64,000 bases of DNA, from the NCBI GenBank assembly GCA_013288325.1, contig JABDCB010000009.1:1-64000 (forward strand). Direction: 5' to 3'. The notes beneath the pieces were generated by a model. The model saw nothing but the letters and a program-made list of their open reading frames with translations. It was not told the DNA's origin and did not search any database. Shown piece after piece: positions 1 through 64,000 of the stretch. This DNA is from Bacteroidota bacterium. GTDB taxonomy: Bacteria > Bacteroidota > Bacteroidia > Palsa-965. The position numbers and the translations under genes are program-made. How positions within the stretch are numbered: the first letter of the stretch is position 1; each line of letters begins with the position of its first letter.

Positions 1-165
1 AATATCTTCAGTGATTGAGTTAATATCTTTTTGGCACTCAAGAATCAAATCAAGAAAATTATTAACGATAACTTCTTGGCTAATTGGTTCCTGAACTCGA
101 CTTTGTGTCACTTCTGTTCTTATATCAGAAATGTTTTTCAGTATTTGACAATCCACCGTCTCCAT
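1..165 (-). CDS. partial ORF running off the left edge (METVDCQILKNISDIRTEVTQSRVQEPISQEVIVNNFLDLILECQKDINSITEDI...), unknown function
   Basis: Hand translation of the reverse complement from the ATG at 165; open to the window edge. Not in the ORF track (too short in the window). Confidence 0.5.
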   Translation of the reverse strand, partial: METVDCQILKNISDIRTEVTQSRVQEPISQEVIVNNFLDLILECQKDINSITEDI

Positions 166-610
166 AAATATTGAGTATTACAGTGTTAGAAGTAATTTAT
201 TAAAATTCAACTCCTCTAACCTACTTTTTGTAATTCAAATGAAATCGCAATAATATATAAACTCAAATTGCGCTAGTAACCATTTTGTTTGAACACAACT
301 TCCATTATCTCTTCAATCCATCCAAGTCTTTCTACGTAACGTAGAATACAAAGTTAAATGACGCGAACTTCATATGCTATTTTGCATTTGTAACCTTTAT
401 TCAACTGTAAGATTCACACCCTGTATTATCAATTATTTAGTAAAAATTTGAATTTTACGGCAGATAACACATATTTCTTACATCATCAAAAAATACCAGT
501 TTCAGAATTAAATTCTTAATACTTAATCTGTTAATTGATTTTATTCTGCAAAATATTAAAATTAGATATACATATAATTAGTATTAAAATATTATTATAC
601 ATATTACGTG

Positions 611-634
611 TATATCTTACATATGTAAGATATA
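611..634. repeat. 24-bp perfect palindrome TATATCTTACATATGTAAGATATA followed by ATTACAA-tt-TTGTAAT
   Basis: Read directly; in an AT-rich noncoding stretch (about 170-770). Confidence 0.7.
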
Positions 635-777
635 TTACAATTTTGTAATTCAATAAAATGGGATGGATGAGACTTTTTAGGGTTCAAGGCTGAGAATGCT
701 ACAACAATCAATCACCTTTCAATAAGTTATTCCCTCGTTTATAGCCACAAATATACAACAAAAAAGGCAAAAATATC

Positions 778-1617
778 CTATTTCTCTTCATTTTTCTTCT
801 TTTGCTGAGAATCAGACCATGACTCGCCTTCCATAGATTTACGATGTCCCATACCCTGAGTTCTAAACTCCTCATTTGTTTTGATGTCATATTCAGCATA
901 AACCCTTTGACCAACAGGATCAGCTAGTTCCTTGCCATGATTCCTTGGGTTCTTAACGTTCGGAGATACTGGATAGGCATTCATCTCATCTGCCGGATAT
1001 GGCTCAAGCATGGCAGTCACAATCGATAAATCTGTTGACTCCTTGATCCAAGCATATTCCTGATCCTTTCGTAGGATTACTGGAGAACGGTGATGTCCTA
1101 TTTTTTGCATTAATTCATTAGCTACCGTTGTGATAATAGAAAATGAAGTAATCACTTCCCCTGTTTCTTTATCAACCCATCTGTCCCATATCCCTGCCAT
1201 TGCAAATGGCCTTCGCTCTTTTAGGTATACCAAATATGGCTTACTTAAGCCTTCGGCCTTATTTCCCTCATAAAAACAGTCAGCTATCACTAAACAACGC
1301 TGTCTTCGTATTCCGGTTCTGAAGGATGGTTTATTGATAATGCCTTTCCCTCTGGTAAATTTCGGATCGTCTTCTTTATTATTATCACCTTCGGATCTGG
1401 CATTAAACAAATACATCTGCTTCTTTGCCCAAGAGGGGGTCAACCCAAATTTTGCCAGCGTCAATTCTCGTGGGCTTTCACTTAGGATCACGGGATCCAT
1501 TTGACCTACACCGAGATTGTAATTTGGCTCAAATAAACTAAGCTGATTACTAGCTTTTACATCGAAGATCTTTTCTATCACTTCTACTTTGGATACTACT
1601 ATTATTCTTCCACACAT
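778..1617 (-). CDS. SOS response-associated peptidase (SRAP/HMCES/YedK family)
   Basis: N-terminal MCGR with catalytic Cys2; NARSE and FYEG..A.G...PY motifs; typical H..HRSPVIL segment. Confidence 0.93.
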   Translation of the reverse strand: MCGRIIVVSKVEVIEKIFDVKASNQLSLFEPNYNLGVGQMDPVILSESPRELTLAKFGLTPSWAKKQMYLFNARSEGDNNKEDDPKFTRGKGIINKPSFRTGIRRQRCLVIADCFYEGNKAEGLSKPYLVYLKERRPFAMAGIWDRWVDKETGEVITSFSIITTVANELMQKIGHHRSPVILRKDQEYAWIKESTDLSIVTAMLEPYPADEMNAYPVSPNVKNPRNHGKELADPVGQRVYAEYDIKTNEEFRTQGMGHRKSMEGESWSDSQQKKKNEEK

Positions 1618-1619
1618 CG

Positions 1620-1901
1620 CTAATAATTTTTATTTGCGGTAACGTTCAGGGTAAATCCCTTCATATAGCTCATTAAATCCCTATATGCATCGTCTTTAGT
1701 TAATGCATGCATACGATTAGGGGTGTAATCTAAAGGAGCGTCTTTCGGTTTGTAGTAATGGCTAATCTGCCAATAATACCTGATCGGAATATGCTGCCCA
1801 AGCTGCCTAATACTCTGGATAATTCTTGCTTTAATGGGATATTCCAATCCTTCCATTTTCAATTGATATTCTTGTAGCACCTCATATAGTTCATAATTCA
1901 T
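1620..1901 (-). CDS. hypothetical protein upstream of the SRAP gene
   Basis: 93-aa ORF immediately upstream of and co-directional with SRAP; protein-like composition. Confidence 0.6.
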   Translation of the reverse strand: MNYELYEVLQEYQLKMEGLEYPIKARIIQSIRQLGQHIPIRYYWQISHYYKPKDAPLDYTPNRMHALTKDDAYRDLMSYMKGFTLNVTANKNY

Positions 1902-2041
1902 ATCGCGAAAATTTGTTTGGTTTTATGACTTGTCTGCAAAGTCAAGATAAGAATAAAAGTTCAAATATCATTGGGAAAATTTGTCCTATATTTGATTACT
2001 AAAACAATTTAAATGGCGTAAAAACAGACATTACATAACAT

Positions 2042-2223
2042 ATCAGCGTTAGCTGTATTCTGGTAGTCAAAATCGCGAAATTTTAACCACGTCCAAGAAT
2101 ATAAGTTGATGCTCACGTCAAAGGCGTGGGCTTTACTTATTTGGACGAAGGTGTTTCGCGATACCTGACTACCAATATGGTAAATGTCCCACGCTGATTT
2201 TTTTATCAGCCTGTTCGGGACAT
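2042..2223. ncRNA. candidate structured non-coding element (nested hairpins)
   Basis: TGGTAGTCA(2061-2069)/TGACTACCA(2166-2174), TCGCGAAA(2073-2080)/TTTCGCGA(2154-2161), CGTCCAA(2090-2096)/TTGGACG(2141-2147), GCTCACG(2111-2117)/CGTGGGC(2125-2131), ATGTCCC(2184-2190)/GGGACAT(2217-2223), GCTGAT(2193-2198)/ATCAGC(2205-2210). Confidence 0.6.
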
Positions 2224-2247
2224 TGGGGCATAAAAAAATCAATATAC

Positions 2248-2754
2248 ATGAAAATCAAATTTATTCTCGGAGTATTTGCGCTAACTATTATTATGGCATC
2301 ATGCTCTTCCACACAACAGATAGGAAAAGTAAACATGATTTCAACAAGAAATGTTGACTCTAAAAACTATGTTCTAATCAAGACTTATGCCGGAAGCACG
2401 ACAAAAGAATTAAAGAAGAGTAGGGCTTCGAGTATTGAAGAAGCAATCAACAATACAGTAAAAGCTGTTCCGGGCGGAGAGTATTTAATGAACGTTGCAA
2501 TTTTTTTGATCAAAGGTAAATACTACGCTGTTCAAGGAGATGTATATGGATTGTCTGGCACTATCTCTTATCGTGGTTTTGTTGCCGGAGATAAAGTAAC
2601 ATGGGAAGATCGAGCTTCGCTATTCGATAAAAAACAGTACGTATCGGGTACGATTATTTCGCTTAAAGACGATAACACCGTTATCATTAAACTGGATAAT
2701 TCTGAAAAAACAGTCGAAATATCCTACGATAAGATCAGTAAGATTCAAAAATAA
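2248..2754 (+). CDS. predicted lipoprotein, unknown function
   Basis: N-terminal signal with lipobox (MKIKFILGVFALTIIMASCSS). Confidence 0.75.
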   Translation: MKIKFILGVFALTIIMASCSSTQQIGKVNMISTRNVDSKNYVLIKTYAGSTTKELKKSRASSIEEAINNTVKAVPGGEYLMNVAIFLIKGKYYAVQGDVYGLSGTISYRGFVAGDKVTWEDRASLFDKKQYVSGTIISLKDDNTVIIKLDNSEKTVEISYDKISKIQK

Positions 2755-2772
2755 ATTTCTTTATGCTTTTTT

Positions 2773-2800
2773 AAATCCGGGCTAATTGTCCGGATTTTTT
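2773..2800 (+). terminator. rho-independent terminator
   Basis: AAATCCGG-gctaattg-TCCGGATTTTTTT hairpin plus T tract. Confidence 0.8.
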
Positions 2801-2848
2801 TGTTCTGAAATTACAATCGAATCTGTTTTGTATTTTAGTTGCAATTCT

Positions 2849-3505
2849 ATGGATAAAAAACAATCAAACAAGGAACGAATTGTATTGGAATACGATTCGG
2901 AGAACTGGATAAAAGTAATGAGTTATATTATTTCTATGCGAGTATCAATTGCAGAAGGGAAGGATATTCCTATAAATGTTGCGAAAGGACTAAAAGCTCT
3001 TTTGGTAGATACTACAACTAAAAACAATGCTATCTACAAAAAAAAGATCGAGTCTGTAAAAAAACTAACGATAATGCGTTTTGCCGGAGATAAACACTAC
3101 AAGTTTAATTCCAAAAGAAAATATGCCAAAGAAGAATCGTTTATTGGAATAAGAATTATGCAGATACATCAAAGAGGAGTTACTTATGAAAGGAATTTAA
3201 ATTCATTATTAGGTTGGTTATTTGAGGAGCTAATAATTAGGTATGCGCATGATCCAATAATTGAGAAAGACATTTGCGCTCATTTTATTTTCGAACGAAT
3301 AAATCACTTCATTGAAAAGTGCCTAGATAAAAAATCTCAAAAACTAATGAGTAATAGTAAATTCAAACGATTTGCCATTACGGGATTCATTACACGCCAG
3401 CTCGGATTTCAGGTTACGAATAAAATAAATCCATCCAACAAAGACCTAGCTGATGCAATGAAGCATCCGCTAAATCCGCAGGTAAAGAAAAAAGGCTCAA
3501 AATAA
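2849..3505 (+). CDS. hypothetical protein (218 aa; start MDKKQSNKERIV preferred)
   Basis: The ORF-track start at 2786 lies inside the preceding terminator hairpin; the ATG at 2849 is more plausible. Confidence 0.65.
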   Translation: MDKKQSNKERIVLEYDSENWIKVMSYIISMRVSIAEGKDIPINVAKGLKALLVDTTTKNNAIYKKKIESVKKLTIMRFAGDKHYKFNSKRKYAKEESFIGIRIMQIHQRGVTYERNLNSLLGWLFEELIIRYAHDPIIEKDICAHFIFERINHFIEKCLDKKSQKLMSNSKFKRFAITGFITRQLGFQVTNKINPSNKDLADAMKHPLNPQVKKKGSK

Positions 3506-3520
3506 TTTGAGCCTTTTTTT
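3491..3520 (+). terminator. rho-independent terminator
   Basis: GGCTCAAA-ATAA-TTTGAGCC followed by TTTTTTT. Confidence 0.88.
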
Positions 3521-3689
3521 GTAATTCAACCTTCAGAAGAAGTTTAATGGTATAAGAATTACTAAGATACGCAAAATATTAATTGGGGAAATTTTTGTGA
3601 TTTTTTTCCTAGGAAAAATTCATCCTTTTTCTTCCTAATCCATCTGTTAACATACAGAACAAACGGTTGTTCTTTTGTAGACCTTTTTA

Positions 3690-3763
3690 AGGTCGGTAGT
3701 TCAACTGGATAGAATAATGGTATAATCAGCCATAGGTTACGAGTTCGACTCTCGTCCGACCTT
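3690..3763 (+). tRNA. tRNA-like gene with complete cloverleaf but unusual anticodon loop (AUAAUCA; nominal anticodon AAU)
   Basis: Acceptor AGGTCGG/CCGACCT, D arm GTTC/GAAT with GG in the loop, anticodon stem ATGGT/GCCAT with 7-nt loop, T arm ACGAG-TTCGACT-CTCGT. Confidence 0.65.
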
Positions 3764-3893
3764 CACTTAAATATATTGTCTTTTACTACTCTACTATTTT
3801 GAAAATAATAACATTGAAAAAAAAGGTTAAAAACTTGGTTTTATGATGACTTGGCACTTATTTTGCATTGTGTTACAATGTAAATAAACCTAT

Positions 3894-4055
3894 ATGGCAA
3901 CCAAAACCGAACACCTAGTAATCAGAATGACTCCAGAACTACGAAAAAAATTGCAGCAGCTTGCCGATCAGGATCACCGGAAACTGTCTGACTTCATTCA
4001 TCTGCAACTTGAAAAATTAGTAGAAACAAAAGAGCCGGACAAACGGCAGGAATAG
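3894..4055 (+). CDS. 53-aa ribbon-helix-helix (Arc/CopG-like) protein: MATKTEHLVIRMTPELRKKLQQLADQDHRKLSDFIHLQLEKLVETKEPDKRQE
   Basis: Hand translation; below the ORF-track length cutoff. 'LVIRMTPELRKKLQQLA...RKLSDFIHLQLEKL' fits an RHH fold. Confidence 0.75.
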   Translation: MATKTEHLVIRMTPELRKKLQQLADQDHRKLSDFIHLQLEKLVETKEPDKRQE

Positions 4056-4147
4056 TACTAAAAAAGAAACAGCTACTTGGCTTCGATTTGCGACCTCGAC
4101 CAATATAGCTGTTTGATAAAACTACCAGTGCGAACTGGTAATCATCG

Positions 4148-5428
4148 ATGTTAAAGATACGAAAAATAAATCGATCCGTTAATCCTTTTTCCGGGATTAA
4201 TTTTTGCATCGACGAAATTCGTAAAGCCCGGATACCAGAGCTTATTGATTACTTATTGCCTCCCCGACCAAAACAATCCACCTACTCTTATTCGGATGTA
4301 ATTCTCGGTCTTATCTACGCCAATCTTTGTGGCTCTGAAAGGCTGGAAGACATCAAAAAAATTAAGGACGAGTTCAGAGGAATACCTGATCTCCATATCC
4401 CATCACCGGATACCATCGCCAATACCCTCAAATTCCTATCAAGTGAGACAGTCGATGTGACTTCGGATTCTGACATAGAACATCAATTTAATCTTAATGA
4501 GCCTTTAAATATGCTACTACTGAAAATTGTAACAAGATTGAACATACTTAATAAATCTAAAAATGTTCTTGATTATGATAACGTAACAATCCCTACTGAA
4601 AAGTATGACTCAAAATTTACATACAAACAGTTCAGAGGGTATTCGCCCGGAGTAGCATTCATAGGCCAGTTACCCGTTTTCATTGAAGGAAGAAATGGTA
4701 ATTCTCCAGCAGCGTACAAAATGGTTGACACCTTAAAAAGGTGTCTCAAAGAACTGGATCAGCAAAACATCCCAATAAAACGCTTTCGTAGTGATTCCGC
4801 AGCTTTCCAGAAGAGCGTGATGCTTCTTATGGATAATAAAGGAATTGAATTCTTTATCAGGGCGCAGGAAAATGAATCCATCGGAGCTTCATATTCCACA
4901 GTTGAGTGGAAACCTGTCGTTATTAATGGGGAACGGTTTGAAGTGGGATCCATTAAATACTCACCCATAGACGTAAGCAGAGTATATAGGCTAGTTGTAT
5001 ACAAATGCTTGGACAGGGAAAACAAGGAAACTAACCGCCATACCGGAGATAATTATTCCGTTCTATCAATCATTACAAATGACTGGAAGATGAGTAATAC
5101 GGAGATCATAAAATTCTATGATCAGCGTGGTGCTGCCGAAAAGAACTTCTCTATGTTATTGAATGACTTCAACTGGAAACGAATGCCATTCTCATTCCTA
5201 AGCCAAAACGTTACATTCCTTGTTACTGAGGCAATAGCTTCTGTTATCTACAGGCATGTTATAAATACCATCAGCAAAAAAGTTTCTTTCGTTAATAGGA
5301 CGTTTCAACTCAAGAAATTCATCTTTCAGTTTATTTCCGTTGCAGGATACTGGACTTATGAAGGAGGAGAGTTTATTTTAAACCTGCATACAGACAGAAA
5401 ATATCAGCAAGGTGAACCACCGGGTTAG
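4148..5428 (+). mobile_element. IS1380-like DDE transposase (426 aa)
   Basis: D-Y-D-N-V-T-I, FRSDSAAF and YDQRGAAEKNF signatures typical of IS1380-type transposases; terminal repeats not confirmed. Confidence 0.85.
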
Positions 5429-5604
5429 CAATCTAGTTCCCTACCTTCTTGGATCTGCTTGAAGGCTGATTCCATGTCAGTTTTACGGATATTGGCTTCC
5501 TCATTGTTCTTTGAGGCTAGGTATTTTTCTATTGAGTCGCCCCAATACACGATTACTCCCATATCCGTATTAAGGTCGTCAAAAACGGTTCGTTGAATAC
5601 ACAT
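5425..5604 (-). CDS. small ORF copy 1 (59 aa): MCIQRTVFDDLNTDMGVIVYWGDSIEKYLASKNNEEANIRKTDMESAFKQIQEGRELDC
   Basis: Hand translation of the reverse complement; a paralogous segment at 6043-6186 keeps GVIVYWGDSIEKY.ASKNNEEA.IRK. Confidence 0.6.
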   Translation of the reverse strand: MCIQRTVFDDLNTDMGVIVYWGDSIEKYLASKNNEEANIRKTDMESAFKQIQEGRELDC

Positions 5605-5660
5605 AAGTGAATATATAAAAATCCCGAATCATAATCTCCTATATTAGCATTAAAAATGCT

Positions 5661-5924
5661 ATGGAAGATAATATGGAAACAGTTTTAATGCAGTCAGTAG
5701 CCAGATTAACGGTAGAAAACTGTAGCTTAAGAGCTGAAATTACTATTTTAAAAACAGTTTTTTTAAGCTATCTGTCCAAGTCTGACAGTGAACTCTTAGA
5801 GAGTTATCACGCTTATCATGAAAAACAATTTTCAAAGTTGACCTCGCAGTATTTTTCTGATATTCCTGCAATAAATGACGAGTTGACTCGCGAGATAAAA
5901 GAGCAACTCGGAGGTATTCTATAG
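5661..5924 (+). CDS. small hypothetical protein (87 aa)
   Basis: ORF track; helical composition; TAGCATT-AAA-AATGCTA inverted repeat at the start codon. Overlaps a competing minus ORF. Confidence 0.5.
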   Translation: MEDNMETVLMQSVARLTVENCSLRAEITILKTVFLSYLSKSDSELLESYHAYHEKQFSKLTSQYFSDIPAINDELTREIKEQLGGIL

Positions 5925-5958
5925 ATTTTCGCATCAGTCTCTCTTCACTTGACTCCAT
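5743..5958 (-). CDS. small ORF (71 aa, MESSEERLMRKSIEYL...) downstream of duplicated leader A
   Basis: ATG preceded by GGAAGGAGG inside the duplicated leader; overlaps the plus ORF 5661-5924, so one may be non-coding. Confidence 0.35.
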   Translation of the reverse strand: MESSEERLMRKSIEYLRVALLSRESTRHLLQEYQKNTARSTLKIVFHDKRDNSLRVHCQTWTDSLKKLFLK

Positions 5959-6064
5959 AAAAAACCTCCTTCCCGCCTCTAAAAGGTGAAAAATTGGCCT
6001 TCTTTTCAAAAAAAGTCCCTTCCATCGATAAAATATAGTTTTTCACAGACCTCTGATTTTAGGT
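5956..6064 (-). repeat. duplicated leader, copy A (~109 bp)
   Basis: Near-identical to 6732-6841 (AACCTCCTTCCCGCCTCTAAAAGGTGAAAAATT...ATCGATAAAATATAGTTTTTCACAGACC...GATTTTAGGT). Confidence 0.9.
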
Positions 6065-6186
6065 TTACGGATACTGGCTTCCTCATTGTTTTTTGAGGCT
6101 GGGTATTTTTCAATCGAATCGCCCCAATACACGATTACTCCGGCATCAATGTTTAGGTCATCTGGATTATTTATTTGGACGGACAT
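6043..6186 (-). CDS. small ORF copy 2 (47 aa, truncated paralog): MSVQINNPDDLNIDAGVIVYWGDSIEKYPASKNNEEASIRKPKIRGL
   Basis: Hand translation; homologous to 5425-5604 up to IRK, then runs into leader A. Confidence 0.5.
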   Translation of the reverse strand: MSVQINNPDDLNIDAGVIVYWGDSIEKYPASKNNEEASIRKPKIRGL

Positions 6187-6262
6187 ACTTAAAAAACATT
6201 CAAAACAATATTCCAGCAAGTTCTTATTTCACTAAGTTTATGTATATCAAACCCATATCCTT

Positions 6263-6484
6263 ATGTCACATGTTGCTGTCAATATTACTTACAAAGGGAA
6301 GCCATTCACTTCTGAAATGAGCAAACAACATCCTGAACTCATGAGTCTATTCCCTGATATGTCTACATTCCTTGCGTTATATCTTCCATTACGTGATAAA
6401 GCCATTAAAAGTGGCATATTGCAATTTTTAGATATTTCAGAAGACGGAATAATGATAAATGGAGTACCTATTACCTTAACTTAA
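6263..6484 (+). CDS. small hypothetical protein (73 aa)
   Basis: ORF track; protein-like composition; convergent with 6471-6734. Confidence 0.5.
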   Translation: MSHVAVNITYKGKPFTSEMSKQHPELMSLFPDMSTFLALYLPLRDKAIKSGILQFLDISEDGIMINGVPITLT

Positions 6485-6734
6485 ACAATACATCGGATTG
6501 GGTTGTTGCAGAACCATCCGCCTTTGTGCTAAATGCTGAAATCAAAATACGTCCTTCGTCTTTCAAAAAAACATGAACTATTTGAATTTTACTTCCTGTA
6601 GGTAGTTCGTATTTATCCTGTATTGTTGATATCAGACTCCTAGACACTTTCTCCAACTCATCTTGAATATTGATTGAGGAGGTTTCATCGAATACTTGCA
6701 ATTCGGGAACCATTATTTTTTCAATTTGCCCCAT
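6471..6734 (-). CDS. small hypothetical protein (87 aa, MGQIEKIMVPELQVFDETSS...) downstream of duplicated leader B
   Basis: ATG directly preceded by GGAAGGAGGTTTTTA within leader copy B. Confidence 0.55.
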   Translation of the reverse strand: MGQIEKIMVPELQVFDETSSINIQDELEKVSRSLISTIQDKYELPTGSKIQIVHVFLKDEGRILISAFSTKADGSATTQSDVLFKLR

Positions 6735-6841
6735 TAAAAACCTCCTTCCCGCCTCTAAAAGGTGAAAAATTAGCCTCGTTTTCAAAAAAACACCATACTA
6801 TCGATAAAATATAGTTTTTCACAGACCCTCGGATTTTAGGT
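6732..6841 (-). repeat. duplicated leader, copy B (~110 bp)
   Basis: See copy A. Confidence 0.9.
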
Positions 6842-6887
6842 GAAGAGTGAAAAAGGATTTCTTGAAATTAATTACTAAATTTGTTTT

Positions 6888-7199
6888 ATGTTGAAAGGAT
6901 CGAAAAAATATCAACTTCAGGACTTAATCGAGAAAATTGAGGAAGCCGACAAGATGATCAAGGCTCATTCAAAGAACTCATCTAAGTTGATGTTGGAACA
7001 ATACGAAGCTAAGAAGCAGAAGCTTTTGGGTTATCTTATTGATGAGTTGGTTGATGCTAAAGTACGATCTCCATATAGCTTCAAATTGATTTATATGGCT
7101 TTGCATAAATTCTACCCTAAATTGATGAAGTCGGAATATAAAGAAACAGCCGGTACATCTAAAGAATTGAAATCACTGGAAGCCGTTTTGGCTGCATAA
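6888..7199 (+). CDS. hypothetical protein (103 aa, helical)
   Basis: ORF track; followed by a clear terminator. Confidence 0.7.
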   Translation: MLKGSKKYQLQDLIEKIEEADKMIKAHSKNSSKLMLEQYEAKKQKLLGYLIDELVDAKVRSPYSFKLIYMALHKFYPKLMKSEYKETAGTSKELKSLEAVLAA

Positions 7200-7219
7200 A
7201 TAATCACGCAATCCCATTT

Positions 7220-7256
7220 AAAAGGTGCAAAACTCTTATAGTTCTGCACCTTTTCT
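7220..7256 (+). terminator. bidirectional terminator-like hairpin
   Basis: AAAAGGTGCA...TGCACCTTTT. Confidence 0.8.
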
Positions 7257-7282
7257 GCTTTCATATCCAAGCAATGAATCCT

Positions 7283-9781
7283 TTAACCCTTCGGTTTCTC
7301 AATATCAAAAGGGATAATCAGCTTTACACTGATGTTTCGTCCCATATTATAAATACCCGAATGTCCTGTGGTATTATTGGGATAGGGTTCAAAATACTTC
7401 AACCGGCTCAGGTGACTTTGATAAGCTACATTGCCCAGATTGGTTCCCTGCAAGGAAATACGAAACAAGGTGGTTCCTTTGGTATTGGTAACAGTGGTGC
7501 CTATACCGGCGCTGATAAGGGTATAGCCGGGAGTCGCTGTTTCTGTATTATAAGCGGTAAAGGCTCTGTTTTGCGCCGCATACCACTCCACTCCTGCCTT
7601 TACATAGGTTGCCGTAAAGTGTTTTGATTTTTTTCTTATTTCGGCAAGCAGCTCGGAACGGGTATGAAGAGGTGGAATAAATGGAAGATACTGAGCTCCT
7701 TCCGGAATGGCAATCCCGGCTCCTCCTTTATTTAAAGCATAAATAACAGAAAGTGCGTTTTCAAAATGCAGCCAGTCTAAAGGATGTGGGTGAATATCCA
7801 GACTCACTTCTCCTCCGTACAACTGGGCATTCACAGCTTCGTATTTGAATGTCTGGTTCCCGGCTACGATAACAGAGTCCTTACCATTATACCCTTGTAG
7901 CTTCTCATCAAAAATATAATTGCTGATATTGTTGTTGAAGAGTTCCACACTACCCGAAATATGATTGGTGTTCAGAAACAGACCGATATCTTCCTGCAAG
8001 CTGAACTCGGGTTTGAAATCGGGATTGCCGATCTGATAGATATTGGTTCCCGGATGCACCCCATTGGCAGAGATCTCTGCAATATTAGGTGCTCTGAATC
8101 CTCTTGCAATATTGGCTTTGAAAGAGATATGATCGGAAAAGACATAAGTAGCACCTGCACTTCCGGACATACCACTGAAGGTATGCTCATAATTACTAAA
8201 TGGATGAGATGCATGCGTTGTATCAGGTGGAGCCACCTGCATATCAAAACCGGTGGATGGGTTCGGTTTTACATACATGCCCGAGTTTGAAAACGAACGG
8301 TTGTCATACCGCACTCCTCCGCTTATATCCAGTTTTCCGAAACTTTTCTTAACAAAGGCAAAAGGCCCAACATCAAATTGATTGTAATCGGGAATAATGA
8401 ATTCCGTTCCTTTATTCTGATTAACCTGATACATGCCATTCACCCCAACGGTTGTTTCCACCCCTTTCCATTCCGGAAAGTGATATTTGAAATCATAAGT
8501 ATAGGTTTGCAGAAAGAGGTATAAGCCCGGAATATCGGCTGCTTCCGGGTGACTGTATTCCCGGCGTATGCTTTGCTGATAACCCAGATTCACTTCCAGT
8601 TTGCCTTTTCCTATAATAAAGCTGTTGTTGATATACCCCCGGTAATGCTGCACCCGCTGGTGTAATACAGCAATGTTGTATGACTTGAGTTCTGCATCTG
8701 AAACAATAGGCCGAAACGTATCTGCTTCCGTTATTTGTTTGGTAAACTTACGGGTAGTAGAATCCCTGCTTCCGTCGGGGATTTCCTGAAGATCGTCATA
8801 TACGGTAAATCCTATATGTGAAAACCCCCATTGTTTGTTTATTCCTACCGATGCGCTGGCATCTGTTTCCTGAAAGGAAGTTCCGTATACACGCCCATCA
8901 ACAGGATCCTGATAATTGGTGGCCATTTTATGTGATACACGCGCTCTCCACGCAATTCCTTGCTGGTTTCCTTCCAGCATCAGGGAGTTGCCGATCAGGC
9001 CGTTATTGCTTTGATAATTATTCAGAAAATCGCCGCGTATGCTTCCGGGTGTGACGGGATTGGCAGTAAGCAGATTGACAACACCAGCCATGGCATCCGA
9101 ACCATAGGTGAGACTGGCAGGACCTTTTATAATCTCTATCCGGTCTATTCCATATTCATCCACTTCAATACCGTGCTCATCACCCCATTGCTGTCCTTCC
9201 TGACGCATGCCTTCAAATAAGGTCAGTACCCGGTTATAGCCAAGTCCGCGGATAAAAGGTTTGGAAACATTGGGTCCGGTGGTAACAGAATTGATGCCGG
9301 GTACACGGCTGATGCCATCGATGATATTGGTAGAGAGATTTTGTTCCAGGTATTTCTGATCCACCACAACAATGGGTACCGGGCTGCGTTTTATTTCGGT
9401 GTTTTTTGACATGCCGGTAATAACCACTTCTCCCACTTCTGTAGCCGAAGCATCCAGTTCAAAATCTTTTGTTGTTTGAACATTTAAATCAACGTTGTCG
9501 GCCAGGGTTTTATATCCCAGATATTTAACCTGTATCAGTACTTTGATCTTAGGTAAGTCGTTGATGATATAACTTCCGTCGGCTCCGGTTACGGCTCCGC
9601 TGTGCAGCTCGGGAATATAGATGGTAGCTCCGGTAAGCGGAGCCTTGGTGGCTTTGTCGGTTACTTTACCACTGAGGCTTGTTTTGCCGGGTAAAGCAGG
9701 AGCCGGGAAGGCGGACGACACAGCCGCCCGGCTTGGCAGAAAGAGTGAAAGATAAAAAAGAACAGGTAAAAACCTTTTCAT
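7283..9781 (-). CDS. TonB-dependent receptor with N-terminal carboxypeptidase-regulatory-like domain
   Basis: Signal peptide, SGKVTDKATKAPLTGATIYIPELHSG domain, plug (VPGINSVTTGPNVSKPFIRGLGYNRVLTLFEGMRQEGQQWGDEHG), beta-barrel C-terminus. Confidence 0.95.
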   Translation of the reverse strand: MKRFLPVLFYLSLFLPSRAAVSSAFPAPALPGKTSLSGKVTDKATKAPLTGATIYIPELHSGAVTGADGSYIINDLPKIKVLIQVKYLGYKTLADNVDLNVQTTKDFELDASATEVGEVVITGMSKNTEIKRSPVPIVVVDQKYLEQNLSTNIIDGISRVPGINSVTTGPNVSKPFIRGLGYNRVLTLFEGMRQEGQQWGDEHGIEVDEYGIDRIEIIKGPASLTYGSDAMAGVVNLLTANPVTPGSIRGDFLNNYQSNNGLIGNSLMLEGNQQGIAWRARVSHKMATNYQDPVDGRVYGTSFQETDASASVGINKQWGFSHIGFTVYDDLQEIPDGSRDSTTRKFTKQITEADTFRPIVSDAELKSYNIAVLHQRVQHYRGYINNSFIIGKGKLEVNLGYQQSIRREYSHPEAADIPGLYLFLQTYTYDFKYHFPEWKGVETTVGVNGMYQVNQNKGTEFIIPDYNQFDVGPFAFVKKSFGKLDISGGVRYDNRSFSNSGMYVKPNPSTGFDMQVAPPDTTHASHPFSNYEHTFSGMSGSAGATYVFSDHISFKANIARGFRAPNIAEISANGVHPGTNIYQIGNPDFKPEFSLQEDIGLFLNTNHISGSVELFNNNISNYIFDEKLQGYNGKDSVIVAGNQTFKYEAVNAQLYGGEVSLDIHPHPLDWLHFENALSVIYALNKGGAGIAIPEGAQYLPFIPPLHTRSELLAEIRKKSKHFTATYVKAGVEWYAAQNRAFTAYNTETATPGYTLISAGIGTTVTNTKGTTLFRISLQGTNLGNVAYQSHLSRLKYFEPYPNNTTGHSGIYNMGRNISVKLIIPFDIEKPKG

Positions 9782-9916
9782 GAATGCGATATTTTATGAT
9801 GACCGGCAGCTGGTATGATCACTGTCCCGGAATCGGTAAATAGATAAAAGAAAAGAAGTGCGGGGTTGGGATAAATGCGCCTTGTTGATAAGACAGGTGG
9901 TGCCCTGTTTTAAGGC

Positions 9917-10231
9917 TTAAGAAAACACCGGAGGACCCCGGGGTGAGAACCGAAAATCAGTAGAAATGAGCGACAGGCTTTCCTTGTATTCGGAGTAACT
10001 GAAATGAAATGAAAAGGATTGAAAAGCAGGTACGGCATCGGGTAATGAAGCCGAAGAAGACAAGGTATAATCACAAAGTGAGCAGGAATGTTCAAGCGGA
10101 TGCAGGTGCTTGGCATTGCTGATACAATGGGTATCATCCTGATGACGGAAATCGTGTATCGCTTTTTCCGTAAGGGGAAAAAGAAACAGAAACAGAAAAA
10201 AGAAAGAAAATGAATACCGTTTCCAATTCAT
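9917..10231 (-). CDS. small secreted/membrane protein with His/Cys motifs (HDFRHQDDTHC...HPLEHSCSLCDY)
   Basis: N-terminal hydrophobic segment, HxxDxxHC and HSCxxCD motifs, upstream of and co-directional with the TonB receptor. Confidence 0.7.
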   Translation of the reverse strand: MNWKRYSFSFFFLFLFLFPLTEKAIHDFRHQDDTHCISNAKHLHPLEHSCSLCDYTLSSSASLPDAVPAFQSFSFHFSYSEYKESLSLISTDFRFSPRGPPVFS

Positions 10232-10287
10232 AGCATAACAAAGATAAGCAAATCTGACGGGAGACAGAAACAGGGTTTATTCCTGAT

Positions 10288-11352
10288 TCATGATTTTTTC
10301 TTGAGATAAAAATAACGTTGAATGCCCAGCATGTAGACGGGGTAAAAGTGAGCATAGCTTTGGTTATAAAGGGGCAAGCCCACGGAAAGATCGATACGGA
10401 GATTGGATTTAAGGATGGTTTGTATGCCAGGATACACATCCACATAGTTGCCTGCCTCGAGTAAGGGGGTGTGAATGGGAAGATTTTTAAATCCGTATTG
10501 AATCACTTGTGCCTCCTCATAACTTACTCCTTTAAATTCAAGATAAACATTCAGGTTTGCCTGTTTGTAATTGGTGTAGTGAGCCGGAAACAGCAGATAG
10601 CCAAACGATAAATCATATTTCCAGGCTTTCCCATACGTAAGATCGGTGGGAACCAGAGGGCCTCCGTATATATCGGGAGAGAAGCCTTCATATTTTCCCG
10701 GAAGGATAAACCCGGTGGTAAAAGATACAGCCAGGTGATTATACAAGGTGGTAACGATAAGTCCTCCTCCATAACCTTTGGTATCTTCCAGCAGATTGGG
10801 TTCGGCTTCATCATGCGCCACATTCACATTGGACCATTCTCCATAAACAGACATTCTCAAATGTCTTTGCATTCCGTCGTGGGTCAGGAAACGGTATTTG
10901 GCATACAGATCTATTCCACTGAACAGATAAGGGTAGGGAAGGCCCCGCTGAAAATTGCCGGTAGAATAAATACTTTGATTTCCGTTGTGTGTATGATAAG
11001 CCAGTCCCGGAGGAAAGTCTGTGCTGTGGTGATTTGTTTCCGTAAAGTTGGCCATGACGGTAAGTTTGGAAAATAGGCCATACATCAACCTTAATGTGGT
11101 AGCATTCCTGATCTGGCTCACCTCTTGATAGGATTCATTAAAGAGGCGTACGCCCAGCACTCCTTTAGGTACGGTGCTTGCCGGCTCGGAAGTAGGGAAG
11201 AGTTCCTGACAAGAAAGACCAGAAGACAGAAGTAAGAAAAAAGAAGTCAGAAGAAAGAAGACAGAATTCAGAAGACAGAATACAGAAGTGCGAACAGATA
11301 AAACAGAATTGGGGAAGCAGGTAAAGAATGGTCTGAAGGGTCGTGTTACCAT
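10288..11352 (-). CDS. outer-membrane beta-barrel/transporter-like protein
   Basis: Secretion signal, alternating aromatic beta-strand pattern, co-directional with the TonB receptor cluster. N-terminal start uncertain. Confidence 0.7.
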   Translation of the reverse strand: MVTRPFRPFFTCFPNSVLSVRTSVFCLLNSVFFLLTSFFLLLSSGLSCQELFPTSEPASTVPKGVLGVRLFNESYQEVSQIRNATTLRLMYGLFSKLTVMANFTETNHHSTDFPPGLAYHTHNGNQSIYSTGNFQRGLPYPYLFSGIDLYAKYRFLTHDGMQRHLRMSVYGEWSNVNVAHDEAEPNLLEDTKGYGGGLIVTTLYNHLAVSFTTGFILPGKYEGFSPDIYGGPLVPTDLTYGKAWKYDLSFGYLLFPAHYTNYKQANLNVYLEFKGVSYEEAQVIQYGFKNLPIHTPLLEAGNYVDVYPGIQTILKSNLRIDLSVGLPLYNQSYAHFYPVYMLGIQRYFYLKKKS

Positions 11353-11401
11353 ATTAAGGTGTAATTGCAGTCCATTCTTCTGACTTCTGTCTTCTAATAA
11401 A

Positions 11402-11785
11402 TCATTCCGTTACCGGCACCGCAGTAAACTCCGCATGGGTTCGGTCCGAATATTTTATTTGATAATGTATACCCCCGGTGACCGGAAGCATCAATGCTGA
11501 ATCGAATCCCACACCATAGAGATAATAATCTCCGCAATGGAGGTTGTCGAAAATAACCTGGTTGCTGGTATTGGATGATGTTATATGACTATCGTAAGCA
11601 GAAGGATCAACTCCGGGAAAATCGCTTGCATTGTATTTGATGTAAACAGTTGCAGCCGGAATGGGTTTGGCATGGTGAAAGACCGTGCAGTTTAAACTGG
11701 CTTTTCCTCCGGTACCCCCTTTGCAGCAGGAACTGAACTCCCATGCAAGCGGTAAAAACAAAAGAATAAAGAAGATCTTTTTCAT
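11402..11785 (-). CDS. small predicted lipoprotein (start MKKIFFILLFLPLAWEFSSCC)
   Basis: Lipobox FSSCC; the ORF-track start at 11944 adds 53 codons that look non-coding. Confidence 0.7.
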   Translation of the reverse strand: MKKIFFILLFLPLAWEFSSCCKGGTGGKASLNCTVFHHAKPIPAATVYIKYNASDFPGVDPSAYDSHITSSNTSNQVIFDNLHCGDYYLYGVGFDSALMLPVTGGIHYQIKYSDRTHAEFTAVPVTE

Positions 11786-11929
11786 GCCCGATATGCTCCA
11801 GTAAAGGTAATGATTAATAAGACGAAATAATAGAAGCGTGTTTTGATATGGGGTATTGCTATAGAAGTAACTGATAAGAATCAGGAGAATGATTTTGTAG
11901 TCCTGACAGGTATTCGGTAACTTTGGAGT

Positions 11930-12448
11930 ATGAAAATCAGACATGGATTGTGGTTGTTGTGTTTCTTGTTTTCCTTAACAGAAGTACACGCGCAAATTGT
12001 TTCTGTGAGAATGAAAATTATAGGGCTCACCTGTTCGGCCTGTTCTTTTGGTACGGAGCGGTCTATCCGTCAGCTCAAGTTTGTGGACAGTGTGAAAATG
12101 GATCTTAATACCCATGCTTCTGAAATAACCTTTAAAAAAGGAGAACCGGTATCCATTGATAAACTGGTTCAGAAAGTATATGATGCTGGCTTTTCAGTTG
12201 GTGAAGTACATGCTACCTGGCATTTCACAAATGAATATGTATCGGATAAGTCATGGACCTCGGATGGGTCTACCTATTGCGTCCTGAATGAAACGGTGCC
12301 GGAACTAAAAGGAGATAAGGAGATGACATTTGTTGCTGAAAAGTACATGAGTAAAAAAAACTATAGTCCTTATAAACCCCTGATAACAACCTGGAGATCA
12401 CTTCCCGGTTTTGGAAATAAAGTCGGTGTTTATTTTGTGGTGTTTTAA
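11930..12448 (+). CDS. secreted heavy-metal-associated (HMA) domain protein
   Basis: Signal peptide then VRMKIIGLTCSACSFGTERSIRQLKFVDSVKMDLNTHASEITFKKGEPVSIDKLVQKVYDAGF, a beta-alpha-beta HMA fold with CxxC. Confidence 0.85.
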   Translation: MKIRHGLWLLCFLFSLTEVHAQIVSVRMKIIGLTCSACSFGTERSIRQLKFVDSVKMDLNTHASEITFKKGEPVSIDKLVQKVYDAGFSVGEVHATWHFTNEYVSDKSWTSDGSTYCVLNETVPELKGDKEMTFVAEKYMSKKNYSPYKPLITTWRSLPGFGNKVGVYFVVF

Positions 12449-12462
12449 TTTCATGTCCTTTG

Positions 12463-12633
12463 TTATGCTGCTTTGGATGTTTTTGTTGTCTTGGAAACAA
12501 GTTTGTATTTTTTCCGTATGCTCTCCATATCTTTATGCAACGCATCGGCATTGTTATAGTATCTCTCGCTTAAACGATCACGGATATCCCGCATCATTTT
12601 TACCGCGTCCATTTTTTCTTTTTTCTTTTTCAT
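12463..12633 (-). CDS. 56-aa basic protein partnered with the PIN gene: MKKKKEKMDAVKMMRDIRDRLSERYYNNADALHKDMESIRKKYKLVSKTTKTSKAA
   Basis: Hand translation; ATGA overlap with the end of the PIN ORF; absent from the track because it is under 60 aa. Confidence 0.75.
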   Translation of the reverse strand: MKKKKEKMDAVKMMRDIRDRLSERYYNNADALHKDMESIRKKYKLVSKTTKTSKAA

Positions 12634-13082
12634 GCTCTGTTTTTTTCAGATAGAATTTCCCGAGGAGTTCTAATTTCAATTAAAGGATATCCATTTTTTA
12701 GATTTACTCCGTTAAATAAGCGTATACGGTCGAGATTTACAATGTGCTTGAAATTCCAACTTGCCAATACATCCAAACGATTAACTGTCCCTAATGCAAT
12801 ATGGAGAGCATCGTTATAAGATTTTGCGGTAACGGCTTTCTCTTTGATGTATAACCTGGCCAATTCTTCACACTCCGTATCAATAAGAAGTTTTTCAGAT
12901 TTCGTTGATTCGAATAGTTTTCTCACTTTCAAAGGTGCCCCTTCGATTTCCTGAATCGTTAAGTCAGAAACAACCGGTTTCTTAATTCCCTTCTCAAATT
13001 CTTTAAAAAGTTTCACCGTCCATTCCTGAAATTCTTCGTCATAGTAACCTCCAAAAACAGAAGTATCAATGTATATTCTCAT
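12630..13082 (-). CDS. PIN-domain protein (VapC-like)
   Basis: MRIYIDTSVFGGYYD start, conserved acidic positions, AKSYNDALHIALG and VLASWNFKHIVN motifs. Confidence 0.88.
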   Translation of the reverse strand: MRIYIDTSVFGGYYDEEFQEWTVKLFKEFEKGIKKPVVSDLTIQEIEGAPLKVRKLFESTKSEKLLIDTECEELARLYIKEKAVTAKSYNDALHIALGTVNRLDVLASWNFKHIVNLDRIRLFNGVNLKNGYPLIEIRTPREILSEKNRA

Positions 13083-13164
13083 GTATTATTCGCCAAATAC
13101 AAATTTAGCGATTTTGCCCGGTTTTAACATATACAGATGCTGTTTCCACATCCCCTAAATGGAA

Positions 13165-15423
13165 TTATTTCCGAATAACCAGCTTATGCATCACCGGCCC
13201 TTTGGGAGAAAGGATTGTGCATACATACATGCCGTTGCTGAATGAGGTGAGTGGCAAAGTAGTTTCCGCATCGGTGATAGCTGTTTCATACACCAGTCTA
13301 CCAGGCATATCATAAAACTGCAGCTTATACCCCGACCCGAAAACAAAACCCTGTATGTGTATATGAACATCGTCGGAGGCCGGAACAGGGAACAGGCTGA
13401 AATCAAAGCCGGGTGATAAGGGTTCTTCTACAATACCCGTCAAACTGCTTCCGGTATAAAACTCCACTCCTCCGGCATTGTTGCCTACAAAAAGATCGGG
13501 AAGCCCGTCTCCGTTAATATCATATAAATAAGGAACCGCCTGTTCCCCTTCTCCTATCCAGGATAGATGTGGATCGAGCATGGTAAAGGTACCGGTGAGG
13601 TTGCCGTCAATATTTCCATATTTCTGAATAGATCCGCTTTCGGTACCTACCAATAGGCGATAAGCTCCGGCCTCTTTATAAAAGAAAGGAGCTGCATATC
13701 CGGTAGTATATCCGTTGGCAGTGGTATTTACATTGCCTAGCGTAGAAGTGGTGGCCGCTGCAAACACAGGATTGGTGATGGTGCCGGTGTTCCGGTAATA
13801 ATAAATATTTCCGTTGCGGTTGCCGATAACCAGATCGAGCAATCCATCCCCATCCAGGTCAATAAGCTGAGGGGTGGCATATTCACCGGCATGTACAGCA
13901 GGAAATTTATTGGGTTGGTAAACAAAATTATCGGGAGGACCGGGCTGTTTTTCAAAATAATAAACATGACCTGCATAATCGCCTATGAGCATATCATCAT
14001 CTCCATCCCCATCCAGATCGCCAAAGGTGGGAGCAAATTCGGTAAGGCCGAGATTAAGCGTGCTGATATTGGCAAAGTCGCGTGTTACCAAAGTAAACTG
14101 AGGTTTTGTGATCGTGCCTGTATTCCGAAATGCAGCAATTCTTGTTTGCACCACACCCGATGTATCATAATAACCATAGTTACCTATGAACAAATCGGCG
14201 AGTCCGTCTCCATCATAATCATGCAACACCGGAAAAGAGCCTTCACCTACATCAATCATTTTATCCTGCAAAAAATTCTTTTGCTGGTAATGAAGTACCA
14301 TGGTATCTGCATTTCCTATATTCTGATACCACATCACACTATTATAGTTTTCAGCTCCTCCTTGCTGATTGTAGTTAGGACTTACCAGTACATCTTTTTT
14401 TCCGTCATTATCCACATCCACTAAAAAACCACAAGCGAAAATATTCATGTTCACCGGTACATCATAGGATGGATAATTATAATCAGGGTTATTCATGATG
14501 GCATTGGTGCTATCGCCGGTATTTCGCAAATGGGTAAGATTGGTACATAGCACATGTCCGATGATCAAATCTTTATCATGTTTGGAGTTTCTGCTGGGGC
14601 AGAGAAGGCAGGTGCCTGAATGTTTGGGATTACCCGAGAGGGTGCCCCAGTTTGTCGGAACCGGCATAAGGGCTACACCACAGGAGTCGCTGGGGATATC
14701 CAGAGTCAGGTAATTGGTACAACCGAGGTAGTCGTTAAAATGTCCCCAGCAATATGGTTGTTCGTAATAAGCCAGACTATCGCAGGTGCCATACATTTCC
14801 ATGGAAAAGTTTTTGTGAAACTCGGCCCGGTAGCCCTGGATGGAATAGGTGATGATATCGAGGTCGCCGTCTCCGTCTACATCTACAATGGCCGGAATGT
14901 CGGCGGGGCTTACATAAAGCCCTAAGAAACCATTCGATGCTCCGTAATTAGAAAGGATAGAGGTGGTAACCAGCTGAAACGATACTCCTCCGCTTAGGGT
15001 AGAGGTATTTTTATAAAGTGTTATTTTGTCAAATGGGCCTGAAGTAAAGATATCGGGTAGTCCGTCGCAGTTATAATCGGCCAGGATCACCCAGTCGTGC
15101 AAGGGAGGAAAATCACGGATATACTGAGGAGCACTTATATAATCCACCTTGCCGGGGGTACCTTTATTAAGAAAGGTAGAGATGCGTCCTCCGTTAATAC
15201 CCTGACGGTCGAAAACGAACAAATCGGGTATTCCGTCCAGATTCAGATCAATTTCCGAAAACTGGCAGAAATTAAGTCCACCGGTCCAGGCATTGGTTAA
15301 GGTATCAGTACCACTGAAAACAGGTATGGAGTCGTTACGAAGGAAACTCGTTTGAGCATCATATCCGGAAATAATGAATACATATAATAAGGTAAAGAGA
15401 AAAAATAACCTGTTTAACCGCAT
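13165..15423 (-). CDS. FG-GAP/VCBS-repeat secreted protein with type A T9SS C-terminal sorting domain
   Basis: Repeated DxDGDGxxDL motifs; C-terminus FSLFPVPASDDVHIHI...NGMYVCTILSPKGPVMHKLVIRK. Confidence 0.92.
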   Translation of the reverse strand: MRLNRLFFLFTLLYVFIISGYDAQTSFLRNDSIPVFSGTDTLTNAWTGGLNFCQFSEIDLNLDGIPDLFVFDRQGINGGRISTFLNKGTPGKVDYISAPQYIRDFPPLHDWVILADYNCDGLPDIFTSGPFDKITLYKNTSTLSGGVSFQLVTTSILSNYGASNGFLGLYVSPADIPAIVDVDGDGDLDIITYSIQGYRAEFHKNFSMEMYGTCDSLAYYEQPYCWGHFNDYLGCTNYLTLDIPSDSCGVALMPVPTNWGTLSGNPKHSGTCLLCPSRNSKHDKDLIIGHVLCTNLTHLRNTGDSTNAIMNNPDYNYPSYDVPVNMNIFACGFLVDVDNDGKKDVLVSPNYNQQGGAENYNSVMWYQNIGNADTMVLHYQQKNFLQDKMIDVGEGSFPVLHDYDGDGLADLFIGNYGYYDTSGVVQTRIAAFRNTGTITKPQFTLVTRDFANISTLNLGLTEFAPTFGDLDGDGDDDMLIGDYAGHVYYFEKQPGPPDNFVYQPNKFPAVHAGEYATPQLIDLDGDGLLDLVIGNRNGNIYYYRNTGTITNPVFAAATTSTLGNVNTTANGYTTGYAAPFFYKEAGAYRLLVGTESGSIQKYGNIDGNLTGTFTMLDPHLSWIGEGEQAVPYLYDINGDGLPDLFVGNNAGGVEFYTGSSLTGIVEEPLSPGFDFSLFPVPASDDVHIHIQGFVFGSGYKLQFYDMPGRLVYETAITDAETTLPLTSFSNGMYVCTILSPKGPVMHKLVIRK

Positions 15424-15691
15424 AGTGAGGGTACGAGAAGGCTAATTTACGGTAATTATCCGGTGTTTCTGAGCAGGGTCTGTTAGAATGAGGTTAAAAG
15501 CGAGAATGAGGCCGGATCGGAGGTGATCCTCTTTAATCCCGTGAAAACTAAGACTATCCATGAAGAAGAATGCGCTGAATTAAAATTGGTAGATAAAGAT
15601 TGAAATTCTATATTTGCACCCTTCATTTTTCAGGTTGTTTCCTGAAAATCATGGAGAAAGAAGAATCTTTTTTAAATAAATTTATTATTAT

Positions 15692-18600
15692 ATGCAAAAT
15701 ATTAAAGGCGCCATACGGGTTTTTACCATCTTAATGGCTCTATCCTGCCTGTTTTATCTGTCCTTCACCTTTGTTGCGAATGGAATTGATACGGATGCTC
15801 ACAGTTATGCCGAGAGTTATGTAAACCGGAAAGCGGTACAAGACAGTGCCAATAAATTCTGTCATAATGATGCTGCCAAAGTAAAATCCTATCTGGATTC
15901 TATCCGCGCTAAAAAGGAAGAGTTTTATCTCTCCGATTCTATTGCCAATGAGAATGTATATAGCCTGGGTATTATAAAGTATACCGGAGCACAGGTTCGT
16001 CAGCATGCGATCAATCTGGGTCTTGACTTAAAAGGAGGGATGAACGTGACGATGGAAATCTCCGTTCCGGATATCGTAAAGGCATTAAGCAATTACAATC
16101 CTGATCCTGATTTCAATAAAGCCGTTAATCAGGCTGTTGAAATGAGCAAGACACAACAGGGAACATTTGTTGAGCTGTTTGGAAGAGCTTTTGAGAAAAA
16201 CAATCCCGGTGCCAAGCTGGCTGCTTTTTATCTTTCTAATGTAGAACTGAAAAACAGAATCAATTTCAACTCCACGAACCAGGAAGTATTAAAAGTACTG
16301 GCTAATGAAGCCGATGAGTCAGTAAAACGTGCCAAACTTATCCTCGAACAACGTATCAATAAATTCGGTGTGGCACAGCCAAGCATTCAGCTGATGCCGA
16401 ATACCGGACGTATCCTGATTGAGCTACCAGGTGTAAAAGATAAAAATCGTGTTCGTAAACTGCTTCAGGGAACAGCTAATCTGGAGTTCTGGGAGACTTA
16501 TGAATGTAAAGAAGCATTGCCTGTATTGTTCAGCGTAAATGATAAACTTTCCAAGCTCCTGTATTTCGGTGATAGTCTGAAAACTAAACCGGATAGTGCA
16601 GCTGCGGCTTTAGCAGCCGATTCGGCCAATGCGAAAAATAAAGCAACTGCCGGTAAGAAAGATAAAAAGGCGGATGACAAAAAAGTAGTAAAAGCCGAAG
16701 AAAAGAAATTGGATACATCGCGCGTGAGTCTGAGCCAGGCGATGAAATCGGATACCGGTGCATTAAAGCAAAAGGCTAAAAAAGAGAGTGCATCTGACGA
16801 ACAGAAAAAGAATCCTTTGTTCTTTATACTGCATCCATCCCTGCATGCCAGCAAAGATGGCAAAGGAGAAGAGTTTAATGAAGGCCCTGTGGTAGGTTAT
16901 GCCCTGCCTAAGGATACCGGCAAGATCAATGCCATGCTTAGAATGAAACGTGTTCAGGATATCATTCCGAAGACCATGCGTTTCTATTGGGGTGTGAAAC
17001 CGGAGAAAAACAGCAAAAACGCATTTGAATTATATGCCATCCAGGTAAAAAGACGTGATGGCCGTGCTGCACTTGAAGGAGATGTGGTTGTAGATACCCG
17101 TACCGAGTTTAACCAGCAAAGCGGTGGTAACCCCGAAATTTCCATGTCGATGAATGCAGAAGGAGCACACTCCTGGAAACTGCTGACAAAAGAAAATGTA
17201 GGACGTTGTATCGCCATCATCCTGGATGATAACGTTTATTCAGCTCCCCGTGTAAGCGGTGAAATTCCTAACGGACGTTCCTCCATCACCGGTAACTTTA
17301 CTATTAATGAAGCGAATGACCTTGTAAACGTATTAAGTGTTGGTAAGCTGCCTGCACCTGCACATATTGTAGAAGAAACAGTAGTAGGACCAACCCTGGG
17401 TCAGGAAGCCATCAATGCAGGTTTCTTATCCTTTGTGGTGGCGCTTATTGTGGTATTGATATACATGGGCTTCTATTACAACCGTGCCGGTCTTGTTGCC
17501 GATATCGCCCTGCTGGTAAACGTATTCTTTATCATGGGGGTACTCACTTCCCTGGGAGCTATCCTGACCCTTCCCGGTATTGCCGGTATCGTGCTTACGA
17601 TAGCCCTTTCTGTGGATGCGAATATCCTGATCTTCGAACGTATTCGTGAAGAGCTGAGAGAAGGAAAAGGAATTACCCTGGCTGTTACAGAAGGTTACAA
17701 ACATGCCATGTCATCCATTCTTGACTCCAACTTAACCACCCTTATTCTGGGTATCATCCTGTTTATCTTCGGTAGCGGACCCGTACAAGGATTCGCCACT
17801 ACCCTGATCATTGGTATCCTGAGCTCTATGTTCTGTGCCATCTTTATTACCCGTCTGATCTTCGATAGCATGTTGAAGAAACCAGGATCAAACGTTAAAT
17901 TCTCTATTCCTGCTACCGAAAATCTGTTGCGTCATGCGAAGATTGACTTTGTAGGAAAACGTAAATACTTCTACATCTTCTCCAGCGCCATCATTTTAAT
18001 CGGTCTTATATTCTTTGTAAAAAACAAAGGATTTAACCTGGGTGTTGATTTCCAGGGTGGACGAACGTTCCAGGTTCGGTTTGAAAAACCTGTTGATGTG
18101 GCCAACGTACGGAATGCACTTAAACTAAGCTTTGGTTCTGAACCGGAGGTGAAGACTTTTGGAAGCTCCAATCAGGTTAAGATTACCACCACGTTCAAGA
18201 TTGCTGAAACAGGACCTAAGGTGGAAGAGGAAGTGGACAGATTATTGGATACCGGGTTGAAAAAAATCCAGCCTAATTATCAGATCATGTTCCAGACCAC
18301 GGTGGGTCCATCTATCGCTAAGGATATTGTATACGCTTCCTTGCTGGCAATCTTCTTCTCCTGTATCCTGATGTTCTTATTCATCCTGATCCGGTTTAAG
18401 AAATGGCAGTATGGTTTGGGTGCCGTAGCGGCTCTGTTCCACGACGTGCTGGTAGTTATGTCCTGTTATGTGATTTTCGACGGTGTATTGCCATTCTCTC
18501 TGGAGATAGGACAGGATTTCGTAGCTGCCCTGCTTACCGTTATGGGATACTCGATGACAGATACCGTGGTTGTGTTTGACAGAATCAGGGAATTCCTGAC

Positions 18601-18862
18601 TCAGAAACAGAGTATGACCAAATCCGAACAACACAATATGATCAACTACGCGTTGAACAGTACGTTGACACGGACTATCAATACGTCTACCATCACATTC
18701 TTCGTTCTGCTTTCCATCTTCATTTTCGGTGGCGATGTAATACGCGGATTTGCTTTCGCTCTGTTGATAGGTGTGGTAATCGGTACTTATTCTTCACTTT
18801 GTATCGCTACCCCGATTGTGGTGGATTTTGATAAGAAAGACGACGCATTGGTTAAGAAGTAA
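15692..18862 (+). CDS. secDF: protein translocase subunit SecDF fusion
   Basis: LGLDLKGGMNVTMEI, VDANILIFERIREE, FNLGVDFQGGRTFQVRF, MGYSMTDTVVVFDRIRE. Confidence 0.98.
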   Translation: MQNIKGAIRVFTILMALSCLFYLSFTFVANGIDTDAHSYAESYVNRKAVQDSANKFCHNDAAKVKSYLDSIRAKKEEFYLSDSIANENVYSLGIIKYTGAQVRQHAINLGLDLKGGMNVTMEISVPDIVKALSNYNPDPDFNKAVNQAVEMSKTQQGTFVELFGRAFEKNNPGAKLAAFYLSNVELKNRINFNSTNQEVLKVLANEADESVKRAKLILEQRINKFGVAQPSIQLMPNTGRILIELPGVKDKNRVRKLLQGTANLEFWETYECKEALPVLFSVNDKLSKLLYFGDSLKTKPDSAAAALAADSANAKNKATAGKKDKKADDKKVVKAEEKKLDTSRVSLSQAMKSDTGALKQKAKKESASDEQKKNPLFFILHPSLHASKDGKGEEFNEGPVVGYALPKDTGKINAMLRMKRVQDIIPKTMRFYWGVKPEKNSKNAFELYAIQVKRRDGRAALEGDVVVDTRTEFNQQSGGNPEISMSMNAEGAHSWKLLTKENVGRCIAIILDDNVYSAPRVSGEIPNGRSSITGNFTINEANDLVNVLSVGKLPAPAHIVEETVVGPTLGQEAINAGFLSFVVALIVVLIYMGFYYNRAGLVADIALLVNVFFIMGVLTSLGAILTLPGIAGIVLTIALSVDANILIFERIREELREGKGITLAVTEGYKHAMSSILDSNLTTLILGIILFIFGSGPVQGFATTLIIGILSSMFCAIFITRLIFDSMLKKPGSNVKFSIPATENLLRHAKIDFVGKRKYFYIFSSAIILIGLIFFVKNKGFNLGVDFQGGRTFQVRFEKPVDVANVRNALKLSFGSEPEVKTFGSSNQVKITTTFKIAETGPKVEEEVDRLLDTGLKKIQPNYQIMFQTTVGPSIAKDIVYASLLAIFFSCILMFLFILIRFKKWQYGLGAVAALFHDVLVVMSCYVIFDGVLPFSLEIGQDFVAALLTVMGYSMTDTVVVFDRIREFLTQKQSMTKSEQHNMINYALNSTLTRTINTSTITFFVLLSIFIFGGDVIRGFAFALLIGVVIGTYSSLCIATPIVVDFDKKDDALVKK

Positions 18863-18887
18863 GCCCCTAATCGTTAAAGAATTAGAA

Positions 18888-18919
18888 AAAGATCCTGTTT
18901 TTATAAACAGGATCTTTTT
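18888..18919 (+). terminator. rho-independent terminator after secDF
   Basis: AAAGATCCTGTTT-TTAT-AAACAGGATCTTTTTTT. Confidence 0.93.
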
Positions 18920-18939
18920 TTGTTGCGTAGCTTTGTACC

Positions 18940-19341
18940 ATGAATTACAATCATCTGCCTTTTCTTTTTCTGGAAAGCCTTGGAACGGGCGAGGTTCTGC
19001 TTATTGTATTTGTCATCATCATCTTTTTCGGAGGCAAGAAAATCCCTGAAATGGCCCGTGTACTGGGCAAAGGGATGAGAGAGTTTAAGGCTGCGGCAGA
19101 TAATATTCAGGACGAGATTCAAAAAAGTGTAAACGAGATAGAACGTCATGCCAATGTAGAAAAGGCCATGAAAGATCTGGATCTTGAACATAACAACCCT
19201 CCGCCGGTATTGATCCGTGATGAGGAACACCCTTCTGTTGCACCCCTTTCCAATAGCACTGCATCTTCTGTTACCCCTGTCACCCCTCCTGTTGTACCTA
19301 TTACACCCGTTACCCCCGAACCGAAGGAAAAGGAAAAATAG
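18940..19341 (+). CDS. tatA: twin-arginine translocase TatA/TatE family protein
   Basis: GEVLLIVFVIIIFFGGKKIPEMARVLGKGMREFKAAA. Confidence 0.93.
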   Translation: MNYNHLPFLFLESLGTGEVLLIVFVIIIFFGGKKIPEMARVLGKGMREFKAAADNIQDEIQKSVNEIERHANVEKAMKDLDLEHNNPPPVLIRDEEHPSVAPLSNSTASSVTPVTPPVVPITPVTPEPKEKEK

Positions 19342-19367
19342 TCTGATTCTCCTGCTTACTAACTTAA

Positions 19368-19505
19368 TTGTCACTCTGAGGCATCTTGGGGCAGATCGTG
19401 TCATGCCGTGCCAAAGAATCTTCTGGGGTATGGGAACATCATTCCAAGAGAATTCTTTCCTGCTCCCAACACTGAATTCAGCTTCTTGTAGCTCAGAATG
19501 ACAAA
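19368..19505. repeat. dispersed inverted-repeat element bounded by TTGTCAcTCTGAG...CTCAGAATGACAA
   Basis: Terminal sequences shared with the element at 25657-25716. Confidence 0.65.
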
Positions 19506-19769
19506 TATCGGAATGCTCGCCTCTATGAAATTTACATTTTAGCAACAAGAGTCTTAAAAATAAGGTACTAAACACCAATAAATGACATTATTTTAAAGTA
19601 TCCCCCACAAAAATAGGGGGTGTCAATAAAAAATGATGATATTTTTGAGAGAGGGGTCAATTATTGCTCTACATTTGTCCCCGTGAATGAAAAAGGTCAC
19701 TTTTATCAAGTTCTTTCAAAATATAACCCCATAAATCGTAAATCTTAACTCATAAATCTTAAATCCATT

Positions 19770-21959
19770 ATGGCTATTCATCGTTTCAGAGCATTGGAGG
19801 AGGTTATGACCCGCACTCCTGTTAAAGTTGAACTACCATCAGATAAAGTATCTGATTTTTTCGGTCGTCATGTATTCGGTCAGGATGCCATGCGCAAATA
19901 CCTGAGTGAGGAAGGTTTCGGTAGTGTAATGAATGCTATAAACAGCGGCACCAAGATAGACCGTAAGATGGCCGAGCAGGTGGCTAATGGAATGAAAGCA
20001 TGGGCCATGAGCATGGGCGCCACGCATTATACCCACTGGTTTCAGCCCTTAACAGGCACCACCGCGGAAAAGCATGATGCTTTTTTTACACCGTATGATA
20101 ACGGTCGCGCGATGGAAACATTTGGCGGAGGACAGCTGGTACAACAGGAGCCGGATGCTTCGTCCTTCCCGAGCGGAGGTATACGGAACACTTTTGAAGC
20201 CAGGGGATATACGGCCTGGGATCCAACTTCTCCTGCATTTTTGATTGGCTCTACGCTTTGTATTCCTACCATATTCGTATCCTATACAGGAGAATCACTG
20301 GATTTTAAGACTCCCTTGCTGAAAGCATTGAGTGCACTGGATGGAGCGGCTACGGAAGTATGTCAGTATTTTGACAAAAACATAACGAAAGTAACTGCTA
20401 CCCTGGGTTGGGAACAGGAATACTTTCTGGTAGATACAGCTTTGTACAATGCCCGCCCCGATCTGCAGATGTGCGGAAGAACTTTGTTCGGACATCCTCC
20501 TGCCAAAGGACAGCAGCTGGAAGATCATTATTTCGGTTCTATTCCGGAGCGTGCAACCGCATTTATGCGCGATTTTGAACAGGAAAGCTGGTTGCTGGGA
20601 ATACCGGTTAAAACACGTCACAATGAGGTGGCTCCCAACCAGTTTGAATGTGCTCCTGTATTTGAGGAGTGTAATTTGGCGGTAGACCATAATCAGCTGT
20701 TGATGGATGTGATGGAAAAGGTGGCCCGTAGCCATAATTTCCGTGTTTTGCTGCATGAAAAACCTTATTCCGGCGTGAACGGAAGTGGCAAACACAACAA
20801 CTGGAGCATGAGTACCAATACCGGCAAGAATCTGTTATCACCGGGTAAGACACCAAAAACCAATCTTCAGTTTCTGACCTTTTTTATCAATACGATTAAG
20901 GCAGTACATGACAATGCCGATTTGCTCCGCGCTTCTATTGCATCGGCCAGCAATGATCATCGTCTGGGTGCCAATGAGGCTCCGCCTGCTATCGTCAGTA
21001 TTTTTATCGGCAGTCAGCTTACCGAGATTCTGGAAGATCTGGAGAAACGTGTGAAATCAGGTAAAATGACACCGGATGAAAAGACGGCTCTTAAGCTGGA
21101 TATAGGAAAGATTCCGGATATCCTGCTGGATAATACTGATCGTAACCGTACATCGCCTTTTGCATTTACCGGAAACAAGTTTGAATTCAGGGCAGTAGGT
21201 TCTTCAGCCAATTGCGCCGGAGCCATGACTGTTTTGAATGCCATCATGGCCGACCAGCTTCTTATTTTCAAAAAGGATGTGGATAAGTTGATGGAAAGCG
21301 GAGTGGAGAAAGATGAAGCCTTGTTTCAGGTATTGGTAGACTATATCAAAAAATCAAAGCGTATCCTGTTTGAAGGCAATGGATACAGCGATGAGTGGAA
21401 GAATGAAGCTAAAAAAAGAGGACTGAACAACTTCAATACAACACCTGCTGCACTGGATGCTTATGTGAAAAAAGAAGCCCTTGCTCTTTTTGAACGTCTG
21501 CATATTATGACGCATCGAGAACAGGAAGCCCGTCATGCCATATATCTGGAAAATTATACCAAAAAGATTCAGATTGAAAGCCGTGTAATGGCTGATTTGG
21601 CGATGAATCAGATTATCCCCACAGCTATTAAGTATCAGAAAATCCTGGTGGATAACGTATCAGGACTTAAGAACATACTGGATACGAAAGATTACACCAA
21701 AGTGGCCGGCCCACAGCTGGAAATAATTATGGAAATATCATCTCATGTGGGTACCATCAAGGACCATGTGGATACAATGATTGAGGAGCGGAAAGCGGCC
21801 AATGTGATTGAAGACCATAAGAAACAGGCTGTGGCCTATTGTGAAAAGGTAAAGGCTCATTTTGACGAGATTCGCTATCATGTGGATAAGCTGGAACTGG
21901 TTATTGATGATGAAAACTGGCCTTTGCCTAAATACAGGGAGTTGTTGTTTACGAAATAA
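19770..21959 (+). CDS. glnN: type III glutamine synthetase
   Basis: Length 729 aa; GWEQEYFLVD, RHNEVAPNQFE, HEKPYSGVNGSGKHNNWSM, NDHRLGANEAPPAI. Confidence 0.98.
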   Translation: MAIHRFRALEEVMTRTPVKVELPSDKVSDFFGRHVFGQDAMRKYLSEEGFGSVMNAINSGTKIDRKMAEQVANGMKAWAMSMGATHYTHWFQPLTGTTAEKHDAFFTPYDNGRAMETFGGGQLVQQEPDASSFPSGGIRNTFEARGYTAWDPTSPAFLIGSTLCIPTIFVSYTGESLDFKTPLLKALSALDGAATEVCQYFDKNITKVTATLGWEQEYFLVDTALYNARPDLQMCGRTLFGHPPAKGQQLEDHYFGSIPERATAFMRDFEQESWLLGIPVKTRHNEVAPNQFECAPVFEECNLAVDHNQLLMDVMEKVARSHNFRVLLHEKPYSGVNGSGKHNNWSMSTNTGKNLLSPGKTPKTNLQFLTFFINTIKAVHDNADLLRASIASASNDHRLGANEAPPAIVSIFIGSQLTEILEDLEKRVKSGKMTPDEKTALKLDIGKIPDILLDNTDRNRTSPFAFTGNKFEFRAVGSSANCAGAMTVLNAIMADQLLIFKKDVDKLMESGVEKDEALFQVLVDYIKKSKRILFEGNGYSDEWKNEAKKRGLNNFNTTPAALDAYVKKEALALFERLHIMTHREQEARHAIYLENYTKKIQIESRVMADLAMNQIIPTAIKYQKILVDNVSGLKNILDTKDYTKVAGPQLEIIMEISSHVGTIKDHVDTMIEERKAANVIEDHKKQAVAYCEKVKAHFDEIRYHVDKLELVIDDENWPLPKYRELLFTK

Positions 21960-21981
21960 CCATAAGACCGGACCTTCATTT

Positions 21982-22027
21982 ACCTGTTCATAATTTGATA
22001 ATATTTCAATATTATCATTAAACAGGT
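21982..22027 (+). terminator. hairpin downstream of glnN
   Basis: TGATAATATT-tc-AATATTATCA enclosed by ACCTGTT...AACAGGT; no strong T tract. Confidence 0.5.
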
Positions 22028-22203
22028 GATTGAATCTTGTATTTAACAGGATGGATTGGATGGAATGGGTATAAATTGCCTATAAATACCCCTTTTATCT
22101 CCTGTTTTTTGACTGGAATGGGGGATTAAATTTTTTTTTCTCAGGAATTAATGGTTATTTTAGCACCCATTAATACCAATCGTAAACAAACAATTCATCC
22201 GAT

Positions 22204-24387
22204 ATGAAACTAATCAGAATAATCGCGTTGTCGTTTGCCTTGCTTGCTCTCTCTTTCGGATCTGCTTATGCTCAGAAGAATTTCGTAAAAGATGCAGATC
22301 TGGCTTTTAAGAACAAGCAATACTACAATGCGGTGGAGCTTTACAAAAAAGCGCTTCCTAAGATCAAGAGGAAGGAAGAGAAGGCACGTGTTACTTATCA
22401 AGTGGCTGAATGTTACCGTAATATCTACGATAATAAACAAAGCGAAAGCTGGTACAACAAAGCGATCAAAGCAAAATATCCTGACCCGAAAGCCCACCTG
22501 TACCGTGCACTGGCTTTGAAAAAAGCAGATCGTTATGATGAAGCGATTATTGAATTCAATGCCTACAAAGCAGCCGTTCCTTCGGATCCTGCAGGAGAAA
22601 ACGGAGTTAAATCTTCAGAGATAGCTCAGAAATGGAAAGATAATCCTACCCGTCATAAAATTGAAAATATGGCGCAAATCAATGGTAAGGATGCTGACTT
22701 CTCTCCATACTGGGAAGATAAAAAACACCTTTCCCTTGTATTCTCTTCAAAACGCGAAGGTTCTACCGGTGGTTCCACCATCGATACCAAGACCGGTGCT
22801 CTTTTCTCCGATATTTTCGAAACCAAGGTTGACAAGAACGGTAAATGGAGTGCTCCGGGCCCACTGCCTGGAAATTTGAACTCTTCCGGTAACGAAGGTT
22901 CTTGCTGGATCAGCAACAAAGGTGATGTCATGTATTTTACCCGTTGCGGAAAAAACAAGAAACAGGTTATTACTTGTGAAATTTTCAAAGCCACCAAAAA
23001 AGGAAATAGCTGGGAGCCGGAAGAAAAACCAATCGATTTCGGTATCGACAGCGTTGATAAATGGAATTTCCGTCACCCGACAATCAGCCCTGATGAGCAG
23101 GTAATGGTATTCAGCTCCGATTGGCAGACTGGTAGCCGTGAGAACTCCGATCTTTTCATCTCTATGTTTGATAAAAAATCAAAAACATGGGGAAAACCGG
23201 TTAACCTCGGTACCGGTATCAATACTACAGGTAAAGAAGGTTTCCCTTATATTCATGATGATGGATCCCTGTATTACTCTTCCGACGGATTGCTCGGTAT
23301 GGGTGGTCTAGACATTTTCAAAGCAGAAAAGAAATCAAAGGATAAATGGGAATGGCAGAATCCTACCAACCTGAAATACCCGATGAACTCTGCAGAAGAT
23401 GATTTCGGAATCATTTTCGATGGTAAAAAAGATCGTGGTTATTTCTCTTCCAACCGGGAAGGAACGAAAGGAATGGATGATATCTGGTCCTTTATCCTGC
23501 CACCACTCGAATTCTCTCTGGATGGTGTAGTTACCGACTGTAAAAACAAAGTGGCTCTGCAAGGCGCTTCTGTACGTATCACCGGTTCTGACGGATCTTC
23601 CCTCGAAGACAAGACCGACAAAGCAGGATACTACAAATTCAAGCTTAACCCGAATGTATCTTATGTAGTAATGGTATTTGCTGATAAAACAAGCAGCACC
23701 TTTGCTCAAGGATACTTTAACCTTCCTGAAGGTGAAAAAGGAAAGATGACTACGGTAGGTGAAGATGCCAGCAAAGCATTCAAAAAAGATTTCTGTCTGG
23801 CACCATTCGAAAAAGAAATTCGTTTCCCGGAAGTACAGTATGACCTTGCTAAGGCAACACTTCGTCCGGAATCAAAAGATTCTCTGAACTATCTTGTTAC
23901 CCTGCTTACCGACAACCCAACACTGGTTATCGAGCTTGCAGCACACACGGACTCCCGTGGTAGTGATGAAGCCAACCTGAAACTGTCTCAGGCCCGTGCC
24001 AAATCCTGCTACGATTATCTGGTGGATGAAAAACATATCAATCCGGCTCGTATTGTTCCAAAGGGATACGGTGAGAAACAGTTGAAATTCAGCGATAAAG
24101 AAATCAACGCCCTGAAGACAAAACAAGAGCAGGAAGCAATGCACCAGAAAAACCGTCGTACGGTGATCCGGGTATTGAAAACCGATTTTGTGGATCCTAC
24201 GTTGCCTAAACTGGATCGTGCTATTATAGTACCTAAAGTAGTAGGTGGTCAGGAAGATTATGGTACAGATCAGGGAACAGGAGTAGAAGGAACAGATCAG
24301 CCAAAGGCAGATGCACCGGCTCCAACGCCAACACCGGCTCCTGCACCAACTCCAACGCCTACCCCAACTCCTAAAAAACCAAAATAA
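22204..24387 (+). CDS. OmpA-family protein with TPR, PD40-like repeats and CRD domain (PorE-like), copy 1
   Basis: Signal peptide, TPR-like helices, PDKKxxFSSD/YYSSDGLLGMGGLDIFKAE repeats, OmpA core ELAAHTDSRGSDEANLKLSQARAKSCYDYLV. Confidence 0.9.
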   Translation: MKLIRIIALSFALLALSFGSAYAQKNFVKDADLAFKNKQYYNAVELYKKALPKIKRKEEKARVTYQVAECYRNIYDNKQSESWYNKAIKAKYPDPKAHLYRALALKKADRYDEAIIEFNAYKAAVPSDPAGENGVKSSEIAQKWKDNPTRHKIENMAQINGKDADFSPYWEDKKHLSLVFSSKREGSTGGSTIDTKTGALFSDIFETKVDKNGKWSAPGPLPGNLNSSGNEGSCWISNKGDVMYFTRCGKNKKQVITCEIFKATKKGNSWEPEEKPIDFGIDSVDKWNFRHPTISPDEQVMVFSSDWQTGSRENSDLFISMFDKKSKTWGKPVNLGTGINTTGKEGFPYIHDDGSLYYSSDGLLGMGGLDIFKAEKKSKDKWEWQNPTNLKYPMNSAEDDFGIIFDGKKDRGYFSSNREGTKGMDDIWSFILPPLEFSLDGVVTDCKNKVALQGASVRITGSDGSSLEDKTDKAGYYKFKLNPNVSYVVMVFADKTSSTFAQGYFNLPEGEKGKMTTVGEDASKAFKKDFCLAPFEKEIRFPEVQYDLAKATLRPESKDSLNYLVTLLTDNPTLVIELAAHTDSRGSDEANLKLSQARAKSCYDYLVDEKHINPARIVPKGYGEKQLKFSDKEINALKTKQEQEAMHQKNRRTVIRVLKTDFVDPTLPKLDRAIIVPKVVGGQEDYGTDQGTGVEGTDQPKADAPAPTPTPAPAPTPTPTPTPKKPK

Positions 24388-24420
24388 CACGGTTTGAAAA
24401 AGAGATAATGAATTAACTTT

Positions 24421-24455
24421 GAAACCCCGATACCATGTCGGGGTTTCTTTTTTTG
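24421..24455 (+). terminator. rho-independent terminator
   Basis: GAAACCCCGA-taccatg-TCGGGGTTTC plus T run. Confidence 0.9.
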
Positions 24456-24462
24456 ATAAGCT

Positions 24463-25653
24463 ATGAGTGACGAAAAGTATAAGCTAAGAGGGGTTTCAGC
24501 CGGGAAAGAAGATGTGCATAATGCCATCAGTGGAATTGATAAAGGGCTTTTCCCCAAAGCATTCTGCAAAATAGTGCCCGACTATCTGGGAGGTGATCCC
24601 GATTATTGTACCGTGATGCATGCCGATGGAGCCGGAACAAAGACTTCACTGGCTTATATGTACTGGAAAGAAACCGGCGATCTGAGCGTTTGGAAAGGCA
24701 TAGCCCAGGATGCCATTGTGATGAATACCGATGATCTCTTATGTGTGGGTGCTACCGATAATATTCTGATCTCATCTACCATCGGGAGAAATAAAAATTG
24801 CATTCCAGGCGAAGTGATTGGCGCCATTATTAAAGGAACGGAAGAGGTGCTTGCTGAGCTGCGTTCATATGGTATCGGAATTCATTCTACCGGAGGAGAA
24901 ACAGCCGATGTAGGAGATCTGGTGAGAACAGTGATTGTAGATTCAACCGTGGTGTGCCGTATGAAACGTTCGGATGTAATTGATAACAGTCATATCCAGG
25001 CAGGAGATGTGATTGTGGGCTTGTCTTCCTATGGGCAAACGAGCTATGAAAAACATTATAACGGCGGAATGGGTAGTAACGGCCTTACCGCTGCCCGGCA
25101 TGATGTGTTTGAAAAAACGCTTGCTATAAAATATCCCGAAAGCTTTGATGCTGCTGTTCCTTCCGAACTTGTTTACAGCGGGAAAGCTAAACTGACAGAT
25201 ACCATTGAAGTAGAGGTAGGAGGGAAACCTGTTGCCGTGGATATGGGTAAGCTGGTGCTATCTCCAACCCGTACCTATGCCCCGGTGATAAAAGCCATGC
25301 TGGATAAATACCGTGCCTCTATCCATGGTATGGTACATTGCAGCGGTGGAGGTCAAACCAAGGTGATGCATTTTATCGAAAACCTCCATATTATAAAGGA
25401 TAAGCTGTTTCCTATTCCTCCCTTATTCCGCATCATCAGAGAACAAAGCGGTACCGATTGGAAAGAAATGTATAAAGTGTTTAATATGGGTCACCGCATG
25501 GAATTATATGTTCCTGCACACCTGGCCAAAGAACTTATTTCCATTGCGCATTCCTTTCAACTGGATGCACAAATCATAGGAAGGGTGGAGGCTGCAGACC
25601 AGAAAAAAGTAAGCATACATTCTGAGTTCGGAACATTTGTGTATGAGTCGTGA
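24463..25653 (+). CDS. purM: phosphoribosylformylglycinamidine cyclo-ligase (AIR synthase)
   Basis: HADGAGTKTSLAY, IAQDAIVMNTDDLLCVGA, GGETADVGDLVRT motifs. Confidence 0.95.
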   Translation: MSDEKYKLRGVSAGKEDVHNAISGIDKGLFPKAFCKIVPDYLGGDPDYCTVMHADGAGTKTSLAYMYWKETGDLSVWKGIAQDAIVMNTDDLLCVGATDNILISSTIGRNKNCIPGEVIGAIIKGTEEVLAELRSYGIGIHSTGGETADVGDLVRTVIVDSTVVCRMKRSDVIDNSHIQAGDVIVGLSSYGQTSYEKHYNGGMGSNGLTAARHDVFEKTLAIKYPESFDAAVPSELVYSGKAKLTDTIEVEVGGKPVAVDMGKLVLSPTRTYAPVIKAMLDKYRASIHGMVHCSGGGQTKVMHFIENLHIIKDKLFPIPPLFRIIREQSGTDWKEMYKVFNMGHRMELYVPAHLAKELISIAHSFQLDAQIIGRVEAADQKKVSIHSEFGTFVYES

Positions 25654-25656
25654 TTT

Positions 25657-25716
25657 TTTGTCATTCTGAGCGGCTGCAATCACAAGAGCCACCCCTAGGT
25701 CGCTCAGAATGACAAA
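25657..25716. repeat. short inverted repeat TTTGTCATTCTGAGCG...CGCTCAGAATGACAAA
   Basis: Perfect 16-bp arms. Confidence 0.85.
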
Positions 25717-25784
25717 TTGGTCTCGCTCCTGTATCTTTTCCCTCGCTCTGCATTATAGATTCGGAAACCACAAATCTCTGAATC

Positions 25785-27896
25785 ATGCGCTATATCCAAC
25801 CCCTCCTCCTTCTTGCTATACTGAGCTACACCGTCTCCATGCGTGCTCAGCGTAATTTTGTGAAAGACGCTGATCTGGCTTATAAAAACAAACAGTTTTA
25901 TCAGGCTACCGAATATTATAAAAAGGCATTGAGCAAAACGCATAACAAAGCCGCCAATGCAAGAATTCTCTTTATGCTTGGTGAAAGTTATCGCGCAGCC
26001 GGATATAACAAAGATGCTGAGCTCTGGTATACCAAAGCAATACGGGCACATTATCCGGATCCTGTTTCTCATCTGTATCTGGCTGAAGCATTGAAAAAAG
26101 ATGCTAAATACGAAGAGGCCATTGCGGAGTTTAAGATGTATAAAGAGCAGGTAGCATCTAATCCGGAAGGAGAGCTGGGTATTGCATCGTGTGAAGTAGC
26201 TATGAAATGGAAGGGGCAGCCTTCCCGCTACCAGGTAGAGAATATGGTGCAGATCAATTCTCAGGACTATGATTTCTCGCCCATGTTTCTGGATCGGAAA
26301 AAAGGAAGCATCGTATTCACTTCCCGAAGAGCAGGATTAACAGGTGGAGGTGAAGTGGATAAGAAAACAGGTCTCCTTTTTTCGGATTTGTTTTATACTA
26401 CGGTTGATAAAAACGGGAAATGGGACACTCCAAGGCCTTTTCCTTCTCCTTTAAACAGTGCTGCCAGTGAAGGCTCTTGCTGGATCAACGCGAAGGGGAA
26501 TAAGATTTTCTTTACACGCTGTGAAAGAAATAAGAACCGGATCATGCGGTGTTGTATTATGATGAGCACCAAAAAGTCCGGTGATGAGTGGACCACCCCG
26601 GTGGTGGTGGATTTCGGGATGGACGATTATTCCAAATTCGATTTCCGGCATCCGGCTCTTAGTCCCGATGAAACAGTGATGGTGCTTCAAAGTGATTATG
26701 AATCGCTTCAGAAAGATTCAAGCCTGATAGAACCCAACAATGACCTGTATATATCCACCTACGATAAAAAGACAAACAGTTGGAGCCAGCCGCGTAATCT
26801 GGGTCCGGGAATAAATACACCCGGTAAAGAAGCATTTCCTTTTATCCGTCAGGATGGCACCTTGTATTATTCTTCGGATGGAATGCTGGGTATGGGAGGA
26901 CTGGATATTTACAAAGCCGAAAAAGTATCCAAAGACAAATGGGAGTGGGCCAAGCCCGAGAATCTGAAATTTCCCTTGAATTCGGCCGGTGACGATTTCG
27001 GAATTGTATTTGATGGAAAGAGAGAGAAAGGGTATTTCAGTTCCAACCGGGATGGAGGCAAGGGAAAGGATGATATCTGGTCGTTTAATCTTCCGGATCT
27101 CAATCTGGGAGTAGATGGGGTGGTACATAATTGCAATACCAGGGACAGTCTGGAAGGTGCTCTGGTACAAATCATCGGATCGGATGGTTCGGCCAGGGAA
27201 CAAAAAACAGGGAAAGATGGGACCTACCATTTCACGCTGCATCAGGATGTGTCGTATATGATGAGTGTAACGGCTCCTACAGAAAAATCAAAAAAGGGAC
27301 AGAGCTTTTTCAATCTGGCTGATACATCGCGACAGAAATTTACCACCCTGGGTTTAACCGCTTCTAAATTGTTTAGCGCCGATTTTTGCCTGGAACCCGT
27401 AGATGAAAAAACCATTATCACCTTTCCTAAAGTGGAGTATGGACTGGACTCAGCCAATCTGCGCTCGGCATCACGCGACTCGCTGGACTATCTCTATAAA
27501 CTGCTTACCGATTACCCGAACTTTGTGATAGAGCTTGCCGCGCATACCGACTCCAGAGGATCGTTTAACCACAATCTGGTACTATCACAACACAGGGCCG
27601 AGTCGTGTTATAAATACCTGGTGGAGGTAAAGAAGATTAATCCCAAACGGATTGTTCCCAAAGGGTATGGTTCCAAACATCCACTCATCAGCGATGCGGA
27701 AATAGCGAAGCTGCCAACGTCTGATTTGAAAGAAAAGGCGCATCAGACAAACCGCAGAACAGTGATCCGGATTATTGATACCGACTTTAAGGATCCTTCA
27801 GCTCCGGCCTCTAAGCGTCCCCCTGTTAAGACCGATCTGAACCATAAACAAGAGGATTATGGAGGGGATAATAGTGTGGATGCCAATAAGGAATAG
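25785..27896 (+). CDS. OmpA-family PorE-like protein, copy 2
   Basis: Collinear paralog of 22204-24387 (NFVKDADLAYKNKQ, YYSSDGMLGMGGLDIYKAEK, ELAAHTDSRGSFNHNLVLSQHRAESCYKYLV). Confidence 0.9.
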   Translation: MRYIQPLLLLAILSYTVSMRAQRNFVKDADLAYKNKQFYQATEYYKKALSKTHNKAANARILFMLGESYRAAGYNKDAELWYTKAIRAHYPDPVSHLYLAEALKKDAKYEEAIAEFKMYKEQVASNPEGELGIASCEVAMKWKGQPSRYQVENMVQINSQDYDFSPMFLDRKKGSIVFTSRRAGLTGGGEVDKKTGLLFSDLFYTTVDKNGKWDTPRPFPSPLNSAASEGSCWINAKGNKIFFTRCERNKNRIMRCCIMMSTKKSGDEWTTPVVVDFGMDDYSKFDFRHPALSPDETVMVLQSDYESLQKDSSLIEPNNDLYISTYDKKTNSWSQPRNLGPGINTPGKEAFPFIRQDGTLYYSSDGMLGMGGLDIYKAEKVSKDKWEWAKPENLKFPLNSAGDDFGIVFDGKREKGYFSSNRDGGKGKDDIWSFNLPDLNLGVDGVVHNCNTRDSLEGALVQIIGSDGSAREQKTGKDGTYHFTLHQDVSYMMSVTAPTEKSKKGQSFFNLADTSRQKFTTLGLTASKLFSADFCLEPVDEKTIITFPKVEYGLDSANLRSASRDSLDYLYKLLTDYPNFVIELAAHTDSRGSFNHNLVLSQHRAESCYKYLVEVKKINPKRIVPKGYGSKHPLISDAEIAKLPTSDLKEKAHQTNRRTVIRIIDTDFKDPSAPASKRPPVKTDLNHKQEDYGGDNSVDANKE

Positions 27897-28012
27897 TCAG
27901 ATTGAGGACTTGATTATCAATGATTTGTTGAAAACCAAGAAGGGGGTATGGTAGAATGAATTAATTTTGGTCTGATCTTTGTAATTCACTATTCAACCAA
28001 AAACCCTAACCC

Positions 28013-28345
28013 ATGAAAACTATTTTAGGTTTTATTTTAGCCCTTGTTTTAAGTACCGGTGTAAGTATGGCCCAAACAGGTAAGTCGCCTGCTGATGGCA
28101 AATCCAAAACCAAGGTAACAGAGCAGAAGAAAAGCACTCCTGCTGAAACACCTGGCAAACCATTGAATTCCGGTAAAAAAGAAGCGACACCAGCTAAAGA
28201 TGCTAACCCGGCAGCAAAAGGAACTCCAGCCAAGGAAGCAAAACCAGCTGATAAGCCAGCAGCAGGTCCCTTGAAAAAAGATGGTACTCCTGATATGCGT
28301 TATAAATCCAATAAGGATGCCGCTAAAACGGAGCCTAAGAAGTAG
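28013..28345 (+). CDS. secreted low-complexity Lys/Ala/Pro-rich protein with GPLKKDGTPDMRYKSNK C-terminal motif
   Basis: Signal peptide MKTILGFILALVLSTGVSMAQ; K/A/P-rich body. Confidence 0.75.
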   Translation: MKTILGFILALVLSTGVSMAQTGKSPADGKSKTKVTEQKKSTPAETPGKPLNSGKKEATPAKDANPAAKGTPAKEAKPADKPAAGPLKKDGTPDMRYKSNKDAAKTEPKK

Positions 28346-28367
28346 TAGAATACTGTTAGAAAACAAA

Positions 28368-28398
28368 AGGCTGCCTTTATGGGCGGCCTTTTTGCTTT
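28368..28398 (+). terminator. rho-independent terminator
   Basis: AAAGGCTGCC-tttatg-GGCGGCCTTTTT. Confidence 0.8.
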
Positions 28399-28417
28399 TG
28401 GAAGAGGAGTGGAGGCG

Positions 28418-28455
28418 CAGGAGGCAGCAGCAGGAGGCAGCAGCAGGAGGCAAGA
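28418..28455. repeat. ~13-bp tandem repeat (CAGGAGGCAGCAG)x~3
   Basis: Read directly. Confidence 0.85.
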
Positions 28456-28808
28456 CAGGATGCAGAAGCAGGTATTATCCCCTTTGGAAGAGGTAGGGGA
28501 GGAAAAACAAACTCCTGTGTTGGTGCGGATGTGAGGGGCTGTTAGTGTGTCAGCTTATCCGTGCCTTTCCTCCACGCGAGCATTAGTGGAATCGAAGCCA
28601 TCGGACTTGCAGATCCTTCTCCGCCTGAGGCGGATCAGGATGACCACGACAACTGCTGACTAGAGCCGATGCCAGCATTCACGCAGATCTTCGCCCTTAC
28701 TTATGAATGTATAACTAAAGGAGTAATTGCGCCTGCTTTAAAAGGGATATTTACGTTCAAAGAAGCCCTGTTTTTCATCGGATTATCAATTTTTTTACCT
28801 TTGCGACC

Positions 28809-29885
28809 ATGTTAGACAAGCTGAGAGACATTAAAGACCGCTGGGAAGATGTAGAGAGACAATTGTCCGATCCTAAGGTGATTTCGGACATGAAACTCTT
28901 TACCAAACTGAATAAGGAGTATAAGGATCTGAAAGTGATCGTAAATGCATATTACGACTATAAGAAACTGTTAGAAGATATAGAATCGGCGAAAAATGTG
29001 CTGATGAATGAAAAGGATGAGGATTTCAGAGCCATGGCTAAGACCGAGATGGAAGAGCTGAGCCTGAAAAAGGAACAGATGGAGCCTTATATCCGCAATC
29101 TGTTAGTACCCAAAGATCCGGAAGACAGTAAAAATGCAGTGATGGAAATACGTGCTGGAACAGGTGGTGATGAAGCCAGTATTTTTGCCGGAGATCTGTT
29201 TCGTATGTATTCTAAATACATCGATAACAAAGGCCTGAAAATGGAGGTGATAGACAGCTCTGCAGGAACTGCCGGTGGATTTAAGGAAGTTATTTTTGAG
29301 GTAACGGGTGAAAATCCATATGGTACCCTTAAGTTCGAATCGGGTGTGCATCGTGTACAACGTGTGCCTCAAACTGAAACACAAGGCCGTGTACATACTT
29401 CGGCTGCTACCGTAATGGTCATGCCCGAAGCCGAAGAAGTGGATGTGGTGCTGAACCCCGCTGATGTGGAAATGCAAACCTCCCGTTCGGGTGGTGCTGG
29501 TGGACAGAATGTAAATAAGGTGGAAACCAAGGTGCAGCTTACCCATAAACCTACCGGAATTGTGGTGGTATGTCAGGTAGAACGTTCACAGCTGGGTAAC
29601 CGGGAACGTGCCATGACCATGCTTCGTACCAAGCTATACGAAATGGAATTGCAAAAACACAATGAAGCCAATTCCAAAAGAAGAAAAAGCCTTGTTGCCA
29701 CCGGCGACCGTTCGGAGAAGATCCGTACCTATAACTACCCCCAAAGTCGTATTACCGATCACCGTATTAATATGACCATGCACAACCTGCCTAACTTCAT
29801 GAACGGAGATATTCAGGATATGATAGACGCCCTGCATATGGCCGAAAATGCAGAACGTTTGAAAGAGGGTGGTGTAACAGCTTAA
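28809..29885 (+). CDS. prfA: peptide chain release factor 1
   Basis: GGQ motif in [38 protein letters not shown]. Confidence 0.97.
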
Positions 29886-29994
29886 CTTACTCCCTGTATT
29901 CCTTTGTCGGACATCCCCTTCTCCCGACATAGTCTGGAGAGGGGGAACGAGGAGGTGAGTAAAATTTCCTAACTTCCCTTTCTATTCAACCCTC

Positions 29995-31500
29995 ATGCGA
30001 GCCTGTTTCCCGATCAGTATACTGATACTGGCTATATCGTGTTTGTCGTTACAAGGACAAACGGATACTGCCTGGATCTATACGTTTGGTGGACAGCTGG
30101 ATGATGCATGCAATCAGATCAGGCCTGTACAAGGAAACGGATTTATTGTTTGTGGCACCACCAATAGCTTTGGCACAGGCAACACCAGTATTTATGCCAT
30201 CAAAATAGATTCTTCCTGTACCCATCAATGGTCTGCCGCATTTGGAGGAAGGGGAAATCAGGCGGGCTACGCGGTTACACCCACCATGGATAAAGGATTT
30301 GCCTTTGTAGGTTTTACCAATAGCTATGGTAATGGAGGCTATGATGTTTTTCTGGTCAAAACAGATTCTGCCGGACGATTGCTTTGGCAAAAGACCTATG
30401 GAGGTACAGACTGGGATTTTGGTTATTCCATTAAAGAAACGACTGATGGAGGATTCCTTATTAGCGGGCTTACCTTCAGTTACGGAGCTGGGGGAGGAGA
30501 TGTATATGTGATACGGACCAATCAAAGAGGGGATACGTTATGGACCAAAACATATGGCGGGACAGGAGAGGATATAGGAAATGCGATTGCCATAACGGGA
30601 GATAGCTTATATACGATAGCAGGGTCCACTACCAGTTTCGGATCAAGAGATACCAGTATATATCTTATTCAGTTGGACACAGCCGGTAATCTGAAGCAAT
30701 CGAAAACATATGGATGCCGGAGGAATAATGTAGCCTATACTATAGCTCCTACCCGGGATAATGGATTTATTATGATGGGAAGTATGGATAGTGTTTTTGC
30801 AGGGATACGGGGACAAACATTGCTGAAAACAGATGGGCAGGGCAATCAGAAATGGATAGAACAGATTACCAATGGCCCCTGGCAGGATATAGGTAAAGAT
30901 GTGGTGCAGGCGCCGGATGGCAGCTTTCTTATTGCGGGCACGGCTGACGGCGGAGGGTTTGGCTCTTCATCCATGCACATTATGCATTATGATTCGGCTG
31001 GAAATTATCTTGCAGGCCCTTCTTTCGGTGGTAATGCCACACAATGCGGAAATTCGGTAGCAAGGTCTTCCACCGGAGCAGTTGTTTTTGGAGGGGCCAC
31101 CACCAGCTATGGCAACGGAAACAACGATGTGTTTCTGGTCCGGTTCAAAAATGATTCTATAGGGCAAAACCCTAGGCTCTTGTTTCATAATTTCAAGGAC
31201 AGTCTGACGGTTACAGGTATCGGGGAGCAGAAAACCGTAAACGGTTCGGTTCGCGTATTCCCAAACCCCATGGTTTCGGAAACAGGGGTGTATGTGCAAG
31301 GGAGCGGTTCCGAGAAATTCACCGTAAAGTTGTATGATACCGGAGGGCGTTGCCAGCTGGAACAAACGCCTCTTCATTACATGGGGCATGGGTTATATGA
31401 AGTACATCTGCAAAAAGGAAGCCTGGCCACAGGTACCTATATTTATGAGGTTTCTGACCATACAGAAGTATCATATTCCGGTAAACTGAATGTGGAATAA
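29995..31500 (+). CDS. secreted beta-propeller-like repeat protein with T9SS type A sorting domain
   Basis: Repeats of 'DGGFLISGLTFSYGAGGGDVYVIRTNQRGDTLWTKTYGG'; C-term VRVFPNPMVSETGVYV...GTYIYEV. Confidence 0.88.
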   Translation: MRACFPISILILAISCLSLQGQTDTAWIYTFGGQLDDACNQIRPVQGNGFIVCGTTNSFGTGNTSIYAIKIDSSCTHQWSAAFGGRGNQAGYAVTPTMDKGFAFVGFTNSYGNGGYDVFLVKTDSAGRLLWQKTYGGTDWDFGYSIKETTDGGFLISGLTFSYGAGGGDVYVIRTNQRGDTLWTKTYGGTGEDIGNAIAITGDSLYTIAGSTTSFGSRDTSIYLIQLDTAGNLKQSKTYGCRRNNVAYTIAPTRDNGFIMMGSMDSVFAGIRGQTLLKTDGQGNQKWIEQITNGPWQDIGKDVVQAPDGSFLIAGTADGGGFGSSSMHIMHYDSAGNYLAGPSFGGNATQCGNSVARSSTGAVVFGGATTSYGNGNNDVFLVRFKNDSIGQNPRLLFHNFKDSLTVTGIGEQKTVNGSVRVFPNPMVSETGVYVQGSGSEKFTVKLYDTGGRCQLEQTPLHYMGHGLYEVHLQKGSLATGTYIYEVSDHTEVSYSGKLNVE

Positions 31501-31552
31501 AATCCGTATTTTGCATGCTGTTACCCCTTCAGAATATTAATAAAAGAGGTCC

Positions 31553-32650
31553 ATGCCCCCCAAGATCAAATTTTCCAATCGTGATAAGTCGCGCTTTTAC
31601 AGTACCGTTAAGGCAAATGTAGACGGCTATTTCAGGGAAAAGAATATTTCCCGTCATGCCAATGCAGAAATGGTATTTAAAACAGTTATCCTCTTGGGTA
31701 CCTATGTAGGATGCTATGCGTTGATGCTGTTGGTGCATTTGTCTCAGCCGGCGCTCATCATGACCTTTGTAGTGCAGGGGATAGCCATTGCCGGTATTGG
31801 AATGGCTGTGATGCATGATGCCAATCACAATGCCTATTCATCCAATGAAAAAATAAACCGCTGGGTGGGCTACTCGCTTAATATGATTGGTGGTGCTGTG
31901 TTTAACTGGAAGCTTCAGCACAATGTCCGTCACCATACCTATACCAATATTCACGGTCACGACGATGATATCAACGAAGCCCAGATGATGCGTCTGTCTC
32001 CGCATAAAAAGTACAATATGGCCTATAAGCTTCAGCATATTTATGCGTTCTTCTTTTATTCCCTGCTTACACTGTATTGGGTGGTGGTGAAAGACTTTGT
32101 GCAAACATTTCAATACCGTAAGATGGAAGTGAATCGTAGCGGGGCTGCTGAATTTCGTCAGCAGGTAATCACCGTTGTGTTTGTTAAGCTCATCTATTTG
32201 TTTTGTGCCGTATTTGTACCCATCTATTTCTTCCATTATGCACCGGGAGCATTTATTCTGGGTTTTGTAATGATGCATATGATTTGCGGACTGATACTCA
32301 GTGTTGTGTTTCAGCTGGCACATACGGTGGAAGGCACCACGTTTCCATTGCCTACAGAAAGCAATGAAATAGAAAACGACTGGGCTATTCACCAGATGAA
32401 TACCACGGCTAATTTTGCGCGGCATAACCGTCTTTTGAACTGGTATGTGGGAGGATTAAATTTCCAGGTAGAGCATCATTTGTTTCCAACGGTATGCCAT
32501 GTCCATTACCCTGCTATATCGGAAATAGTGAAAAAGACTGCCGGAGAATTTGATATTCCATATCTGGATAATCCCAGTTTTACAGGCGCCCTGTATTCTC
32601 ATGTCCTGTTTCTCAAGCATTTCGGAAGCACGGATAAAGTAGTGGCTTAA
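31553..32650 (+). CDS. fatty acid (acyl-CoA/linoleoyl-type) desaturase
   Basis: His boxes HDANH, HNVRHH, QVEHHLFP. Confidence 0.95.
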   Translation: MPPKIKFSNRDKSRFYSTVKANVDGYFREKNISRHANAEMVFKTVILLGTYVGCYALMLLVHLSQPALIMTFVVQGIAIAGIGMAVMHDANHNAYSSNEKINRWVGYSLNMIGGAVFNWKLQHNVRHHTYTNIHGHDDDINEAQMMRLSPHKKYNMAYKLQHIYAFFFYSLLTLYWVVVKDFVQTFQYRKMEVNRSGAAEFRQQVITVVFVKLIYLFCAVFVPIYFFHYAPGAFILGFVMMHMICGLILSVVFQLAHTVEGTTFPLPTESNEIENDWAIHQMNTTANFARHNRLLNWYVGGLNFQVEHHLFPTVCHVHYPAISEIVKKTAGEFDIPYLDNPSFTGALYSHVLFLKHFGSTDKVVA

Positions 32651-32680
32651 TATAAAGCCATCTTCCGTATCTTCGCCTGT

Positions 32681-33502
32681 ATGACAAGGCAAGAACTCGT
32701 TGCACAGATAAATAAAAAAGGCTCCTTTTTATGCGTAGGCCTGGATCCGGATATGGACAAGCTACCGGCTCATATCCTGAAAGAAGCAGATCCGATTTAC
32801 TCCTTTAACAAACAAATTATAGATGCTACACATGAATACTGTGTGGCTTATAAACCCAATACCGCATTTTACGAAGCCTTAGGTTTGGAAGGCTGGAAGA
32901 GTCTGGAAAAAACCCAGCATTACCTGCGTAACAAATACCCCGATCATTTTCTGATAGCCGATGCCAAAAGAGGAGACATCGGAAACACATCGGCCATGTA
33001 TGCCAAAGCATTCCTGGAAAAACTGGATTTTGATTCCATTACCGTAGCGCCTTATATGGGTGAGGATAGTGTAAAGCCTTTCCTTATCTATCCGGGTAAA
33101 TGGGTTATACTCCTTGCCCTTACTTCTAATAAAGGAGCAGCTGATTTTCAAAACCTGAAGACAGGTGATCAGGCATTGTTTGCCGAAGTAATTCGTAAAT
33201 CAATGGCCTGGGGTACGTCCGATAATATGATGTATGTGGTAGGTGCCACCCGTGCAGAACAGCTGGGAGAGATACGCAAACTTATTCCGGATCATTTTCT
33301 GCTTGTTCCGGGCGTGGGAGCGCAAGGCGGAAGCCTGGAGGAAGTAGTAAAGTATGGGATGAACAAACAATGCGGCTTATTGGTAAATGCATCCAGAAGC
33401 ATTCTGTATGCTTCGTCAGGAGCGGATTTTGCAGAGAAGGCAAAAGAAGAAGCAAAAACACTGCAACTTCAAATGAAGACACTTCTTCAACACAGAGCCT
33501 GA
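32681..33502 (+). CDS. pyrF: orotidine-5'-phosphate decarboxylase
   Basis: [45 protein letters not shown]. Confidence 0.95.
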
Positions 33503-33503
33503 A

Positions 33504-33977
33504 TCAACGCCCGTTTACAAAACTGATGGGTAGGTTGTATTGAACATCCACCGGTCGCCCATTCATCGTGCCAGGTTTCCACAGCGGCATACCCTTCACC
33601 AGACGGATCGATTCCGTATCATAATAAATTTTCCCTGGTATCCCTTTCAGCACTTTAGGATTGATCGCTTTCCCATCTTTCGTTACCACAAACGAAACAA
33701 TGACCGTTCCTGAAACAATTGAATCTTTAGTAAGGGGATAGATGGTATGCTCTTTCGTATACTTCAACAGTGCTGTTACACCTCCGTCAAACTCGGGCAT
33801 TTTTTCGGCAAAGGAAAAGATGGGTGCCGGCTGAGCAGGATTACTTTGTTTGGGTTTAGCGGTATCCTGACAGCCGGTGGCAATTGATGAGCAACTTTTG
33901 GAAACACCGATCGGGTATATCGCTGGTCTCACAGACAAGCATAACAGGAGCATGAAAATAGGGTAGGCCCGAAACAT
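33504..33977 (-). CDS. TonB C-terminal-domain (energy transducer TonB-like) protein
   Basis: FDGGVTALLKYTKEHTIYP...GTVIVSFVVTKDGKAINPKVLKGI...RLVKGMPLWKPGTMNGRPVDVQYNLPISF. Confidence 0.9.
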   Translation of the reverse strand: MFRAYPIFMLLLCLSVRPAIYPIGVSKSCSSIATGCQDTAKPKQSNPAQPAPIFSFAEKMPEFDGGVTALLKYTKEHTIYPLTKDSIVSGTVIVSFVVTKDGKAINPKVLKGIPGKIYYDTESIRLVKGMPLWKPGTMNGRPVDVQYNLPISFVNGR

Positions 33978-34064
33978 AAAAATGAAAGTAGATTGTATTC
34001 AAATTTAAACTAAATCTTTTACCATCGCCTGTTTGTGATATTAATTTAGCGCGAAATTGAATGT

Positions 34065-35339
34065 ATGACCGAAGAGTTTTTACATTATATATGGAAGTTT
34101 CGGAATTACGACTTTTTGAATCTGAAGGCGGTGACAGGAGAAGTTGTGGAGGTTATCAGTCCCGGATCTCATAACCGGGATTCGGGTCCCGACTTTTTCA
34201 ATGCCAGGATACGGATCGGAGATACGCTATGGGCTGGGAATGTAGAGATTCATATAAAAGCATCGGACTGGAACCGTCATGTACATGAGCAAGACAGGGC
34301 ATATGATAATATCATTCTCCATGTGGTTCATGAAGCGGATGAATGGATCCGGGATCATTCGGGAAATCTCTTTTTTACACTCGAATTAAACGGGCGTATT
34401 GATGCGGAGCAATATCATAAGTATCTGCGTCTGAGGTGCAGTAACGATTGGATAGCCTGCGGTTCTCATATTGTTACGATAAATAAAATAGTGCTCGAAT
34501 CCTGGCTGGAGCGTTTGCTTGTTTCGCGGTTGGAACGAAAGACGGAAGAAGTGAAGGAGATCTGGAAACAAAGTATGCACAACTGGGAAGAATCTTTTTA
34601 TATATACCTGGCCCGGAATTTCGGGTTTCATGTCAATTCGCTTCCTTTTGAACTGCTGGCTCGCTCCATACCTTATACTACCATATGTCGCTATCGCAAC
34701 AACCTGTTTCAGCTGGAGGCCTTGTTGTTTGGACAGGCAGGATTTCTGGAAGATTATTTTGAAGAATCCTATCCCCAGCGTTTACAATCGGAGTACCAGT
34801 TTCTGGCTCATAAGCATGATCTGAAAAGTCTGGATAAACGGATCTGGAAATTTATGCGCATGCGCCCTGCCAATTTCCCTTCCCTCCGCATTGCTCAGTT
34901 TGCCAGTTTGATGAGCACTGCCGAACACCTCTTTTCGTATGTGCTGGAAACCCAAAAGCTGGAAGAGCTAAAGCCAAGGCTTAATGCAGGCACCTCGCCA
35001 TACTGGCACCGGCATTACCATTTCGGAAAGAAATCTCCGATGGGAAAGAAAGCCCTCGGGGAGGAGTCGCTCCATAATATGCTTATTAATACGGTAAGCC
35101 CCTTTCTATTTGCTTATGGAAAAGAAAAGGGGGAGGAAGAAACGGCGGAACGGGCACTTCAGTATTTGAACCAGCTGCCGGCAGAAAACAATGAAATAAT
35201 TCGTCAATGGAAGAAACTGGGTCTGAAGGTAAAGGGTGCAGGACGATCACAAGCCTTGCTGGAACTAAAAAACAGATATTGCTCCATAAAGAAATGTCTT
35301 GACTGCGGTGTAGGCAGAAGTTTGCTGAAAAATTCGTAA
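34065..35339 (+). CDS. DUF2851 family protein
   Basis: LHYIWKFRNYD...SPGSHNRDSGPDFFNARIRIGDTLWAGNVEIHIKASDWNRH; C-terminal Cys cluster. Confidence 0.9.
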   Translation: MTEEFLHYIWKFRNYDFLNLKAVTGEVVEVISPGSHNRDSGPDFFNARIRIGDTLWAGNVEIHIKASDWNRHVHEQDRAYDNIILHVVHEADEWIRDHSGNLFFTLELNGRIDAEQYHKYLRLRCSNDWIACGSHIVTINKIVLESWLERLLVSRLERKTEEVKEIWKQSMHNWEESFYIYLARNFGFHVNSLPFELLARSIPYTTICRYRNNLFQLEALLFGQAGFLEDYFEESYPQRLQSEYQFLAHKHDLKSLDKRIWKFMRMRPANFPSLRIAQFASLMSTAEHLFSYVLETQKLEELKPRLNAGTSPYWHRHYHFGKKSPMGKKALGEESLHNMLINTVSPFLFAYGKEKGEEETAERALQYLNQLPAENNEIIRQWKKLGLKVKGAGRSQALLELKNRYCSIKKCLDCGVGRSLLKNS

Positions 35340-35360
35340 TTTCACATCAAAATCCTGCCA

Positions 35361-35591
35361 ATGATTCAATCAATCAGACACTGGTTTGAACAACAAGCAT
35401 TTGGAGTATGTGCCTGGTGGGGCGATAAATTAGGTATTCGTGCTACGCATATCCGCATGTATTTCGTGTATCTCTCTTTCTTTACCTTCGGATCGCCCAT
35501 CATCATTTATTTTATCATGGCTTTCATTCTGGAGCACAAAGAATATTTTAAACCCACCCGTTCAAGACGCCGTAGTATTTGGGAACTCTAA
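35361..35591 (+). CDS. PspC domain protein
   Basis: GVCAWWGDKLGIRATHIRMYFVYLSFFTFGSPIIIYFIMAFIL. Confidence 0.85.
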   Translation: MIQSIRHWFEQQAFGVCAWWGDKLGIRATHIRMYFVYLSFFTFGSPIIIYFIMAFILEHKEYFKPTRSRRRSIWEL

Positions 35592-35615
35592 ATCTTAAAT
35601 TTTGTTTCCTGTCTA

Positions 35616-36626
35616 ATGTTTAATTTCCCCGGCTTCCGTAAGATTTACTTTTCACTGGCCCTCATCTGTCTCATTATCCTGGTAGGAATTGTGGGTTATA
35701 TGACCATCGAACATTTTCGGTTTTTCGATGCGTTTTATATGACCATGATTACCATCAGCACCGTGGGCTTTGGAGAGGTACATCCTTTAAGTGATGCAGG
35801 CCGCTTGTTTACCACCTTTCTGATTATCGGCAGTTTTGGTACCTTTGCCAATGCCGTATTTACCATTACCCGTTCCTTTTCTGACGGAGAGTTTTTGAAA
35901 TATATAAACGACCTACGCTTGTACGCTTCTATCGACAAATTGGAAAATCATGTGATCCTTTGCGGCTATGGCCGTAATGGAAAGGAAGCAGCGCATGTGC
36001 TTAAAAACCACGGACAGCGTTTTGTGGTGATTGAAGAAAAACAACAGGTGGTGGATGCCATGAGCACCCGCTATAAGGAATTGATTCTGGTGGGTAATGC
36101 CACTCAGGATGAGGTTCTGATGCGTGCAGGTGTGATGAAGGCCAAGGCGCTTATTACCACATTACCTTTGGATGCCGATAATTTGTTTATCGTTTTGTCG
36201 GCACGGACACTGAATGCAAATCTTACCATTATCAGCCGTGCATCGGACGATAATTCGGACCGCAAACTGAAAGCTGCCGGAGCTGATAATGTTATTATGC
36301 CCGATAAGATTGGCGGAGCCCATATGGCATCATTGGTGATGAAACCGGATGTGATGGAGTTTCTGGATTATATTACCGGCCAGGGTGGGGAACATATCAA
36401 ACTGGAAGAAATTACGTTTGATAACCTGAGCCAATCCTATCAGAATAAAACGATCCGCGATCTGGAAATAAGGAATAAGTCGGGTGCCAATATCGTCGGG
36501 TTTAAAACCGCGAAAGGCGAATATGTGATCAATCCCTCTCCGGATACACAAATGATCCACGATGCCAAACTATTTGTATTGGGCACATCGGAACAAATAA
36601 ACAAACTCAAGGAACTTTTTTCCTGA
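35616..36626 (+). CDS. potassium channel with TrkA-N (RCK) domain
   Basis: Selectivity filter TISTVGFGEVHP, then HVILCGYGRNGKEAAHVLK Rossmann motif. Confidence 0.93.
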   Translation: MFNFPGFRKIYFSLALICLIILVGIVGYMTIEHFRFFDAFYMTMITISTVGFGEVHPLSDAGRLFTTFLIIGSFGTFANAVFTITRSFSDGEFLKYINDLRLYASIDKLENHVILCGYGRNGKEAAHVLKNHGQRFVVIEEKQQVVDAMSTRYKELILVGNATQDEVLMRAGVMKAKALITTLPLDADNLFIVLSARTLNANLTIISRASDDNSDRKLKAAGADNVIMPDKIGGAHMASLVMKPDVMEFLDYITGQGGEHIKLEEITFDNLSQSYQNKTIRDLEIRNKSGANIVGFKTAKGEYVINPSPDTQMIHDAKLFVLGTSEQINKLKELFS

Positions 36627-36643
36627 AACAAATCTGACTGGTT

Positions 36644-37576
36644 ATGGAGCCAAAAAGAAAAATACTGATTACAGGTTCTAACGGACTGTTGGGCCAGAAA
36701 CTATGTAAGGCTCTTGCACAGCGACCCGATATTACCTTGATAGCCACTTCCAAAGGAGAGAACAGGATGCGCAAGCTGGATCAGAAGATGTATCAAGCAC
36801 TGGATATAACCAGCAAAAAGGAACTGGAAGAGGTATTTGTAAAGTATATGCCCGATGTGGTGATCCATACTGCAGCGCTCACCAATGTGGATGCCTGTGA
36901 ATCCAATAAGGAAGAATGTGTGGCATTGAATGTGGATGCCGTTCGTTCCATTGTAGAGGTAATGGAAAAGCATGTACCTGCTGCACATCTCATTCACCTA
37001 TCCACCGATTTTATTTTTGACGGACTAAAAGGGCCTTATAAAGAAGAGGATGCTCCTAATCCCTTGAGCTATTATGCCTGGTCCAAGCTGGAGTCTGAAA
37101 AAATTGTAGAGGCCAGTAAACTTAAATGGGCCATTGTCCGTACCATCATTGTATATGGTTTGGTAGATAATATGAGCCGGTCCAATCTGGTTCTGTGGGC
37201 CAAGGATGCCTTGACTAAGGGACAAAAGATAAATGTGGTGGATGATCAGTTTCGCGCTCCTACCTTGTCCGAAGATCTGGCTGCCGGATGTATTGCCATT
37301 GCCGATAAAGGAGCTACCGGTGTTTATCATTTATCGGGTCCTGATACCCTGAGTGTGCTGGATCTTGTTTATCAGGTAGCGGATTTCTGGAAACTGGATA
37401 AATCCCTCGTCAACCCCATCAAATCCGACACGCTTAATCAGGCTGCAAAACGGCCTGCCCGAACAGGTTTTATAATTGATAAAGCCAGAAAAGAGCTGGG
37501 CTATACTCCTCATACATTTATTGAAGGATTGAAAGTAGTTGATAAAGAGCTGAAAGAAGCGCTTGCCATTTCCTGA
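36644..37576 (+). CDS. SDR/RmlD-like sugar nucleotide-binding reductase
   Basis: ILITGSNGLLGQKL, YYAWSKLESEKIV. Confidence 0.88.
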   Translation: MEPKRKILITGSNGLLGQKLCKALAQRPDITLIATSKGENRMRKLDQKMYQALDITSKKELEEVFVKYMPDVVIHTAALTNVDACESNKEECVALNVDAVRSIVEVMEKHVPAAHLIHLSTDFIFDGLKGPYKEEDAPNPLSYYAWSKLESEKIVEASKLKWAIVRTIIVYGLVDNMSRSNLVLWAKDALTKGQKINVVDDQFRAPTLSEDLAAGCIAIADKGATGVYHLSGPDTLSVLDLVYQVADFWKLDKSLVNPIKSDTLNQAAKRPARTGFIIDKARKELGYTPHTFIEGLKVVDKELKEALAIS

Positions 37577-37770
37577 TCAGGGTACTCCCTCCTCATTTAT
37601 TTTCGTGCTTATCCGCTGTTATCTGCTTATTGTGTAAGGCGATGGTGTTTTCAAACCATCTTCGTCACGGATAAGCTATGTGATGAATTTTCAGTTATTG
37701 GAAACTTAGTCTATATTTGGTGCCATTCCTTGAGTACTAAGTAAATAAAAAATAATAATCAGAATACTAT

Positions 37771-39321
37771 ATGGGTATTTTTCGAAAGAAATCGGTGGCC
37801 TCCTTGCTTGCACAGGCTGCAGATAATGAAAAAGGGCTTAAAAGAACATTAGGACCGGGTCACCTGGTTGCACTTGGAATAGGCGCCATTATAGGTGCCG
37901 GTTTGTTTGTGCGTACGGCTGCTGCATCTGCAGAAGCTGCGGGACCGGCAGTAACTTTGTCGTTTGTAGTGGCTGCCATAGCCTGCGCTTTTGCCGGATT
38001 ATGTTATGCTGAGTTCTCTTCCATGATTCCTATTTCAGGCAGTGCTTATACCTATGCTTATGCAACCATGGGTGAGATTGCAGCCTGGGTCATTGGCTGG
38101 TCGCTGGTGCTTGAATATGCCCTGGGAGCTGCAACTGTTTCCATTGCATGGAGCGAATATCTGAATAATCTGATGGGAGGGGTGATACCCTATAAGTGGT
38201 GCCATTCGCCGTTTGAACATGTAAATCTGCTTTATCATCATGTGTTTAAGGGAGGGGTGACTTCCATTTCGGATGATGTTATGAGAGCATTTCCCGAAGC
38301 AATACGGAGTACTGTAATCACTACCCATGGCCTGGTTAATTTCCCGGCTCTTGGAATATTGCTTGCACTTACTTTGCTGCTCATCAAAGGAACCCAGGAG
38401 TCGGCTTTTGTGAATGCCATCATTGTGTTCCTGAAAGTGGCTATTGTATTGCTGTTTATTTTCCTGGGATGGAATTATATGAATCCTGCCAATCATACTC
38501 CTTATTTTATTCCTGCCGATGCACCTGGTCATGGTGGAATGTTCCAGCATGGATGGGGAGGTGTTCTCGGAGGGGCTGCTATCGTATTCTTTGCCTTTAT
38601 AGGATTTGACGCTGTATCAACTGCCGCACAGGAAGCCAAGAATCCGAAAAGAGATATGCCCATAGGTATCCTCGGTTCTCTGGTGGTATGTACCATCTTG
38701 TATGTGTTGTTTTCCTATGTGCTTACCGGTGTTGCCAGCTGGCATGAGTTTGCTGACCCTGCAAAAGGTAAAGAGGCATCAGTGGCCTATGCGATTAAAA
38801 CTTATATGACCAAGTATGCCGGATGGTTGCCTAATATGGTTACCCTGGCTATTCTCGCGGGATTCTCTTCTGTTATCCTGGTGATGTTGATGGGACAAAG
38901 CCGGGTATTCTTTTCTATGGCTAATGACGGATTGCTTCCCAAAGTGTTTTCCGATCTGCATCCTAAATTCAGAACACCTTATAAAGCCAACTGGATTTTG
39001 TTTGTGTTTGTAGGAAGCTTTGCCGCCTTTATTCCGGGAAGTATTGCCGGTGACCTGACGAGTATCGGAACTCTTTTTGCATTCATGCTTGTTTGTGCAG
39101 GTGTCATTATCATGCGCAAAACAGATCCCGATCATCCTCGTCCGTTCCGTACACCTTTTGTTCCTTTTTTCCCTATTCTGGGAATACTGATATGTTTTGC
39201 CATGATCATTTCTCTTCCAAGCAATACCCAGCTGAGTGCGCTGGTATGGATGCTGGTTGGACTGGTGATCTATTTCTCATACAGCAAAAAAAGAAGCAAG
39301 CTAAATACGCCGCTTAATTAA
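37771..39321 (+). CDS. APC-family amino acid permease (cationic amino acid transporter-like)
   Basis: LGPGHLVALGIGAIIGAGLFVRT and multi-TM pattern. Confidence 0.92.
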   Translation: MGIFRKKSVASLLAQAADNEKGLKRTLGPGHLVALGIGAIIGAGLFVRTAAASAEAAGPAVTLSFVVAAIACAFAGLCYAEFSSMIPISGSAYTYAYATMGEIAAWVIGWSLVLEYALGAATVSIAWSEYLNNLMGGVIPYKWCHSPFEHVNLLYHHVFKGGVTSISDDVMRAFPEAIRSTVITTHGLVNFPALGILLALTLLLIKGTQESAFVNAIIVFLKVAIVLLFIFLGWNYMNPANHTPYFIPADAPGHGGMFQHGWGGVLGGAAIVFFAFIGFDAVSTAAQEAKNPKRDMPIGILGSLVVCTILYVLFSYVLTGVASWHEFADPAKGKEASVAYAIKTYMTKYAGWLPNMVTLAILAGFSSVILVMLMGQSRVFFSMANDGLLPKVFSDLHPKFRTPYKANWILFVFVGSFAAFIPGSIAGDLTSIGTLFAFMLVCAGVIIMRKTDPDHPRPFRTPFVPFFPILGILICFAMIISLPSNTQLSALVWMLVGLVIYFSYSKKRSKLNTPLN

Positions 39322-39339
39322 ACCAGATTGAAATTTTCG

Positions 39340-39371
39340 GACAGCCGCCCCGCACGAACGGGACGGCTGTC
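39340..39371. terminator. GC-rich hairpin between the permeases
   Basis: GACAGCCGcCCCG-cacgaa-CGGGaCGGCTGTC. Confidence 0.6.
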
Positions 39372-39374
39372 TGT

Positions 39375-40841
39375 TTGAAACCCATGAGCGAAGATTCCTC
39401 CGTTAAACGTACCCTCGGACTGCTGGATGCCACCAGCATCGTTGCCGGATCCATGATAGGGTCGGGAATTTTTGTGGTGAGCACCTTCATGGCCCGCGAT
39501 ATCGGTTCGTCAGGATATTTATTGCTGTTATGGGTTGTTACCGGACTCATTACCGTTTCAGCTGCGCTTAGCTATGGCGAGCTGGCCGGCATGATGCCTC
39601 ATGCAGGAGGACAATATGTATATATACGCCGGGCCTTTAATCCGCTGTTTGCTTTTTTGTACGGGTGGACCGTTTTTATGGTGATACAGACTGGCGTTAT
39701 AGCCGCCGTAGCAACTGTTTTTGCTAATTATACCGCCGTCTTTTTTCCGGAATTGAATAAAGAGTTTCTGCATATAGGATCCTTTATCGTTTCGCTGAAA
39801 CAGGTGCTTGCTATTGTTGTTATTGTGGGTCTTACCTATGTCAACAGCAAAGGAGTACGAAATGGAAAAATTATTCAGCTGGTATTTACTTCCGCCAAGC
39901 TGTTTGCTCTGCTTGCGCTTATTGTAATGGGTTTTGCCGTTGGTCTCCGAAGCAACACCCTTGCAGATAATTTTCATCATCTCTGGGATGCATCCAGAAC
40001 CTGGCTAGATAAAAGCTCCGGTACCTGGCATGTAGAATCAATCACCGGCTGGGCTCTTATTGGTATGATGGGTGCTACCATCATCAATTCACTTTTCTCG
40101 AGCGATGCCTGGAACAATGTTACATTCATTGCCGGTGAAATTAAGGACCCGAAAAAAAACATTCCCCGGAGTTTATTCTTAGGAACATTTATCGTAACCA
40201 TCGTTTATATACTGGCCAATGTGGCGTACCTGGCCCTATTGCCTATTAAAGGTGATCCTGCCGGAATAACTGCTGTAGCGAAAGGGATTTCGTTTGCCGC
40301 CGAAGACAGGGTAGGGGCCGCTGCAGCTTCTGTCATATTCGGCAATACCGGTTCGGTATTGATGGCAGCATTGATTATGGTTTCAACGTTCGGATGTATG
40401 AACGGAATTATTCTGGCCGGTGCCAGACTCTATTATGCCATGGCGAAGGACGGACTCTTTTTTCGCAAAGCATCCCACCTTAACAAACAGCAGGTTCCCG
40501 CTTTCGGCTTATGGGTTCAATGTGCCTGGGCATGTGCTTTATGTCTTTCCGGTACGTATAGCGATCTGCTTGAATATTCAACCTTTGCTTCCCTACTTTT
40601 TTATATTCTTACCATCAGTGGCATATTTATTCTCCGGAAAAAAGAGCCGAATGCCGAACGTCCTTATAAAGCACTGGGATATCCTATTATACCGGCCTTG
40701 TATATTATTGTAACCGGTGCCATCTGTGTGGATCTGTTGATTTACAAAACAAGCAGCGCCGGAGCCGGACTGCTTATCGTACTGCTTGGTATTCCTGTAT
40801 ACCTCTTTGCCAAACCTACGCAGAAGTCTTCCGATTCCTGA
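39375..40841 (+). CDS. APC-family amino acid permease
   Basis: LGLLDATSIVAGSMIGSGIFVVS and multi-TM pattern. Confidence 0.92.
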   Translation: MKPMSEDSSVKRTLGLLDATSIVAGSMIGSGIFVVSTFMARDIGSSGYLLLLWVVTGLITVSAALSYGELAGMMPHAGGQYVYIRRAFNPLFAFLYGWTVFMVIQTGVIAAVATVFANYTAVFFPELNKEFLHIGSFIVSLKQVLAIVVIVGLTYVNSKGVRNGKIIQLVFTSAKLFALLALIVMGFAVGLRSNTLADNFHHLWDASRTWLDKSSGTWHVESITGWALIGMMGATIINSLFSSDAWNNVTFIAGEIKDPKKNIPRSLFLGTFIVTIVYILANVAYLALLPIKGDPAGITAVAKGISFAAEDRVGAAAASVIFGNTGSVLMAALIMVSTFGCMNGIILAGARLYYAMAKDGLFFRKASHLNKQQVPAFGLWVQCAWACALCLSGTYSDLLEYSTFASLLFYILTISGIFILRKKEPNAERPYKALGYPIIPALYIIVTGAICVDLLIYKTSSAGAGLLIVLLGIPVYLFAKPTQKSSDS

Positions 40842-40936
40842 TCGAAAAGACTTGCCCGAAGCAAAAAAATGTCCAAACTTTTGTTTGTTACTGGCTTTAG
40901 TAATGCCTAACTCCCGTCTTTGAATTAAAGACAGCG

Positions 40937-41884
40937 GTGAGACAATTTTTCAGAGACTACTTTCTTTTTAATCGCAGGGAGCGAAACGGAACCCTGGTGT
41001 TGTTGTCAATCATGTCAATACTGATTGGTGTGTTGGCGTATCTGCATGCCGATGTTGCGAATGTGCAGGAAAAGGATTCGTTCAGGATGACGGAGTTGAC
41101 TGAAGATGCGGAGCCTCCGGATCCACCCCGGAGTGTGGAAAGAAAAAGAGAGGAATGGAAGGAAGCGGAAAGTAAAAGGGCTCCTGTTCAGTATTTTTAT
41201 TTTGATCCCAATACACTCGGTTCGGAAGGATGGCTTAAACTGGGTTTGTCGGAAAAGCAGACCCGTATTATCCTTAATTACGTGATGAAAGGAGGGCACT
41301 TCAGGAAGGCGACCGATCTGAAAAAGATTTATGGACTAAGCGCCAAACAAGATTCATTGCTTGAACCCTATATACGTGTGCCTGCCGAGATCAGGAATCG
41401 AAAAGACACTGTAGTTAAATGGGTAAGAAGCGCGAGTGATACACAGCAAATAGTCCATAAATCGGGCAATAAGCTAAAAGCAGGTGAGCTGTTGAACCTG
41501 AATGAAGCTGATTCGGCCATGCTCGTGAGGCTGCCTTGTATAGGACCGGCATTTGCGAAGCGTATTCTCTCTTATCGGGAACGATTGGGTGGATATGCCG
41601 AAAAGGCTCAGCTGCTGGAAGTTTTTGGTATGGATGAAGAACGATATACTTGTTTTGCGGGCAATATTTCCCTGGGTGAGGGAGTAACAAGGAAACTAAA
41701 GATCAATAAAGCCACCCCGGAAGAGCTCAAAAGCCATCCTTATATACGATGGAACCTGGCGAAAAGCATTGTTAACTATAGGTTAAAACATGGGCCTTTT
41801 AAAAGCATAGAAGAGCTTAAATCCATTGAATTGATCGACGAAGAGTTTATTAAGAGAATAAAACCATATGTTTCTTTTGAATGA
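40937..41884 (+). CDS. helix-hairpin-helix (ComEA-like) protein
   Basis: Start used is GTG; LNLNEADSAMLVRLPCIGPAFAKRILSYRERLGGY and KINKATPEELKSHPYIRWNLAKSIVNYRLKHGPF. Confidence 0.88.
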   Translation: MRQFFRDYFLFNRRERNGTLVLLSIMSILIGVLAYLHADVANVQEKDSFRMTELTEDAEPPDPPRSVERKREEWKEAESKRAPVQYFYFDPNTLGSEGWLKLGLSEKQTRIILNYVMKGGHFRKATDLKKIYGLSAKQDSLLEPYIRVPAEIRNRKDTVVKWVRSASDTQQIVHKSGNKLKAGELLNLNEADSAMLVRLPCIGPAFAKRILSYRERLGGYAEKAQLLEVFGMDEERYTCFAGNISLGEGVTRKLKINKATPEELKSHPYIRWNLAKSIVNYRLKHGPFKSIEELKSIELIDEEFIKRIKPYVSFE

Positions 41885-41920
41885 GTTCAATAATTATCTT
41901 TGTTTCCCTAACCATTTACG

Positions 41921-42448
41921 ATGCTGGCAGACAGACTGAAGAATACCATCCGGGATATACATGATTTCCCGAAACCAGGTATTGTGTTTAAAGATATTAC
42001 TCCGGTACTTTTGAATGCAGATTTGTGTACGGAAGTGGTGGAAGAGTTTGCGAAGAATTTGAAATCTACTCCCATCGATGCTATTGCTGGTATTGAGAGC
42101 AGAGGTTTTCTTTTCGGTTTTTTGCTGGCTCAACGGTTAAAGAAACCTTTTATCCTCATTCGTAAGGCAGGAAAATTGCCGGGAAAAACAATCAGTGCTT
42201 CTTATGCACTGGAATATGGCACAGCCAAGATAGAGATGCACGAAGGGGCTGTTCAAAAGGGCTGGAATGTGCTTATTCATGACGACTTGCTGGCTACCGG
42301 CGGTACTACAGCCGCTGCAGCAGAACTGATCATTAAACAGGAAGGGATTGTATCCGGTTTTGCATTTGTTGTAGAGCTTGATTTTTTGAACGGCAAGGAA
42401 CGTATTACAGATATTTCTAAGAATATAAACAGTATTGTTCATTTTTAA
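41921..42448 (+). CDS. apt: adenine phosphoribosyltransferase
   Basis: IRDIHDFPKPGIVFKDITPVL; VLIHDDLLATGGTTAAA. Confidence 0.96.
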   Translation: MLADRLKNTIRDIHDFPKPGIVFKDITPVLLNADLCTEVVEEFAKNLKSTPIDAIAGIESRGFLFGFLLAQRLKKPFILIRKAGKLPGKTISASYALEYGTAKIEMHEGAVQKGWNVLIHDDLLATGGTTAAAAELIIKQEGIVSGFAFVVELDFLNGKERITDISKNINSIVHF

Positions 42449-42466
42449 GACTTAAAAACACACACA

Positions 42467-43606
42467 ATGAATTTCACACACAATGAGAACCAGGTCATGA
42501 TCGCTGATATGATCAGAAAATTCGGAGAAGAACATATCCGTCCTAAAATGATGGAGTGGGACGAGGCTCAGACTTTTCCGATTGAAGTTTTTAAAAAACT
42601 GGGCGAGCTTGGTTTAATGGGTGTGTTGGTTCCAACGGAATATGGCGGCTCCGGCTTCGGGTATTCGGAGTATGTGACGGCAATCGTTGAATTGTCGCGT
42701 ATTTGCGGATCTATCGGTTTGTCTATGGCTGCGCATAATTCGTTATGCACAGGTCATATCCTTACGTTTGGCAATGAAGAACAAAAGAAAAAATATCTGC
42801 CTAAGCTTGCTACTGCCGAGTGGATTGGAGCCTGGGGTTTAACAGAGGTAGGTACAGGATCGGATTCGGGTGGAATGAATACCACGGCTGTTGAAGAAGG
42901 AGACCATTTTGTATTGAATGGATCCAAGAATTTTATTACGCATGGTAAGAGCGGTAATGTGGCTGTGGTTATTGCACGTACAGGTAAAAAGGGAGATTCG
43001 CACGGAATGACATCCTTTATCATCGAAAAAGGAACAGCGGGCTTTACGTCCGGCCGCAAGGAAAATAAACTTGGAATGAGAGCTTCCGAAACGACGGAGC
43101 TTATTTTTGATAATTGCAAGGTGCACAAAAGTCAGGTGATGGGTAAAGTGGGTGATGGATTTGTGCAGGCTATGAAAGTGCTGGATGGAGGACGTATTTC
43201 CATCGCCTCTCTGGGTGTTGGTATTGCAAAGGGAGCCTATGATGCTTCGGTTAAATATGCAAAAGAAAGAGAACAGTTTGGTAAACCCATTGCCCAGTTT
43301 CAGGCCATTGCATTTAAACTGGCCGATATGGCCACGGAGATAGAAGCGGCCGAACTGCTTACTTACAAAGCAGCCGATCTGAAAAACAGAGGAGAAAAGG
43401 TTACCAAGGAAGGGGCTTTTGCAAAATACTATTCCTCCGAAGTAGCGGTACGGGTGTCTACTGATGCCGTTCAGATTTTTGGAGGGTATGGCTATACAAA
43501 GGATTTTCCGGTTGAGAAATACTACCGCGACAGCAAGCTCTGTACCATTGGGGAAGGAACTTCGGAGATACAGAAGCTTGTTATTTCGAGAGAGATTCTG
43601 AAATAA
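42467..43606 (+). CDS. acyl-CoA dehydrogenase
   Basis: GAWGLTEVGTGSDSGGM, QFGKPIAQFQAIAFKLADMA, QIFGGYGYTKDFPVEKYYRDSKLCTIGEGTSEIQ. Confidence 0.97.
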   Translation: MNFTHNENQVMIADMIRKFGEEHIRPKMMEWDEAQTFPIEVFKKLGELGLMGVLVPTEYGGSGFGYSEYVTAIVELSRICGSIGLSMAAHNSLCTGHILTFGNEEQKKKYLPKLATAEWIGAWGLTEVGTGSDSGGMNTTAVEEGDHFVLNGSKNFITHGKSGNVAVVIARTGKKGDSHGMTSFIIEKGTAGFTSGRKENKLGMRASETTELIFDNCKVHKSQVMGKVGDGFVQAMKVLDGGRISIASLGVGIAKGAYDASVKYAKEREQFGKPIAQFQAIAFKLADMATEIEAAELLTYKAADLKNRGEKVTKEGAFAKYYSSEVAVRVSTDAVQIFGGYGYTKDFPVEKYYRDSKLCTIGEGTSEIQKLVISREILK

Positions 43607-43747
43607 GGAAGCAGAAGCAGTACAATTAAATGGAACTTGACCCCTTGACATGGCTTTTTAAGGTCAGAATGTTCAAAATTAATTTGCCTGTTTGTCAAAA
43701 ATCACTACATTTGCCTCCCTGTAAAAAGCAATTTTAAAGAAAATAAC

Positions 43748-43939
43748 ATGATCATAGTTCCAGTTAAAGAAGGAGAATCAGTTGAAAAAGCACTGAAGAA
43801 ATTCAAGAAAAAATTCGAGAAAACGGGTGTTGTTCGTGAACTTCGTGAGCGTCAAAAATTCACTAAGCCTTCTGTACGCAGAAGAGAAGTGATCAAGAAA
43901 GCAGTATACAAAGAGACCCTTCAGCGCGCTGAAGAATAA
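43748..43939 (+). CDS. rpsU: 30S ribosomal protein S21
   Basis: 63 aa; VKEGESVEKALKKFKKKFEKTGVVRELRERQKFTKPSVRRRE. Confidence 0.95.
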   Translation: MIIVPVKEGESVEKALKKFKKKFEKTGVVRELRERQKFTKPSVRRREVIKKAVYKETLQRAEE

Positions 43940-43958
43940 GGCCTGATATAATTATACG

Positions 43959-44014
43959 GGAAAACCTGTATTTATACATATGAAGACGTATCTTTATGTA
44001 TAAATACGGGTTTT
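43959..44014 (+). terminator. long terminator hairpin after rpsU, abutting the next start codon
   Basis: AAAACCTGTATTTATACATA...TATGTATAAATACGGGTTTTTT. Confidence 0.85.
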
Positions 44015-44017
44015 TTC

Positions 44018-44911
44018 ATGTCATACCCTGCCGTTGAATCCTTTCTCCAATACCTCCGTTTCGAAAAACGGTCTTCTCCTCATACCTTAATAGCCTATCA
44101 AGGCGATTTAGCTCAGTTTACTGCTTTTCTGGAAAAAGATTTCGAATGGAATCTTCCGGAACAAGCCACTCACATGATGATCCGTTCCTGGATTGTACAT
44201 CTGATGGAATCGGGCGTGGAGGCACGTTCCGTAAACCGGAAAATAACAGCCATCCGTAGTTTTTACAAGTATTTGATGAGGCAGGGACAGGTAAAAATCA
44301 ACCCCATGCTGAGGATTCAAGGCCCTAAAACCCCGGTGCGCCTGCCTGTTTTTGTGGAAGAAGACAAAATGGATGATTTGTTAACCAAGGTTGATTTTGG
44401 AGAAGGCTACGAGGGAGTCATGAAAAAGCTGATCGTAGAACTGTTTTATGATACGGGGATGAGAAGAGCCGAGCTTATAAATTTGAAAATCAAGGATGTA
44501 GATTTTTACCGGGCCAGCTTAAAAGTGCTTGGAAAAAGGAATAAGGAACGGATCATACCCATGGGCAAATTATTAGCCACCTCTCTGGAGGCTTATCTGA
44601 AGGAGCGGAAAAAGGTAAAGGCGGAAGCGACGAAGGATCTTCTGTTTGTTCATGAGAACGGAAAAAAACTGGATGCGAATTTTGTATATAGCATGATTAA
44701 TCTTTACCTTGGTATGGTAACAACACTGGATAAAAGAAGTCCGCATGTGCTTCGTCATACATTTGCGACACACATGTTAAATAACGGTGCAGATCTGAAT
44801 GCGATTAAAGAAATACTGGGCCATGCAAATCTTTCCGCAACACAGATCTATACACATAACTCCATCGAAAAATTAAAGAACATCCACCGGCAGGCTCATC
44901 CCAAAGCATGA
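44018..44911 (+). CDS. xerC: tyrosine recombinase XerC/XerD family
   Basis: FLQYLRFEKRSSPHTLIAYQGDL, LFYDTGMRRAELINLKIKDVD, HVLRHTFATHMLNNGADLNAIKEILGHANLSATQIYTH. Confidence 0.92.
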   Translation: MSYPAVESFLQYLRFEKRSSPHTLIAYQGDLAQFTAFLEKDFEWNLPEQATHMMIRSWIVHLMESGVEARSVNRKITAIRSFYKYLMRQGQVKINPMLRIQGPKTPVRLPVFVEEDKMDDLLTKVDFGEGYEGVMKKLIVELFYDTGMRRAELINLKIKDVDFYRASLKVLGKRNKERIIPMGKLLATSLEAYLKERKKVKAEATKDLLFVHENGKKLDANFVYSMINLYLGMVTTLDKRSPHVLRHTFATHMLNNGADLNAIKEILGHANLSATQIYTHNSIEKLKNIHRQAHPKA

Positions 44912-44975
44912 TCAGAATTTTGTCCGAGATTAATTATTCACAACAATTTGTCTTTACCATTAAAAAGGAGGCACT

Positions 44976-45275
44976 ATGAAAATCAAGATCCAGTCCATTC
45001 ATTTCGATGCAGACAAGAAACTACTTGAACACATCCAGGGAAAAGTAAGCAAGTTGAACCATTTTCATGAAGGAATTCTGAGTGGGGACGTGATACTGAG
45101 GGTGGAAAAGTCGGCTATTCCGGAGAATAAAATAGCGGAAATACGACTTCTGATACCTGGCAGTGATTTGTTTGCCAAGAAACAGTGCAAGACCTTTGAA
45201 GAGGCTATTGATACGGGAGTTGAAGCTTTAACAAGACAAGTGAAGAAACACAAGGAGAAAACAAAGAAAATTTAA
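44976..45275 (+). CDS. hpf: ribosome hibernation-promoting factor (HPF/RaiA family)
   Basis: Short HPF-like: IQSIHFDADKKLLEHIQGKVSKLNHFHEGI...EEAIDTGVEALTRQVKKHKEK. Confidence 0.88.
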   Translation: MKIKIQSIHFDADKKLLEHIQGKVSKLNHFHEGILSGDVILRVEKSAIPENKIAEIRLLIPGSDLFAKKQCKTFEEAIDTGVEALTRQVKKHKEKTKKI

Positions 45276-45301
45276 TATTCTATTTCTTTATTGATCTTAC
45301 C

Positions 45302-45352
45302 GATACGCGTAAGGCCGGATTCATGCAGAATGGGCCTTACGCGTATCTTTTT
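45302..45352 (+). terminator. rho-independent terminator with 15-bp perfect stem
   Basis: GATACGCGTAAGGCC...GGCCTTACGCGTATCTTTTT. Confidence 0.93.
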
Positions 45353-45523
45353 GGGGCTTTTTGAGTGGGTTTGGGTAAGCATAAGGGTAGGGGGACAAAA
45401 AATGTACCTAAAAATTTAAGGGAATACTTTGTAGGATTAATTAAGTTTTCTACATTTGCAGTCCTTTTTCAGGAATGCTATTGCTTTTTCTGTTAAAAAC
45501 GTTCATAATGTACTGATAATCAA

Positions 45524-45596
45524 GCCGAAGTAGCTCAGCTGGTAGAGCAGCTGATTTGTAATCAGCTGGTCGGGGGTTCGAGTCCCTTCTTCGGCT
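45524..45596 (+). tRNA. tRNA-Thr (TGT), CCA encoded
   Basis: GCCGAAG/CTTCGGC acceptor; anticodon loop TTTGTAA; GGTTCGAGTCC T arm. Confidence 0.96.
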
Positions 45597-45616
45597 CCAG
45601 ACCAGTGAAGGATTTT

Positions 45617-45699
45617 GGGGAGATAGCCAAGTGGCCAACGGCAACAGACTGTAAATCTGTCCTCTTACGAGTTCGAAGGTTCGAATCCTTCTCTCCCCA
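45617..45699 (+). tRNA. tRNA-Tyr (GTA)
   Basis: GGGGAGA/TCTCCCC acceptor; loop CTGTAAA; long variable arm. Confidence 0.96.
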
Positions 45700-45799
45700 C
45701 ATCTTCTTTGGTGAGGGAAGACCTGATAAATGGAGGAGTATTTTAGAGTAAAGTGGATGCGTTTTTTGGTTTCGTTCTTTTAAATTTTTAGATGTTTAA

Positions 45800-45872
45800 G
45801 CGGAAGTAGCTCATTTGGTAGAGCGTCAGCCTTCCAAGCTGAGGGTGGCCGGTTCGAGCCCGGTCTTCCGCT
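45800..45872 (+). tRNA. tRNA-Gly (TCC)
   Basis: GCGGAAG/CTTCCGC acceptor; loop TTCCAAG. Confidence 0.96.
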
Positions 45873-45895
45873 CCAAAACAACCTCAACGCACCAA

Positions 45896-45967
<72 letters not shown>

Positions 45968-46119
45968 CAAAAAGCCATGCCGGCAATACATTTCCGGCAG
46001 GCTTTTCGGCAGGGGACAGAAAGACAGTCGTGCAGAGAGAGGTGTCAGGTATTTGTAAGTAGTTAGTGAGAGATAAACAACAAAATAATAAGTAAACACA
46101 ATTTAATTTAAATATAGCT

Positions 46120-47307
46120 ATGGCTAAAGAAAAATTCGACCGCTCCAAACCGCACGTCAACATCGGAACCATTGGTCACGTTGACCACGGTAAAACAACC
46201 CTCACTGCTGCTATCACATCTGTGCTGGCCGATAAAGGTCTTGCTGTAGCAAGAGATTTTTCTTCTATCGATAATGCACCAGAGGAAAAAGAACGTGGTA
46301 TCACCATCAACACTTCGCATGTGGAATATGCTACGGCAAACCGTCACTATGCACACGTGGATTGTCCAGGTCACGCTGACTATGTAAAAAACATGGTTAC
46401 AGGTGCTGCCCAGATGGATGGAGCTATTCTTGTTGTAGCTGCAACTGATGGACCAATGCCACAAACCCGCGAGCACATTCTGCTTGCCCGTCAGGTTGGT
46501 GTTCCTAAGATTGTTGTGTTCATGAACAAAGTGGACATGGTAGACGACTTAGAGCTTCTTGATTTGGTTGAAATGGAAATCCGTGACTTGCTCACATTCT
46601 ATAAATTTGATGGTGTTAACACACCTATTATCCGTGGATCTGCACTTGGTGGTTTGAATAAAGAGCCAAAATGGGTAGAAAAAATCATGGAACTGATGGA
46701 TGCAGTGGATAGCTTTATTCCAATCCCTCCCCGTCAGGTTGACAAACCTTTCCTGATGCCAGTAGAAGATGTATTCACTATTACCGGTCGCGGAACTGTT
46801 GCTACAGGCCGTATTGAGACAGGTGTTGTGAATGTAGGAGAAGAAATTGAAATCATCGGAATGGGTGATGCAAAATTGAAATCAACTGTAACTGGTGTTG
46901 AAATGTTCCGCAAATTGCTGGATCGTGGAGAAGCCGGAGATAACGTAGGATTACTGCTGCGTGGTGTTGATAAGAAGGATATCCGTCGTGGAATGGTTAT
47001 TGCCAAACCAGGATCTATCACTCCTCACACTGAATTCACTGCAGAGATCTATGTATTGAAGAAAGAAGAAGGCGGTCGTCACACACCATTCCATAACAAA
47101 TACCGTCCACAGTTCTACCTGCGTACAACTGACGTAACTGGAGAGATTGATCTTCCAGCAGGACGTGAAATGGTTATGCCTGGCGATAACGTAACTATCA
47201 CAGTAAAATTGATCGTTCCTGTTGCAATGGACAAAGGTCTTCGTTTCGCAATCCGCGAAGGTGGAAGAACAGTTGGTGCAGGTCAGGTGGTTGAAATTAT
47301 CAAGTAA
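46120..47307 (+). CDS. tuf: elongation factor Tu
   Basis: [48 protein letters not shown]. Confidence 0.99.
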
Positions 47308-47330
47308 TATTAACGGACAGGAGCATTTAG

Positions 47331-47363
47331 AAAAGGAGTACTGCGTAAGCAGTACCCCTTTTT
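47331..47363 (+). terminator. rho-independent terminator after tuf
   Basis: AAAAGGaGTACTGC-GTAA-GCAGTACcCCTTTTT. Confidence 0.88.
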
Positions 47364-47404
47364 ACTCTGGTTCAAAACCTTGTTTTTCTGTTTGCGCATT
47401 ATAA

Positions 47405-47475
47405 ACGGGCGTAGTTCAAGGGTAGAATAGAGGTCTCCAAAACCTTTGATGGGAGTTCGAATCTCTCCGCCCGTG
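47405..47475 (+). tRNA. tRNA-Trp (CCA)
   Basis: ACGGGCG/CGCCCGT acceptor; loop CTCCAAA; located between tuf and secE. Confidence 0.96.
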
Positions 47476-47527
47476 CTGAAGAAAATATTAAACAGAAGTG
47501 CAAGGGAGATTTTAATGATATTCAATT

Positions 47528-47719
47528 ATGAATAGAATCAGAACATACATTGAAGAAACCAGCAACGAGCTGCTTCATAAGGTAAGTTGGCCCACCTGGA
47601 GTGAATTACAGGAAAGCGCCGGCGTTGTGGCGATAGCTTCTGTTATCATAGCCTTAGTCATATTCGGAATGGATTATGGCTTTAGCTTTATAATGAAGAC
47701 GATTTACCAGGCATTTTAA
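47528..47719 (+). CDS. secE: preprotein translocase subunit SecE
   Basis: ETSNELLHKVSWPTWSELQESAGVVAIASVIIALVIFGMDYGF; position upstream of nusG. Confidence 0.96.
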   Translation: MNRIRTYIEETSNELLHKVSWPTWSELQESAGVVAIASVIIALVIFGMDYGFSFIMKTIYQAF

Positions 47720-47737
47720 TATTTTAATTGCTGTACA

Positions 47738-48301
47738 ATGGCTCAAAAGGCTGCACATATTGAACAAGCCAAAAAGTGGTACGTTATTCGCGTCGTCAAC
47801 GGCAAGGAAAAGAAGATCAAGCAGTATATTGAATCCGAAATCAGCCGCCTGGGATTAAACGATTATGTTTCACAGGTATTGATACCTACTGAAAAGATCT
47901 ATCAGATAAAGAATGGTAAGAAAGTAAGCAAGGAACGGAATTTTTTTCCGGGATATGTACTGCTTGAAGCTGTTCTGGTTGGGGAGATTCCTCATATGAT
48001 CAAAAATATTACCGGTGTAATCGGTTTTCTTGGTTCCAAATCAGGAGAAGCGGTTCCTCTCCGGCTTGCGGAAGTTAACCGCATTCTGGGCAAGGTGGAT
48101 GAACTGGCAGTTACTGAAGAGGCCAGTGTTAATCAATTCTTTGTAGGAGAAACAGTAAAAGTTATAGATGGTCCGTTCAATACCTTTACGGGCGTAATAG
48201 AAGAAGTAAACGAAGAGAAGAAGAAGTTGAAGGTAATGGTGAAGATCTTCGGTCGTAAAACTCCTCTTGAACTCAGCTATCTGCAGGTAGAGAAGGAGTA
48301 A
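47738..48301 (+). CDS. nusG: transcription termination/antitermination protein NusG
   Basis: [32 protein letters not shown] region [19 protein letters not shown]. Confidence 0.97.
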
Positions 48302-48371
48302 TTTTAGTTTTTAGTACGAATGTTACGCATGCTTCCAACATAGTTAACATTAAACCAATTAATCAAACAAC

Positions 48372-48815
48372 ATGGCAAAAGTAGTAAGCGCACTGATCAA
48401 GCTTCAGATCAAAGGCGGAGCTGCTAACCCTTCACCCCCGATTGGACCTGCACTGGGTGCAAAAGGTGTGAACATCATGGATTTCTGTAAGAAATTCAAT
48501 GCTGCCACACAGGATAAGGCCGGGAAGGTGATCCCTGTAATTATTACGGTTTACAACGATAAGTCTTTCGAGTTCATCATGAAGACTCCTCCTGTAGCCA
48601 TCCAGCTGAAAGATGCTGCGAAAATACAGACTGGGTCAGCTGAATCGAATCGTAAAAAAGCCGGAACTGTTACCTGGGATCAGGTGAAGCAAATCGCGGA
48701 AGCGAAAATGCCCGACCTGAATTGTTTTACGGTAGAATCCGCCATGAGTATGGTTGCCGGAACCGCAAGGAGTCTTGGCATTGACATCAAAGGGGAAAGC
48801 CCTTTGAAGAATTAA
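48372..48815 (+). CDS. rplK: 50S ribosomal protein L11
   Basis: [34 protein letters not shown]. Confidence 0.99.
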
Positions 48816-48881
48816 TTTTAATTCACCGATGGAGTTCCGATGAATGAATCGGGACGTTTGCACATCAAAAAAACCATTACA

Positions 48882-49586
48882 ATGGCTACGATTACAAAAA
48901 TCACTAAAAACAGAAAAAAGTCCCTTGCTTCTTATGATGCTGCCAAGACCTACTCGGTTGAGGATGCATCTAAAGTTGTAAAGGAAATCACTACTACCAA
49001 GTTCGATGCTTCTGTAGATCTGAGTATCCGTTTGGGAGTTGACCCTAAGAAAGCGAATCAAATGGTTCGTGGAACGGTTAACCTTCCTCATGGAACTGGT
49101 AAAACGATGCGCGTATTGGTAATCTGTACTCCGGATAAAGAAGCCGAAGCAAAAGCTGCAGGTGCGGATTTTGTAGGTTCTGATGAATTCATCACCAAGA
49201 TCAAAGAAGGCTGGACAGATGTGGATGTTATTATCACCACACCTAGCATGATGGGTAAAGTGGGTGCTTTGGGTAAAGTATTAGGTCCACGTGGTCTGAT
49301 GCCAAATCCAAAGACAGGTACTGTAACAATGGATGTTGCGAAAGCGGTTAAAGAATCCAAAGGAGGAAAAATCGATTTCAAAGTAGACAAAGCAGGTATC
49401 ATCCATGCAGCAGTTGGAAAAGTATCATTTGATGCTCAGAAAATAGCTGAGAATGCCAATGAGCTTTTACAAACCATCATCAAGTTGAAACCTTCTTCGG
49501 CCAAGGGAGCCTATCTGCGTAGTGTTGCCATGTCAAGCACCATGAGCCCTGGCATCCAGATTGAAACCAAGACGCTCATGTCCTGA
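48882..49586 (+). CDS. rplA: 50S ribosomal protein L1 (start [13 protein letters not shown] preferred)
   Basis: [39 protein letters not shown]. Confidence 0.98.
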
Positions 49587-49625
49587 TTCCGATAAACCGG
49601 GAACAGACAGCTAAAAAACAACGCA

Positions 49626-50150
49626 ATGAACAAAGAAGAAAAAACCCTGATTATAGATGAGCTTGTGCAGAAATTAACTGCAAACAAGAACTTCTATCTG
49701 GCAGATACCTCTGAGCTTCCGGCTGAGCAGACAAGCAAACTGAGAAGGATGTGTTTCAACAAAAAGATCAATATGATCGTTGTTAAAAACACCTTGCTCG
49801 AAAAGGCTATGGAACGCGCATCAGATGAGCAATTCAAGCAGCTCTATCCGGTGTTAAAAGGATCTACCTCCATTCTCTTCTGTGAATCTGGAAGTGAACC
49901 AGCGAAAATGATTAAAGAATTCCGTAAAGACGGAAAAAGACCAGTTCTGAAAGCTGCTTTTGTTGAAGAAAGTGTGTATATCGGCGATAATATGCTCGAT
50001 GCACTTGCCAGCATTCGCTCTAAGAATGAGGTTATCGGCGATATCATCGGCCTTCTTCAATCTCCTGCTAAGAATGTTATTTCCGGTCTGTTATCCGGTA
50101 AAAACAAACTGGCAGGTATCGTGAAAACACTTTCTGAGAGACCAGAATAA
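49626..50150 (+). CDS. rplJ: 50S ribosomal protein L10
   Basis: Family pattern and position between rplA and rplL. Confidence 0.97.
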   Translation: MNKEEKTLIIDELVQKLTANKNFYLADTSELPAEQTSKLRRMCFNKKINMIVVKNTLLEKAMERASDEQFKQLYPVLKGSTSILFCESGSEPAKMIKEFRKDGKRPVLKAAFVEESVYIGDNMLDALASIRSKNEVIGDIIGLLQSPAKNVISGLLSGKNKLAGIVKTLSERPE

Positions 50151-50204
50151 ACACAACTAACAAGACAATTAAAACAAGTAATTAACAATTAAAATCAAAA
50201 TAAA

Positions 50205-50582
50205 ATGGCAGATTTAAAAGCGTTCGCTGAGCAATTGGTTAACCTGACCGTTAAGGAAGTTAACGAATTAGCTACTATTCTGAAAGATGAATATGGTATT
50301 GAACCAGCAGCAGCATCTGTTGCAGTTGCAGCAGGTGGTGGAGCAGCAGGCGGAGCCGCAGTAGCTGAAAAAACAGCATTTGACGTAATCCTGAAATCAG
50401 GTGGTGCTCAGAAACTGGGAGTTGTTAAGATCGTTAAAGATCTTACAGGTCTTGGACTGAAAGAAGCTAAAGATCTTGTTGACGGTGCCCCAAAACCAAT
50501 CAAAGAAGGCATTCCGAAAGAAGAAGCTGAAGCCATCAAAAAACAACTTACTGAAGCAGGAGCCGAAGTTGAGATCAAGTAA
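50205..50582 (+). CDS. rplL: 50S ribosomal protein L7/L12
   Basis: [48 protein letters not shown]. Confidence 0.99.
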
Positions 50583-50614
50583 TCCAATCGCAAAATCGGA
50601 TTCACAGGCATAGC

Positions 50615-50640
50615 CCTCTTCCCGTGTACACGGGAAGAGG
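50615..50640. promoter_or_regulatory. 26-bp perfect palindrome in the rplL-rpoB intergenic region (attenuator/terminator-like)
   Basis: CCTCTTCCCGTGTACACGGGAAGAGG followed by cTTTTg. Confidence 0.8.
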
Positions 50641-50736
50641 CTTTTGTCGTTGGTTACTCCCGAATTCAGGACAATTCCTGTCACTCGGGATCATTTATTT
50701 GAGATTGAAGGTAGCAATCATTAACACCCGACCAAA

Positions 50737-53700
50737 TTGGAAAACGTAAAAAAATCTCAGAGGATAAATTTCGCAGGAAGCAAATCCCTGCTGGAATATC
50801 CAGACTTTCTAGAAATACAATTAAAATCTTTCCAGGACTTCTTTCAGCTTGAAACTACCAGTGAGAACCGGATCAATGAAGGTCTCTACAAGGTATTCAG
50901 CGAAAATTTCCCGATATCAGATGCCCGCAATAACTTCGTCCTGGAATTCCTGGATTATTTTATTGACCCTCCTCGTTATACAATCGACGAGTGCATCGAA
51001 AGAGGTCTCACGTACAGTGTTCCCCTCAAAGCGAAACTGAAACTTTATTGTACCGATCCTGAGCACGAGGATTTCGAAACCATCATTCAGGATGTATATC
51101 TGGGTACAATCCCTTATATGACACCCAAAGGAACCTTTGTTATCAATGGTGCCGAACGGGTTGTTGTTTCTCAGTTGCACCGCTCACCCGGAGTATTCTT
51201 CGGTCAGAGCCGCCATGCAAACGGAACAAAACTTTATTCTGCCCGTGTAATTCCTTTTAAAGGATCCTGGATAGAATTTGCTACAGACATCAACAATGTG
51301 ATGTATGCATATATTGACCGGAAGAAAAAATTACCGGTTACAACACTTCTTCGTGCTATCGGCTTCGAAAGTGATAAACAGATTCTTGAAATTTTCGGCC
51401 TTGCTGACGAAGTAAAAGTTAGCAAATCCGGTTTGAAAAGTGTTCTGGGCCGCAAACTTGCTGCACGTGTTCTGAAAACATGGGTGGAAGATTTTGTGGA
51501 TGAGGACACCGGTGAAGTTGTATCCATTGAACGGAATGAAGTGATCATCGACCGGGAAACAATCCTGGAAGAGCAACACATCGATCCGATTGTTGATGCC
51601 AATGTAAAAACCATTATCCTGCACAAGGAAGATGCTAACAACATTGATTATGCAATCATTTACAATACCCTTCAGAAAGATACTTCCAACTCGGAAAAAG
51701 AAGCGGTAGAGCATATCTATCGTCAGTTAAGAAATGCTGAACCACCGGATGAAGAAACGGCACGTGGCATTATCGATAAACTCTTTTTCTCCGACAAACG
51801 TTATGACCTGGGTGAAGTAGGACGTTACCGCCTGAACAAAAAGCTCGGTATCAATACCGATTCTGATGTTAGGGTTTTAACAAAAGAAGATATTATTCTG
51901 ATTTTGAAATATCTGATCGAGCTGATCAATTCAAAGACAGATATCGATGATATTGACCACTTGAGCAATCGTCGTGTAAGAACAGTTGGTGAGCAGCTTT
52001 ACTCTCAGTTCGGAGTAGGTCTTGCCCGTATGGCCCGTACTATCCGTGAACGGATGAACGTAAGGGACAATGAGGTGTTTACACCTACCGACCTGATCAA
52101 TGCCAAGACATTAAGTTCTGTGATTAATTCGTTCTTCGGAACGAATCAGTTATCACAGTTTATGGATCAAACCAACCCACTCGCTGAGATTACGCATAAG
52201 CGTAGGCTGAGCGCACTGGGACCCGGTGGTCTGTCTCGTGAACGTGCGGGCTTTGAGGTTCGTGACGTACACTATACACACTATGGTCGTCTTTGCACCA
52301 TTGAAACACCGGAAGGACCGAATATCGGTTTGATTTCTTCCCTGTGTGTTTATGCAAAAATCAATAAGCTCGGATTTATTGAAACACCTTACCGCAGCGT
52401 TTCTAACGGACGTGTGGATATAGAAAAAGAAGTAGTATACCTGACAGCAGAAGAAGAAGATCGTAAGATTATTGCTCAGGCTAATGCTCCTATTTCTGAA
52501 AAAGGTGATTTCAAAGAAACCAAGATCAAAGCTCGTTTTGAAGGTGACTTCCCGGTTGTTGAACCGGATGCAATTCACCTGATGGATGTTGCTCCAAACC
52601 AGATTGCATCGATTGCTGCATCACTGATTCCTTTCCTGGAGCATGATGATGCCAACCGTGCTCTGATGGGATCTAACATGCAACGTCAGGCTGTTCCGCT
52701 TCTGCGTCCTACTGCTCCAATTGTAGGAACCGGACTTGAAGGTCTGATTGCGAAAGATTCACGTGTTCTGATCAACTCAGAAGGCGATGGAGTAGTGGAA
52801 AGCGTTGATGCCAACGAAATAACCGTTCGTTACAACCGTTCCGAGCATGAGCGTCTGGTAAGTTTTGACGATGATGTTAAAACATATAAGTTGACCAAAT
52901 TCAGAAAAACCAACCAAAGCACCTGTATCAACCTGCGTCCGATGGTTCGCAAGGGAGAAAAGGTGAAACGCGGTCAGATCCTGTGTGAAGGTTACGCCAC
53001 ACAAGGTGGTGAACTTGCATTGGGTCAGAACCTGAAAGTGGCTTTCATGCCATGGAAAGGTTACAACTTTGAGGATGCCATCGTTATTTCCGAAAAGGTA
53101 GTACGTGAGGATATCTTTACTTCTATTCACATTGATGAATATGTAATGGAAGTTCGGGATACCAAACGTGGTCTTGAGGAACTGACTGCTGATATTCCAA
53201 ACGTTTCTGAAGAAGCTACAAAAGATCTGGATGAAAACGGACTGATCCGTGTAGGAGCAGACGTGAAAGAAGGAGATATCCTGATTGGAAAAATCACTCC
53301 GAAAGGAGAGACTGATCCTTCACCGGAAGAGAAACTGCTGCGCGCCATTTTCGGTGATAAAGCAGGCGATGTGAAAGACGCTTCTTTGAAAGTTCCACCT
53401 TCCATCCGTGGAGTTGTAATTGATAAGAAACTGTTCTCCCGTGTAATTAAAGACAAGAAAGCGAAGCTGGAAGAGAAGACAGTAATGGATAAATTCGACA
53501 AAGAATATAGCCAGGCTGTATCTGAACTGAAAGAAAAACTTTCCGAAAAATTATTCTCTATCTTAAGTGGAAAGACTTCCCAGGGTGTAACCAATATCCT
53601 GAAAGAGGAAGTGGTTCCTAAGGGTACCAAATTCACACAGAAGATTCTGGAGAAGATTGATTACAGCACGGTGAACTCCAGCAAATGGACTCCGGATAAG

Positions 53701-54546
53701 GATGCCAATGAGGATGTAAAAACCATTTTGCACAATTTCAATATCAAGCATAATGATCTGCTCGGTATCAATAAACGCAAAAAGTTTGCTGTTTCTGTAG
53801 GAGATGAATTACCAACAGGAATTGTACAGCTTGCTAAAGTGTATATTGCTAAGAAGCGGAAACTGAAAGTGGGTGATAAAATGGCGGGTCGCCACGGTAA
53901 TAAAGGTATTGTTGCGAGAATTGTTCGTGAAGAAGATATGCCTTTCCTTGCTGACGGAACCACCGTTGATATCGTATTGAACCCGCTTGGTGTACCATCG
54001 CGTATGAACTTAGGACAGATTTATGAAACTGTTCTTGCATGGGCCGGACAAAAACTTGGTCTGAAATTCTCGACCCCGATTTTTGACGGAGCATCACTCG
54101 ATGACATCAACAAGTATACAGATGAAGCTGATATTCCACGTTATGGCCGTACTTACCTGTATGATGGCGGAACCGGAATGCGGTTTGACCAGCCTGCTAC
54201 AGTAGGTATCATTTACATGCTCAAATTAGGGCACATGGTGGATGATAAAATGCACGCACGTTCTATCGGACCATATTCACTCATTACACAACAGCCTTTG
54301 GGTGGTAAAGCCCAGTTTGGTGGTCAGCGTTTTGGTGAGATGGAAGTATGGGCGCTGGAAGCATTTGGTGCTGCCAATATTCTGCAGGAAATCCTGACTA
54401 TCAAGTCGGATGATGTGGTAGGAAGAGCCAAGGCTTATGAAGCAATCGTGAAAGGTGAAAATATGCCAACACCTGGTATACCGGAATCTTTCAATGTATT
54501 GATGCATGAGTTGAAAGGCCTTGCACTGAACATCTCTCTTGAGTAA
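50737..54546 (+). CDS. rpoB: DNA-directed RNA polymerase subunit beta (TTG start)
   Basis: [96 protein letters not shown]. Confidence 0.99.
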
Positions 54547-54600
54547 AAGAGGGCGGGATTAGAAACGGTTTATCTTTTAATTGTATTAAAAAATAGAAAT

Positions 54601-57600
54601 ATGTCCTTCAGAAAAGATAGCAAACTCAAAAGCAACTTCTCTAAGATCATTATCAGTCTGGCTTCTCCGGAATCCATTCTGGAAAGATCAAGTGGAGAAG
54701 TGCTGAAACCGGAGACCATCAACTATCGTACTTACAAACCAGAAAGAGACGGTTTGTTTTGCGAGCGGATTTTTGGACCGGTGAAAGACTGGGAGTGTCA
54801 TTGCGGTAAGTACAAAAGAATACGTTACAAGGGGATTGTTTGTGACCGTTGCGGAGTAGAAGTGACAGAGAAGAAAGTACGTCGCGAGCGTATGGGTCAC
54901 ATCAACCTTACTGTACCGGTTGCTCATATCTGGTATTTCCGTTCCCTTCCAAATAAGATCGGTTATCTGCTTGGATTGCCTACCAAGAAATTGGATATGG
55001 TAATTTATTACGAGCGTTATGTGGTTATCAATGCAGGTATCAAATCTGCTGATGGCATACAATACCTCGATTTCCTGACAGAAGAGCAGTATCTGGAAAT
55101 TCTGGATACCCTGCCGAAAGAAAATCAACATCTGGATGACAGCGATGCGAATAAATTCGTTGCCAAGATGGGTGCTGATGCATTGGAAGAGTTGCTCAAA
55201 CGTATCAAGCTGGATGAGCTTTCTTACGAACTTCGTCACAAAGCCAATACAGAAACTTCACAGCAGCGTAAAAATGAGGCGTTGAAGCGTCTGCAGGTTG
55301 TAGAAGCGTTCCGTTCTGCAAATAAAAATGTACAGAACAATCCGGAATGGATGATCATTAAGGTGGTTCCTGTTATTCCACCGGAATTGCGCCCACTCGT
55401 TCCCCTGGATGGAGGACGTTTTGCTACTTCCGACTTAAATGACCTGTACCGTCGCGTTATCATCCGTAACAATCGTCTGAAAAGACTGATTGAGATCAAA
55501 GCTCCGGATGTTATCCTGCGTAATGAAAAACGTATGCTTCAGGAAGCTGTCGATTCATTGTTCGACAATTCCAGAAAGTCCAATGCAGTTAAAACGGAAT
55601 CCAACCGTGCACTGAAATCACTGTCCGACTCACTGAAAGGTAAGCAAGGTCGTTTCCGTCAGAATCTGTTGGGTAAACGGGTTGACTATTCTGCACGTTC
55701 TGTAATCGTCGTTGGTCCGGAATTGAAACTTCATGAGTGTGGTTTGCCAAAAGAAATGGCAGCCGAGCTCTTCAAACCATTTATTATCCGTAAGCTCATC
55801 GAACGGGGTATTGTGAAAACAGTAAAATCTGCAAAGAAAATTGTAGACCGTAAAGATGCAGTGGTATGGGATATTCTTGAAAATGTATTGAAAGGACATC
55901 CTGTTCTGCTCAACCGTGCTCCAACACTGCACCGTTTGGGTATACAGGCATTCCAGCCTAAGCTGATTGAAGGAAAAGCTATCCAGCTGCACCCGCTCAC
56001 TTGTACGGCTTTCAACGCTGACTTTGACGGTGACCAGATGGCAGTACACGTTCCACTGGGACATGCTGCAATCCTGGAAGCTCAAATGCTGATGCTTGCA
56101 TCCCATAACATTCTTAACCCGGCCAATGGAGCTCCGGTTACCGTTCCTTCTCAGGACATGGTGCTCGGACTTTACTACATTACCAAGGGTAAGAAGACAA
56201 TGGGTGATGAGATTGTACGTGGAGAAGGACTTACATTCTATTCTGCCGATGAGGTTATCATCGCGCATAACGAAGGTAAAGTGGATATGCATGCCTGGAT
56301 TAAAGTGAAGGTGGACAATTCCAAAGAAAGCGGCAAGCTGAAACCAGCTATTATTGAAACAACTGTTGGACGTGTTATTTTCAACCAGGTTGTTCCAAAA
56401 GAAGCAGGTTATATCAATGAATTACTTACGAAGAAATCACTGCGTGATATTATCGGAGCTATCCTGAAAGAAACAGGTATGGCACGTACTGCACGTTTCC
56501 TGGATGATATCAAGGAAATAGGCTTTATGTCGGCATTCCGCGGTGGTCTTTCATTCAACCTGGGTGACGTTATCGTTCCGGCTGATAAGCCGCAAATGGT
56601 AGCAGAATCAAATGCAGAAGTGGATGAAGTGATGAATAACTATAACATGGGTTTCATCACCAACAACGAACGTTACAATCAGATCATCGATATCTGGACA
56701 CATACTACAGCCCGTATCACCAAAAAGGTACTGGATCAGTTGGCAACAGATAAGCAGGGCTTTAACTCGGTTTACATGATGCTTGACTCCGGTGCACGGG
56801 GATCTAAAGAACAGATCCGTCAGCTGGGTGGAATGCGCGGTCTGATGGCTAAGCCACAGAAATCAGGCTCTACCGGCGGTGAGATTATCGAGAATCCGGT
56901 ATTGTCCAACTTTAAAGAAGGTCTGTCCATTCTGGAGTACTTTATCTCTACTCACGGTGCTCGTAAAGGTCTTGCCGATACAGCCCTGAAAACAGCCGAT
57001 GCCGGTTACTTAACCCGTAGGTTGGTAGACGTTGCTCAGGATGTGGTAATCAATGAACTTGATTGCGGCACACTGCGCGGTTTGATTGCAACTCCGCTGA
57101 AAAAGAATGACGAAGTAGTGGAAAGCCTCTACGACAGAATTCTAGGACGTACTGCTGTTCATGATGTTTTCCACCCGCTTACCGGTGAACTGATCATTGA
57201 AAGCGGAAGTGAAATCACAGAAGACTATGCGAAGATCATTGAAGAATCTCCGATAGAATCTGTTGAAATTCGTTCCGTACTTACCTGCGAATCACGTACA
57301 GGAGTGTGTGCAAAATGCTATGGCCGTAACCTTGCAACCGGACGTATGGTTCAGTTGGGTGAAGCAGTAGGTGTTATTGCTGCGCAGTCTATCGGTGAGC
57401 CAGGTACACAGCTTACACTGCGTACCTTCCACGTTGGTGGTACTGCATCTAATATTGCAGCTTCTTCCAAAATTGAAGCGAAATACGATGGTATTGCTGA
57501 AATCGAGGAGCTTCGTACCGTAAAACGTAAGAATACCGATGGAGCCATGGTGGATGTTGTTATCGCCCGTTCTGCAGAAATGCGGATCATCGATGCCAAT

Positions 57601-58899
57601 ACCCGTATCACCCTCAACACTTCCAATATCCCTTATGGTGCGCAGATGTACATCAAGAGCGGAGATAAAGTGAAGAAAGGTCAGTTGCTGTGCGACTGGG
57701 ATCCATACAATGCCGTTATCGTTTCCGAATTTGCCGGTAAAATTGATTTCGACAATGTAGAAGAAGGTATCACTTTCCGTGAAGAATCCGATGAACAAAC
57801 CGGATTTAAGGAAAAAGTGATTATCGAAACAAAGGATAAAACCAAGAACCCTGCCATCAAAATTGTGGTTGGTAAGGATACCCTTAAGAACTACAATATA
57901 CCAGTAGGTGCACACGTTATCGTGAACCATGATCAGAAGATTGAAGCAGGACAGATTCTCGTTAAGATCCCACGTTCATTAGGTAAATCAGGTGACATCA
58001 CCGGTGGTCTGCCACGTGTTACGGAGCTTTTCGAAGCACGTAACCCAAGCAACCCTGCTGTTGTAGCCGAAATCGATGGTATTGTTACATTCGGTAAGAT
58101 TAAACGTGGTAACCGTGAGGTACTTGTTGAATCCCGTACCGGAGAACGTAAAACATACCTGGTTCCTCTTTCCAAACATATCCTTGTACAGGAGAATGAC
58201 TTTATCAAAGCAGGAGAATCTTTGTCCGATGGCTCTATCAGCCCAACCGACATCCTTGCTATCAAAGGTCCTACAGCAGTACAGGAATACCTGGTAAATG
58301 AGGTACAGGAAGTATACCGTTTGCAGGGTGTAAAAATCAATGATAAACACTTTGAAGTAATCGTACGTCAGATGATGCGTAAGGTATACATCGAAGATCC
58401 AGGTGATACTATGTTCCTTGAACAGCAGATCAGCAACAAGTCGGACTTTATGGAAGAGAACGACAAGCTGTATGCCAAGAAGGTAGTGGTTGAGCCAGGT
58501 GACTCGGAAGTACTCAAGGCAGGTCAGATTATCAGTGCACGTAAGCTGAGGGATGAAAATTCCATGCTGAAACGTAAGGATAAAAAGGCTGTGGAGGCCC
58601 GCGATGCGGAAGCTGCCACATCATCCCAGATTCTTCAGGGTATTACCCGTGCGTCTCTGCAAACCAACAGCTTTATCTCGGCTGCTTCCTTCCAGGAAAC
58701 AACCAAGGTGCTGAACGAAGCTGCAGTAGCCGGAAAGGTAGATACACTCAATGGTCTGAAAGAAAACGTTATTGTTGGTCACCTCATTCCAGCAGGTACC
58801 GGACAACGCGAATTCGAAAAGATCATTGTGGGTTCCAAAGAAGAATACGACCGTCTTATGGCTTCCAAGAAAGAAGCAGAGATGGAAGAGCAGGATTAA
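54601..58899 (+). CDS. rpoC: DNA-directed RNA polymerase subunit beta'
   Basis: Zn-binding [53 protein letters not shown]. Confidence 0.99.
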
Positions 58900-58971
58900 C
58901 TCACCCCTAACCCCTCTCTCCCGACTACGTCAGCAAAGAGGGGAAAGGAAAGTCCTCATACTATAAAGGAA

Positions 58972-59002
58972 AAAGGCCTCCGGAAGGGGGCCTTTCTTTT
59001 TG
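58972..59002 (+). terminator. terminator downstream of rpoC
   Basis: AAAGGCC-tccggaaggg-GGCCTTTCTTTTT. Confidence 0.8.
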
Positions 59003-59120
59003 AGAGCATTTAGATCACTCACTCTATTACACTTACTTATGTTGTTCTGGATGACTTAAGTGAATGTATGTTTGCGATAACATGGAAGATGACATACTGG
59101 GCAAGAGAATTCAATCTAAT

Positions 59121-59435
59121 TCAATCCTTTGAGCCGGAGACAGCCATAGTCAATAACAAAGCCAGTCCAAACCCCAATACAACCCCCACGGCACCTCCAT
59201 CGGCGCCGAAGGGTTTAGCCCGGTTAAAGATGTCCTTTCTAGCATTGTAGAATGCATTCCATCCGTCATATCCATACTTATTCAGATGTTGCATGATTTC
59301 CTCATGGGTATAGAGACCCGATTTTGTTAAAATGTCCTCATATTCCGCATAATCATTCAGATTTGCAAAGTTGGAGTCAATCCTTTTTCGCAATTCCAGG
59401 ATACGATTAGCATTATGTTCTCTGTTGAGTATCAT
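59121..59435 (-). CDS. small hypothetical protein with C-terminal TM segment
   Basis: ORF track; GAVGVVLGFGLALLLTMAV hydrophobic segment. Confidence 0.6.
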   Translation of the reverse strand: MILNREHNANRILELRKRIDSNFANLNDYAEYEDILTKSGLYTHEEIMQHLNKYGYDGWNAFYNARKDIFNRAKPFGADGGAVGVVLGFGLALLLTMAVSGSKD

Positions 59436-59448
59436 TTTGTATTATCCT

Positions 59449-59907
59449 TTATTGTTTTTCAGCCGGTTGAATTTTATTCAAAATTTCCTGAAACTCTTCA
59501 ATTTGTTTTTTCTGACTTTCTTTAAGGGAATTAAAATCAGTTTCGTACTTCACCATCTCCTTTCCAAATTCTTCCTTCGCCGTTTCTTTGGCGGCCTGAT
59601 TGGCCTTAAAGGCGCTGGCCGCTATAATTACAATTATTAAAGTCACTATAATTCCTATTCCCCAAAGAATAGTTGTGGTTCTCTTGTCATTCTCATCTTG
59701 TACAGCAGTAATCCTCCATTTGAGCTCCGTATTTTCCTTTTCGAGGTCAATGAGGGTTTGCGTATTGATTGTAACCTGTTTTTTGTCAAGTGTATCAGAC
59801 TTGGGTTTTGTAAGAACCTGAGAAAAAGCAATCGTAATAAAGGTACAAAAAGCCACGCAAAAAAAGAAGGAGAAAGAGCTGAGAACACCAATGAGCCTCA
59901 TAAGCAA
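59449..59907 (-). CDS. hypothetical membrane/coiled-coil protein
   Basis: ORF track; TM segments and helical C-terminus; co-directional with 59121-59435. Confidence 0.65.
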   Translation of the reverse strand: MLMRLIGVLSSFSFFFCVAFCTFITIAFSQVLTKPKSDTLDKKQVTINTQTLIDLEKENTELKWRITAVQDENDKRTTTILWGIGIIVTLIIVIIAASAFKANQAAKETAKEEFGKEMVKYETDFNSLKESQKKQIEEFQEILNKIQPAEKQ

Positions 59908-60151
59908 TTACTTTATGGCGATAAATTAACGCCGATTTGGTAAACTTAGGAAACCACTTTTTTGTACTTTTTAATCAACCCGGCAAACAGAATATTGGAG
60001 AGTTCTTTGCCTTCCTCCCTCCCGCAAAAACTTAACCCTTCGCAGCCTGATAGCTATCGGCATCGCCCTATGCCACTTGCTTGCGCTGCTCTGGATAGCA
60101 CACGAGGGTTGTTGATCCCCTTTTGCCTATCTTTACCCCTCTGAACCCGCC

Positions 60152-61132
60152 ATGACAACACCTTCCAAAGACACAAAGACTAAGATACTCCCTGCAGAAA
60201 AAGCGGGATTGCATGCGCGAAACCCGCATCGTTTCCCGTATGATTTTAAGGTGCTGGTAAAAGCCTGTCCTGAACTATCTCCTTTTGTATCCCTGAATAA
60301 ATACGGGAATGAAAGTGTGGACTTTGCCAACCCGGCTGCTGTAATTATGCTGAACAGGGCCTTACTCATGCATTTTTATGGGGTTGCAGAATGGGATATA
60401 CCCGCTGGGTATCTCTGCCCGCCTATTCCCGGCCGTGCGGATTATATACACCATGCAGCGGATTTGCTGGCCAGTTCGAATGGAGGAAAAATCCCATACG
60501 GAAAATCAGTTCGGATCCTTGATATCGGAATGGGAGCCAGTATGGTTTATCCGATCATCGGACATAAAGTATATGACTGGAGTTTTACAGGCAGCGAGAT
60601 AGATCCGGCAGCTATTGCTTCGATCAAACGTCTGCTGAAAGCAAATCCAAGACTTGCTCAGGATGTGGAATTGCGTTTGCAGAAATCTGCAACCGATATA
60701 TTCAAAGGAATAATCAAGTCGGGTGAGTATTTTGATCTCACTATTTCCAATCCACCTTTCCATGCCTCCCTGGCAGAAGCACAGGCGGGGACAGAACGTA
60801 AATGGAAAAATCTGGGTCGTAACAAAGGGCAAAAAGAAACACGCAATTTCGGAGGACAGTATACAGAACTCTGGTGTGAAGGCGGGGAGCAGGTATTTAT
60901 CGGGAAGATGATTGAGCAAAGCAAGGATATTGCTGAGTCCTGCTATTGGTTCTCTACCCTGGTTTCCAAAAGTGAAAGTCTGCGCGGAATCTATAGGACG
61001 TTAAAAAAAGCCGGTGCGGTGGATGTGAAAACCATCGACATGGCACAAGGGCAAAAGACAAGCCGGATTGTAGCCTGGTCCTTTTTGAGCAAGAGCCGCA
61101 GAACTGAGTGGCGCTTGAGAAACTGGGACTAA
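60152..61132 (+). CDS. rlmF: 23S rRNA (adenine(1618)-N(6))-methyltransferase RlmF
   Basis: LHARNPHR, ILDIGMGASMVYPIIG, FDLTISNPPFHAS. Confidence 0.95.
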   Translation: MTTPSKDTKTKILPAEKAGLHARNPHRFPYDFKVLVKACPELSPFVSLNKYGNESVDFANPAAVIMLNRALLMHFYGVAEWDIPAGYLCPPIPGRADYIHHAADLLASSNGGKIPYGKSVRILDIGMGASMVYPIIGHKVYDWSFTGSEIDPAAIASIKRLLKANPRLAQDVELRLQKSATDIFKGIIKSGEYFDLTISNPPFHASLAEAQAGTERKWKNLGRNKGQKETRNFGGQYTELWCEGGEQVFIGKMIEQSKDIAESCYWFSTLVSKSESLRGIYRTLKKAGAVDVKTIDMAQGQKTSRIVAWSFLSKSRRTEWRLRNWD

Positions 61133-61177
61133 GGCCTTACCTAACCGAAGGACCTCTTATTGCCCCCACATCTAAAG

Positions 61178-61614
61178 GACATCTCTTCTCGTCTCAGGAG
61201 TGTTTCTCCACGTCTGGATCATGTCTTTTCTCATCTGCTGCGTGTTTCTCCTCGTCTGGAGCATGTCTTTTCTCGTCTCCGGAGTGTTTCCCCTCGTATA
61301 GATAATGTCTTTTCTCGTCTGCTGTGTGTTTCTCCATGTCAGGATCATGTCTTTTCTCGTCTCCTGAATGCTTCTCCACGTCTGGATCATGTTTTTTCTC
61401 GTCTCCAGAGTGTTTTTTCACGCCTGGATCATGTTTTTTCTCGTCTCCAGAGTGTTTTTTCACGCCTGGATCATGTCTTTTCTCGTCCCCTGAATGTTCC
61501 TCCACGTCTGGATCATGTCTTTTCTCATCTCCTGAATGTTTGTCCGCGTCTGAATAATGTCTCTTCTCGTCTCCTGAGTATTTCTCCACGTCTGAGGAGT
61601 GTTTCTTCTCATCA
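61178..61614. repeat. 42-bp tandem minisatellite (~10 units)
   Basis: Unit boundaries at 61220, 61262, 61304, 61346, 61388, 61430, 61472, 61514, 61556, 61598, exactly 42 bp each; consensus catgtcttttctcgtctcctgaatgtttctccacgtctggat. Confidence 0.97.
61194..61589 (-). CDS. candidate repetitive D/E/K/H-rich protein, (DPDVEKHSGDEKRH)n
   Basis: Minus frame open across all repeat units; several inter-unit changes are synonymous (gac/gat, aaa/aag). GTG start only; start site not convincing. Confidence 0.4.
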   Translation of the reverse strand: MEKYSGDEKRHYSDADKHSGDEKRHDPDVEEHSGDEKRHDPGVKKHSGDEKKHDPGVKKHSGDEKKHDPDVEKHSGDEKRHDPDMEKHTADEKRHYLYEGKHSGDEKRHAPDEEKHAADEKRHDPDVEKHS

Positions 61615-61759
61615 GTATTGTAGAAGAAAAATCACCAATTGATAGTGAGAGAGTTAGGTGTTCGTATAGGTTCGAGTCAGAACAAGTAAGTAGGGTAGGA
61701 AAAATCCGTATCTTTAATTAGTGTTTCCGAAGTGGTGAAATGCGATAAAAATCTTATTT

Positions 61760-62077
61760 ATGAGCGAAGAACAAAATAACCCCAATCAGCTGAATATAGA
61801 GCTGAATGAAGATGTAGCAGAAGGAATCTATTCCAACCTGGCTATTATTACCCATTCCAATTCGGAATTCGTTATTGATTTTATCAAGCTGATGCCGGGG
61901 GTTCCCAAGGCCAAGGTGAAGTCGAGGATTGTGCTGACACCTCAGCATGCCAAACGTCTGATGAAGGCTCTTAAAGATAATATTGGCAAGTTTGAGCAGG
62001 TACATGGTCCTATTAAGGATACCGATATGCCTAATACGCTACCCCTCAGCTTTGGTGGGCCTACCGCTCAGGCTTAA
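61760..62077 (+). CDS. DUF3467 domain protein
   Basis: GIYSNLAIITHSNSEFVIDFIKLMPGVPKAKVKSRIVLTPQHAKRLMKALKDNI. Confidence 0.92.
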   Translation: MSEEQNNPNQLNIELNEDVAEGIYSNLAIITHSNSEFVIDFIKLMPGVPKAKVKSRIVLTPQHAKRLMKALKDNIGKFEQVHGPIKDTDMPNTLPLSFGGPTAQA

Positions 62078-62080
62078 AAA

Positions 62081-62153
62081 AGCGGCAGGAGGCAGCGGCA
62101 GTATGCCCATAGGGTTAGTTTAATTTTGCCTCCTGCTGCTGCCTCCTGCCGCT
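62081..62153. terminator. bidirectional terminator from GCAGGAGGCAGC repeat
   Basis: AGCGGCAGGAGGCAGCGGCAG (62081-62101) pairs with CTGCTGCTGCCTCCTGCCGCT (62133-62153), flanked by A and T runs, between convergent genes. Confidence 0.8.
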
Positions 62154-62172
62154 TTTTTTCTACCTCCTGCGC

Positions 62173-63477
62173 CTATTTTAATAGAGCTATCCTTTTCTCC
62201 ATTTCCTTTCTGATCTCATCGGTGCACAGATTCCCGATACTCCCTTCATGGGTGTGATGAAGTGGTTTTTGGTAAGAGAAGGTGCCGGAGTTAATATCCT
62301 TCCCTACCTTTTTATAGGCATCCCGAAAAGGGACTCCTTGCAGCACTTGTTCGTTCACCGCTTCCACACTCCATAAGTACCGATACTTTTCGTCTTTCAG
62401 GATAGAGGCATTCACCTGTATGTGCTGTAGCATATAATGAGCCATGTGCAGACAGGAGCTTAGTTCTTGTAGCGCAGGGAATAGGCATTCTTTGGTTAAC
62501 TGGAAGTCGCGGTGGTAACCGGAAGGCAGGTTGCTTTGAAGCAACGTCAGCTCATTGGGCAAGGCCTGTAGCTTATTGCACCGGGCCCGGATGAGTTCAA
62601 ATACATCGGGATTTTTCTTGTGAGGCATAATGCTGCTTCCTGTACACAATTCATCGGGGAAAGAGATGAACCCGAAATTCTGCCCCATGTACAAACAAAT
62701 ATCAAACGATAAGCGGGAGAGGGTAGCCCCAACCGATGCCAGCGCCATGGCACAGATCTTCTCAGTTTTCCCCCGGCTCATTTGTGCGTACACCGAATTA
62801 TAATTCAGTGTTTCAAATTTCAGGAGGCGTGTTGTCATCTCCCGTTTAAGCGGAAAGGATGATCCGAATCCGGCACCGGAGCCGAGTGGATTTTTATTGG
62901 CAACATGATAAGCAGCCAGCATCAGTTCCATATCATCTACCAGACTTTCGGCATAGGCTCCAAACCATAATCCGAAAGAGGAAGGCATAGCCACCTGCAT
63001 ATGTGTATATCCGGGCATCAGCACTTCCCGGTGTTTTTCACTCAATAACTGAAGGGTGTCGAATACGGTTTTGATTTCTCCGCTTATCTTTTTCAGCTGA
63101 TCACGAATAAATAATTTTACATCCACCAGCACCTGGTCGTTCCGGGATCGTCCGCTATGTATTTTCTTTCCGGCTTCTCCTATATTCCTTGTCAGCAGAA
63201 GCTCTATCTGTGAATGAACATCCTCCACTCCGTCTTCTATAACGAATGCTTCAGCCTTTATGGTGTGCAAAATAGCTTTCAACCCTTTTTCAATAGCCGA
63301 GAATTCGTCCGCCGAAAGTAACTGAATCTCCTTCAGCATGGCAGTATGGGCCAGAGAACCTGTTACATCGGCTTCGGCCAGATAAAGATCAAACTCTTTA
63401 TCCTTTCCGGCAGTAAAAGAATCAATGATAGCAGAGGCCTCGCTTAATGTCTGATTTTCTTTTTGCCAGAGTTTCAT
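62173..63477 (-). CDS. argH: argininosuccinate lyase
   Basis: HSGRSRNDQVLVDVKLF, GYTHMQVAMP, GSSIMPHKKNPDVFELIR. Confidence 0.97.
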   Translation of the reverse strand: MKLWQKENQTLSEASAIIDSFTAGKDKEFDLYLAEADVTGSLAHTAMLKEIQLLSADEFSAIEKGLKAILHTIKAEAFVIEDGVEDVHSQIELLLTRNIGEAGKKIHSGRSRNDQVLVDVKLFIRDQLKKISGEIKTVFDTLQLLSEKHREVLMPGYTHMQVAMPSSFGLWFGAYAESLVDDMELMLAAYHVANKNPLGSGAGFGSSFPLKREMTTRLLKFETLNYNSVYAQMSRGKTEKICAMALASVGATLSRLSFDICLYMGQNFGFISFPDELCTGSSIMPHKKNPDVFELIRARCNKLQALPNELTLLQSNLPSGYHRDFQLTKECLFPALQELSSCLHMAHYMLQHIQVNASILKDEKYRYLWSVEAVNEQVLQGVPFRDAYKKVGKDINSGTFSYQKPLHHTHEGSIGNLCTDEIRKEMEKRIALLK

Positions 63478-63498
63478 GCAGAATTTATGAATTAAGAT

Positions 63499-64000
63499 TT
63501 AAGAATTATGATTGAATATTTTCTGAAGCATGGCGATATAGATATCAATGCCTTCCATGATTTCGGAAACATAAATGAATTCATCGGCCGTATGTGAACG
63601 AGCGGAATCACCGGGCCCTATTTTAAGACTTTGAACAGGTATCAGTGCCTGATCTGATGTGGTGGGCGAGCCATATGTGGTTCTGCCCAATGCAAGTCCG
63701 GCTTTTACAATGGGATGCTCTGCGGATATAGAAGACGGCTTGAGTCGCATAGACCTTGGAGTTACCTCACAAGAAACATGTTTACGGATCATATCCAGTA
63801 CCTCTTCCTGGGTATACATTTCTGTAAGCCTTACATCTACGGTAAACTTGCAGGTGTCGGGCACTACATTGTGTTGTGTACCCGCCTGAATGACAGTCAC
63901 CGACATTTTCATTTCACCCAGCCAGGGAGATACTTTCGGAAACCGGAATGTGCGAAACCATTGAATGGCATCCATCGCTTTGTAAAGTGCATTTTCGCCT
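63499..64000 (-). CDS. M20-family deacylase (ArgE/N-acetylornithine or N-acylcitrulline deacetylase-like), truncated at the window edge
   Basis: VSVIQAGTQHNVVPDTCKFTVDVR-type dimerisation domain; reading frame stays open to 64000; adjacent to argH. Confidence 0.85.
   Translation of the reverse strand, partial: GENALYKAMDAIQWFRTFRFPKVSPWLGEMKMSVTVIQAGTQHNVVPDTCKFTVDVRLTEMYTQEEVLDMIRKHVSCEVTPRSMRLKPSSISAEHPIVKAGLALGRTTYGSPTTSDQALIPVQSLKIGPGDSARSHTADEFIYVSEIMEGIDIYIAMLQKIFNHNS

Follow-up and report, generated by a model that had tools for sequence, protein, structure and literature searches.

The element and its gene context

The window analysed here is a stretch of 64,000 nucleotides from a Bacteroidota bacterium (assembly GCA_013288325.1, contig JABDCB010000009.1, positions 1 to 64,000 of the forward strand). 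Nucleotides 2041-2224 of the window were identified by covariance modelling as one member of an RNA family and lie between a -7 promoter box and a gene for a predicted lipoprotein. The element consists of a long rod of helices (H1-H4) and flanking strands that belong to a local hairpin (P0), an outer helix (P1) and a further stem (P3). The family was modelled with two covariance models, R1, which was built from eight sequences, and R2. The features are listed below, with the evidence in parentheses.

1987-1994, + strand: -7 promoter box TATATTTG, Bacteroidota consensus TAnnTTTG (sequence)
2041-2205, + strand: core element as modelled by R1 and R2, from the P1 5' strand to the U-run (cmsearch, 139 bits)
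2042-2049, + strand: P1 5' strand ATCAGCGT (covariation of the outer pairs)
2044-2055, + strand: P0 local hairpin CAGC-GTTA-GCTG, exclusive with P1 (covariation)
2061-2069, + strand: H1 5' strand TGGTAGTCA, partner 2166-2174 (double-sided compensatory changes at every pair)
2073-2080, + strand: H2 5' strand TCGCGAAA, partner 2154-2161 (double changes, almost no G-U)
2090-2096, + strand: H3 5' strand CGTCCAA, partner 2141-2147 (held-out alignment, helix 3)
2101-2140, + strand: conserved tip ATAAGTTGATGCTCACG..CGTGGGCTTTACTTAT, H4 (sequence block conserved across members)
2141-2147, + strand: H3 3' strand TTGGACG (held-out alignment)
2154-2161, + strand: H2 3' strand TTTCGCGA (RNAalifold and held-out alignment)
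2166-2174, + strand: H1 3' strand TGACTACCA (RNAalifold and held-out alignment)
2183-2190, + strand: P3 5' strand AATGTCCC, partner 2217-2224, pseudoknot with P1 possible (compensatory variants)
2191-2198, + strand: P1 3' strand ACGCTGAT, also within the GCTGAT/ATCAGC hairpin (sequence, fold, covariation)
2195-2206, + strand: U-run strand TGATTTTTTTAT, complementary to 2230-2241 (T conservation, pairing test)
2217-2224, + strand: P3 3' strand GGGACATT (compensatory variants)
2230-2241, + strand: A-rich pre-start segment ATAAAAAAATCA (sequence, pairing test)
2248-2754, + strand: downstream gene, predicted lipoprotein of 168 residues (ATG at 2248)

The H4 stem in the window pairs GCTCACG (2111-2117) with CGTGGGC (2125-2131) and contains one U.G pair. 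The score of 139 bits is high by construction, since the window is among the training sequences of the model. A previous sequence-only reading of this DNA had described nested stems between 2061 and 2174, P3, the GCTGAT hairpin and the ATCAGCGT/ACGCTGAT complementarity, all of which were confirmed, with positions that differ by no more than one base, and GGGACAT (2217-2223) does end 24 nt 5' of the lipoprotein ATG. It had missed the -7 box, the P0 hairpin that shares its 5' strand with ATCAGCGT and the perfect 12-bp match between TGATTTTTTTAT and ATAAAAAAATCA directly 5' of the start codon. The + strand folds with an energy of -83.1 kcal/mol, compared with -45.3 +/- 4.0 kcal/mol for dinucleotide shuffles (z of -9.4, reached by 0 of 200), and the - strand of the element gives a z of -7.5. 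Since 120-nt segments at several other sites in the window have folds as good or better, folding energy alone is not decisive; homology is.

Identification and distribution of the family

BLASTN with the element found no further copy in its own genome or in 59 relatives, with matches of only ~20 nt, and almost nothing among relatives, plasmids and phages, because the stem sequences diverge. One weak match to a phage record (MT835758, E = 0.06), confined to the tip, is a true structural homolog, in which the flanks retain the same fold with changed stem sequences. A first, over-strict pattern gave no matches, and a looser pattern of the shared tip gave 31 in genome contigs and yielded six more full homologs (two from Paludibacteraceae and one each from Prevotellaceae, Cytophagaceae, Tidjanibacter and Bacteroidales). 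As a negative control, none of 21 non-Bacteroidota loci that match the tip pattern was matched by the covariance model. Two sets of five candidate viral contigs are likewise non-members, with a single partial match of 32 nt (E = 0.17).

R1, trained on the window, the phage copy and the six pattern-derived homologs, found members in 67 of 295 genomes of Bacteroidia. With R2, members were found in 57 of 346 genomes of Bacteroidota, some of them from other classes, and up to ten copies per genome were counted when more candidates were scored. Copies within a genome share a median identity of 71% and a maximum of 88%. The genome of the window has a single copy, and a search of three further genomes of its genus found none. 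The element is also carried by a gut phage record and by a plasmid. The plasmid copy (L186:3988-4149; NZ_CP044017.1, mobilizable plasmid pB3-10 of Rhizosphaericola mali) lies ~60 nt before an unknown gene of 187 residues. Tandem copies on one strand, ~120-190 nt apart, were observed at two loci (L040:954-1119 and 1311-1477; L154:2501-2661 and 2784-2948).

Covariation and the conserved strand of the rod

The covariation test on homologs that the sequence-only reading had proposed was passed strongly. In 57 held-out members, none of which was used to build R1 (alignment A4), standard pairs occupy 92.6% of paired cells, compared with 66.2% after shuffling and 32-43% when the strands are slid by 1-3 columns. 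The same alignment contains 451 double compensatory cells versus 127 in shuffled data, a count reached by 0 of 500 shuffles. These figures are strong but are not probabilities, as relatedness among members is not taken into account by the shuffle controls and the R1 structure guided the alignment of A4. With RNAalifold run on 63 members, double changes reach 37 of 63 at single pairs of H1 and H2. H1 is paired in ~96% of cells and H3 in 84%, with double changes at all three modelled pairs of the latter. H2 is strictly Watson-Crick (G-U in 0 of 439 cells in A3 and 3 of 454 in A4) although its sequence varies almost freely.

Across the family, G-U pairs number 216 and A-C mismatches 20, part of the former being contributed by one near-invariant U.G pair in the tip. 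Thus, it is the RNA of the + strand that is conserved.

Mutually exclusive helices

P1 (AUCAGCGU/ACGCUGAU) is supported by covariation of its three outer pairs over 86-89 members (0 of 1000 shuffles for each). P0, which is CAGC-GUUA-GCUG in the window, covaries over 125-136 members (0 of 500 partner swaps), with its outer pairs 1-2 reached by 0 of 1000 shuffles. P0 and P1 exclude each other, since P0 uses the P1 5' strand, and both can be formed in 56 of 86 members. P3 (AUGUCCC/GGGACAU) is a strong stem in 43 of 88 members and absent from about half; it exceeds its partner-swap control and has many compensatory variants, such as GUCCC/GGGAC, AACCC/GGGUU and AGUUCC/GGAACU. No base is common to P1 and P3, which can therefore coexist as a pseudoknot. 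In the member L031, P1 extends to 13 bp (ATATAAAAAGCGT/ACGCTTTTTATAT).

The U-run has T at six positions that are conserved in about 80-90% of members. Its pairing with the A-run before the start codon beats 200 of 200 partner swaps, with a score of at least 9 in about 20 of 74 members, compared with 8.6 expected after swapping. Hairpins of the TTTTTTGTG..CACAAAAAAUG type, which end at or just 5' of the start codon, occur in about 11 members, most of which precede DNA methyltransferase genes. The proposal of a structured leader with two exclusive folds is thus upheld, with other partners than those first suggested: the GCTGAT (2193-2198)/ATCAGC (2205-2210) hairpin, put forward as the competitor of P1, occurs in the window alone among the members read. 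What recurs in members is P1 against the local P0, together with P3 and the U-run/A-run pairing downstream.

Position relative to genes

Of 120 members, 87 have a TAnnTTTG box in the 110 nt that precede the element, compared with 5% of background positions. The gene that follows is co-oriented with the element in 108 of 120, and the orientation of the upstream neighbour is near random (52 + and 67 -). The start codon is most often 20-50 nt downstream, at 40-50 nt in 36 of 140 members with a second group at 20-30 nt, and some copies are at least 200 nt from the next gene. The downstream products include DNA methyltransferases, TonB receptors, outer-membrane barrels, lipoproteins and response regulators. 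N6_N4_Mtase is found downstream in 6 of 101 members, with further matches to Eco57I, N6_Mtase and MmeI (not mutually exclusive), and signal-like N-termini in 69 of 110 downstream products (a crude rule without background control). The element is kept before homologous genes across genomes for response regulators, type III-like methyltransferases and SusC-like receptors.

A relative of the lipoprotein in L049 is also preceded by the element, and those in L006 and L007 are not. Protein-based searches of the viral and genome contigs with the lipoprotein gave no relative. Since these two relatives lack the element and most copies precede other genes, the suggestion of a cis-regulator dedicated to this lipoprotein is not tenable.

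At L051:1729-1761, a sub-threshold match to the DUF805b RNA (34.0 versus 35.6 bits) lies in the same leader, downstream of the element, so that two RNA motifs stand in tandem before a small lipoprotein gene.

Proposed function as a switching leader

The covarying homologs, the G-U bias of the + strand, the upstream promoter, the same-strand next gene and the tight start-codon spacing lead us to interpret the element as a cis-acting structured leader in the 5' UTR of the next gene, belonging to a family found across Bacteroidota. Because covariation supports both P0 and P1, which compete for one strand, and because the U-run/A-run pairing exceeds partner swaps, we further interpret it as a translational switch upstream of diverse genes. 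We assign this interpretation a probability of about 0.6; transcription, translational control and a signal are all inferred in it.

In the mechanism that we envisage, the strand 5' of the rod, with its conserved internal loops and tip, would pair either locally (P0) or with the strand behind the rod (P1). With P1 formed, its 3' strand and the first part of the U-run would be engaged and the pre-start A-run left free. With P1 open and P0 formed, the U-run would pair with the A-rich stretch and lower translation initiation; this direction of switching is itself inferred. In about half of the members, P3 may additionally form a pseudoknot with P1. The balance between P0 and P1 would be set by a signal sensed by the rod, presumed to exist and of a kind (metabolite, protein or physical) that can only be surmised, and would in turn set how strongly a diverse group of genes, most of them accessory or surface genes, is expressed.

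The riboswitch criterion of exclusive conserved structures in a 5' leader is met, by the P0/P1 covariation and the leader position. The criterion of a shared metabolic theme downstream is not met, there being no obvious common pathway, and such heterogeneous downstream genes are unusual for a metabolite riboswitch. Further points against a switching leader are the lack of expression or probing data, the small number of members with strong U-run/A-run pairing and the lack of P3 in about half.

The main rival to the switching leader arises from the order of its parts, as P1 followed by the U-run could instead be a transcription terminator. The element would then be an attenuator or a source of a 5'-UTR-derived small RNA of ~200 nt, with read-through giving the mRNA. 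The run of six T residues directly 3' of the P1 3' strand in most members, the 13-bp P1 of L031 and the copies at least 200 nt from the next gene would all suit such a terminator; its loop of ~140 nt is not that of a short hairpin, and the spacing to the start codon is tight. In addition, the P3 3' strands and the pairings near the start codon are conserved 3' of the U-run, so that read-through would be needed. On balance, we consider termination unlikely, though it cannot be set aside.

A passive structured 5' UTR, which would stabilize the mRNA or offer a ribosome standby site without switching, appears less probable still. It would account well for a very stable rod whose helix sequences vary at constant fold before very different genes, but conserved internal loops, a conserved tip and two exclusive covarying pairings exceed what a stabilizer needs.

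We give little credence to a hairpin acting at the DNA level, such as a REP, a MITE or an attC-like cassette site. Dispersed and patchy occurrence, with several copies per genome and none in the three same-genus genomes, and the varied cargo with plasmid and phage-record copies, are what a mobile element might show. A DNA hairpin does not explain a tolerance of G-U on one strand only, a within-genome identity of at most 88% with a single copy in the genome of the window, a fixed orientation to start codons with a promoter upstream, or conserved sequence at the tip and not the ends. The REP-like repeat that the sequence-only reading had offered as an alternative, and REP/RAYT or MITE repeats in general, were rejected, as there is one copy in the genome, no near-identical copies are found and strand, position and spacing relative to start codons are fixed. 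An integron attC site was rejected because the base of the hairpin is variable where R''/R' boxes would be expected and the conserved block is the tip.

Retron noncoding RNAs have an a1-hairpin-a2 layout, which P1 around a long hairpin with a conserved UUAGC resembles (a likeness in sequence not tested with a model), but reverse transcriptase is missing from the genome of the window (60% complete) and from nine of 18 element-bearing genomes, including the complete G297 with seven copies, which refutes a retron as a general explanation and leaves it hardly conceivable here.

Relation to known RNAs

In Rfam 15, no family matched the element itself in the window (at gathering thresholds or at E up to 10) or at 20 other member loci, and no published description was found in the literature collection searched, apart from a possible overlap with HMP2_4078. 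We regard the family as new and its kind, the structured cis-acting leader, as already known. Like metabolite riboswitches and orphan candidates, the element is a structured 5' leader with aptamer-like loops, exclusive pairings and a link to the start codon; it differs in having no known ligand, heterogeneous downstream genes and a long, near-perfect Watson-Crick rod. SAM-V is an example of a translational riboswitch with an H-type pseudoknot (PMC6061858). P1 and P3 can form such a pseudoknot near the start codon, but with a loop 1 that is a rod of ~115 nt and with P3 missing in about half of members. The DUF805/DUF805b RNA (RF02914) is also of cis-regulatory type in Rfam and shares a leader with the element in L051, but it is a motif of 35 positions, separate from and downstream of the element. 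Retron noncoding RNAs share the outer helix around a long hairpin; half of the element carriers tested lack a reverse transcriptase.

HMP2_4078 is a palindromic candidate RNA of 109 bp from human microbiomes, near D5_N and phage integrase domains, to which the paper describing it assigns neither a function nor a leader role (PMC8040213). Its size, its occurrence in Bacteroidetes and its D5_N neighbourhood are shared with the phage copy of the element, which lies ~1.3 kb from a D5_N primase in the record L008. The two may overlap, as judged from the text description alone, no sequence having been compared.

The family is carried by roughly a sixth to a fifth of the sampled Bacteroidota genomes, in up to ten copies, yet is absent from Rfam 15. 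It would imply that, in a phylum of major importance in the gut and the environment, methyltransferases, receptors and lipoproteins are subject to a regulatory layer without name or assigned function. We can only suggest tentatively that the element represents a new class of signal-sensing leader, either a riboswitch or protein-sensing, that jointly controls restriction-modification methyltransferases and surface proteins in Bacteroidota; if so, the controlled genes would be ones with a part in determining which phages gain entry. With its two exclusive helices, the proposed switch lends itself to direct testing, and the conserved loops provide a defined target in the search for a ligand or protein.

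Other features of the window

Two pairs of direct repeats (107 nt, 84%; 117 nt, 85%) lie at 5474-6827 behind a DDE transposase gene, with small open reading frames between them. A tandem array with a 42-nt period and nine overlapping register copies spans 61124-61669. At 62076-62158, a very strong hairpin, whose arms of 31 nt are 90% complementary and which has A- and T-runs on its flanks, is probably a bidirectional terminator.
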